From a virus, in the IMG/VR virus record IMGVR_UViG_3300011116_000049, positions 1 to 35,309 of that record: DNA of 35,309 nucleotides. One strand, given 5' to 3'. A program made the translations under genes and the position numbers. Shown one piece after another: positions 1 through 35,309 of the stretch. How positions within the stretch are numbered: position 1 is the stretch's first letter; every line of letters starts with the position of its first letter. Under the pieces are notes generated by a model. The model worked only from the letters and a program-made list of their open reading frames with translations. It was not told the DNA's origin and ran no database searches.

Positions 1-79
1 GCAACTTTTCCATCCTCTTGCGTAAGGCTCGTCTGCTGTTGCTCCCACCGTCTAATCCTGTCGTGTTGGGCGTGTGGAA
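1..79. repeat. Terminal direct repeat (circular overlap), left copy
   Basis: These 79 bases recur at the right end of the window (35231-35309) with one mismatch, C at 15 versus T at 35245. The methyltransferase reading frame runs uninterrupted across the join if one copy is removed, so this is an assembly overlap of a circular or circularly permuted molecule, not a pair of phage terminal repeats placed at a gene boundary. The mismatch is silent in the methyltransferase frame (GAG/GAA, both Glu). Confidence 0.93.
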
Positions 80-581
80 GCTGTCCACGCCATTTGGCGA
101 CAATCCAGATTCTGTCCCTCTGATGGTTTGCTCCAACATCCGCTGCTCCCAGCACTCCCCATCTCGCATCAAACCCCATTGAGGCCAAGTCTCCAAGAAC
201 TCGTCCAAGTCCCCTAGAAGTGAGCATTGGTGAGTTTTCCACGAACACGAATCTGGGTCGTACTTCACGAATGATCCTCGCCATTTCTCCCCACATTCCT
301 GACCGCTCTCCATTGATGCCAACTCCTTTTCCAGCGGCTGAGATGTCTTGGCACGGAAAGCCTCCAGATACGACATCAACAATACCTCTCCATGGGGTTC
401 CATCAAAGGTTTGAACATCATCCCAAATCGGGAAAGTCGGGAGAAGTCCGTCATTTTGTCGGGCGCACAGTATGCTTGCTGGATACTGTTCCCACTCGAC
501 GGCACAGACTGTTCTCCATCCAAGGAGATGCCCCCCCAATATTCCTCCACCAGCGCCTGCGAAAAGAGCCAACTCATTCAT
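1..581 (-). CDS. DNA cytosine-5 methyltransferase, N-terminal part (gene cut by window edge)
   Basis: Encodes the catalytic half of a C5-cytosine methyltransferase that would methylate phage DNA, plausibly against host restriction. The frame starts with ATG at 581 and runs off the left edge after 193 codons. Visible motifs: SAM-binding motif I FAGAGGG (residues 7-13), catalytic motif IV GGFPCQDIS with Cys77, motif VI ENS (115-117) and motif VIII QRDR (154-157). Joined over the circular overlap to 34777-35230 it gives about 344 aa, a normal size for the family. The start overlaps the stop of the upstream 54-aa gene as ATGA, suggesting translational coupling. Its sequence specificity cannot be read from the sequence. 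Identification is from motif order and is firm. Confidence 0.93.
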   Translation of the reverse strand, partial: MNELALFAGAGGGILGGHLLGWRTVCAVEWEQYPASILCARQNDGLLPTFPIWDDVQTFDGTPWRGIVDVVSGGFPCQDISAAGKGVGINGERSGMWGEMARIIREVRPRFVFVENSPMLTSRGLGRVLGDLASMGFDARWGVLGAADVGANHQRDRIWIVAKWRGQLPHAQHDRIRRWEQQQTSLTQEDGKV

Positions 582-742
582 TGCATCCCCATGGGGTCTT
601 CGTCACCCATTGCATCTTTGATTCGTTTCAATTCCCTCGCCAGCATGACCATCAGTTGGCTGTTAGCATGGAAAGCTTCTGCCATCTGCTCAAACTGGTG
701 CTCAAGGTGGCTGATCCGCTGCTCCAAAGTCTCTTCATTCAT
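578..742 (-). CDS. Small coiled-coil protein, 54 aa
   Basis: Short gene sandwiched between RusA and the methyltransferase, with ATGA overlaps at both ends (start 742-740 overlaps the RusA stop; stop 580-578 overlaps the methyltransferase start). The product begins MNEETLEQRISHLEHQFEQM and has heptad-like spacing of Leu, Ile, Phe and Met, so a single amphipathic helix or coiled coil is likely. It contains no catalytic motif. The precise stop/start overlaps argue that it is translated. Function unknown; a role as an adaptor of a neighbouring enzyme would be speculation. Confidence 0.75.
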   Translation of the reverse strand: MNEETLEQRISHLEHQFEQMAEAFHANSQLMVMLARELKRIKDAMGDEDPMGMQ

Positions 743-1164
743 GGCAAAAGCTCCATCACTGTGACCTCAATCCGAGGCGATCCATATGCTTTGATGCTGT
801 GCAGTTCGCACACCTGACTGTCGTCTGCCCACAAGATGCCATTGCCAGCATCCATAACGGCCTTGATGTAGTTGTCCAGATCGGGTTTGCCAACTGGTCT
901 GAGATCCCCAGACTCTGCTTGCTGGCGCTTGACCTTTGACCAACTGACAGGGATTGCCTTGTAGATCCGCACTGACAGGGCTACAGGCGTGTCCAAGGGA
1001 TCTTGGCTACCCATGGCTTGTCTCGCCATCTGAGCCACCTCTGACTCCCAATTTGCCGTCTTCTTGGGGGTGTATGTCTTCACGAACCCTCCCTGTCTGG
1101 CGAATCTCGGCCTGCCTTTCCCCACAGGCTCTCCACATACGACAAAATTCACCATGAAAGTCAT
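739..1164 (-). CDS. rusA: RusA-family Holliday-junction resolvase
   Basis: A 141-aa protein of the RusA family, homodimeric Mg-dependent endonucleases that cut four-way DNA junctions. Near the N-terminus it has the family's GEPVGKGRPRF stretch (11-21), and later GKPDLDN (92-98) followed by ADD (113-115), which supply the acidic metal-binding residues Asp95, Asp97, Asp114 and Asp115. An SD-like GGGG lies 6 nt before ATG 1164; an in-frame ATG at 1155 is an alternative. Phages use such enzymes to resolve recombination intermediates before packaging, which fits the exonuclease and ERF genes at 2111-3777. The first 158 nt overlap another frame (1007-1267). Confidence 0.92.
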   Translation of the reverse strand: MTFMVNFVVCGEPVGKGRPRFARQGGFVKTYTPKKTANWESEVAQMARQAMGSQDPLDTPVALSVRIYKAIPVSWSKVKRQQAESGDLRPVGKPDLDNYIKAVMDAGNGILWADDSQVCELHSIKAYGSPRIEVTVMELLP

Positions 1165-1267
1165 TGAGATCCCCTGTTACTTGTAAAGCTCGGTCAACCA
1201 AGCTGGTAGGCATAGCCTCGCCTTCACGCACAGCATCCAGCACTTTGTGCGCCTCTTGCTTGGTCAT
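1007..1267 (-). CDS. Hypothetical protein with a long overlap into rusA
   Basis: The first ~33 residues (MTKQEAHKVLDAVREGEAMP and onward to VTGDL) look like a compact helical phage protein. The start overlaps the upstream stop (1264) as ATGA, so translation is credible. After that the frame continues for 158 nt inside rusA, where it becomes rich in Arg, Gly and Glu and looks like read-through in a foreign frame. Either the two genes truly overlap or the original stop near codon 34 was lost by mutation or sequencing error. Function unknown. Confidence 0.6.
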   Translation of the reverse strand: MTKQEAHKVLDAVREGEAMPTSLVDRALQVTGDLNDFHGEFCRMWRACGERQAEIRQTGRVREDIHPQEDGKLGVRGGSDGETSHG

Positions 1268-1473
1268 TTGATTGCCCTCAAGGGCTTGATAAAAGGCAAA
1301 TCTGTGGGCTTTTCAGGCGGTGGGGGCGGCATATTTGCACTGGGCGGTGTCCACCCATGCTTGCGCCAAGTGGCTTGGACATCCGCACCACGCTGATACT
1401 TGAAGTTGTCAGCGGTCACACGGACGCTAGGCATAGTAATTTTTGTACCTTCAGGTGGTATCCACTTATTCAT
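1264..1473 (-). CDS. Hypothetical protein, 69 aa, proline-rich C-terminus
   Basis: Begins MNKWIPPEGTKITMPSVRVT and carries a run of prolines (PPPPPEKP, about residues 49-56) in its second half. The start overlaps the end of the ribbon-helix-helix gene by 8 nt and the stop overlaps the next start as ATGA, so it sits inside a tightly packed operon. I recognise no domain. The proline-rich tail could mediate binding to another protein, but nothing shows the partner. Confidence 0.65.
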   Translation of the reverse strand: MNKWIPPEGTKITMPSVRVTADNFKYQRGADVQATWRKHGWTPPSANMPPPPPEKPTDLPFIKPLRAIK

Positions 1474-1675
1474 TGCCAGTCCTCAGAAATGATTGAAGTC
1501 TCGTATCGGCACTGGAGTACTGCCGTCCAAGATTGTCAATTATCAGATCGTCAACAATGGCAGCCATCGATCTGCGTTGCGCCAATGCCGCATTGCGAAG
1601 GATGTCTTTGCTGGTGGGACGCACTCTCACCATGAGCGGAGTGACCTGAATTTTGGGATTGATTGTGTGTTTCAT
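1466..1675 (-). CDS. Ribbon-helix-helix (Arc/MetJ-like) transcriptional regulator
   Basis: A 69-aa protein read from ATG 1675. A beta-strand-like VRVRP (about 17-21) is followed by two helices (SKDILRNAALAQRRSMAAIV, about 23-42), the pattern of Arc/MetJ-type DNA-binding dimers that insert a two-stranded sheet into the major groove. An in-frame ATG at 1705 would add ten residues, but it lies upstream of the -10 box. ATG 1675 has no Shine-Dalgarno and a TATACT box lies exactly 7 nt before it, so a leaderless mRNA is likely. TTGCA/TGCAA repeats flank this promoter, consistent with autorepression and control of the divergent plus-strand operon (inference). Confidence 0.7.
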   Translation of the reverse strand: MKHTINPKIQVTPLMVRVRPTSKDILRNAALAQRRSMAAIVDDLIIDNLGRQYSSADTRLQSFLRTGNE

Positions 1676-1677
1676 GC

Positions 1678-1701
1678 TTGCAAGTATATTGCAAAATGCA
1701 A
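1678..1701. promoter_or_regulatory. Operator-like repeats TTGCAA and TTGCA-AAA-TGCAA
   Basis: TTGCAA (palindromic, 1678-1683) is followed 11 bp later, about one helical turn, by an inverted repeat TTGCA (1689-1693) AAA TGCAA (1697-1701). The elements bracket the -10 box of the RHH gene. A related inverted repeat lies at 1765-1778 in the same intergenic region. They are good candidates for the binding site of the adjacent RHH protein; binding itself is inferred. Confidence 0.5.
1683..1688 (-). promoter_or_regulatory. -10 box of leaderless promoter for the RHH regulator
   Basis: On the minus strand this reads TATACT (5 of 6 to the sigma70 consensus). Seven bases separate it from ATG 1675, placing the transcription start at or next to the A of the ATG. 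No good -35 hexamer is visible. It lies between two TTGCA elements, a position where a bound repressor would block polymerase. Confidence 0.5.
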
Positions 1702-1749
1702 TCATACGATTAGGGAAAGCACCTACAAACCCAGCATTTATTGGTGGTG

Positions 1750-1755
1750 TATACT
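1750..1755 (+). promoter_or_regulatory. -10 box for the recombination operon
   Basis: TATACT, the same hexamer as in the divergent RHH promoter. A transcript from about 1762 would carry a leader of roughly 48 nt containing the second operator-like repeat and a strong Shine-Dalgarno. No convincing -35 element is visible, so an activator may be involved. Confidence 0.4.
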
Positions 1756-1764
1756 GATATCACT

Positions 1765-1778
1765 TTGCAATCATGCAA
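1765..1778. promoter_or_regulatory. Operator-like inverted repeat TTGCA-ATCA-TGCAA
   Basis: Inverted repeat with 5-bp arms and a 4-bp spacer, located just downstream of the plus-strand -10 box, where a bound repressor would prevent initiation or clearance. It resembles the 1689-1701 element, which has a 3-bp spacer. Confidence 0.5.
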
Positions 1779-1785
1779 GGCAAAC

Positions 1786-1804
1786 AACCTACCTACTAAG
1801 GAGA
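1786..1804 (+). promoter_or_regulatory. Leader/RBS element shared with a distant operon
   Basis: AACCTACCTACTAAGGAGA, ending in a strong Shine-Dalgarno (AAGGAGA) placed 5 nt before ATG 1810. The same 19 bases occur on the minus strand at 33645-33627, in front of the gene at 33619. The match extends beyond what ribosome binding needs, so it may be a shared translational enhancer, a protein-binding site or a recently duplicated leader. Confidence 0.6.
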
Positions 1805-1809
1805 GTTCA

Positions 1810-2118
1810 ATGAAGTTCGGTACATTCTGGAAAAAGCTTGTCCGTAGAAAAGATCCCCACACCAGCCAAGAAGCAGCCAAATCGGTTGATACAACCAACA
1901 TGGAGCAGATTGTCTATGAGGTCATCGCTCAATATCCAAGTGGTTGCATACAAGACGAGGTGCTGGCGCATCTGATGAGCTACCCATACTCTACAGTCAC
2001 CGCTCGGTTCAGAGCCTTGCTCGACAAGGGTTACATCATCGACACTGGGTTGACTCGCCCTGGTAGGTCGGGAAGAAAACAGCGAGTTCTCATCATCAAG
2101 GAGTTTCACAATGCCTAA
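1810..2118 (+). CDS. Winged-helix DNA-binding protein
   Basis: A 102-aa protein from ATG 1810, chosen over an upstream TTG at 1741 because of the AAGGAGA signal. After a basic N-terminus it has HTSQEAAKSV and then a helix-turn-helix region (about 35-70) with DEVLAHL and STVTARFRALLDKGYI, followed by a wing-like RPGRSGRKQRVLI. This is the layout of small phage MarR-like winged-helix proteins. As first gene of the plus-strand recombination operon it may be an early regulator. It overlaps the exonuclease start by 8 nt. Confidence 0.7.
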   Translation: MKFGTFWKKLVRRKDPHTSQEAAKSVDTTNMEQIVYEVIAQYPSGCIQDEVLAHLMSYPYSTVTARFRALLDKGYIIDTGLTRPGRSGRKQRVLIIKEFHNA

Positions 2119-3061
2119 GTTAACCTCGGACAAAATGCTGTCCTGCTCACAACTGCCCAGCCTGTTTGGTGTCAGCCCTTACTCCAGCCCGAATGATGTC
2201 TTGATGTTCTGCATCAAGTCCATACTGGGCGAGGATGCCCGAACCCCAGCGGGTGAAGCGGCAGACTGGGGAAATGCTTTGGAGCCAGCCATCATTGCGG
2301 AGATGGCAAAGCGCCTCGGCATTGACCGATATGAGATGCCAGACAAGGCATTCCAGCACCCTGAACTTGCTCTTGCCGCCAGCGCAGATGCCATTGCCCT
2401 GATCGATAAACCCATGGTGATCAAACATGACCCCAGCAAAGGGATTTATGTCATGGATGGCGACAGCATTGAGTTGAATGGCAATGGTGTGCTGGAGTCC
2501 AAGCTGACCCGTGGTCACCCAGAGGATGTATTGCCCTTGTACCGTGGGCCAATTCAAGTCCAAGGCGTGATGATGTGTACTGGGTTGGACTGGGCAGCCA
2601 TCGGTTGCTTGTACTCAGGCGTGGAACTGCGGATCTTTCTGTTCAAGCCACACGCTGAAACCATGGCACAGATTGAGAACTACGCCATCGATTTTCAAGG
2701 CAGACTGACTACCTTTGAAGAGACTGGGGAAGCTCAGTATTACCCAGCGGCTGACAGCAAAGATGCCAACCGCATCTGGCCTACCGCAAGGGAAGAAGAG
2801 ATCGAACTGGACATTGATGCCGAAGACTTGGTTGCCAACATTGTGCTTGCCAAGAACAAGATTGCCAGCATCCAAGAAGACATTGATATTTGGGAGAAGG
2901 ATCTCAAAGAGATGATGAAGGATTATTCCAGTGCCAAGGTCGGACATTGGACTCTCAAATGGCCTATGCGTCACTACAAAGCCACGCCTGAGAAGATCAC
3001 ACCAGCCAAAGAAGCCTACTCAATCCGTCAGTCAACGATCACCATCAAGGAAACCAAATGA
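2111..3061 (+). CDS. YqaJ-type viral exonuclease/recombinase
   Basis: A 316-aa nuclease of the lambda-exonuclease/YqaJ PD-(D/E)XK superfamily, which degrades the 5' strand of duplex ends to give 3' tails for annealing. Seen in sequence: WGNALEP (53-59), SADA with Asp93, the LESK core (Glu129, Lys131) and IQVQGVMM (148-155), the usual Gln-containing motif of the fold. The start ATG 2111 is preceded by AAGGAG. Its stop overlaps the ERF start (ATGA), the typical pairing of a two-component recombination system. The C-terminal third (about 245-285) is helical and may be coiled coil. Confidence 0.88.
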   Translation: MPKLTSDKMLSCSQLPSLFGVSPYSSPNDVLMFCIKSILGEDARTPAGEAADWGNALEPAIIAEMAKRLGIDRYEMPDKAFQHPELALAASADAIALIDKPMVIKHDPSKGIYVMDGDSIELNGNGVLESKLTRGHPEDVLPLYRGPIQVQGVMMCTGLDWAAIGCLYSGVELRIFLFKPHAETMAQIENYAIDFQGRLTTFEETGEAQYYPAADSKDANRIWPTAREEEIELDIDAEDLVANIVLAKNKIASIQEDIDIWEKDLKEMMKDYSSAKVGHWTLKWPMRHYKATPEKITPAKEAYSIRQSTITIKETK

Positions 3062-3777
3062 AACAAATTGCATCAGCTTTGGTCAAAGCCCAACGAGCTT
3101 TTGGCCCAGCATTAAAGACCAGTACAAACCCTCATTTTCGCAGTCGGTATGCAGATCTGTCTGCTTGCGTGGAAGCCGTCATCGATGCCCTGAATGAGAA
3201 CGGTATCTATTTACTGCAAAAAAATTACGACTGCAATGATGGCATCATGTGCGAGACAGTGTTTGTCCATGAGTCTGGCGAGATGCTGGAGTGTGGCATT
3301 GTCCACTTCCCTGCTGTCAAACAAGATCCGCAAGGGTACGCCAGTGCCTTGACCTATGCCCGTAGGTACAGTCTCATGTCTGCTTGTGGTATCGCTCCAG
3401 AGGATGATGATGGCAATGCTGGCAGTCGCAAGTTAGCGCCAGCAGTCAATCCACTGGATGCCATCAAGCCAACAAACCCAGCGAATTTGCCATACACGCT
3501 GAACATACCAGGCAAAGAACCACGCCAATATGCAGACTCAGAAACCTACACCAATGGAACCATCGAATTGCGTGAAAAGGTAGAGAAATCAGCATTGACA
3601 CCACGCACCAAAATGACCAAACTTAGGGAACTGCGTGAGGCAAACGAGGATCAGGTAAACAAGATCAACCCTGAGCATAAGGCTAAGTTGCTTGGGGATT
3701 ACCAACTGCGCCTGAAAAGACTGGGCGCACAGCTTGAGGAGAAAGTAGATGAATCCAACGGACTGGGAGAAGCTTGA
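3058..3777 (+). CDS. erf: ERF-family single-strand annealing protein
   Basis: A 239-aa protein with the ERF signature: FRSRYADLSA (27-36) near the N-terminus and PQGYASALTYARRYSL followed by GIAPEDDDGN (91-120). ERF proteins form rings on single-stranded DNA and anneal complementary strands. Here it would take the 3' tails made by the upstream exonuclease, serving recombination, end repair or genome circularisation. The C-terminal half (after about 150) is a charged helical tail outside the conserved core. It overlaps the exonuclease stop by 4 nt. Confidence 0.92.
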   Translation: MKQIASALVKAQRAFGPALKTSTNPHFRSRYADLSACVEAVIDALNENGIYLLQKNYDCNDGIMCETVFVHESGEMLECGIVHFPAVKQDPQGYASALTYARRYSLMSACGIAPEDDDGNAGSRKLAPAVNPLDAIKPTNPANLPYTLNIPGKEPRQYADSETYTNGTIELREKVEKSALTPRTKMTKLRELREANEDQVNKINPEHKAKLLGDYQLRLKRLGAQLEEKVDESNGLGEA

Positions 3778-3865
3778 TAAGGAATACAGAGAGTATTGCC
3801 GAAGATGTCAGTCTATCGGCATACCCCCTGTCGATTTTCACACTTGGCTCTTAGGCCAAGATTAA
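3749..3865 (+). CDS. Small protein, 38 aa, at the end of the recombination operon
   Basis: ATG 3749 lies inside the last codons of erf in another frame, with GAGGAG 8 nt upstream. The product starts MNPTDWEKLDKEYREYCRRC and ends in LLGQD. It is rich in charged and aromatic residues and has two Cys close together (CRRC). Its stop overlaps the convergent endolysin stop by 4 nt. No terminator hairpin is visible between the convergent genes. Function unknown. Confidence 0.55.
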   Translation: MNPTDWEKLDKEYREYCRRCQSIGIPPVDFHTWLLGQD

Positions 3866-4473
3866 GCCATCAGGGAATCCAAGGCGTGTTGAGTACGAGC
3901 AATCCGATCATCAATGCCATGGGTTCCCCCATTGATCCGCTTGGTCAAGGTTGTCATATCGTTGGCATCAGCATACTGATTCAACTTATTCTTATCCCAG
4001 AACCAGCCTGCTGACAAGGCAGCGTACTTAGGACTGGATACCTGATCTGGATCTTCTACCAGGTCAACACCCAAAGCCTCACCACACGCACGGTAGTTGT
4101 CTTTGCCAGTCAACTGGATCAAGCCACGACCACGGTACTTGAACCCTTCACCAGAGTCCTCATCACCATTGCCCATGCGGTCGGCATAGACTTTGTTGGC
4201 AATCTTCTCTGGGTTGCGGTGGTAAGGTTGGGCAGCGTCCAAAGATGGGAACCGCTTAGGCCAGACCTTGGTCAATCCTTCTGCTGAGTAGTTGAGGTTT
4301 TCTTTGAGCGCAGTGAACCCAGCAGATTCGTGAGCGCATTGCCCCAAGAAACAAGCTTGTCTCTCAGGCGTGTTAATGTCGAATCGATCAAAAGTTTCAT
4401 TGATTGCATCTATCCACTCCTCTGCCTTTGCAGGCGTTAATTTCAAAGCATGGGCAAGTTGTTCAGCGTTCAT
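3862..4473 (-). CDS. Endolysin, GH19 chitinase-like
   Basis: A 203-aa peptidoglycan hydrolase of the GH19 (chitinase/lysozyme-like) type. It has CAHESAGF with the likely catalytic Glu49, and the family block GEGFKYRGRGLIQLTGKDNY (109-128) forming the substrate cleft. It lacks a signal peptide or transmembrane segment, so it should be cytoplasmic and need a holin to reach the wall. It is followed upstream in the operon by spanin genes. ATG 4473 touches the stop of the i-spanin gene. Confidence 0.92.
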   Translation of the reverse strand: MNAEQLAHALKLTPAKAEEWIDAINETFDRFDINTPERQACFLGQCAHESAGFTALKENLNYSAEGLTKVWPKRFPSLDAAQPYHRNPEKIANKVYADRMGNGDEDSGEGFKYRGRGLIQLTGKDNYRACGEALGVDLVEDPDQVSSPKYAALSAGWFWDKNKLNQYADANDMTTLTKRINGGTHGIDDRIARTQHALDSLMA

Positions 4474-4952
4474 CAGTTTCCTTTCATGGTTTGGTAGATG
4501 GAGTTGTAGGCATCGATGCAGGCATTGAGTTGTCTGATTGCTTTGTCTCCATCGTCTGTGATGGCGACAAGAGCTTTAGCAGTCTCTCGCTCAAGTTCGG
4601 CTCCTGTTTGAATGCTATCTCTGGCGGCAGTGGAGGTATCTGTGGTGGTTTGTATGGGGCAGGCGGTGGCTTTAACAGGGATCCGCAACCGCAAAGCACC
4701 AGAGTCGATATCAGAATTGCGCTTTTGAGTAACAGTTTTTGCATTGTTGTTTGCCTTTACAAGTTCATTGGCTTGTGTCTGGACAGCAGAAACCAAAGCC
4801 TGCTCCTTAACCCGTGCCTGTTCGTTTAACCTGGCTATCTCCAACTGCTGGCGCTTGCTTTCATCGGATCCACCTTTCATGTATCCAGTTGTGCCAGCGC
4901 CAATCACAGCCATCAAGATGCCAAGCAGCACCCATGGATTGAATAGACTCAT
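4473..4952 (-). CDS. Inner-membrane spanin (Rz-like)
   Basis: A 159-aa protein with one N-terminal transmembrane helix (about residues 7-26) followed by a long periplasmic helical region (about 30-75, Gln/Glu/Ala-rich) of coiled-coil character. This is the i-spanin layout: it spans the periplasm and, with an outer-membrane lipoprotein, fuses inner and outer membrane in the last step of lysis. The partner is encoded wholly inside this gene in another frame (4484-4744), and the endolysin follows directly. The combination makes the assignment strong despite weak sequence conservation. Confidence 0.88.
   Translation of the reverse strand: MSLFNPWVLLGILMAVIGAGTTGYMKGGSDESKRQQLEIARLNEQARVKEQALVSAVQTQANELVKANNNAKTVTQKRNSDIDSGALRLRIPVKATACPIQTTTDTSTAARDSIQTGAELERETAKALVAITDDGDKAIRQLNACIDAYNSIYQTMKGN
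4484..4744 (-). CDS. Outer-membrane spanin lipoprotein (Rz1-like), nested inside the i-spanin gene
   Basis: An 86-aa product with a signal peptide ending in a lipobox (VLCGC, lipidated Cys about residue 20), then a Pro-rich stretch (KPPPAPYKPP and PPLPPE). Signal peptide, lipobox and prolines are hallmarks of Rz1. The gene lies entirely within the i-spanin gene in a different frame, an arrangement known from lambda. The lipoprotein would be anchored in the outer membrane and bind the C-terminus of the i-spanin. It implies a Gram-negative host. Confidence 0.88.
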   Translation of the reverse strand: MQKLLLKSAILISTLVLCGCGSLLKPPPAPYKPPQIPPLPPEIAFKQEPNLSERLLKLLSPSQTMETKQSDNSMPASMPTTPSTKP

Positions 4953-5278
4953 TCCTTTGGTTCCATCTTTGGTTCACTGTCAGCATCAGCATCTGCCTTG
5001 GCAACAGCTTTTGCAACAGCTTTGACACCAGATCTGCCAGCTACACCGCCAAGCACACCAGTGATGAAGACCATAATCGTAGAAATCTGGCTGGTGTATA
5101 CCTTGTCAATGGGAGCCATGCCAGCCATTGGTTGTGTGACATAAGTCACAGAGTAGAGGAACGCAAACATTGCACCGAAAAGAATTGCCACCAAGATGAC
5201 AATCACAAAAGCCCAGACACGGATCTCTATCTCTTCAGCAGTCATTCGATTGGGTTTGTTCATTACGACAGTAGGCAT
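4949..5278 (-). CDS. Putative holin, two transmembrane segments
   Basis: A 109-aa membrane protein with two hydrophobic helices (about 22-45 and 65-82) and a charged C-terminal tail (Lys/Ala/Asp repeats, EPKMEPKE). Size, two membrane segments and the place next to spanins and endolysin fit a class II holin, which would open the inner membrane. Holins lack sequence motifs, so this rests on topology and context. The start overlaps the preceding stop as TAATG, with GGAG upstream. An in-frame ATG at 5263 could give a second form. Confidence 0.5.
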   Translation of the reverse strand: MPTVVMNKPNRMTAEEIEIRVWAFVIVILVAILFGAMFAFLYSVTYVTQPMAGMAPIDKVYTSQISTIMVFITGVLGGVAGRSGVKAVAKAVAKADADADSEPKMEPKE

Positions 5279-5463
5279 TATTTTTTCTCCTTCTCAGGTG
5301 TTACAAGTTGCTCAGGACAAGTGCCAGTGGCACTACAGACTGGAGGTTTGCATTGATCAAGTTCCCAGTTTTTTGGATCTTGGCATGGATACCTGAATCT
5401 ATCTTCGCAGCCAGTCAACAAGACCAGCAAAATAGACAGACCCCAAATGCAATATATATTCAT
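5278..5463 (-). CDS. Small lipoprotein, 61 aa
   Basis: Signal peptide with clear lipobox LTGC (Cys19), then a short mature part with four further Cys: CEDRFRYPC, QCKPPVC and GTC. It should be a lipid-anchored periplasmic or outer-membrane protein, probably disulfide-bonded. It sits in the lysis/membrane cluster and overlaps the neighbours at both ends by a few nt. Proteins of this shape recur in lysis regions of environmental phages, but I know no proven role; superinfection exclusion or spanin-like help are guesses. Confidence 0.72.
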   Translation of the reverse strand: MNIYCIWGLSILLVLLTGCEDRFRYPCQDPKNWELDQCKPPVCSATGTCPEQLVTPEKEKK

Positions 5464-5624
5464 TTCTCTTTCTCCCTTTCCTTCTGTTCCACTTGTCTTC
5501 TAAGCCGTTCAACCTTTTCAACTTGAGCTTTGACTTCATGCTTGGCTTCCAAAATGTCTAGATACAACATGGCTCCAACTGGCAAAAGAAACGCAATCAA
5601 TATGCAAGCAGCAATCCAGCCCAT
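5460..5624 (-). CDS. Membrane protein with one TM helix and C-terminal coiled coil
   Basis: From ATG 5624 the product is 54 aa: a hydrophobic helix (about 3-23) followed by a charged helix ending in QVEQKEREKEK. I chose this start because the ATG overlaps the upstream stop as TAATG and has GGGGAAG in front, the pattern used across this genome. The frame is open upstream to an ATG at 5747, which would add 41 residues beginning MATQGRPKKL and overlap the 235-aa gene by 124 nt; this longer form is possible. A role as holin or antiholin partner is conceivable but unproven. Confidence 0.6.
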   Translation of the reverse strand: MGWIAACILIAFLLPVGAMLYLDILEAKHEVKAQVEKVERLRRQVEQKEREKEK

Positions 5625-6331
5625 TATTTCTTCCCCAATTGGCTTACGAACAGGAGCCACATCCAAAGGTACAGGAGGAATATAGAAGTCGCTACTAGGT
5701 ATCCTAGTTTTAGCTGGAAGTTTCTTTGGTCTTCCTTGCGTTGCCATGCCTCTTGCCTTTTGATTGCCTCTTGTTTAAGCCTTGCTTGTGTCTGCTCCTC
5801 CTGAATGATCTCCCTCATGTTGAACACCTCGGAGTACAGCGCCCCCATCTCAGGTGGTGACTGATACACCATGCATTCACGAATCTGAACCACCAACTCA
5901 GCCATCTGCTGCTGTGCCATCACCCGCTTTAGTGCTGCCTCCATGTGGTTTTGATCTGGGTCATAGACAGTTCTGGATTTTTCTTCTTCTTCTCTTATGT
6001 GTGCTTCAAGTTGTTCTTGAATTTTGAAGAACTCAGTAAGTTGCTTGACAATGTTGACCTTGACCTGAGTCTCGTCAACGGCAACGAACTTCTCCTTCTT
6101 TTTCGCCACAGACTTTGGCGCTGAGACTGATTGTGTTGACTTATTTTTAGGTTTAAATAAGTTACTAAGTTTATTCCAAAATCCAGTAACTTCCTTATAT
6201 ACCTTGGCAGCTTCATCAACAGTGGACTTGACTTCCATGAAAGAAGTCTTTGCCTGTTTGTAAAGCTCACATCCTTCCTTAATTGCCGCCACGCAGGCGT
6301 TGGCAGCGAACAGCAAGGATATGGGATCCAC
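5624..6331 (-). CDS. Hypothetical membrane-anchored helical protein, 235 aa
   Basis: Starts with GTG at 6331 (an AGGG lies upstream). A short hydrophobic N-terminus (ISLLFAANACVAAIKEG) is followed by a long charged helical body with Lys-rich (about 62-85) and Gln/Glu-rich (about 170-200) parts. The C-terminus has a transmembrane segment (about 208-228, YLVATSIFLLYLWMWLLF). The layout suggests a tail-anchored membrane protein. Similar proteins occur near lysis or tail genes of environmental podophages; function is unknown. Confidence 0.7.
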   Translation of the reverse strand: MDPISLLFAANACVAAIKEGCELYKQAKTSFMEVKSTVDEAAKVYKEVTGFWNKLSNLFKPKNKSTQSVSAPKSVAKKKEKFVAVDETQVKVNIVKQLTEFFKIQEQLEAHIREEEEKSRTVYDPDQNHMEAALKRVMAQQQMAELVVQIRECMVYQSPPEMGALYSEVFNMREIIQEEQTQARLKQEAIKRQEAWQRKEDQRNFQLKLGYLVATSIFLLYLWMWLLFVSQLGKK

Positions 6332-6335
6332 ATTG

Positions 6336-6551
6336 TTACAACCCTAAGAGTTTCTTGACAAACTCACCAGCCACACCTGGGCCAAATAACACCAGAACAA
6401 TCACCGCATACAACAAGTGTTCGATCTTGGTCATCCGCTTGGAACCATCATCAAATCGTGCTTGGATACCCTCGTATCTACTGGCGCATACCGCCTCATG
6501 AACGCTTAATCTTTTGTCAGTCTCATTGGCAAGTTCGTGTACTTCGCTCAT
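6336..6551 (-). CDS. XhlA-like small membrane protein (lysis accessory)
   Basis: A 71-aa protein from ATG 6551. An amphipathic charged helix (MSEVHELANETDKRL and onward to about residue 45) is followed by a single C-terminal transmembrane helix (about 47-63, LLYAVIVLVLFGPGVAG) and a short basic end. This resembles hemolysin XhlA-type phage proteins that act with holins. An upstream in-frame ATG at 6623 exists but would overlap the next gene. No strong Shine-Dalgarno is visible before 6551. Family assignment is by architecture only. Confidence 0.5.
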   Translation of the reverse strand: MSEVHELANETDKRLSVHEAVCASRYEGIQARFDDGSKRMTKIEHLLYAVIVLVLFGPGVAGEFVKKLLGL

Positions 6552-6573
6552 GATCAATTTATCCGTGTGTCTT

Positions 6574-7089
6574 TCAGTTTGTTGGGGTAGTTGTTTGGTC
6601 GGAAGGCGCTTCAACTGGGGCATCAGGCGCTACCGTAGTCTCAACAACCACTTCAGGCTCCACAACAGCTTCTGTCACTGGTGCAGACTCCACAACAGGC
6701 TCTACAGGCGCTTCAACGACAGGCTCAGGCGTAGGCTCAGGGATAGGGCGCAGTTCTCCCCTGTCCCATGTTGTAGTCTCTTGATTCCATGTGTAGAAGT
6801 ATTCGTCCACAGGCATAGGAACAGGCGGCTCCCACAACCAGCTTGATGTGTTCAGTACCCAGTTGTCAAACGGCTGAGGTGCATAGAAGACATCATTCGC
6901 TTCATCGTAGGTGTAACCAATACCAGCGTAGTTGCCACGCATTGGGCGACCTTCTGGGTGCTGGTTGCCAAGAGTTCTGTAGCTGGTTTGAATCCAGCCG
7001 TGACCCACTGCACCTGTGGCGATGAAGTCCTCTTCAGCAACAATCACTTGGGTGACAATACCGTTTTCTACTCGGGCAAAGTGTGACAA
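6574..7089 (-). CDS. Conserved phage protein, tail/host-range associated, 171 aa
   Basis: Begins with TTG at 7089, supported by AAGGAG 8 nt upstream; the N-terminus SHFARVENGIVTQVIVAEED is typical of a protein found after tail-fibre genes in many marine and freshwater phages. Residues 1-110 form the conserved part, with NYAGIGYTYDEANDVFY (53-69) and Trp-rich strands. From about 112 a low-complexity Pro/Glu/Val/Thr tail (EPTPEPVVEAPVEPVVE) runs to the end. It is probably a virion-associated or fibre-associated protein; its exact role is unknown. Confidence 0.6.
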   Translation of the reverse strand: MSHFARVENGIVTQVIVAEEDFIATGAVGHGWIQTSYRTLGNQHPEGRPMRGNYAGIGYTYDEANDVFYAPQPFDNWVLNTSSWLWEPPVPMPVDEYFYTWNQETTTWDRGELRPIPEPTPEPVVEAPVEPVVESAPVTEAVVEPEVVVETTVAPDAPVEAPSDQTTTPTN

Positions 7090-7128
7090 TTTAATTCTCC
7101 TTGAATGTGATGGGTGTTAGTTTAGTCA

Positions 7129-8190
7129 TCAGCGAGCATTTGCAAATTTCGTTGGATTTTCGCCGAAGGCGGCGTAGATTAGCGTGTTTGAGGTGTTTAT
7201 GTCGCCCCAACTTAATCGAATCTTGAATCCGTTTGAAAGAAAATCAACACCGCCAGCAATACCCGTAGCCCCGCTGTTTTCTGAATCAGCGGTGTTTGGT
7301 GCTAATTTTTCACCTGTTACGTTGTATGTACTTCTTGCTGAATCAAACACCACCCATGTTCCGCCAGCAACTACTGATGATTTAATAAGTAAATATCTTG
7401 GCCTGAATCCAAGGTATATGAAAGGCCCGTCAGCACTACCATTGCCTGTGTAGCTACCAAATGCAGAGTAGCCAGCAACAGCGGCCCAGCAATAGGCGAC
7501 ATAATCACCTGATGGTATTGCTGTTCCTGTTGAAAAAACAGTAGATGTTGGAATTGCGCTATTCCAAACACTTGCCAATGTTCCAATACCACCAGTGCCA
7601 GAAAGACTCAAATATTGAGTTCCGCTAAGAGTAGTATGCCAAACAGGCCAATCTGAACCTCCACCAGAACTTGCATTTCTGCGTTTCAATATCAACATTT
7701 TGGGAGCAACTCCCAACCCATGACCAACAGTAGCGTTAGCACCTGTGCCTGTATATGTCACCACGCTGAATCCAGCAGTTGCATTTACAGACACTGTGCT
7801 GGTGATAGAGCCAGATGTGTTGGATGATGTAGAGCCTTGTCCTGCTTGCCACTGCCAAGCAACATAGGTAGTGCCGCTTGCATTTGTGCTTCCAGTAGTA
7901 ACCAAGTCAGGCCCAAGCGTAAACCCGTTTGAGTTAAATGCAGTCAAACCTTTTCCTGATTCAGTGGTTTCTGCGTTGGTCAAATTACTGAAAACTTGTT
8001 TGCTTACGCCACGAACAGAGTCAGTCAATGTATTTGAAAATGCACTGCTTCTTGCTTTCATCCAAACTAAATCGGGTTGCATGGATACACCATTAACAGC
8101 ATTACTAACTGTTAAGTTGGCATTAGTTCCCGTATAAGTCGTAGCCGCCATCACAGTGCGACCATCAGGAATTGCATATGTTGTTGGCAT
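7129..8190 (-). CDS. Putative tail protein with repeated beta-rich domain (DUF7483-like)
   Basis: A 353-aa protein rich in Gly, Ser, Thr and Asn, likely all-beta. Two related units are visible: each has a TYTGTxAN stretch (about 17-24 and 145-152), a segment of the form P(D/K)xxxxK (WMKARS, ILKRRN) and aromatic strands. A third weaker unit starts near YTGNGSADGPFIYLGFRP. It ends GENPTKFANAR, a C-terminus I associate with phage tail proteins of this type. AAGGAA precedes ATG 8190. It follows the large adhesin, so a distal fibre or host-recognition subunit is likely. Confidence 0.6.
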   Translation of the reverse strand: MPTTYAIPDGRTVMAATTYTGTNANLTVSNAVNGVSMQPDLVWMKARSSAFSNTLTDSVRGVSKQVFSNLTNAETTESGKGLTAFNSNGFTLGPDLVTTGSTNASGTTYVAWQWQAGQGSTSSNTSGSITSTVSVNATAGFSVVTYTGTGANATVGHGLGVAPKMLILKRRNASSGGGSDWPVWHTTLSGTQYLSLSGTGGIGTLASVWNSAIPTSTVFSTGTAIPSGDYVAYCWAAVAGYSAFGSYTGNGSADGPFIYLGFRPRYLLIKSSVVAGGTWVVFDSARSTYNVTGEKLAPNTADSENSGATGIAGGVDFLSNGFKIRLSWGDINTSNTLIYAAFGENPTKFANAR

Positions 8191-8199
8191 GGTTGTTCC

Positions 8200-11139
8200 T
8201 TATAGGTTGTATGTGTTTAAGGCAACGAAGCCTGTGGGTGGTGTGTAAGTCCAAGGCTGTTGACCAAAATTCCAGTTAGCCGCTATTGCAGAACCAGCCG
8301 CATTTGCTTGGCAGAATACATAGTTCACAGTTGAAGACGGAAGTGTGATCGCCCCTTGCGATGTGTTAGCTTTGTAAAAAGTAATTGTTCCAGCGGGGCC
8401 GTCAAAAGCAATTCCTATGGTTTCTGTTGTGTATGAAGCGCCATAAGCTGAAGCTGTTCCATTGACATATTTATTGCCGTTGCTTGCATAGTACAAAACA
8501 GACATTTGTCCTGCTGTGTTGATGTCTGCGGCAAGAAAATCTACAGCAGTAACTCCACACCAGTTGTAAATGCTTGATGCAAATGTTACCTCCGCATACC
8601 ATTTGCCATTCCAAGGCAAAGCAATGGTGCTTGTTAAACCTCTTTGTGTGCTTGTTTCAGCAGTACCAGTCAAATTGCCATTTGAAAAACCGCCAGAGCT
8701 TGATGGTCTTATTGGATTCAGTGTTGCAAAGTTCGCCGCTGTCGCACTTGTCAGTGTAGGTACATCGGTCATGCTGTCGTAGGTTGCTCCAGCAGTCAAG
8801 CTGATGCCTGCTGATGGTGTCCAGTTGTTTCCATTGGGGCTGAAGTCGTATCCCAATGTTGTTGTGCTGGTCTTGTTGGTGAACGGCAAGTAAAAACCAT
8901 TCGTGCCATACGAGCCACCATAGGTGATGGGTTGCCATACACCATAGGAGTTGAATGTTCCAAAGCTGTTTGGTGTCAGGGCTTGACCGTCAATGAAGTT
9001 GATTTCGGTCATGTAGCCGTCAAAATAACTTGTAAGACCCCCGCCAGAAGTGTTTGAACTTCCTATGACATGGCGGCCTGTTGAATTAACAGCGGTACTT
9101 GAATTTTGTGCTGGATAACTAGTTGAGGAAAAAGATGTTACTTGAACACCGTTTACATATAGCTTAACTCTATTTGAAGCTGTTGCTTGTGTAGTATCAA
9201 CTGCAAAAACCAAGTGATACCAAGCAGCTGGGTCACGAAATACTTGTGTTGTTACAAATACATTTGTTCCAACAAGCTGAGAATAAAAAATCAATGTGCT
9301 GTCTGATTGAAAATCTATCTCAACAAATCCTGCGGTTGTTGCGGTAGCTCCTGCATTAAATAAACCAAGTACGCCTGAAAGCGAACCTCGTTTAACCCAC
9401 ATACTTAATGTCCATGTTGTTTGGTTTGAGGCACTTGCAGGTGTCCGATTCAAATAAGCAGATGCACTTGAACGGAAACGCAAAGAGTTGCCCACCAGCT
9501 TGATTGGAGTCAAGTATCCACTTGATGTGAATGTGTGGATGACATTACCACCAGTGATGGTGACAGTACCACCAGCCATTTGTTGAGTAGAGCCGGGGTA
9601 GCTGATGATGACAATGCCAGAGCCGCCAGCACCGCCAGCAAAACCTTGGTTGCTAGCAGTAACACCACCGCCACCGCCGCCGCCACCAGTATTTGCTGTT
9701 GCCGCTGTTCCAGCCGCATTTGTTCCTCCAGCACCGCCGCCACCAGTGCCACCAGAACCACCAGAACCAGAAGATTGATTACCGCCGCCACCACCACCAG
9801 CGTAAGTTACTGATGCACCACTTAAAGATGAGGCTGTTCCTGCGCCGCCAGCGCCTCCAGATGCGCTTGTTGCAGTAGTTCCAGTAGTAGATGCACCGCC
9901 ACCACCGCCACCACCTCCACCAACGGAAGTGCCGCCAGCGCCACCATTGCTACCTTGAGATGGAGATGTAGACGGGGTGTTTCCTGCGCCGCCTGCTCCA
10001 GAATTCTTACCTTGTCCGCCGCCACCAGAGCCGCCAGTTGCGCCATTTACACCACCAGTAGAACCGCCCCGACCTCCACCTGTTGAAGTGGTTGATAAAA
10101 ATACCGAGTTAGATCCGTTTACGCCAAGTCCATCATCTGCGCCACCTGCTCCACCCGCTCCAACCGTTACAACATAAATTGAATTTGTATCAATTGTTGC
10201 TGTGGCTGTACGATAGCCACCAGCACCGCCACCGCCAGCACCTGCGGCAGGACTGCCGCCATTACCGCCAGAACCACCACCTCCACCAGCAACAACCAAA
10301 TAGGATGCGCTCAAAGGTGTAATCGGGCTGAGAGTGCCAGAAGTCGTGAATGTGTGAATGGTGTTTGTGCCATCAGTTGTGATGACACCGCCACCAAACT
10401 GTTGTGCGCCAGCATAGGAAATGATGACGATGCCTGAGCCGCCTGAGCCGCTAACTACCGCACCGCCTGAAAGTACACGCACACCACCACCGCCACCACC
10501 CGTATTGGCTGTACCAGCGGTTGCATTATTATTTCCGCTTGCCCCTGCGCCACCGCCAAAACTTGCCGTTCCAGCAGTATCACCGCCGCCGCCGCCGCCG
10601 CCAGCGTAATTAACTGAAGAACCAGAAATACTTGAGGCAGTTCCAGCACCGCCAGCACCGCCAGTGCCGCTAGAGCCATTGCTACCTACTGCTGATGAAC
10701 CACCGCCACCGCCACCGCCTGTTGTGCCAGCCGTACCCCCGTCTGAGCCTTGCCCACTTGTACCTGTTCCCCTTGTACCGCCACCATAAGATGACCCCGC
10801 CGCCCCGCCGCCAGAACCACCGCTTCCAGCCGCAGTAGAGGCGTGTCCACCTTTGCCACCACCAGTAGCGGTGATTGTTGAGAATACAGAATTATTTCCG
10901 TTAGTCGGAGATGTTGACGGATATGTAAATGACGTTCCTCCTGAGCCAACAGTAACTGTGTAAGAAAGAGTTGGATTTAGTGCAAGCGTACCTGTCAGCA
11001 AACCCCCCGCACCACCGCCACCAGCAAACCCACCACCGCCCCCACCAGCAACCACAAGGTAGCTTGCAGACACAGCAGAACCAGAAGTCCACCCAAAGGC
11101 GGCAAGTGCGGCGGCTCCAATTTTTGATAGACGGGGCAT
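8200..11139 (-). CDS. Large glycine-rich tail adhesin with LamG-like and SPRY-like domains
   Basis: A 979-aa protein. Residues ~25-275 and ~277-540 are two homologous glycine-rich units, each starting SASYLVVAGGGGG, packed with GGGGGG and GGSGG runs, and closing with GSGIVIISY and then an IHTF(T)SSG(T/Y)L segment. Such Gly-rich domains can form polyglycine-type bundles in phage adhesins. Residues ~550-750 look like a concanavalin/LamG fold (WTLSMWVKRG, WYHLVFAVD, KLYVNGVQV, YFDGYMTEINFIDGQALT). The end (~840-965) has a SPRY-like pattern (WNGKWYAEVTF, IGIAFDGPAGTITFY). Its place after the T7-type fibre suggests a receptor-binding protein. AAGGA precedes ATG 11139. Confidence 0.8.
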   Translation of the reverse strand: MPRLSKIGAAALAAFGWTSGSAVSASYLVVAGGGGGGFAGGGGAGGLLTGTLALNPTLSYTVTVGSGGTSFTYPSTSPTNGNNSVFSTITATGGGKGGHASTAAGSGGSGGGAAGSSYGGGTRGTGTSGQGSDGGTAGTTGGGGGGGSSAVGSNGSSGTGGAGGAGTASSISGSSVNYAGGGGGGGDTAGTASFGGGAGASGNNNATAGTANTGGGGGGVRVLSGGAVVSGSGGSGIVIISYAGAQQFGGGVITTDGTNTIHTFTTSGTLSPITPLSASYLVVAGGGGGSGGNGGSPAAGAGGGGAGGYRTATATIDTNSIYVVTVGAGGAGGADDGLGVNGSNSVFLSTTSTGGGRGGSTGGVNGATGGSGGGGQGKNSGAGGAGNTPSTSPSQGSNGGAGGTSVGGGGGGGGGASTTGTTATSASGGAGGAGTASSLSGASVTYAGGGGGGNQSSGSGGSGGTGGGGAGGTNAAGTAATANTGGGGGGGGVTASNQGFAGGAGGSGIVIISYPGSTQQMAGGTVTITGGNVIHTFTSSGYLTPIKLVGNSLRFRSSASAYLNRTPASASNQTTWTLSMWVKRGSLSGVLGLFNAGATATTAGFVEIDFQSDSTLIFYSQLVGTNVFVTTQVFRDPAAWYHLVFAVDTTQATASNRVKLYVNGVQVTSFSSTSYPAQNSSTAVNSTGRHVIGSSNTSGGGLTSYFDGYMTEINFIDGQALTPNSFGTFNSYGVWQPITYGGSYGTNGFYLPFTNKTSTTTLGYDFSPNGNNWTPSAGISLTAGATYDSMTDVPTLTSATAANFATLNPIRPSSSGGFSNGNLTGTAETSTQRGLTSTIALPWNGKWYAEVTFASSIYNWCGVTAVDFLAADINTAGQMSVLYYASNGNKYVNGTASAYGASYTTETIGIAFDGPAGTITFYKANTSQGAITLPSSTVNYVFCQANAAGSAIAANWNFGQQPWTYTPPTGFVALNTYNL

Positions 11140-11149
11140 CTGCGTGTCC

Positions 11150-12730
11150 TTATGCGAACTTGGTTTGTGATGCCAACACGGTGAACGTGGCGCTTCCTGT
11201 TTTGATAATCACATAGGTGTAACTATCAATTGAGCTTGCATTTCCACTTGTCGGTGCAGTGCCACCTTGCCACTTGGGAGTGACTGACGAGCCGTCCACC
11301 TGTACAGCAGAGTTGTAATAGGCCGTAGCACCATTGGTTACCAAGAAGGTCACAGAGATGGATTCACCTGTTGCCATGACCGTGTTCAACGATGTGCCGC
11401 TTGAGCCTCTGAAGTTGACGGTAAAGTTACCAGACGCATTAGTGGTGTAGTACAGAACCGATTGGGTAGTGACATCGTAGTTGATTGTTCCTGTTGCCGC
11501 AGTTGCTGAAACAGTGCAAGTCTCCAATATGTTGGAGGTCTTTAAGTCAGCGTTTGATGCAGTACCAGCAAATGTTTGAAGTGAAGTAAATGTCTGCGCC
11601 ACATTTGTTTTAACGGTGTTGGCATCATAAGCCTGCACATTTGTGCCAATCGCCAAGCCAAGGTTTGTTCTGACAGTAGATGCAGATGCAGTCAGCTCAG
11701 ACAGATTGTTTGTTGTCAGCAAATACGATGCGCCAGACACATACGCAGCCACCCAAGCAGAGCCTGTGTACAAGCGCATCTCTGGTACTACAGTGTTGTA
11801 GTACAGAGAACCAGCGAGCAGTGCGTTGCCATCATTGTCCAGCGTTGGGTTGCTTGCTTTTGCTCCAAGATAGCGATCATCAAAACTGTCATATGCCGCC
11901 AAGGTTGCATCTCTTGCTGCCTCTGCTGCTGTTTGAGCAGAACTTGCATTGCTTGCCGCAGTGCTGGCAGTGCTGGCGCTAGTAGATGCAGAAGTTGCAG
12001 AATTTGATGCAGAAGTTGCCGATGTTGCCGCAGCTGATGCAGAAGCCGCAGCAGCAGCCGCACTTGATGCTGCCGCAGATGCATTAATAACAAGATCCCA
12101 TTTGGCAACATCAGCATTGCTTGATATTGGCGTAGTGCCAGAAGATGTATGAGCAGTATTACAGCGATATACATTGCTGTTGCTTGCATCTTTTACCAGA
12201 TCACGAACCAAATAGGCTGTACCAGATGCCCAGTTTCCACGCCAATTACCAATGTCTTCACCAACCGCTGGATTACCTAAACTGTCAAAAGCCAAAATTT
12301 TCCCAGCACGACTGGTCTTGCTTGGCAACACCATGTTAATGTCAGTCGGATCAGTCACAGGCGCTTTGAGTCCACGCTCTGCTTTCTCATCAGTCTGCTG
12401 GCTGAAAATGACTAGGCTGTCAAACTCATCATTGAGTGAGTTGGCAAACAAGTCACCACCAGTCACAAAGTCTGTTGCCCTTGCAATGGCTCTGTCACCA
12501 ACCAGAGTGATGTTGTTTGCAGATGTTGCAGCAACAACCAAAGTCACTGATCCAGTACCATTTGCATTGATCGTCACAGTGTAATCAGTGGTCAATGTCA
12601 GCAATGTGCTGTCTTTGTATACGGCAATATCAGTATTTGCCAGAATCTCAAAGCTGAAGCTGTATGGCCCGACTCCAGCAGAGCCAGTGTATACAACACG
12701 CCTTGTTACATCAGAAATCGGGTATGCCAT
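11150..12730 (-). CDS. Tail fibre protein, T7 gp17-type N-terminus
   Basis: A 526-aa protein. The N-terminal ~150 residues (DVTRRVVYTGSAGVGPYSFS, TVTINANGTGSVTLV, GDLFANSLNDEFDSL, QQTDEKAERG) match the T7 gp17 anchor domain that attaches the fibre to the tail tube. Residues ~163-215 (NWRGNWASGTAYLVRDLV, CNTAHTSSGTTP) resemble a small carbohydrate-binding module of the kind found in phage fibres. An Ala/Ser coiled region (~217-280) precedes a beta-rich C-terminal part. The start overlaps the upstream stop as TAATG. It may carry the downstream adhesin. Confidence 0.85.
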   Translation of the reverse strand: MAYPISDVTRRVVYTGSAGVGPYSFSFEILANTDIAVYKDSTLLTLTTDYTVTINANGTGSVTLVVAATSANNITLVGDRAIARATDFVTGGDLFANSLNDEFDSLVIFSQQTDEKAERGLKAPVTDPTDINMVLPSKTSRAGKILAFDSLGNPAVGEDIGNWRGNWASGTAYLVRDLVKDASNSNVYRCNTAHTSSGTTPISSNADVAKWDLVINASAAASSAAAAAASASAAATSATSASNSATSASTSASTASTAASNASSAQTAAEAARDATLAAYDSFDDRYLGAKASNPTLDNDGNALLAGSLYYNTVVPEMRLYTGSAWVAAYVSGASYLLTTNNLSELTASASTVRTNLGLAIGTNVQAYDANTVKTNVAQTFTSLQTFAGTASNADLKTSNILETCTVSATAATGTINYDVTTQSVLYYTTNASGNFTVNFRGSSGTSLNTVMATGESISVTFLVTNGATAYYNSAVQVDGSSVTPKWQGGTAPTSGNASSIDSYTYVIIKTGSATFTVLASQTKFA

Positions 12731-15684
12731 TATTTAGCTCCTTTGCCAAATTCATTGAGTCTTTCAGCTTTGTCAGCAATGCGTTGCTTAATGTCATCAC
12801 CATAAACGCTTTCTTCCAATAAAAGCTTTTTGGAAATTTCAAACACATCACTGAATGTCTTGCTGATCATGTTCTGATATCTGATTAAAGGCTGCTTATT
12901 GTCGTCTTCTTTGATCATTTGCACAACAGTTTTAACCTGATCTTCCAGTTTGAGTTTGTCATTTGCAATACGCAATACTTCGTTATATTCTTCGGCTGTC
13001 AATTTGGTGTTGGAAGATATGCCAGTCTTTGGATCTATCATGCTGACCTGTCTGGTTGGCATACTGATGTTGGCATTCAACTGGATCAGAGCCTGATCAG
13101 TCTCAGACATCTTGCCTTCTTTCATCCGCAAAGGTGACCATGTGTATTCATGCGGAACTGTCTCACCCCAGATATTGAGCATGGGTGGCAGATTTTCAGA
13201 CAAGCCAGGTGTCTCAGACTTCCACTTGTTCACAGCATCCATCAAGCCCTTGACACCAGCAGGCAAATTAGGATCTGCTTGATAGTCTCTGCGTAATGGA
13301 TCAACCTTTTCCTTGGTGCTGGTCACAATGCCAGACAAAGGTTCAACTGCCTTGATCGCAGTGGTTGTCCCAATCCGAGCAATGCCGTTCAGAATCTCTA
13401 CCAAGTGCTGTCTGCTGTTGGGTACATTGCCGCCAAGCAAAGATGTGATATTGCTCACGCCAGTCAGGAATGGATGCTCAAGCATATAGTTGGCAATGCC
13501 AAACACCATGCCACCAGCAAGCGCATTGACACGGCTGTCATCTTCTTCATACCGAGCATAGTCCACATAGTCAGCAGACATACCCATCAAAGCGCCAATA
13601 GGTTCCATACCTTGGTAGCTTAGGAATACTTTGCCTGCGTAATCGCCAGATCCAAATCTGACCATGCCAGGGAATTGCGAGAAGTCTTGGCGCACATCTT
13701 CTGTGATGTTGCTGATGTCAAAGACAAAGCTGTATGGTTGCCAGCCTTGGCGCTCCATGGCTTGGCGTGTGCCTTTGTCGCCAGGGCCAGATCCTGTGAT
13801 TGATCCATTGGTAGCCATTTGGCTGAACCCATAAATAGCCGCACTTCCCAAACCAACCTTGGTCAAAGCCATGTCTGCTTCTTTGCCACCTTGTTGCATT
13901 GCGGTATAAAACGACTTGGTAAATGGAGCCAAAGGAGTGCGAGATACAGCTTCACCCATCACATTCACAGGCGTGGCAATGAAAGGCATTTGTGTACGCA
14001 AAGCAAATCCAGTTGCTGTATTCGGTGTCAACGCAGATTGCAGTTTGCCAGCAGTGCCTTCAATTTTTTGAGTAAATGTGCCAGTCTCTGCCAATCCAGC
14101 TACATAGTCTGGCGGCTCCAACAAGAATCTATCAATGGCATCAGACTTAGCTTTGAGCGCATCAGCAACAGATGAACCGCTTTTGAGTGCATCGTCATAA
14201 GTTTGTATGCCAAGTCTTGATGCTTCAGCAGACAACTCATAGGTGTAGTTGACACCTTTGAAGAATTCATCTGATGTCATCAAAGCACGACCAGGCAAGG
14301 TGGTCACATAGTTGATTGCCTTAATACCAGCAGACAACAATGATCCATCAGCCTTGGCATTGAACAACTCAAGACGGGACTGCTGTCTGGCAATTTTGGT
14401 TGGATCTGTCCAGCCTTTTGGCACACCATTGACAAACGCATGAGACATCAATTCCCAGCCATTACGCACGGCTGTTGTTGTAGATGCCAGCATGGTTGGC
14501 ACTTCCATCAATGAATATGCATCATCTCCACCAAGACCAATGCCTTGTCGAATTGTGCCAATGGTCGATGCCACAGCACGTTCAGTCATACGCCACGGCA
14601 AAAATACAGTGTTGCTCAAAGCATTCTTCAAGTGTGTACCTGGTCTGGATAAGATGCCATTCACATAGACTGTGTACATCTTTTCCCAAGGATTGCCTTG
14701 AGCCATACTCTTGATGAGATCTGCTTTGCCCTGTGGTGTCTTGACATCCAAATAAGCTTGGGCAAACTTCACAATGTCAGTCTCATTGCCAAAGTTCTCA
14801 ATGATGGTTGAAATGTCAACAGCACCATCTCTTGGCATACGCATCACAGCCAAAGACTGAGCAACATTGGTCTGGTAACCTTTGACGCTTTGCTGAAGCA
14901 GATTATGGAAATGAATGGTCTGAGCCATCTCTGCCAACTCAGTTGGAGTCGCAGATCCATCAGCAACTTTTGCAGCCAGCCCATCCAAATGCTTGGCGCT
15001 GGCAACCATGGCATTCAAAGCTTTGTAGGTATTCTCTGGGTTGACTTCCAGTTTGCCACTGGTGATGTCATCAATGAACTTGGGGCCAATGCCTGCACCT
15101 TCAGCGGCTGTACGCACATCATCAAATGTGATTGACTGGGTTTTAATACCAGACATCTTGTTCATGGTTTCAATGGTTGACTTGATGTCTTCCGTTGTCT
15201 CCATCTTTGGCAGATTGAATACTGTTGTTGGCGGTACTTCTGTAGCTGGATCTGTGACAGCACGGATGTTTTGCACTTTAGCACGTTGGCTGGTAAATGC
15301 TTCTGGCGTGATTGCTGGCTTTGCATTGGCTTGCACCTTGGCAGCAATCTTGGCTTCTGTCTTGCTGGTAGTAACCCCAGCATTGATAGCGGCTTTTGTT
15401 GTGTCTTCCACCGCAGCAGCAGTAGCGGCTTGTGGAGTCAACGGAGCCACTGGAGGCTTGCGGATCTCTATAGGCTTGAGCTTTCTCAAGACTTCACGCA
15501 TCACCTCACCACGACCACCAGCCACCTGAATGCCTTCATCTTGAGTTTCTGGCTGCATGGTTGGCATAACGCTATCTGTTGCTGTCTCAGTCATTGACGC
15601 AGCGGCAAGTTTTTCTCGCTGATCTTGGTCAACGAGTCCCTCATTCATCTGGTCAAGTTTGAGATCAAGTTGCTGGATCGCCAT
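12730..15684 (-). CDS. Large internal virion protein (T7 gp16 position)
   Basis: A 984-aa protein, the largest non-fibre product, located after two smaller core-like proteins and before the tail fibre, which is the place of the T7 DNA-ejection protein gp16. It is mostly helical, with an Ala/Thr/Lys-rich N-terminal part (1-150) and hydrophobic helices in the middle, for example near VNGILSRPGTHLKNALSNTV (~338-357) and TTLPGRALMTSDEFFKGVNY (~460-479). I see no lytic transglycosylase motif, unlike T7 gp16. The role in DNA ejection is inferred from position and size. Confidence 0.65.
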   Translation of the reverse strand: MAIQQLDLKLDQMNEGLVDQDQREKLAAASMTETATDSVMPTMQPETQDEGIQVAGGRGEVMREVLRKLKPIEIRKPPVAPLTPQAATAAAVEDTTKAAINAGVTTSKTEAKIAAKVQANAKPAITPEAFTSQRAKVQNIRAVTDPATEVPPTTVFNLPKMETTEDIKSTIETMNKMSGIKTQSITFDDVRTAAEGAGIGPKFIDDITSGKLEVNPENTYKALNAMVASAKHLDGLAAKVADGSATPTELAEMAQTIHFHNLLQQSVKGYQTNVAQSLAVMRMPRDGAVDISTIIENFGNETDIVKFAQAYLDVKTPQGKADLIKSMAQGNPWEKMYTVYVNGILSRPGTHLKNALSNTVFLPWRMTERAVASTIGTIRQGIGLGGDDAYSLMEVPTMLASTTTAVRNGWELMSHAFVNGVPKGWTDPTKIARQQSRLELFNAKADGSLLSAGIKAINYVTTLPGRALMTSDEFFKGVNYTYELSAEASRLGIQTYDDALKSGSSVADALKAKSDAIDRFLLEPPDYVAGLAETGTFTQKIEGTAGKLQSALTPNTATGFALRTQMPFIATPVNVMGEAVSRTPLAPFTKSFYTAMQQGGKEADMALTKVGLGSAAIYGFSQMATNGSITGSGPGDKGTRQAMERQGWQPYSFVFDISNITEDVRQDFSQFPGMVRFGSGDYAGKVFLSYQGMEPIGALMGMSADYVDYARYEEDDSRVNALAGGMVFGIANYMLEHPFLTGVSNITSLLGGNVPNSRQHLVEILNGIARIGTTTAIKAVEPLSGIVTSTKEKVDPLRRDYQADPNLPAGVKGLMDAVNKWKSETPGLSENLPPMLNIWGETVPHEYTWSPLRMKEGKMSETDQALIQLNANISMPTRQVSMIDPKTGISSNTKLTAEEYNEVLRIANDKLKLEDQVKTVVQMIKEDDNKQPLIRYQNMISKTFSDVFEISKKLLLEESVYGDDIKQRIADKAERLNEFGKGAK

Positions 15685-16268
15685 TATTTTGCTTCCTTAA
15701 CCAATGACTTGGTTTTCTTGACAACAGTCTTGCCAACATCTTTTGCTGCCTGTGCGCCTGGTAACACATTCAAAGCACCAACAACAGTCTCAATGCCAGC
15801 AGATATCAGATCGCCTTCTTTGGCAGATCTGATTCCCTCTTCAATTGCCAAAGCGCCTTCCTCAGTGTACATGGGTAACATGGCTGTGCCAATGGCTGTG
15901 CCAATACCAGGCAACATTGCCAGAGCATCTACAAGCCCCATATTCAATGGGAGATTACTGCTTGCCCCACCAATGAAAGATTGTGCGTTCTGACGGGCTT
16001 TGTAGCGGTCTACGCCAAGGCTTTCAAGTACTGTTTGTAATTTTTCTGCGGCTTGCTCACGCATGGTTGGATCATAGGATTTCATCTCAGCCTGAACCTC
16101 ACCAGAATAAGCAGACTCAGGCAAACCCCTAGATCCAGCTTCAGCCACCAGAACATCACCAGGCTGGCTTGTACCAGGCGCTTGGGCTGGCGCTGGCTCC
16201 ACAATAGGATCAGGTGCTGGGTAGAACACGCTATCCCAGTCTTTGCGAAGTTCTCGTTCTAGACTCAT
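15684..16268 (-). CDS. Small protein between internal virion proteins, 194 aa
   Basis: The N-terminal half is Pro/Ala/Glu-rich and probably flexible (PAPDPIVEPAPAQAPGTSQP). The second half has hydrophobic Gly/Ala segments (ADALAMLPGIGTAIGTAMLP-like, ~110-130) and a very basic C-terminus (KTVVKKTKSLVKEAK). It sits between two large core-protein genes with overlapping ends (start 16268 overlaps 16265; stop meets ATG 15684). A virion protein that interacts with DNA or membrane during ejection is plausible. I do not recognise a family. Confidence 0.55.
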   Translation of the reverse strand: MSLERELRKDWDSVFYPAPDPIVEPAPAQAPGTSQPGDVLVAEAGSRGLPESAYSGEVQAEMKSYDPTMREQAAEKLQTVLESLGVDRYKARQNAQSFIGGASSNLPLNMGLVDALAMLPGIGTAIGTAMLPMYTEEGALAIEEGIRSAKEGDLISAGIETVVGALNVLPGAQAAKDVGKTVVKKTKSLVKEAK

Positions 16269-17908
16269 AGGTTGTCCTGATACTCTTTCTTGGCTTTGTT
16301 CAGACGAGTCACTTCATCTGAAGACAAGCCAGGCACTTTGGAAAAGTCAGTTTGGTCAAGAGTGGTATTTGGCTTTTTAATATCTGGCTTCTTGCTGAAG
16401 AAGTTGTCCACTTTTTCCTGAGCTTGTTTGCGTTTTGTTTCTTTGTCTGTGACGATCTTATCGCTTCCATAGCCTTTCAATGCATTATTCAAAGCTTCTT
16501 CTGGAGTCAAATAACGCATGACACCTTTTTCGTTAGGAACTTGCTTTTGCAATTGTTGGTGATATCTTTCAGTAAGCTCAATTCTTTTCTTGAGCTTTTC
16601 AGCACCAGGGTCAATGAATGGGCTGACAATGCCAGATTCACGATCAATTCTTTCCAAAGCAATCTTGGCCTGATTGTCAACCAATGATCTGCCAAGTGAT
16701 TCAAATTCAGCACGACTCATTTTGGATGAATACGGCACAAGTTCTTTGATACTCTTTATCCGACCATTCTTAATGTTTTCGTAAAGATTCATCGCCAATA
16801 CTGGATTTGGTTCAGCCTCTTTTGGCTTCATCAGTTCCATAGCAGTGGTCAAATTAATCTCATCCAAAAGAATCATTTGCGTCAAAATTTCTTGCTTACG
16901 ATCTGGCTTTGTATCAGGACGCAAGAATTCAATAGTCAACTCATTGCCTTTGACTTTCTTTTCTGCTTTGAGTTTTTCTTTTTCAATATCGCTGAATTGC
17001 TTTGCATCACTGACTAACTTCATATGCTCAGATCTAATTTTGTTTTTAGTCTCTGCATCAAGTCTGTTATATAAGCCAGTCATTTCACCAACATCACCAC
17101 TCATCAATTTCTGAGCAGCAACACCAACACTAGGTGCAAATGTTGGATCTGACAGTTTTGTCAATACAGCACCAATTTTGGCTTCTTGCACAATCTTGTA
17201 TGCTTCAACCGCATATTTGTTGCTACCAGCCAATGTGATGCTTGTCTTGTTTGTAAATGGCTGAATCACATTTTGCAAAACATTTTCAAGCTCTGCTGGA
17301 TCCATTCCAATAGCAGCATATGATTTGATGACATTCTCAACGACTGGCTTGAGATTCATTACGCCTGCTTCTTGATCAGCGGCATATGCCAGTTGTCGAT
17401 TCTTTTCATCAATCACCAGTGCTTGTTTGTATACGCCATGACCAACAGTCGCCATGGATGCACGAAACTTAATTGAAGTTTCTGGATCAATTGCCGTCAG
17501 TACGGATACAGTGCCATCAATGTCATCACGCAAATCACGTTGCAATGTTGTTACATCAATTTGCTCGCCACGTTCCATTGCCGCCAATCTTGCAGCAGTC
17601 CTGTTTTGAAACTCAGTCTGTAGTTGATTCCCCAAAATATGGGCAGTGGCTTTGTTGTATGTTTCTGTGAATACAGTACCAGCGCCTTTGACAACTGGCA
17701 TCTCACCAGTCTTTTTGGCTTCAAGCAATTGTTCTGCGGTTGGTGGAAACTCAATGGCATATTTCAATGCTTTCTTTTGAGCCTCAGTGACCGCCTTCTC
17801 TTGGAAGAAGTTTGTCATCCTATCTAATGCTTGATCAACTCCAGCATATCCTTGGGCTTTGACTTGTTGCATAGCCGTAGATATTTTTGGCAGATCAGCA
17901 TATTGCAC
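16265..17908 (-). CDS. Internal virion protein (T7 gp15 position), possible nonsense codon near start
   Basis: A 547-aa open frame when begun at GTG 17908. It is helical and Lys/Glu-rich with few motifs, the expected look of a podophage core protein; it lies between the gp14-like and gp16-like genes. No Shine-Dalgarno precedes GTG 17908. A better start is ATG 17941, with GGAAGGGAA upstream and the usual placement right after the upstream stop; from it the same frame reads MAD, stop (TAA 17932-17930), PRYENVGV, then this protein. So the gene may be disrupted at codon 4 or hold a sequencing error, or translate from GTG. Confidence 0.7.
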   Translation of the reverse strand: MQYADLPKISTAMQQVKAQGYAGVDQALDRMTNFFQEKAVTEAQKKALKYAIEFPPTAEQLLEAKKTGEMPVVKGAGTVFTETYNKATAHILGNQLQTEFQNRTAARLAAMERGEQIDVTTLQRDLRDDIDGTVSVLTAIDPETSIKFRASMATVGHGVYKQALVIDEKNRQLAYAADQEAGVMNLKPVVENVIKSYAAIGMDPAELENVLQNVIQPFTNKTSITLAGSNKYAVEAYKIVQEAKIGAVLTKLSDPTFAPSVGVAAQKLMSGDVGEMTGLYNRLDAETKNKIRSEHMKLVSDAKQFSDIEKEKLKAEKKVKGNELTIEFLRPDTKPDRKQEILTQMILLDEINLTTAMELMKPKEAEPNPVLAMNLYENIKNGRIKSIKELVPYSSKMSRAEFESLGRSLVDNQAKIALERIDRESGIVSPFIDPGAEKLKKRIELTERYHQQLQKQVPNEKGVMRYLTPEEALNNALKGYGSDKIVTDKETKRKQAQEKVDNFFSKKPDIKKPNTTLDQTDFSKVPGLSSDEVTRLNKAKKEYQDNL

Positions 17909-17942
17909 ACCTACATTTTCGTAACGAGGTTAATCAGCCATA

Positions 17943-18485
17943 TCAGTATTCCCTTCCATTCAAAGTTATTGGCATGGAATATGTTGGAAGATTTGTTACT
18001 ACAGGTCTACTGTATAGACTAGGGCTGCCTGTCTCTGCTTTTGGCGTTGCGGTTTGTGAATACATTGTGTACGCCATTCCAGCTTTACCAATCGCACTGG
18101 TGATGCCAGAAGCTTCTGCCACAGTAGCAGCACCATATAGTTGTTGTGATTGAGCCAATCCACCAGAAGCAGCCAACTCAGCATTTTCACGGGCGATCTG
18201 GATCTCATTGCCAGCACGTTCAGCATTCCATTGCTCAACAGACAATGGACTTCCTGATAGCGGATCAATACCTCCAGCAGCCGCTCTTGCTCGTATGGTT
18301 CCACTCAGTCGTTGCTGGCGCTCAAAAGCATACAAAGCTTGGCGGTTGTAATTCAACGCATTTTGACGACCTTGCAATTCAGCTTGTTGAGCTTGGAATC
18401 TATAAGCTTCTGCTTGCTGTTGCCCTTGTCTGATTGATGAGATCGCACTTAAAGCGGCAGCAGCGATCATTACGACTTGTGCCAT
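17943..18485 (-). CDS. Internal virion protein (T7 gp14-like)
   Basis: A 180-aa protein with a hydrophobic N-terminus (MAQVVMIAAAALSAISSIRQ), a long Gln/Ala/Arg-rich helix (AEAYRFQAQQAELQGRQNAL), and ARAAAGGIDPLSGSPLSVEQ (~67-86), a pattern I know from small internal core proteins of T7-like podophages. T7 gp14 enters the outer membrane during ejection. The gene follows tail tubular protein B directly, the T7 order. GGAGG lies ahead of ATG 18485. Confidence 0.75.
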   Translation of the reverse strand: MAQVVMIAAAALSAISSIRQGQQQAEAYRFQAQQAELQGRQNALNYNRQALYAFERQQRLSGTIRARAAAGGIDPLSGSPLSVEQWNAERAGNEIQIARENAELAASGGLAQSQQLYGAATVAEASGITSAIGKAGMAYTMYSQTATPKAETGSPSLYSRPVVTNLPTYSMPITLNGREY

Positions 18486-20468
18486 TTATGTGCCTCCGTA
18501 TACAGATAGTTTGTAGTCAAGTCCCAGAAGCGTCAGCTTCAATGGAAGATTTTGACTGATTGTAATTTGAGCATCATCAGAGTATCCAGAAATACCTCCA
18601 ACAGTTTTTGTTCCAGTGAACTCTGGTATTGCTTCATCCAATATGCCAACAGTGTCAAATGATCTGATTGGTACAAGATTGTCGTTCACCAATAAATGTT
18701 GGGTTTGATACAACAATGCATTGACTTCAATAATCCGCTTGACAAAACCAATACGAACACCAACAGACATCCGTGGCTCAATCGGCAAAGTCTTGATAGT
18801 CACTGTAAATGGCAAACCAACTTCATAGCTGGTTGTACTGGCACGATCCATGGTGATAGATCCACCGCCACTGACGACTTCATCAGACAACACACTGCCA
18901 TCAGCAATCACATTTACTGTCTTGCCAATGTGCGGAAGGCTGGATATGGTTGTGGCAACACCGCCAGTAAAGCAACAATCTGTGAATGTAGTCGTGTCAA
19001 ATACCTCAACAAAGTACTTGTCAACACTGTTGAATGTACGCTTGACCACAACATAAATATCTTCAATGTCAACACCAACATCTTTGAACAAACCATCAGT
19101 TGTCAATTTGCTTGGAGCCACAACATTTTGCTGGCGCAAGATCGAATAATTGGCAATTGTTCCATCGCCATTGAGCATCAGTAATGCATCTGTTTCTTCG
19201 GTGCTGGTGGCTTTTCTCAATGCCAACTCAAGAGGGTTATTTATCAAATGGCTTGACAACAAACTGATTGATGTACTGACATAAGACAAAGTTGTGTCGC
19301 TGTATAAAAACTCATTGAGCGCCTTACCCTGACGCTGGACATAGATGGTTCCAGCCTGCCATGTCTGCACACGCATACCCCCACCGGATCCATTGCGGCT
19401 GACTGTCTTCACAAAGAAGTTGGTTGGTGTGATTGGATCAAGACCAGACTGTGGGACATAGAACTCACCGCCAGTCGTAAACACTTGCAAATCACGACCA
19501 CTGATGATGTCAGTAATTGTGTTCAGGCTGTTGGTATCCAGCGTTGCTTCAACTGCATCATCGTCATATACCTGATCAGGATTGAAATCAAAGAACTGGG
19601 CAACCTTACTGCCCCATACAGTTGATGGGCGAGATTTACTGCCACCAAAGTACAGGCGACCTTCATGGAAAGTACAAGTCCTAGGCCATCCTCTGGTTGA
19701 ACTCCACACATCTTCATAACCAGATTCGTATTCCCACGAACCAGAAGCAATGGCTGATGTACTGAAGAATGGGATCTCTGTGACAGCACTTACCACTGTG
19801 GTGCTTGTGAATGCCACAATTCTGGCTCTGCCTTGCGGAACAGCATTGACATATTGACCAACACTTGCCGCAGTAAATGATGCAGCAGATGCTGTCAATG
19901 TAACTGCACCAGATGTTGCGCTTGGTGTCAGTGTGCCTGCTGGGTTGCTGTACGCAATGGTGAATGCGTATTTGGGTATGCCAATGAATGTGATATTGCT
20001 TACAGTCCATGTGGCATCAGTACCACCACGCACAATCTTGATGGGATTGATGTCTTTGTGTGTGATGATCAGCGTATCAGCAGACTGAGTCCAACACATG
20101 GTGGACAAAATAGAACTTGTGACGGCAGTAACTGACAAATATGGATTGCCAGTGCCATTGATGTTTGTAATCAATGTTCTGTCTTTGAAGACATACATAC
20201 GCTGATTTGCAAATATCAGCATATAGCTGTCGTCTACAGAGAATTCAAATGCAACGCTACGAGTACCACTGGCTGGACTGGCTGCGCTGGGTATCTCCAT
20301 CAAGTGCTTAAGACCACCACGCCTGCGTACACCGCCTTGTGGCTGCACCAATACATTGGTCAGTGTCTCAGCACCATTCTTGTATTGCTCAAGTTCCACC
20401 CTAGCTCTGAGCAAAGGGTCTAACTCCCCGCTCGAAAAGTTGGTTTGAATGGCAACAAGACGGGTCAT
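18486..20468 (-). CDS. Tail tubular protein B (nozzle, T7 gp12-like)
   Basis: A 660-aa protein that should form the tail nozzle below the adaptor ring. The N-terminus has NFSSGELDPLLRARVELEQY (10-29) and QPQGGVRRRGGLKHL (43-57), the strongly conserved opening of this family. Later parts are beta-rich, with FHEGRLYFGGSK (~267-278), another recurring block. Stop and start are tightly packed with neighbours (20468 shared with tail tubular A). Identification is secure. Confidence 0.93.
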   Translation of the reverse strand: MTRLVAIQTNFSSGELDPLLRARVELEQYKNGAETLTNVLVQPQGGVRRRGGLKHLMEIPSAASPASGTRSVAFEFSVDDSYMLIFANQRMYVFKDRTLITNINGTGNPYLSVTAVTSSILSTMCWTQSADTLIITHKDINPIKIVRGGTDATWTVSNITFIGIPKYAFTIAYSNPAGTLTPSATSGAVTLTASAASFTAASVGQYVNAVPQGRARIVAFTSTTVVSAVTEIPFFSTSAIASGSWEYESGYEDVWSSTRGWPRTCTFHEGRLYFGGSKSRPSTVWGSKVAQFFDFNPDQVYDDDAVEATLDTNSLNTITDIISGRDLQVFTTGGEFYVPQSGLDPITPTNFFVKTVSRNGSGGGMRVQTWQAGTIYVQRQGKALNEFLYSDTTLSYVSTSISLLSSHLINNPLELALRKATSTEETDALLMLNGDGTIANYSILRQQNVVAPSKLTTDGLFKDVGVDIEDIYVVVKRTFNSVDKYFVEVFDTTTFTDCCFTGGVATTISSLPHIGKTVNVIADGSVLSDEVVSGGGSITMDRASTTSYEVGLPFTVTIKTLPIEPRMSVGVRIGFVKRIIEVNALLYQTQHLLVNDNLVPIRSFDTVGILDEAIPEFTGTKTVGGISGYSDDAQITISQNLPLKLTLLGLDYKLSVYGGT

Positions 20469-21082
20469 CAGTTCCTCACTTCAATGAGGCTGAAATCTTC
20501 AAACGACTGTGTCGTATTTCCTTGACCATCGACCACCATGGCTGTGCGGAAGTATCCACCACGGTTGTTTTCACCAGGTGATCCAACAGCGACTTGTTGC
20601 CAGTACTGAGTCTTGCTGACTTGATCTGTGATCGGATCTGCCAAGTGCCATGCCATCATGTACTTGAGCAATTGCACAAAGTACGCAGGCATCTCGGATT
20701 CTGTGGGAGCAAACTGGTAGTCAATGACCACAGTTGTCTCATTTGTCAAAAGCTTATCGCCTTGGATCACCCAATCATTGAATGTTCCAGAGCCAACAGC
20801 AGTACTGTTGTATGCCCGTCTGATCGCACCAAGTCGGTCAGATGGCAATTGGTATTCATATCGGTATTGGTTGACAGGCGTATTGATCGTCTGTGCAAGC
20901 TGGACTTTCTTGAAACTGAAAGACCATGGGTAAGACTGTAAGGTTGAATACTTGACACCAGGGTACAAGCGGTCACAAGTGTTTGATGCTGATGTGCCTT
21001 CGTTAAAAGATGAGATTGCCTTTGCACCCAGCATAAGCAAGGCATCAGAGCAAATACGAATGTCGGTATCACCAGCAGCCAT
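20468..21082 (-). CDS. Tail tubular protein A (adaptor, T7 gp11-like)
   Basis: A 204-aa protein that joins portal and nozzle as a dodecameric ring in T7-like phages. Typical features: ICSDALLMLGAKAISSFNEG (11-30), ASNTCDRLYPGVKYSTLQSY (32-51) with PWSFSFKK (52-59), and RYEYQLPSDRLGAIRRAYN (73-91). It lies directly upstream of the nozzle gene. A strong hairpin (21105-21134) lies in the gap before it. Confidence 0.92.
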   Translation of the reverse strand: MAAGDTDIRICSDALLMLGAKAISSFNEGTSASNTCDRLYPGVKYSTLQSYPWSFSFKKVQLAQTINTPVNQYRYEYQLPSDRLGAIRRAYNSTAVGSGTFNDWVIQGDKLLTNETTVVIDYQFAPTESEMPAYFVQLLKYMMAWHLADPITDQVSKTQYWQQVAVGSPGENNRGGYFRTAMVVDGQGNTTQSFEDFSLIEVRN

Positions 21083-21104
21083 TTGTCACCTCAGATGTGA
21101 GAAT

Positions 21105-21134
21105 GGCCTGCCACCAGTTGTCCAGTAGCAGGCC
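21105..21134 (-). other. Intergenic hairpin between the small virion gene and tail tubular A
   Basis: GGCCTGC (21105-21111) and GCAGGCC (21128-21134) form a 7-bp GC-rich stem with a 16-nt loop in the 71-nt gap. No T-run follows on the minus strand, so it is not a classical terminator. It could slow polymerase, protect or process the mRNA, and set the capsid-to-tail expression ratio (inference). Confidence 0.5.
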
Positions 21135-21153
21135 GATCCATTTGATACTGCGA

Positions 21154-21435
21154 TTAATCAGTATCGGTTGCGGTAACTGTCACACCGTCAGTGATGTCAA
21201 CCACGCCAGAAGCGTTGCTGTTCACATAAGCTGTAGACATTACAGGAGTGCCACCAGTGGCGCTGTAGCAGAAAATGATGTCACCGACTTTCAACAACGA
21301 TGCAACGCTGTTGAAGTAGCCAGAGACACGAATTACTGATTGAGCGTCAGTGCTGGAGTAAGTCCAAATGGCAGGCGCATTGCCTGATTTAGACTGACCA
21401 CCTACGGCATTAAAGCCAGTTGCTGAGAAAGCCAT
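21154..21435 (-). CDS. Small virion protein downstream of capsid, possible decoration protein
   Basis: A 93-aa protein beginning MAFSATGFNAVGGQSKSGNA, beta-rich with many Ser, Thr, Val and Gly, no Lys-rich tail and ending TVTATDTD. Small beta proteins right after the major capsid gene are often capsid decoration proteins; no motif proves it. GGAGTAACA lies before ATG 21435, a strong ribosome site compatible with high expression from the capsid transcript. Confidence 0.6.
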   Translation of the reverse strand: MAFSATGFNAVGGQSKSGNAPAIWTYSSTDAQSVIRVSGYFNSVASLLKVGDIIFCYSATGGTPVMSTAYVNSNASGVVDITDGVTVTATDTD

Positions 21436-21447
21436 GATTGTTACTCC

Positions 21448-22290
21448 TTATTCAGTGCAGGTGATTGCAACAATGCCGCCTGCATCGATAGCAGTAGCGC
21501 CAGCACTGAACATCGAAGACACCAACCAAGAGGTTTTCTCGGGGATGTAGTTGATCTCAGAACGAATCGCCATGCTCTCAGCCATGCCGACAGCCATCTT
21601 GTGATAGGCATACACCACACGGGTAGAACCAGCGCCACCACCAGTCAAACCACCTTCAGAGCGGTCACCAATGGTCACAAAGTTAAAGCCCATGAAGCTG
21701 GTGATATCACCTTGTACCAAAGCCTTCACGCTGTTGAAGTCGCTGCTGGTAACAGCAGTCTCAGACAACAGGCTGGACAATTGGGAAGCGTGAATCAAGA
21801 TAGTGCGGTCTTCTGCGGGTACGTTTGCGGCATTGAGCAAACGAGCAGCTTCACGCAACTTAGCCATGTTTAAGTTAGTGCCAGCGCCACCAATGCTGGT
21901 AGCAACAGTCAGGGAAGTACCTGAAGCAGCCAACGCATCAATGATCATTTGATCAGATCTACGACCAATGGCTTTACCAACCACTTGCACCAACTCTTGA
22001 CGCTCGTCAAAGTTGACTTTGGCTTGGTTGAAGATATCGCTGTATTCAGCAGCAATGTAGTCTGTCAGTGTGACTGTGGCTTGTGAGTAAGACACATTCA
22101 AAGGAGTTACATCAGTCTGAGGAACTCGGATCTGTGCAACACCAGCACCAATTTTGGGGAACTTGTGAGTGGACGCAGTGACACCAGTACGCAGGCGGAC
22201 AGTGTTACGCAAGACAGCATCGGCTTGATATGCTTGCTTCACTTCCGTGTCGAACAGCGTCACAAATGCATTAGAAATGCTAATTGACAT
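21448..22290 (-). CDS. Major capsid protein
   Basis: A 280-aa protein located between the scaffold/portal genes and the tail tubular genes. It has an N-terminal helix region and NTVRLRTGV, a domain with SYSQATVTLTDYIAAEYSDI (~87-106), and a C-terminal region AYHKMAVGMAESMAIRSEIN (~228-247), a pattern I associate with short HK97-fold capsid proteins of environmental podophages. It has its own promoter candidate and a strong AGGAG 7 nt before ATG 22290, as expected for the most abundant product. It is separated from the scaffold gene by an unusual non-coding region. Confidence 0.85.
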   Translation of the reverse strand: MSISISNAFVTLFDTEVKQAYQADAVLRNTVRLRTGVTASTHKFPKIGAGVAQIRVPQTDVTPLNVSYSQATVTLTDYIAAEYSDIFNQAKVNFDERQELVQVVGKAIGRRSDQMIIDALAASGTSLTVATSIGGAGTNLNMAKLREAARLLNAANVPAEDRTILIHASQLSSLLSETAVTSSDFNSVKALVQGDITSFMGFNFVTIGDRSEGGLTGGGAGSTRVVYAYHKMAVGMAESMAIRSEINYIPEKTSWLVSSMFSAGATAIDAGGIVAITCTE

Positions 22291-22429
22291 TTGTTTCTCC
22301 TAGAAACGGTTGATGAAAAATTTATCGCCAACGGTTGTCCAGAAGAATTCTGGGCCTAGACTTGTGTGTTACCCCCACACCAGGGAGCAGACTACTGCCG
22401 TCATGGGCCTTGCGGTTGTCCATGGTTAC
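22291..22429 (-). other. Capsid mRNA leader region with repeated GACAACC
   Basis: About 130 nt of leader would lie between the promoter candidate and the capsid gene. It contains two copies of GGACAACCG (22421-22413 and 22340-22332, minus strand), related to TTGACAACCC of the promoter itself, and a possible hairpin with arms GTGTG and CACAC around 22365-22380. No open frame of note is seen. The repeats might bind a protein or be remnants of duplication. Confidence 0.4.
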
Positions 22430-22460
22430 ATTGTAAAACACATTTTCCAAGGGTTGTCAA
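22430..22460 (-). promoter_or_regulatory. Promoter candidate for the capsid gene
   Basis: On the minus strand TTGACA (22460-22455) is a perfect -35 box; TACAAT (22435-22430) matches 5 of 6 of the -10 box with a 19-bp spacer, longer than the ideal 17. Transcription would begin near 22422 and give a leader of about 130 nt before the capsid ATG. It lies downstream of two terminators, so the capsid would need it. Confidence 0.5.
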
Positions 22461-22520
22461 CTATTTTTGGCATAGGCTCCCCAAGGGTGGTAGCCAAGGC
22501 TATCCATCCCTCTCCCACAG

Positions 22521-22638
22521 GGAGCATATATTCATGCTCCAGCCAGAGTACCCTTGAGGCAGCGATTCATCCAACACTGACTTGTCCCACCCATGTATCA
22601 GTGTTTACCCTAGTCCCTCGCTGACAGGCTAGTAGGGT
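22521..22638. repeat. Cluster of three inverted repeats
   Basis: Three potential hairpins in succession: GGAGCAT/ATGCTCC (22521-22527 and 22534-22540, loop 6), AACACTGA/TCAGTGTT (22573-22580 and 22598-22605, loop 17) and ACCCTA/TAGGGT (22607-22612 and 22633-22638). None is followed by a T-run. The density of perfect arms in a region without a gene suggests a structured RNA or protein-binding DNA between the scaffold terminators and the capsid promoter. Confidence 0.5.
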
Positions 22639-22734
22639 TATCTTGGGGGGGTGTTCGCCAAGCCCTGTGTTTTCTTCCAAGCAGTCCATGCAGACCCACT
22701 GGTATCGTCTGGAGTACGGATGCGTATAGACAAT

Positions 22735-22803
22735 AAAAAAACCCCTTACTGCTACGCCCCGTAGTGGAACCCCAATACAGGGGCGAGGCGTATGAGTAAG
22801 AGG
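22735..22803 (-). terminator. Long terminator-like hairpin with T-run
   Basis: Minus strand: CCTCTTACT (22803-22795) pairs with AGTAAGGGG (22750-22742), TACGCC (22792-22787 as GGCGTA on plus) pairs inward, and CCCC/GGGG (22770-22773, 22780-22783) makes an inner hairpin; seven T follow (22741-22735). The loop contains TCCACTACG, complementary to CGTAGTGGA lying upstream in the same RNA (plus coordinates 22760-22768 and 22818-22826), so a pseudoknot or an alternative fold is possible. Confidence 0.65.
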
Positions 22804-22848
22804 CTTGATTAATGCTGTCCACTACGACAACGGTTTGGAGTATAGCCG

Positions 22849-22875
22849 AAAAAAAGCCCCTGTCAAGCAGGGGCT
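22849..22875 (-). terminator. Rho-independent terminator after the scaffold gene
   Basis: Minus strand: AGCCCCTG (22875-22868), loop CTTGA, CAGGGGCT (22862-22855), then seven T. A textbook intrinsic terminator, about 40 bp after the scaffold stop. It would end the terminase-portal-scaffold transcript. Confidence 0.9.
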
Positions 22876-22915
22876 AAATCCATCTTGGAGACGTTAGCAA
22901 CTGCTTGCCAACCCC

Positions 22916-23683
22916 TCAACCATACATCTTCTCAAAGAGCTTTTCAACCTTGGCTCTGTATGCTGGGTCTTTCTTGTACTTGGGATCGGCAACCATGGCA
23001 TCCAACTCTTCCTTGGATACCGTGCCTTCAGGATCTGCTTTGAGAGTTTCTGTGGGTACTCTGCCCTCGTATGTCTCCCTCAGCTTAGACAAAGCCTTGA
23101 TACCCTTGGCAGTGTCTCCCCAGCGGGTGAACTCTTTGAACTCATCCTCACTCCAGATACCCTTGCTGACCATCCCACGACCCCATGTAGCCATGTTGGA
23201 GATGATCGCCTTGGCATTGGGGCCAAGTGCTTCCAATTCTTGCTCCATGGACTGTCTGGCAAGTGCCTCTTGGTCGCCAGTGAGAGTGTTGACTTCCCGT
23301 GCCAGATCCTCAAAAGCTTGCTGGGAAATGCCGTACTTCTGCGCCCAGCCAACATATACCTGAGCCACTGGGTCATCATCCTTCAGACCAGCCGCATCTA
23401 AGTTGTATTTGCCATCTTCAGGGGGCTTGTGTGTGCCAGCCCTGAACTTCTTTTCCAATTCCACATAAGACTTGCTGATGCCTTCCAGATCAGGTTCTGC
23501 CTTGTCCTTATTCCAAAACTTCTCAGGCCAGAAATCAGGACGCTCCAAAGGCTCATCTGCTTGGGCGGCTGGATCTCCTTGAATATGATTTATTGCTGGC
23601 TCTTGGCCCTCGGTTGTCTGCTGTGCAGGTGCATCTGATGCAGCTGCTTCAAGCAGGCCAGGGTTGTCATTTGCTTCGCTCAT
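22916..23683 (-). CDS. Scaffolding protein
   Basis: A 255-aa acidic, highly helical protein between portal and capsid, the scaffold position. N-terminal ~50 residues are Ala/Gln/Glu-rich and disordered-looking; then ERPDFWPEKFWNKDKAEPDL (47-66) with GISKSYVELEKKFRAG, a recurring block of podophage capsid-assembly proteins; the C-terminus is basic (KYKKDPAYRAKVEKLFEKMY), suited to bind the inner capsid surface. AGAAAGG precedes ATG 23683. It would guide procapsid assembly and leave before maturation. Confidence 0.87.
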   Translation of the reverse strand: MSEANDNPGLLEAAASDAPAQQTTEGQEPAINHIQGDPAAQADEPLERPDFWPEKFWNKDKAEPDLEGISKSYVELEKKFRAGTHKPPEDGKYNLDAAGLKDDDPVAQVYVGWAQKYGISQQAFEDLAREVNTLTGDQEALARQSMEQELEALGPNAKAIISNMATWGRGMVSKGIWSEDEFKEFTRWGDTAKGIKALSKLRETYEGRVPTETLKADPEGTVSKEELDAMVADPKYKKDPAYRAKVEKLFEKMYG

Positions 23684-23934
23684 TGGTTTTTCGCCTTTCT
23701 AATGCGGTTTTCAATATCTCGGATCACACTGTTTTGTCCCTCTCGGAACATCCCCAGCGATTGATCCGCACCAGGTTGCCAGCATGGTTGCTCAAGATAG
23801 AACTCTCGTAACCATGCCAACACCTTTTGTCCCTCATCAGTGGCAAATGTCTTTGCCATCTGGAGGTTTAAATCAACACCCGTTTGATCAGGCTCAAATG
23901 GCGCTGATTCATTTTCTAATTCATCCCAACTCAA
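23680..23934 (-). CDS. Bbp19-like small phage protein
   Basis: An 84-aa protein with a conserved-looking core AKTFATDEGQKVLAWLREFY (~27-46) and GADQSLGMFREGQNSVIRDI (~55-74). This pattern (a helix ending near the phrase EGxxSV) matches the Bbp19-like family, small proteins coded next to portal genes in podophages. The stop overlaps the scaffold start and the start overlaps the portal stop by 4 nt, so it is translationally coupled to both. Function unknown. Confidence 0.65.
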   Translation of the reverse strand: MSWDELENESAPFEPDQTGVDLNLQMAKTFATDEGQKVLAWLREFYLEQPCWQPGADQSLGMFREGQNSVIRDIENRIRKAKNQ

Positions 23935-25490
23935 GCCATTGCTCCTTGTAATGCTGGCGCTGCGCCACCTTCAGCAGGCAGTGCTTGCTGTGCCATTTGT
24001 GCCATTTGTGCCATCATTGCCTTGCGCTCATCGGCACTGGTTCTGACTGCGGCTGGCACACCCAACTTGTCAGCAATGTAGTCAATTGCCGCACCCGCAT
24101 TGATTGCCATCTGACCCTCTGGGCCAAGACCTTGCGTTATCTGCATGAACTGGACAATGTTGTTGATCTCATCCAGATTCTGAGCCATTGCCAATGGGCT
24201 GACTGGGCTGACTTTGACTTCCAACCCATTGACCTTCAAAGGCAAATCAATGATGCCGTCACGATCCATGACCTCCAAGATCTTGGTGACCAGCGGAATC
24301 ATGGTTTCATTGACCAATCGACCAAAAGCAGATCCCAAGTTCTGAGCCAATTCCTTCATGCGCTCGACCACCTCTGTGGCTGATCTGGCACTCATGTTGT
24401 CAGGAGGTAGGCTCTCGTCCAGCAATGTGCGCTTGATGGATGCCACCAAGTCGTTGATCACAATCTGGCTGACATTGAAATCTCCAGCACGGGGCAAAGG
24501 CTTGAGCGCCTCACCCTGTGGGCCACCATTTCTGGCAACTGGGATGATCGCACCAGGCACAATCTTCACATTGGCTGGGTTCAACACACCATCGTCTGCC
24601 GCTGTATATACGCCAGTGATTGCAAGGCTGGCATTTTTGAGCAGAAGTTCCTTGGTTTTGTTCAGAGTCTTGATGTCTGGCAATGCAGTCAACACTGGCC
24701 CACGACCATAGATCTCACCAGCCACCTTCATGTAGCGGCTGACCACCCATGGGCTGGACTTCAGTTTGCGGTAGACAAGCTCTTGCTTGCTCTTTTTATC
24801 AATTACATAATAGCTGTAGTCACCACGGTCAATGTTAAAGATGGTGGCTTCCACAAGATCAACTTCTTCTGTGGGCTTGTCGCTGATGCGCTGCTGTAGA
24901 TCGACTGGAATCTTGGCATCCTTCCACTGCAATTGGATGGATTCGCCCTTGATCCGCATATTGCGGTAGACATTGTCAACTTGACCATTGGCTCCCTCTT
25001 CAAAGCTGACCAAGTACTGTGGCACAGGAATGAAATTGATGGGCGATACCGCATCGCCTGGTTGCACCAACATAACCGCTGTTCCCACAGACAAATCCAA
25101 TAAGAACTCACCCATGGCAATGTCAAAATTGGATTGCTTCAGGACGGCAAACAACTTCTCGTTGTACAGATCCAGCACACGCTGGGCTTCTGATCTTCGA
25201 TTTGCTGGGATGTCCGTGCCTGGTTCCAAGCGACACCACTTGCGTTGTGGCGGGAAGATGCCAGACTGAAGTCGGTTGGCAAATCGCTGGGTTGAGTTGA
25301 TGGCGGTCGAGTCAAAAACACGGCTCATCTTCTTTTTACCACCGACACGCCCTTCGTATTCGCCACCATACAGGTTGCGTTGTGGAAGAGCAAACTCCAT
25401 TGCGTCTTCATACAAAGACTTGAAGTCATCTTTTTTGTTCTGAGCGATTTTTTGTCGATCAAGAACTTGTTGTGCGCTCATCTTTGCCAT
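23931..25490 (-). CDS. Portal protein (T7-type head-tail connector)
   Basis: A 519-aa protein with the hallmarks of T7 gp8-like connectors: FKSLYEDAMEFALPQRNLYG (24-43), VFDSTAINSTQRFANRLQSG (58-77), PPQRKWCRLEPG (80-91), GRGPVLTALPDIKTLNKTKE-like block in the middle (~263-282) and LLDESLPPDNMSARSATEVVER (about 355-376). The C-terminus is Ala/Gln/Met-rich. It would form the dodecameric ring through which DNA is packaged. AAGGATTG lies before ATG 25490. Confidence 0.95.
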   Translation of the reverse strand: MAKMSAQQVLDRQKIAQNKKDDFKSLYEDAMEFALPQRNLYGGEYEGRVGGKKKMSRVFDSTAINSTQRFANRLQSGIFPPQRKWCRLEPGTDIPANRRSEAQRVLDLYNEKLFAVLKQSNFDIAMGEFLLDLSVGTAVMLVQPGDAVSPINFIPVPQYLVSFEEGANGQVDNVYRNMRIKGESIQLQWKDAKIPVDLQQRISDKPTEEVDLVEATIFNIDRGDYSYYVIDKKSKQELVYRKLKSSPWVVSRYMKVAGEIYGRGPVLTALPDIKTLNKTKELLLKNASLAITGVYTAADDGVLNPANVKIVPGAIIPVARNGGPQGEALKPLPRAGDFNVSQIVINDLVASIKRTLLDESLPPDNMSARSATEVVERMKELAQNLGSAFGRLVNETMIPLVTKILEVMDRDGIIDLPLKVNGLEVKVSPVSPLAMAQNLDEINNIVQFMQITQGLGPEGQMAINAGAAIDYIADKLGVPAAVRTSADERKAMMAQMAQMAQQALPAEGGAAPALQGAMA

Positions 25491-25491
25491 A

Positions 25492-25818
25492 TCAATCCTT
25501 CTTACTTGCTTGGTATCTTTTCAAAATAGCCCTGCCTTTTGCCGCCAGTCTTGCTGCGGCTTCTTGTGTTTTTGGTACTGGTTCACCCCACGCATGAGCA
25601 GCCAATGCAAGTCTTGTTGGCTTGCCTTTTTTGTCCACCAATGGGCCACTTGGGTTGGTGTAAAAACGAGTCAGGAAAGATCCTTTGCGTCTGGCATCTT
25701 GCCCTGTTGGGTTGGATGCTTTGACACCAGGCTTTAAGTCTTTGCTTTCGCCAGAGCGTTCAAATTTACGCCTACCAGCCTCTGTCAGACCGCCTTCAGG
25801 ATCCTTGTACTTGCTCAT
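25492..25818 (-). CDS. Small basic phage protein (DUF6321-like)
   Basis: A 108-aa Lys/Arg-rich protein: GLTEAGRRKFERSGESKDLK (10-29), SNPTGQDARRKGSFLTRFY (35-53) and a basic C-terminus. The GLTEAGRRKF start followed by a basic S/T-rich body resembles a family of small proteins near portal genes in cyanophages and related environmental phages, which I remember as DUF6321. Nucleic-acid binding is plausible from charge. Start overlaps the 54-aa gene upstream (ATGA). Confidence 0.6.
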   Translation of the reverse strand: MSKYKDPEGGLTEAGRRKFERSGESKDLKPGVKASNPTGQDARRKGSFLTRFYTNPSGPLVDKKGKPTRLALAAHAWGEPVPKTQEAAARLAAKGRAILKRYQASKKD

Positions 25819-25979
25819 TTCTTTCTCGCAGCATTCATGTTGTCGATCAAATTTGGATATGGGCGACCCGCCTTCTTGGCGCTTTCCATTGCTGAACGCT
25901 TATCGCTAGGTGACAGTTTCTTTGGCTCACCCAGATCTTTTGGACGGGCTTTGTTCCAGATTTTTTTGTTCATGCTCAT
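25815..25979 (-). CDS. Small basic protein, 54 aa
   Basis: Begins MSMNKKIWNKARPKDLGEPK and ends PYPNLIDNMNAARKK. About a third of residues are Lys or Arg. GAGGATTGACC precedes ATG 25979 and the stop overlaps the next start as ATGA, so it is a real member of the head operon. The GRPYPNLxDNMNAA motif also occurs in small phage proteins elsewhere; function unknown, possibly virion- or DNA-associated. Confidence 0.72.
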   Translation of the reverse strand: MSMNKKIWNKARPKDLGEPKKLSPSDKRSAMESAKKAGRPYPNLIDNMNAARKK

Positions 25980-25981
25980 GG

Positions 25982-26437
25982 TCAATCCTCCTCCATGTCA
26001 TCAGTGATTGGGCCACCTACCAGCCACGCATCGCAAGTGCGTGTACCAGCACATTTGAAATGAAACAGTTCACAGAATCCCAACTGCGCTGTCTCAATCA
26101 CATCTTCGTCATAGCCAGATTCCTCTGCTGGATTCTTGGCTTCAATCCCTGTTTTGATGCACTCCAACATAAATTCTGTTTGAATAAATGCCGCACAGTT
26201 TCCACAGCGCATTCCCTTAGCTTCATCCAGATTGGTTGCCCATATTACTGATTTACGCAACCAGAATACTTCGTTGTTTTTTTCGTCATTTGGATTTGCT
26301 GGGCCGTAACCAACATTTTGAAAAGCCCAATTTCTATTTTTCAAATTGGTCAAAATGTCTCTGGTTGCCAATGGACATTGGTATTCTTCTTCGCCATTGT
26401 TTTCTTTTTCGGCTTCGGTGATCATGTTGGTTGCCAT
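25982..26437 (-). CDS. Cysteine-motif protein, HiPIP-like iron-sulfur candidate
   Basis: A 151-aa protein from ATG 26437 (TAATG overlap with the upstream stop; a GTG at 26449 is the alternative). The C-terminal half has RCGNCAAF (Cys78, Cys81), Cys93, GFCELFHFKC (Cys122, Cys129) and TCDAW (Cys135) followed by VGGPITD. CxxC plus a later C and a CxAW-like block is the pattern of high-potential iron-sulfur proteins, where four Cys bind a 4Fe-4S cluster. Such proteins recur in head regions of environmental phages. Structural or redox role unknown; zinc binding is an alternative. Confidence 0.6.
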   Translation of the reverse strand: MATNMITEAEKENNGEEEYQCPLATRDILTNLKNRNWAFQNVGYGPANPNDEKNNEVFWLRKSVIWATNLDEAKGMRCGNCAAFIQTEFMLECIKTGIEAKNPAEESGYDEDVIETAQLGFCELFHFKCAGTRTCDAWLVGGPITDDMEED

Positions 26438-27027
26438 TATTCGTACCACTCCAAAGTGAGATATGCAGCGTGTGCTGTGCCATTGACATTGGTTAATCGG
26501 AATAAGTAATTGGTCAGCGGTTTGAGAACATATTCCAATGATGAGGCTGTACCACCGCCAGACTTTTTACCAGCCCCGCCAGGGATAATCTGTGCATCTA
26601 ATTCAGTACCAACCGAGGTGACTGTTGGGTTGATCACCATAGCCACTTGGCTGGGATTGCTGATGGCGTAATTGCGGTTTCGGTTGATGGGCGTGAATGC
26701 TGTGCCGCCCGTGGTGGTTGGCCCTTCATAGATGTACAACTCTGCATCACCCAGACACAACGCATCAATAGTCATGTGAGGGAACACGCCAGATGGTGAA
26801 GCCAACACAATATCTATGCTTGCCAATGCTGCCAATGGCGCAGAGTCTGGCGCAAGTTTGTACGCATAAAAAGCTCTGCCATCATGGTTGCGTTGATGGT
26901 TAACATCAACTGTGATGACAGGCGCATCAGCGCCAGCAATCACCTGATCGCCAGCGTTATTTTTATGAGTCAGTGTTACAAGTCTGGACTTTGTATTTTC
27001 TGACTCTCGCTGAACGATGATTGCCAT
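26437..27027 (-). CDS. Putative virion protein, beta-rich, 196 aa
   Basis: Begins MAIIVQRESENTKSRLVTLT. It has alternating hydrophobic strands, a Gly-rich segment (GGAGKKSGGGTAS, ~151-163) and ends LTLEWYE. No catalytic pattern is visible. It lies in the head operon between small basic proteins and the portal, so a minor capsid or decoration protein is a reasonable guess. TAATG overlap with the next gene shows coupling. Confidence 0.6.
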   Translation of the reverse strand: MAIIVQRESENTKSRLVTLTHKNNAGDQVIAGADAPVITVDVNHQRNHDGRAFYAYKLAPDSAPLAALASIDIVLASPSGVFPHMTIDALCLGDAELYIYEGPTTTGGTAFTPINRNRNYAISNPSQVAMVINPTVTSVGTELDAQIIPGGAGKKSGGGTASSLEYVLKPLTNYLFRLTNVNGTAHAAYLTLEWYE

Positions 27028-27192
27028 TTACTTCTTCTTGACTGATTGCCGAGCTTCACTCATCGCAATGGCAATGGCTTGATCACGGCTTTTAACTTTT
27101 TGACCACTGGAAGATTTGAGTTTGCCAGCGGCATATTCTTTCATTACCTTATGCACTTTGGATTGCATCTTTGCTTTGTTGTCTGTAGCCAT
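27028..27192 (-). CDS. Small basic protein, DUF6496-like, 54 aa
   Basis: The product begins MATDNKAKMQSKVHKVMKEY and contains GKLKSSSGQKVKSRDQAIAI and AMSEARQS. The combination GxLKSxSGxKVKSRxQAIAIAxSEAR is the pattern I associate with DUF6496, a family of short Lys-rich phage and bacterial proteins. It may bind nucleic acid. Its ATG overlaps the upstream stop (TGATG), and 1 nt separates its stop from the next start. Confidence 0.75.
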   Translation of the reverse strand: MATDNKAKMQSKVHKVMKEYAAGKLKSSSGQKVKSRDQAIAIAMSEARQSVKKK

Positions 27193-27497
27193 CAACGACC
27201 TCCACCAAGTTTGCTTGTTGTTGCATCTTGCTCTGATAAACCCAATTCAGATCCAGACAACAATGAACGCAAACCACCACGCTGTCTGGCTTTGAGAGTT
27301 GCTTGTGCTTTTTGCGCTAATTCAGTTTGCTGTCGATTCATTTCAGCTTCTTGTTTGGCAAGAACTTGGTTTTGAGTAGCAATTTGTTGCTGTTGTGCTT
27401 CTTTTGCTGCTTCTTGTTCAGCAGGGTCACCACCATAAAAAATGGCATCACCCAATTTTTTGACAACACCACCAACTGCTTTGACAACACCGCCCAT
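27192..27497 (-). CDS. Small Gln/Ala-rich protein, 101 aa
   Basis: Starts MGGVVKAVGGVVKKLGDAIF, an amphipathic Gly/Val segment, then a long helix rich in Gln, Ala and Glu (~25-70), then RQRGGLRSLLSGSELGLSE. This arrangement, including the GGLRSLLS end, is found in short proteins between terminase and portal genes of podophages. A virion or assembly role is suggested by position; nothing more is visible. Confidence 0.6.
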   Translation of the reverse strand: MGGVVKAVGGVVKKLGDAIFYGGDPAEQEAAKEAQQQQIATQNQVLAKQEAEMNRQQTELAQKAQATLKARQRGGLRSLLSGSELGLSEQDATTSKLGGGR

Positions 27498-27499
27498 AG

Positions 27500-27982
27500 T
27501 TAACTCCTTGACATCATAAAAAAATCAGATCCGTCAGCGCCATACTTTTTCATTAAGCCTTCTATCTCAAAACCAATGGCAAGTCCCCAGCGCACCGCTC
27601 TCAAGTCAGCGCATCTTACTGTGATCTGCAAACGATGCAAGTTTCTTGATATCACAATGTAATCAGCATAGATTTGAGCGGCACGGGTCATGGTTTTCCC
27701 ATATTTTCTGAGCTTTTCCTCGCAGTTGAGCCACATTTCTGCGACTCCATCCCAGACATCGACAGCGCCAAAAACGGCAACAGGCCTGCTGTTTAATATC
27801 GCAGTGATAGCATGACCTTGGTTGGCTTGAGCTTCAATGATTTCAGCCAATGATTTGTTTTTTGGTAGGGTTTCCCTTATGGATGGGTCAATCTTCAGGG
27901 TCATGGCGTGACCCGCATTGAAAGGGATCCAAGTCAGCGGTGAGTTTTTGGGTAAAAGCTCAAAGATATCAAGCGAAGACAT
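27500..27982 (-). CDS. GNAT-like protein (T7 gp13/DUF2833-like position)
   Basis: Read from ATG 27982 (160 aa); a TTG at 28012 would add ten residues. The sequence has the alternating pattern of a GNAT fold: AITAILNSRPVAVFGAVDVW (~58-77), MTRAAQIYADYIVISRNLHR (~97-116), LQITVRCADLRAVRWGLAIG (~117-136) and FEIEGLMKKYGADGSDFFMM. These are the usual strand-helix-strand blocks of phage acetyltransferase-like proteins related to T7 gp13. The acetyl-CoA loop is not clear, so it may be a structural rather than catalytic relative. It overlaps the terminase stop by 14 nt. Confidence 0.65.
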   Translation of the reverse strand: MSSLDIFELLPKNSPLTWIPFNAGHAMTLKIDPSIRETLPKNKSLAEIIEAQANQGHAITAILNSRPVAVFGAVDVWDGVAEMWLNCEEKLRKYGKTMTRAAQIYADYIVISRNLHRLQITVRCADLRAVRWGLAIGFEIEGLMKKYGADGSDFFMMSRS

Positions 27983-29501
27983 CGAAATCTGCGGCTGTGA
28001 CAGAGGTTGCAATGAAGACTTTGCCGCTGGCAGACTGTGAACCTCTGGTCAACTGGCGGTATTCGCCACCGCCTGTCATCAGGTAGCCAAAAGCGTCACC
28101 AACGTGGGAGTGTTCGTTTTTGTTTGGCGTGTCTCGGAACCTTTCATGCCCAGCACCGACCGCAATGCGCTTGAAATGGTAGCCCCCAGAGAGGGATTTC
28201 CGCAAAAGTTTGCAAGATTTGTTGACCAGCAAGCCTGGTTTGCCTGAAACCATGCGATTCATGGGAGCGGCTGCGGCTTCCCTACGGGCTTTGAAGTCAT
28301 TGGTGGCGGTTGGCTCGGCTCTGAGTCCCAGTGAGCGCAAATACTCAAAGGCAGTTGTCTCATAAATCGCATCTCTTTGCATACCAGCAGGGTCACCCCA
28401 GATCCGAATCTCGTATTTCGGGAATCTGGTCTGCAATTCAGCCATTAGGGTTTGTCCGAACCTCTCCAATCCCATGTCAAAAGTCACAATTTCATGCAAA
28501 ACACGCCATTGTCCATTGGGCATACGCTGTCCAAAAACTGCCGCTGGGGTCAAACCAAAGTCCAGTCCGACCTGAATTGGGTGATTGGGGTCTGGCTCCA
28601 AATCCGCAGCCATGATGTTGTCGTCATACTCAGGCCAAACAGACTTTCCGTCTTGCACAAAGGTGTACTTGCCCTCGGCATAACAGCGTATCCAGTCTAG
28701 GGTTTTCCCTGCCAACTGCTGAAGGTAGTAGCCAGGTGGCAGATTCTTAATGTTCTCGGCTTTGGGATTGATCTTCCACCATTTGCTGGACGCAAAGATG
28801 TGGTCATTGGCTTCTGGGTTTTCGGGCAGTTGATCTGATGGGACTTCGATCACACCACCTGGTTGCTTGAAGAACTTCCATGCGTACTTGCCTGTGATGG
28901 GTTCTTTTTCGGCAAGCCTGTGCCACCAGTGGTCATCGTCCATTGGGTTTGTGTCCATCCAGATGCCGTGCCATGTAGCGCCACCATCTCGTTTGGTGGG
29001 ATATCGTCCCACTCGGTGTGTGAGTCCATCGATGACAGCTTTGGGGAGTTCTTTGGCTTCGTTAACCCAAGCGCCTGTAAGTTCAAGCGAAAGCAATTTA
29101 CGGACATCTTTAGGCTGGTCAAGAGCCAGAAAAATAACCTCACAGTCAATCCCTGCCGCATCACCTCTGGGTGGAAGCTTGATGTGGTGAGTGATAGGTG
29201 GGGTATGTAGGATCGGGCCATAGACATTCTCAGGAAAAAGATCTGCCCAAGTCTTGAGCGTGGTGGTCTTGAGTTCTGGGTAGCTGTTACGCACAATGAC
29301 AAAGCGTGTGTACCTGATGCCGTCCACAGGAGATGGCTTTTGTTGCACTGCACGAATCATTATTTTGGCGGCACAGACATAGGATTTTCCAGATCCGACT
29401 GGCCCCATGAGTCCAGTGACAAACGACTTGTCTTGCAAGAACTTGAATGCGGTTGGTGAAGACCGCAAGTCGATATTGATACCAGTGATTTGATCAGACA
29501 T
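27969..29501 (-). CDS. Terminase large subunit
   Basis: A 510-aa packaging ATPase and nuclease. Walker A GPVGSGKS at 33-40; CEVIFLALDQ and GAWVNEAKELP (~120-154) hold the Walker B region; the nuclease half has GLDFGLTPAAVF (Asp314) and IWGDPAGMQRD (Asp370). It pumps DNA through the portal and cuts concatemers. The start overlaps the small terminase stop by 8 nt. The sequence alone does not tell whether packaging is by headful, cos or direct repeats; the circular assembly favours permuted ends or simple circular replication forms. Confidence 0.95.
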   Translation of the reverse strand: MSDQITGINIDLRSSPTAFKFLQDKSFVTGLMGPVGSGKSYVCAAKIMIRAVQQKPSPVDGIRYTRFVIVRNSYPELKTTTLKTWADLFPENVYGPILHTPPITHHIKLPPRGDAAGIDCEVIFLALDQPKDVRKLLSLELTGAWVNEAKELPKAVIDGLTHRVGRYPTKRDGGATWHGIWMDTNPMDDDHWWHRLAEKEPITGKYAWKFFKQPGGVIEVPSDQLPENPEANDHIFASSKWWKINPKAENIKNLPPGYYLQQLAGKTLDWIRCYAEGKYTFVQDGKSVWPEYDDNIMAADLEPDPNHPIQVGLDFGLTPAAVFGQRMPNGQWRVLHEIVTFDMGLERFGQTLMAELQTRFPKYEIRIWGDPAGMQRDAIYETTAFEYLRSLGLRAEPTATNDFKARREAAAAPMNRMVSGKPGLLVNKSCKLLRKSLSGGYHFKRIAVGAGHERFRDTPNKNEHSHVGDAFGYLMTGGGEYRQLTRGSQSASGKVFIATSVTAADFDVFA

Positions 29502-29922
29502 CTTGTACGTCAGGTGATTGGATGGTCACGCCAATGACGGAAGGTTTCTGTCCATCATCAGGAGTGTCGAGTAGACCAGATGCTTTTGCCAGTATCCGCA
29601 GTACTTGAACCTTGTCAAAGAGTTCAATCTCAATGGTGGCGTTGCCTTCTTTGTCAACCTTCTGGCTGATCTTCTTGATGGATTGCAGTGCGTGTTCAGG
29701 GATTTTGCTACTGGCTTTTACTTGAATATTGCCTTGGTCATCCCATTCCATGATGTCGGTGATCTTGGTGTTTGCCATGGTGAGCAGGCTATACGCCACA
29801 GCTTCTCGGTTGGCAACAATGGTCTGCGATCTCTCAATACGCTGGACGACATTACGCACTCCCCCCCATCCACGGACGGAGGGGTAAGTGCCATTTGATT
29901 TTCTCTCTACCTTTTCTGTCAT
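29494..29922 (-). CDS. Terminase small subunit
   Basis: Read from ATG 29922 (142 aa), which overlaps the upstream stop as TGATG; an ATG at 29931 is less likely. The N-terminal part has RGWGGVRNVVQRIERSQT and a helical SLLTMANTKITDIMEWDDQG; the C-terminal part has IKKISQKVDKEGNATIEIEL followed by FDKVQVLRILAKASGLL. The last block (DKxxxLxxLAKxxGL) is typical of small terminase proteins. It would bind viral DNA and start packaging, and it sits directly before the large subunit. Confidence 0.8.
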   Translation of the reverse strand: MTEKVERKSNGTYPSVRGWGGVRNVVQRIERSQTIVANREAVAYSLLTMANTKITDIMEWDDQGNIQVKASSKIPEHALQSIKKISQKVDKEGNATIEIELFDKVQVLRILAKASGLLDTPDDGQKPSVIGVTIQSPDVQDV

Positions 29923-30071
29923 CAGTAGCAACTGGTGTTACAACTGTTCCCATAACAGCAAGTTGTGCAAGTGACATATTTGCCATTTGCATAGACTGTG
30001 TGGGTTACGCAAGAAGCCCAAGTTGTCAAAGTGGTAACGGCAATCCAAGTGCCGATCAAAGCTTTTTTCAT
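29922..30071 (-). CDS. Cysteine-rich secreted peptide, 49 aa
   Basis: ATG 30071 with GGAG upstream, stop overlapping the terminase start (TGATG). The product begins MKKALIGTWIAVTTLTTWAS, a Sec-type signal sequence, then Cys21 (a lipobox-like ASC), and ends with six Cys within the last 15 residues (CTTCCYGNSCNTSCY contains five, plus Cys21). The mature peptide would be about 28 residues, exported and disulfide-bonded or lipid-anchored. A secreted peptide placed between an SSB-like gene and terminase is unexpected; function unknown. Confidence 0.7.
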   Translation of the reverse strand: MKKALIGTWIAVTTLTTWASCVTHTVYANGKYVTCTTCCYGNSCNTSCY

Positions 30072-30088
30072 GTCAGTCTCCAAGTTGG

Positions 30089-30370
30089 TCAAAAGGGAAT
30101 GTCGTCATCCATGTCCACCGCATTCTTGCTTGGTTGTTGTTGTACAAGAGCGGGTTTCTTTGGTGAGTAGTTGTTACCAGTCTGTGATTCAACAGGAGCG
30201 CCCAGTTTCAAACTGAACCAGACGCTGCCATCAGGATTGACATTGCGCCAAGCTGATAGCCAGTACTGTTGACCAGATTGGTCTGTCCACTTGCCTGTTA
30301 AGTCAGCGTGTGAATCTTTTTCTTTCTTGGGATTTTTACGCAGGTTCCCACCTGCTTTTGGTGCATCCAT
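30089..30370 (-). CDS. Small SSB-like DNA-binding protein
   Basis: A 93-aa protein with a basic N-terminus (GGNLRKNPKKEKDSHADL), a short strand-rich core (GKWTDQSGQQYWLSAWRNVN and VWFSLKLG) and a C-terminus ending DMDDDIPF. The final DDDIPF is identical to the acidic tip by which bacterial SSB recruits repair and replication proteins. A shortened OB-like single-strand binding protein is likely, or a mimic of the SSB tail. GGAG precedes ATG 30370. Upstream lies a structured leader. Confidence 0.6.
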   Translation of the reverse strand: MDAPKAGGNLRKNPKKEKDSHADLTGKWTDQSGQQYWLSAWRNVNPDGSVWFSLKLGAPVESQTGNNYSPKKPALVQQQPSKNAVDMDDDIPF

Positions 30371-30400
30371 CTGTTTATCTCCTTTGATGCGTTACAAAAC

Positions 30401-30516
30401 TGTTGGCAGTACCAACACGGCTGGGGACTGGCAAGCCCTCTGTATTACCAGAGGCAATCCCCATGCGTGTTGAGGGTGCTCTAACACCCCACAACTCGTC
30501 TCTGCTGAAACAGAGA
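30401..30516. ncRNA. Structured region with five hairpins, candidate regulatory RNA or leader
   Basis: Paired arms: TGTTGG/CCAACA (30401-30406, 30412-30417); CAACACG/CGTGTTG (30413-30419, 30466-30472) enclosing TGGGGA/TCCCCA (30422-30427, 30458-30463) and CCTCTG/CAGAGG (30437-30442, 30449-30454); GGGTG/CACCC (30474-30478, 30485-30489); TCTCTG/CAGAGA (30499-30504, 30511-30516). The first two pairings share CCAACA and cannot form together, as in an attenuator or riboswitch. It lies in front of the SSB-like gene, so it may be its minus-strand leader; the expressed strand is not known. Confidence 0.5.
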
Positions 30517-30566
30517 AGTTTCTGACAAACTAAGTCTCAACGATTAAATGCTATCACAGTGAAATC

Positions 30567-30595
30567 TTGCACACAACAAATATTTGTGGCATAGT
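30567..30595 (+). promoter_or_regulatory. Promoter candidate for the lone plus-strand gene
   Basis: TTGCAC (30567-30572) and CATAGT (30590-30595), spaced by 17 bp, match 4 of 6 bases of each sigma70 hexamer. The -10 box ends 7 nt before ATG 30603, giving a leaderless mRNA like those proposed for the RHH and winged-helix genes. Confidence 0.45.
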
Positions 30596-30602
30596 GCAGT
30601 AC

Positions 30603-30791
30603 ATGGGGCCATCACTCAGCCCTCCAGAAGGTAGGCAGCTAACCAACTGGGATAAACGTACTGAATCCATTGGTACTTCTAGTAGAGCAATCGAACGGGG
30701 ACACACAGGTGGAGCCAACAGCCAACAACTGCTGGTTAAGTTAGATAAACAAGGTGCTGCATCCATTTATGGATATTCTCACTTTTTTTAG
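30603..30791 (+). CDS. Small plus-strand protein, 62 aa, likely leaderless
   Basis: The product starts MGPSLSPPEGRQLTNWDKRT and ends YGYSHFF; it is balanced in charge and has no unusual runs, so it looks coded rather than random. It is the only plus-strand gene candidate outside the recombination cassette, lying in a large gap. No Shine-Dalgarno precedes ATG 30603, but the -10 box position fits a leaderless start. An in-frame ATG at 30567 lies upstream of the -10. Just after it, ATCCAT-TT-ATGGAT and CTCACT/AGTGAG hairpins with a T7 run could end the transcript. I do not recognise the family. Confidence 0.45.
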   Translation: MGPSLSPPEGRQLTNWDKRTESIGTSSRAIERGHTGGANSQQLLVKLDKQGAASIYGYSHFF

Positions 30792-30795
30792 TGAG
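30761..30795 (+). terminator. Weak terminator-like hairpins after the plus-strand gene
   Basis: ATCCAT-TT-ATGGAT (30761-30774) and CTCACT/AGTGAG (30778-30783, 30790-30795) surround a run of seven T (30783-30789). The T-run is in the second loop rather than after a GC stem, so this is at best a weak or non-classical terminator. Confidence 0.3.
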
Positions 30796-30809
30796 TGCCA
30801 TAGTTCGAG

Positions 30810-30837
30810 TGTCAACAATGTTTTGTCCACAGGACAA
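30810..30837. promoter_or_regulatory. Inverted repeat TTGTCC-ACA-GGACAA next to a minus-strand -35 box
   Basis: Perfect 6-bp arms with 3-bp spacer (30823-30837), the form of a dimer operator. Beside it the minus strand has TTGACA (30815-30810), a consensus -35 box, though the matching -10 (about 17 bp away) is poor. A regulated minus-strand promoter reading into the structured leader and SSB-like operon would explain both elements. Confidence 0.4.
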
Positions 30838-31086
30838 TAACAGCATCCAACGCCAATAAACGCCAAACTGATTTCTGCAAAAAAAAGCTACCAGGCTGAT
30901 TTTGAGAAAAAATTTGAGTCATGTACCCCTACGCTGAGGTGGGGTGGTGGGGGGGCAAAGGGTCGATCTTTGGTGGAAAGTATTACAAGCATTGGTAAGC
31001 ATATGTACCCCCATGCACCACAGAATTGTAGTAATACTCGCTTTATACAATGTCCATTATGTTAAATCAGATCTAGATGCTACTGC
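30838..31086. other. Non-coding region with A/T-rich runs, short repeats and a G-quadruplex motif
   Basis: No convincing gene. It contains two ACGCCAA copies about 10 bp apart (near 30850-30867), runs of A, ATGTACCCC twice, and a G-rich stretch 30941-30962 whose G-tracts (4, 7 and 3) could form a four-tract quadruplex on the plus strand. An ATGCTA/TAGCAT inverted repeat (31077-31082, 31093-31098) lies at the end of the winged-helix gene. Together with the nearby palindrome this is a candidate replication origin or regulatory region; there is no direct proof. Confidence 0.35.
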
Positions 31087-31728
31087 TTAAGTTAGCATTT
31101 TAGACAGTATGCGCTCAATGTCTGCAATGCTGGCATTGGTTCCAGCTTCTTGCTGTGCGATGGCGAACAGCTCTGTTCCTACAGCTTTGCGAATTGCTTC
31201 TAATTGAAATTCTCTATCATTTTCAACTAGTTGATCACCAGGATCTATCGATTCCAGTTTGCTATCACTCTGTACAGATACTTTTTTGCTTCTTTTGCTC
31301 ATGTTCTCTCCTTTTGCTTGTGTCATAAGTGGTTGATTTTCTTGCAGATATGGTGCTGTCTCGCCAGCAATTGCAATGATGTCTTCAAGCTTCATGTCTG
31401 ACTTATAAATAATCTGTCTCGTATGCGCTCTCTCTCCTTTGTACCCATGATAGAGAACCTTTATATAACCTTTTTTAATTAATTGCCTAGTATGAATTGC
31501 AATGGTATTCATGGTTACATTGAAATGATCTGCAAGTCTCTTTAATCCAACCCATGTCAGACCAGCTCTGTTGCTGTAAGCACAGAACATGAGCAAGGTT
31601 CGCAATTGCATCTCTGTGAGATCTCTGTCTGTGATTGCTCTAATTGGAACCACTGCAAATTGTCTAAGATCTGGCGCTTGCTCTTTTTTTAGAATTCTCG
31701 GCTTTTTTGGCAGCTTTATTGTTTCCAT
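31087..31728 (-). CDS. Winged-helix DNA-binding protein, possible replication initiator or regulator
   Basis: A 213-aa protein. Residues ~28-110 form a helix-turn-helix/winged-helix unit: RAITDRDLTEMQLRTLLMFC, SNRAGLTWVGLKRLADHFNV, TMNTIAIHTRQLIKKGYIKV and a wing with HTRQIIYKS. This resembles HTH_36-type or plasmid Rep-like domains. The C-terminal part is charged and linker-like with a final helix. ATG 31728 lacks a good Shine-Dalgarno, and CATAAT lies 7 nt upstream, so a leaderless mRNA is likely. Next to the large non-coding region, it may bind an origin or operator there. Confidence 0.65.
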   Translation of the reverse strand: METIKLPKKPRILKKEQAPDLRQFAVVPIRAITDRDLTEMQLRTLLMFCAYSNRAGLTWVGLKRLADHFNVTMNTIAIHTRQLIKKGYIKVLYHGYKGERAHTRQIIYKSDMKLEDIIAIAGETAPYLQENQPLMTQAKGENMSKRSKKVSVQSDSKLESIDPGDQLVENDREFQLEAIRKAVGTELFAIAQQEAGTNASIADIERILSKMLT

Positions 31729-31735
31729 GCCTTAC

Positions 31736-31741
31736 ATTATG
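31736..31741 (-). promoter_or_regulatory. -10 box of leaderless promoter for the winged-helix gene
   Basis: Minus strand CATAAT, 5 of 6 to consensus, 7 nt before ATG 31728. It follows directly after a terminator for the upstream operon, so the gene needs its own promoter. The region at -35 overlaps the terminator stem and shows no good hexamer. Confidence 0.5.
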
Positions 31742-31750
31742 CACAGACAT

Positions 31751-31772
31751 AAAAAAACCCCCAAATGGGGGC
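31751..31772 (-). terminator. Rho-independent terminator after the TrfB-like operon
   Basis: Minus strand: GCCCCCA (31772-31766), short loop, TGGGGG (31763-31758) followed by seven T (31757-31751). It separates the small-gene operon (34793 to 31795) from the winged-helix gene. Confidence 0.88.
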
Positions 31773-31794
31773 TTCTAAGCTGGTTTGCTGGCTT

Positions 31795-32007
31795 CTAATA
31801 TCTGATTGCTCCCTTGTTTGCCAGTCTCTGTGCTGTCTTGATTCTGTTCACAGATGCGCTTATTGTGCTTTGAGAGCATTCTAGGAACCTAGAAGCTTCT
31901 GTCTGTGTCATGCCTTGAACCAGTACCGCATAAGCTCCTCTGCTGGCTTTGCTGTCTTTTCTCATGCCAACCAGCTCATGTAATGCAAAGAATTGGTCTG
32001 CTGTCAT
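31795..32007 (-). CDS. TrfB/KorA-like helix-turn-helix regulator
   Basis: Read from ATG 32007 (70 aa), which overlaps the upstream stop as ATGA; the open frame continues upstream but overlaps another gene. MTADQFFALHELVGMRK opens the protein, then AYAVLVQGMTQTEASRFLEC (~25-44) and SQSTISASVNRIKTAQRLA (45-63) form the helix-turn-helix. This is the pattern of the TrfB/KorA family, repressors best known from IncP plasmids and also seen as stand-alone genes in phages. It ends the operon just before a terminator and probably controls early genes. Confidence 0.75.
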   Translation of the reverse strand: MTADQFFALHELVGMRKDSKASRGAYAVLVQGMTQTEASRFLECSQSTISASVNRIKTAQRLANKGAIRY

Positions 32008-32228
32008 GGTTGATCCTCCAAAATTGATTGCATGAATCGGATCTCCTCCCTTGCATACTGTCTCAAGATTGCAAGAATCTGCTCTCCCTTTTCGCCACTG
32101 AAAAAGATTCCAGCAAAGCCCCCATCCTCTTGTCTCAATGCATCTTGTATGCTCTTGCAAGCTTGATCTAGGGCATTCTCTGCAAGCTGGTCTATTCCCT
32201 CCTTGGTGTATTTATGCCATGGCTTCAT
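32004..32228 (-). CDS. Hypothetical helical protein, 74 aa
   Basis: Begins MKPWHKYTKEGIDQLAENAL and is predicted mostly helical with many Gln, Glu, Ala and Ile (EKGEQILAILRQYAREEIRF). No motif is recognised. ATGA overlaps on both sides place it firmly in the operon; GAGGAG lies before ATG 32228. Possibly a small anti-host or regulatory protein, but nothing in the sequence says which. Confidence 0.6.
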   Translation of the reverse strand: MKPWHKYTKEGIDQLAENALDQACKSIQDALRQEDGGFAGIFFSGEKGEQILAILRQYAREEIRFMQSILEDQP

Positions 32229-32392
32229 AGTGAGATCTCCTCAAGACCTAGATCCTCTTGAATGGTTGCCATTGCTGTGCATACATCATCCCATGCTTGA
32301 TCATTCTCTTTGCTACCCTCTGGAATGACAAATTGTCTGTAACCCTCAAGCGCCAACCAGACAATCTTTATTGAATCTTGAATATCTATCAT
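32225..32392 (-). CDS. Hypothetical acidic protein, 55 aa
   Basis: The product begins MIDIQDSIKIVWLALEGYRQ and ends QEDLGLEEISL. It is acidic and likely two helices. GGAGACACAAGC precedes ATG 32392, and the stop overlaps the next start as ATGA. Function unknown. Confidence 0.65.
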   Translation of the reverse strand: MIDIQDSIKIVWLALEGYRQFVIPEGSKENDQAWDDVCTAMATIQEDLGLEEISL

Positions 32393-32676
32393 GCTTGTGT
32401 CTCCTTGTTGACAAAATCTAGGGCTTCTTGCAATGTGTTGAATTCTGTGATTGCTTCCAATTCATCTTCGTTGATGTACTTTGCAACAGCAAATTGCAGA
32501 CCGCCAACTTCCCTTCTTGCTGGATCGGCATAATCGCAAAAGATGCGATATCTCATATCCTCAAATTCTGCTTCAAAGCTTGGGCAAATGTCGTTGTGCC
32601 ATGATGAATCGATCCAGTTACTAGGTAATGTCAATTCATAATCAAAGTCTGGAAACTCTGTCTTGTAATTGCTCAT
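32389..32676 (-). CDS. Hypothetical phage protein, 95 aa
   Basis: Starts MSNYKTEFPDFDYELTLPSN; acidic, with aromatic-rich strands (WIDSSWHNDICPSFEAEFED, MRYRIFCDYADPARREVGGL) and a helical C-terminus. The strand pattern suggests a compact alpha/beta fold. AAGGAGACAACAAA lies before ATG 32676. The 4-nt overlaps with both neighbours indicate an operon of early accessory genes. No function assigned. Confidence 0.65.
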   Translation of the reverse strand: MSNYKTEFPDFDYELTLPSNWIDSSWHNDICPSFEAEFEDMRYRIFCDYADPARREVGGLQFAVAKYINEDELEAITEFNTLQEALDFVNKETQA

Positions 32677-32870
32677 TTTGTTGTCTCCTTCTGTAGATTG
32701 ATGGTTGGTAATTCATTGGTTGCACACTCCCAAAATGCATCGATTGATTCATACAACACAATGCATTCTTGATTAATACCTACAACCCTCCCATCTTTAA
32801 GATGGACAAGATGTAAGTCTGGATATTCAAATTCAATTTTTGCAATGAATCCATGCTTTGCAAATTCCAT
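32673..32870 (-). CDS. Hypothetical protein, 65 aa
   Basis: Begins MEFAKHGFIAKIEFEYPDLH and has a strand-rich first half (LVHLKDGRVVGINQECIVLY) followed by a short helix. It resembles a small beta-barrel-like protein, but I know no family. AAGGAGACAACAAA lies before ATG 32870, almost the same leader as for the next gene (32676). Confidence 0.6.
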   Translation of the reverse strand: MEFAKHGFIAKIEFEYPDLHLVHLKDGRVVGINQECIVLYESIDAFWECATNELPTINLQKETTK

Positions 32871-32882
32871 TTTGTTGTCTCC

Positions 32883-33533
32883 TTAGTGTGCTTTGTAGGA
32901 TATGGTTTTTGTTGTCCAGCATTCACGACAATCTAGGCATTTGCCTTGCTGGTTCGGTGCATTGCATTCTGTTCCCATGGGCTTTGTTGTGTGAACATTA
33001 GAAATAGCAATATTGGCAATGCCTTGCAAGCTTGCTGGAACAGTGACAGCTTTGTCAACATACATTGCAGACAGTCTCACAATCAAATTCTTAGGCAATG
33101 ATCCATGCTTTGCAATGTATTCTTTGACCATTGCATATTCCCTTGTTGGCAACCAATGCTGGCAATGTGGTGTCTGCTTTGCTACTTGTGCAATCTTTTC
33201 AAGATGCCAAAGCCCTTGCAGATCTCCAGCATCATGCCATCTGAAATAGGGATCCGATCCAATACTCGCAACCATTGAATCAACCCAAAATTCATCATTC
33301 AGACTATCAAGTCTTGCGTGTTGTGCTGGTTCAATATTGTTTGCATATTGCAAATAATTGCCTTTGTTTGCGTAACACATGGAACAGATGGAACCCTCGA
33401 GCTTTGCCATCTTGAATCCAGTCTTGCAAGCCACTGTAGGCAATGAATAAGACTTGCAAGGCATTTTGCTGGTCTGTGTCAATCCAGCATTGATTGCGTG
33501 AGCTTCTTTTTTGAGCATGATGATCTTTTGCAT
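32883..33533 (-). CDS. Gp88-family phage protein with two cysteine clusters
   Basis: A 216-aa protein from ATG 33533 (GGGGGTGATC upstream). It has CKSYSLPTVACKTG (Cys26, Cys36), SICSMCYANKGNY (Cys50, Cys53), FRWHDAGDLQG (97-107) and a C-terminal Cys190/Cys199/Cys202/Cys205 group (GKCLDCRECW). This matches the layout of the phage gene-product-88 family known from mycobacteriophages and many environmental phages. The cysteines suggest iron-sulfur or zinc binding. Biochemical activity is not established to my knowledge. Confidence 0.75.
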   Translation of the reverse strand: MQKIIMLKKEAHAINAGLTQTSKMPCKSYSLPTVACKTGFKMAKLEGSICSMCYANKGNYLQYANNIEPAQHARLDSLNDEFWVDSMVASIGSDPYFRWHDAGDLQGLWHLEKIAQVAKQTPHCQHWLPTREYAMVKEYIAKHGSLPKNLIVRLSAMYVDKAVTVPASLQGIANIAISNVHTTKPMGTECNAPNQQGKCLDCRECWTTKTISYKAH

Positions 33534-33535
33534 GA

Positions 33536-33619
33536 TCACCCCCAAACCAAAAGAATGACCAGCAAACTAGGCAAAGCCAGCAAGCAAGCCACAATTACAT
33601 AAAAGTCTTGTTTGTCCAT
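33536..33619 (-). CDS. Tiny membrane protein, 27 aa
   Basis: A very short gene with a strong AAGGAGA ahead of ATG 33619; the product, MDKQDFYVIVACLLALPSLL and seven more residues, is one transmembrane helix. Its leader shares 19 nt with that of the recombination operon (1786-1804). The stop overlaps the GGGG that serves the next gene. Function unknown; small phage membrane peptides can act on host membranes or as exclusion factors. Confidence 0.6.
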   Translation of the reverse strand: MDKQDFYVIVACLLALPSLLVILLVWG

Positions 33620-33941
33620 CTTGAATTCTCCTTAGTAGGTAGGTTTTTCAGATCTATCGAAGCAGAATTGCTATCGATGCACAGAATTTATTGCTTCTAT
33701 GTGCGATATGAAATAGGTGTTTACCCTAGATCATGCAATTATTTATTGACACAAGCGCAAAATGTATAGATCAAGCCATTGCAGATATTCAATGTGTTAT
33801 TTTGTTTGCAATGCAATCTCTGCCAGTATTACAAGCCCTTTTCATGGCATTGCATACAGTAAACAATGCCACCTACAGTCTGGCCAAAACTTAAATTGAG
33901 TCCTGGTCAACCAACACTGGTATGGGGCGCTTGGCAAATTT
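33620..33941. other. Intergenic control region, about 320 bp
   Basis: No clear gene. It holds the leader element at 33627-33645, A/T-rich DNA and several TGCA-type repeats: ATCATGCAA (33730-33738, identical to part of the 1765-1778 operator) and TTGCAATGCAATC (33806-33818). A possible minus-strand promoter is TTGAAT and TATACA about 18 bp apart (near 33792-33764). It probably contains the start of the operon running to 31795; a 53-codon plus-strand frame is discussed under rejected items. Confidence 0.45.
33627..33645 (-). promoter_or_regulatory. Leader/RBS element, second copy
   Basis: Minus strand AACCTACCTACTAAGGAGA, identical over 19 nt to 1786-1804, ending in the Shine-Dalgarno of the 27-aa membrane gene. 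The following bases (ATTCAAG versus GTTCA) are also close. The shared leader suggests common control of two early operons. Confidence 0.6.
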
Positions 33942-34145
33942 CTATTCAGAATTGCTGGAATTTTCCGCAGCATTTGCCTTCTGCGCCAGCATAATTTTTA
34001 CCAGATCTTGCTTGATACCCCTGTATATGCCCAATGGCTCAGAATCAAGATCCTTTGCTTTACCCCATGCGTATTCTTTCCAGCCTGGTGTGCTTGCCAA
34101 CATCACCAAATTATTCAACGCATCAGAATACACTTGCTTAATCAT
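33942..34145 (-). CDS. Hypothetical protein, 67 aa
   Basis: From ATG 34145, overlapping the end of the 33-aa membrane gene by 8 nt. The product begins MIKQVYSDALNNLVMLASTP and has a Lys-rich helix and a Ser/Asn tail (ENSSNSE). An upstream in-frame start at 34181 is not supported by a ribosome site. No family recognised. Confidence 0.55.
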   Translation of the reverse strand: MIKQVYSDALNNLVMLASTPGWKEYAWGKAKDLDSEPLGIYRGIKQDLVKIMLAQKANAAENSSNSE

Positions 34146-34239
34146 TCTCTTGTATCCACGCCAGCCAGTATGCAAACGCAATCAATCCACCAATGGTGAT
34201 GGCTGCGCCAATGAATAAACACAAGATGGTTGCAATCAT
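34138..34239 (-). CDS. Tiny membrane protein, 33 aa
   Basis: ATG 34239 follows AGGAGCAAAGAA and overlaps the upstream stop as ATGA. The product starts MIATILCLFIGAAITIGGLI and is one transmembrane helix with a short acidic end (WIQEND). Size, ribosome site and overlaps support a real gene too short for common gene finders. Function unknown. Confidence 0.6.
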   Translation of the reverse strand: MIATILCLFIGAAITIGGLIAFAYWLAWIQEND

Positions 34240-34406
34240 TTCTTTGCTCCTGATAAAGCTTTGGAATAGATGAACACTTGGTTCTTGGCGTTGATGCCTT
34301 GCTTATCCTGCTTGCGCTTGGCATACTCCTCGCCTTGCTTGAACCGCTTCATCTTCTCGTCCCGTGTCCAAATGCTTGCGCCTTTGTAATCAAATGCTGA
34401 GTTCAT
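34236..34406 (-). CDS. Small basic protein, 56 aa
   Basis: The product starts MNSAFDYKGASIWTRDEKMK and is rich in Lys, Arg and Gln (RFKQGEEYAKRKQDKQGINA). GGAGATGAAAAA precedes ATG 34406. The stop overlaps the 33-aa gene as ATGA and the start overlaps the upstream stop. Possibly nucleic-acid binding from charge alone; no family recognised. Confidence 0.6.
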   Translation of the reverse strand: MNSAFDYKGASIWTRDEKMKRFKQGEEYAKRKQDKQGINAKNQVFIYSKALSGAKK

Positions 34407-34603
34407 TTTTTCATCTCCCGCAAATAAATGGCAATACTGGATAACGTATCTTTGCCAAACGATTTCAAAAAATCATGCTCAATTCTGTACGCTGCCATCT
34501 CCAGCGCAGAGTTCCACCCAGCAATGTATTGATCATCTTTTAGATTGGCTTTCACCGCCATTTGCCTGGCTGAACTCTCTTGTTCCCATTGGTTAAATTC
34601 CAT
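34403..34603 (-). CDS. Hypothetical protein, 66 aa
   Basis: Begins MEFNQWEQESSARQMAVKAN and continues as a mostly helical protein (QYIAGWNSALEMAAYRIEHD). It overlaps the preceding HTH gene by 11 nt. AAAAGGAAACCAG before ATG 34603 contains a usable ribosome site. No function can be assigned. Confidence 0.6.
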   Translation of the reverse strand: MEFNQWEQESSARQMAVKANLKDDQYIAGWNSALEMAAYRIEHDFLKSFGKDTLSSIAIYLREMKK

Positions 34604-34793
34604 CTGGTTTCCTTTTGCTTGATGGCTTGAATTTGCCAGCTTTGCGAAAGATGGTTCTCAAACTGTTGTAGTTCACACCAAATCTGTTGGCAATCTCCAG
34701 CTTGCTGAACCCTTGGTCGAACAAACTGAATGCTCTGCGCTCGTCAATCTGAATCGGTTTGCGTCCTGATCCTTTTCTAGCTCCCCCATGCAT
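34593..34793 (-). CDS. Helix-turn-helix DNA-binding protein, 66 aa
   Basis: Begins HGGARKGSGRKP after the Met, a basic AT-hook-like start, followed by RRAFSLFDQGFSKLEIANRF (19-38) and GVNYNSLRTIFRKAG, a resolvase/transposase-type helix-turn-helix, and a basic tail. It follows immediately after frame B of the methyltransferase region (TAA then ATG) and overlaps frame A by 17 nt; GGAGAG lies about 8 nt ahead. A regulator of the downstream operon, or a DNA-binding accessory of the methyltransferase, is plausible. Confidence 0.7.
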   Translation of the reverse strand: MHGGARKGSGRKPIQIDERRAFSLFDQGFSKLEIANRFGVNYNSLRTIFRKAGKFKPSSKRKPDGI

Positions 34794-35309
34794 TTAAGAC
34801 TCTCCATGCTGTTGCTGCACACAATGGGACTTGTCCATTGCCAATGGCTTTAAGTCTGTCCACCCTAGAGGCCACCCCATGAGCCACTCGACCCACGTTG
34901 GGTTCAACTGACCACCATTGCCTGCTCCCATCAGTCGAGCCTCTTCCACTGTTGTGTTTTTGTTCAGTAAATCCCAACTGCCAGTCCCGCCATACATCCC
35001 CTTGGTTCTTGGTGTAGGCCAGTTCATCTGCCGATATACCGCCACTGCTGTCGATACTTGCCCCACATTCCTGAATAAATTCATTCCTGGGCTGTCCTTC
35101 CAATCCCTCGCATTGGGCGTAGGCCATTTCTCTTGTATCTCTGGGTTCGCCAAGCTGAAATTCACTCCTCCCTTGGCTTTCCAAGATGCGCTCGTTGGCT
35201 TGCTCCTGTGATCTGTGGCTTGCGGAGTTGGCAACTTTTCCATCTTCTTGCGTAAGGCTCGTCTGCTGTTGCTCCCACCGTCTAATCCTGTCGTGTTGGG
35301 CGTGTGGAA
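34777..35309 (-). CDS. DNA cytosine-5 methyltransferase, C-terminal part (frame A)
   Basis: Continues the methyltransferase begun at 581 across the circular overlap (the first 79 nt repeat its middle). The C-terminus has EPNVGRVAHGVASRVDRLKA followed by IGNGQVPLCAATAW, the motif IX-X region that closes the SAM domain in C5 methyltransferases (GNGQVP replaces the commoner GNAVVP). The stretch before it is Gln/Glu/Ser-rich and is the place of the target-recognition domain. The same DNA is open in another frame for 450 nt (34794-35243). Confidence 0.9.
   Translation of the reverse strand, partial: PHAQHDRIRRWEQQQTSLTQEDGKVANSASHRSQEQANERILESQGRSEFQLGEPRDTREMAYAQCEGLEGQPRNEFIQECGASIDSSGGISADELAYTKNQGDVWRDWQLGFTEQKHNSGRGSTDGSRQWWSVEPNVGRVAHGVASRVDRLKAIGNGQVPLCAATAWRVLNAWGS
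34794..35243 (-). CDS. Alternative frame B over the methyltransferase 3' region, methyltransferase-like C-terminus
   Basis: Open for 149 codons from an internal ATG, offset by one base (+1) from frame A. It reads like another known type of phage methyltransferase C-terminus: repeated blocks LPTPQATD, WPTPNARDWKD and NWPTPRTKG, then GGQLNPTWVEWLMGWPLGWT and DLKPL. Its TAA stop directly precedes the ATG of the next gene, as expected of a real gene end, whereas frame A overlaps that gene. It could be made by frameshift, by internal initiation, or be a relic of an ancestral frame. Confidence 0.5.
   Translation of the reverse strand: MEKLPTPQATDHRSKPTSASWKAKGGVNFSLANPEIQEKWPTPNARDWKDSPGMNLFRNVGQVSTAVAVYRQMNWPTPRTKGMYGGTGSWDLLNKNTTVEEARLMGAGNGGQLNPTWVEWLMGWPLGWTDLKPLAMDKSHCVQQQHGES
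35231..35309. repeat. Terminal direct repeat (circular overlap), right copy
   Basis: Second copy of the 79 bases at 1-79; differs at 35245 (T) from 15 (C). In frame B the difference changes Arg to Lys; in frame A it is silent. See the left copy for interpretation. Confidence 0.93.

Follow-up and report, generated by a model that had tools for sequence, protein, structure and literature searches.

The methyltransferase locus of this viral contig appears to be read in two frames of the same strand, over the whole length of the gene. The window, i.e. the complete stretch of DNA analysed, comprises 35,309 nt. We consider it probable, at roughly three in four, that two same-strand genes, which overlap completely and are here called frame A (alpha) and frame B (beta, +1 relative to A), specify the two subunits of a single C5-cytosine DNA methyltransferase. 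The open reading frames, their conservation, the alternating constraint and the motif positions of A and B are established from the sequence. The first-pass annotation had claimed dual coding for this gene; the claim is correct, and the doubly coding region is longer than first noted.

The two ends of the window (1-79 and 35231-35309) overlap by 79 nt, 78 of which are identical, so the window is circular and was cut within the minus-strand methyltransferase gene. The single mismatch, C15 versus T35245, represents a population variant or an assembly error; as already noted in the first pass, it is silent in A (TQEDGK) and a conservative K/R exchange in B. After rejoining, frame A encodes 344 amino acids. 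Its 5' part (1..581, minus strand, ATG 581-579) contains the catalytic half with motifs I to VIII, including GGFPCQD (motif IV PCQ, 345-365), and continues over the junction at 35230. The 3' part (34777..35230, minus strand) consists of a variable linker and motif X (LKAIGNGQVP, 34825..34854) and ends with a TAG at 34777-34779. Frame B encodes 337 amino acids and spans the whole length of A. It starts 4 nt downstream of A (ATGAATGAG) with the ATG 577-575, and its protein begins with MSWLFSQALVEEY; between the two starts, frame B contains a TGA, which ends the reading frame upstream. The 5' part of B occupies 1..577 and the 3' part 34794..35230 (both minus strand). The latter comprises a target-recognition-like segment (TRD), PTP repeats and a motif IX-like sequence, LNPTWVEWLMGWPLGW (34860..34907, minus strand), named from its pattern and position, with motif X of frame A directly 3' of it. 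B ends with a TAA at 34794-34796, and the ATG of the next gene (34593..34793, minus strand, 66 aa) follows directly. This gene shares its first 17 nt with the end of frame A and matched no Pfam family. L081, a relative with 97% identity in A, has the same arrangement in contiguous form, without a junction.

Most of what had been read from the 3' end is therefore borne out: frame B is open over 34794-35243 (minus strand), its TAA lies directly before the ATG at 34793, and it carries WPTPNARDWKD and LNPTWVEWLMGWPLGW, with RLKAIGNGQVP in A. The 450-nt open frame is real, but it constitutes only the 3' part of a 337-codon frame that crosses the junction.

Several other features of the contig can be identified. 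A RusA endodeoxyribonuclease (PF05866) is encoded at 739-1164 and a GP88 family protein (PF17338) at 32883-33536, both on the minus strand. A YqaJ-like recombinase (2111-3061) and an ERF family protein (3058-3777) on the plus strand are likely a recombination pair. A 28-nt inverted repeat (1783-1810 / 33621-33648, 26/28 identical by blastn) lies about 1.7 kb from either contig end.

Frame A has the hallmarks of a C5-cytosine DNA methyltransferase. It matches PF00145 (E=1.6e-31, residues 4-217) and contains the PCQ of motif IV as well as motifs VI and VIII. Residues C77, E115, N116, R155 and R157 are invariant in 76 relatives, 73 of which also carry the motif X pattern [KR].[IL]GNG. It does not form a complete single-chain enzyme of this class, as no motif IX precedes motif X; even a looser, generic motif IX pattern was found in none of the 76 A relatives. 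With protein B held fixed, 563 stops would be expected in the TRD segment of A across 124 loci, and six are seen. The frame is thus kept open where its sequence is otherwise free, as would be expected of a spacer whose only task is to connect motifs VIII and X within a single chain. Single in-frame stops in A next to an intact B occur in L027 (TAA, codon 272), L067 (TGA, codon 108) and L091 (TGA, codon 53); they run against an obligate alpha unless they are errors or mark decaying copies.

The openness of frame B exceeds what protein A imposes. Relatives with a B frame full of stops, named in the first pass as the finding that would speak against dual coding, were looked for in 58 unique viral contigs fetched by frame A alone, and B is open to its end, without a stop, in all 58. 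When the synonymous codons of A were resampled with protein A unchanged, the expected number of stops in B was 6.4 per gene under phage codon usage and 5.6 under the usage of the family itself. The resampled probability of an open B is 0.9-1.3% per gene in the 58-contig set and 0.0012 for the window gene alone. Across 129 relatives, the first 165 codons of B contain no stop, against 398 expected. Protein identity of B between distant relatives is 0.51, compared to 0.35 in the resampling null, a difference that is partly due to silent sites shared by descent. In all of these counts the relatives are not mutually independent, and purely silent sites are few. Frame B matches the orphan family phrog_1008 (E=1.9e-25, residues 65-319; E=5.5e-25 for B of L081), while no family was matched in Pfam or NCBIfam. 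Searches of PDB sequences with a B profile and short motif IX peptides gave no significant match, and AlphaFold models of the two chains (from 76 and 94 relatives) reached mean pLDDT values of 47 and 51, too poor for comparing folds.

B has its own conserved start codon. Its ATG is present in 135 of 136 loci, in which A starts at the usual place with ATG (66), TTG (30) or GTG (15) or has no start codon there (25); in the last group A begins upstream instead. Codon 2 of A is AAT in 129/129 loci, while elsewhere AAT and AAC are used 302 to 260. Only AAT supplies the ATG of B, and its fixation therefore supports the B start. The N-terminus of B carries a conserved motif, MSWLxSxAL, as in MSWLFSQAL. 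In a sub-lineage (L002, L012, L096, L123, L155 and others), B uses an upstream start and begins with MSWLISKAL, in DNA other than that which encodes the NELALFAG motif in A, and in the bacterial loci L228, L196 and L219 B likewise restarts upstream. The motif has thus been rebuilt outside the overlap, which indicates that B is conserved independently of A. An internal start near 35243, one route earlier proposed for a second product, is unlikely given that this conserved ATG of B lies at the 5' end of the gene.

To see which frame is constrained where, we compared 64 pairs of relatives, sorted each substitution according to what it changes in A and in B, and divided the counts by mutational opportunity, yielding relative rates. 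In the TRD segment, changes that affect only A are common (64.6) and those that affect only B (5.1) or both (9.1) are rare, so here B is constrained and A nearly free. The catalytic half shows the reverse, with rates of 6 to 20 for only-A and 45 to 62 for only-B changes. In the last 50 codons the rates are about equal (41 and 38) and both frames are constrained. The window itself follows this pattern: against L083, only-A and only-B changes number 39 and 9 in the TRD and 7 and 21 in the N-half; against L086, they number 15 and 1 in the TRD and 4 and 21 in the N-half. Changes that create a stop in the +1 frame of the methyltransferase are rare (0 to 11). As a control, 80 flanking-gene pairs were analysed with a phantom +1 frame; there, changes that introduce a stop (84.8) were as frequent as other A-silent changes (84.0), as expected where no second gene exists. 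Constraint thus alternates along the gene, resting mainly on A in the catalytic half, almost only on B in the TRD and on both frames in the last 50 codons. As in a genuine same-strand overlapping gene pair, purifying selection acts in both frames, so that two products from one locus, as first suggested, are to be expected. The further suggestion that these offer two alternative target-recognition ends is not supported, since only B has a constrained recognition segment and motif IX, and the corresponding part of A is an almost unconstrained linker.

Motif IX in B is assigned from a 16-residue pattern together with its position. The strict pattern, L-x-P-x6-M-G-[WF]-P-x2-aromatic, occurs in 84 of the 94 B relatives and a looser one in 86, and the spacing of LNPTWVEWLMGWPLGW is the same as that of the canonical motif IX LTPRECARLMGFPDTF in L263 and L265. 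Catalytic halves that are near-identical are followed by swapped VIII-IX segments in 2801 of 3792 pairs; L030 and L077, for example, share 97.1% DNA identity in the catalytic half and 21% amino acid identity in the TRD. Such free swapping fits target recognition. In addition, gp70 of phage ShiLan is one ORF that matches both the family of A (phrog_363) and that of B (phrog_1008), and this single-chain fusion ties the C-half of B to methyltransferase function. Pattern, position, constraint and the ShiLan fusion together point to this part of B as the putative TRD. In the close relative L001, located on the same contig as L086, a new LNPDWVEWLMNWPIKWSDL takes the place of the recognition end and B is enlarged to 436 codons; the old 3' end persists downstream, in other frames. 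The 3' end of L001 looks like a recent recognition-domain exchange.

In the two-subunit enzyme proposed here, alpha would bind SAM and carry out catalysis with motifs I-VIII and X, its VIII-X segment serving as a spacer. Beta would be translated from its own ATG 4 nt downstream of that of alpha. Its N-half is a weakly constrained extension whose conserved MSWLxSxAL start may dock on alpha, and its C-half would supply the TRD and motif IX. By analogy with the chains of M.EcoHK31I (PMC3404938), alpha and beta probably assemble into one enzyme. From these patterns we infer that both starts are used for translation, that the chains assemble and that they divide the work in this way. The role in the phage is probably protection against host restriction, as suggested by the family.

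Programmed ribosomal frameshifting, an unlikely alternative, would instead give one canonical chain: translation would start in A, shift by +1 into B after motif VIII and perhaps shift back after motif IX. The order of motifs I-VIII, TRD, IX and X in the DNA is indeed collinear with that of single-chain enzymes, and in ShiLan gp70 the two parts share a frame. However, B would then need neither its own conserved ATG and N-terminal motif, the latter rebuilt outside the overlap in a sub-lineage, nor a stop-free N-half (0 versus 398 stops expected), and an A frame kept open through the TRD would be equally superfluous. Two shifts per gene would be required to take in motif X.

It is no more probable that B is a real overprinted protein of unrelated function, e.g. 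a regulator or counter-defence factor. While its lack of a Pfam match and an N-terminus conserved without a known fold would suit such a protein, phrog_1008 is fused in frame to a catalytic domain in ShiLan gp70, alpha accompanies B in all 100 loci examined, the variable half of B behaves as a swapped TRD, and alpha is left without motif IX. That B is a by-product of the conserved A, or a decaying frameshift relic, can hardly be maintained: part of its pattern (e.g. W-P and GLMR) does follow from conserved A motifs, but the TRD is conserved in B where A is free, identity between distant relatives exceeds the null (0.51 versus 0.35), B lacks stops and keeps its start, and in control genes stops arise freely in a phantom frame.

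A past frameshift in one chain had also been proposed for this locus. While B is no relic, such an event may well explain the origin of the two-subunit arrangement, as ShiLan gp70 illustrates. A frame-shifted single-chain ancestor is plausible because the DNA retains the canonical order and only the TRD-IX segment is in +1. We lean slightly towards a scenario in which a canonical single-chain gene acquired a +1 shift ahead of the TRD and a second shift behind motif IX that restored the frame. The full-length products of both frames would then have become obligate subunits of one enzyme, each mainly a spacer where the other functions.

The arrangement is widespread. At least 593 relatives of B and at least 597 of A were found in viral contigs, and 167 relatives of B in bacterial genomes, among them Pseudomonas, Acinetobacter, Burkholderia, Chromobacterium, Verrucomicrobiales and Planctomycetota. 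When 100 distant phage, plasmid and bacterial loci were profiled, the catalytic part (alpha) was present in every one, and 87 have motifs I-VIII and X in one ORF and motif IX in +1. Motif IX is in +1 in 79 bacterial loci, and in 75 of these no stop interrupts B from close to the start of A onwards. Few DNA phage genes are known to overlap on the same strand for about 1 kb and to show constraint in each of the two frames; here, hundreds of viral contigs and numerous bacterial genomes carry such an overlap. No account of it was found in the literature searched. The proposed reading links the orphan family phrog_1008 to a function and accounts for the 'DNA methylase' gene pairs seen in actinophages. 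It also corrects annotation, in which one of the two frames is usually missed or called hypothetical. The locus provides a natural test of a protein split across reading frames, with specificity evolving in DNA that also encodes the linker of another protein.

Similarities to several known systems can be observed. The phages TelAviv, Gladiator, PeterPeter and Dorothy have second 'DNA methylase' genes, in +1, that match phrog_1008; such second genes of mycobacteriophages are annotated 'DNA methylase' or 'DNA methyltransferase'. As in our locus, the second gene of these actinophage pairs is in +1, overlaps the catalytic gene and belongs to the same family as frame B, but only about 20 to 210 nt are shared, and it is the second gene that has motif X. 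In Paenibacillus phage Redbud (gp50/gp51, 'g50 internal gene'), an internal +1 ORF of a C5 methyltransferase gene matches phrog_1008 as well, although it starts well inside the gene and lacks the MSWLFSQAL start. An out-of-frame ORF in a phage methylase gene is also known from ShiLan gp65, a hidden HNH endonuclease (Genes 2025, PMC11855218). That ORF is a homing endonuclease insertion and not a part of the enzyme; a similar identity for frame B was considered and dropped, as no HNH family matched B.

Among two-subunit enzymes, the gene for the small subunit of M.EcoHK31I lies inside the large-subunit gene, in another frame. M.AquI is likewise a naturally split, two-polypeptide C5 methyltransferase. 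Its large subunit contains motifs I-VIII and its small subunit the distal variable region with motifs IX and X (PMC3404938), whereas here motif X is on alpha. In M.EcoHK31I (YGGCCR), the large subunit carries motifs I-VIII and X as well as the predicted TRD, and the small subunit carries motif IX (PMC3404938). Our locus resembles it in that motifs I-VIII and X fall on one chain and motif IX, assigned by pattern, on the other. It differs in that the TRD is in the frame of the small subunit and, in this comparison by motif layout, in that beta extends over the entire gene from a start 4 nt behind that of alpha.
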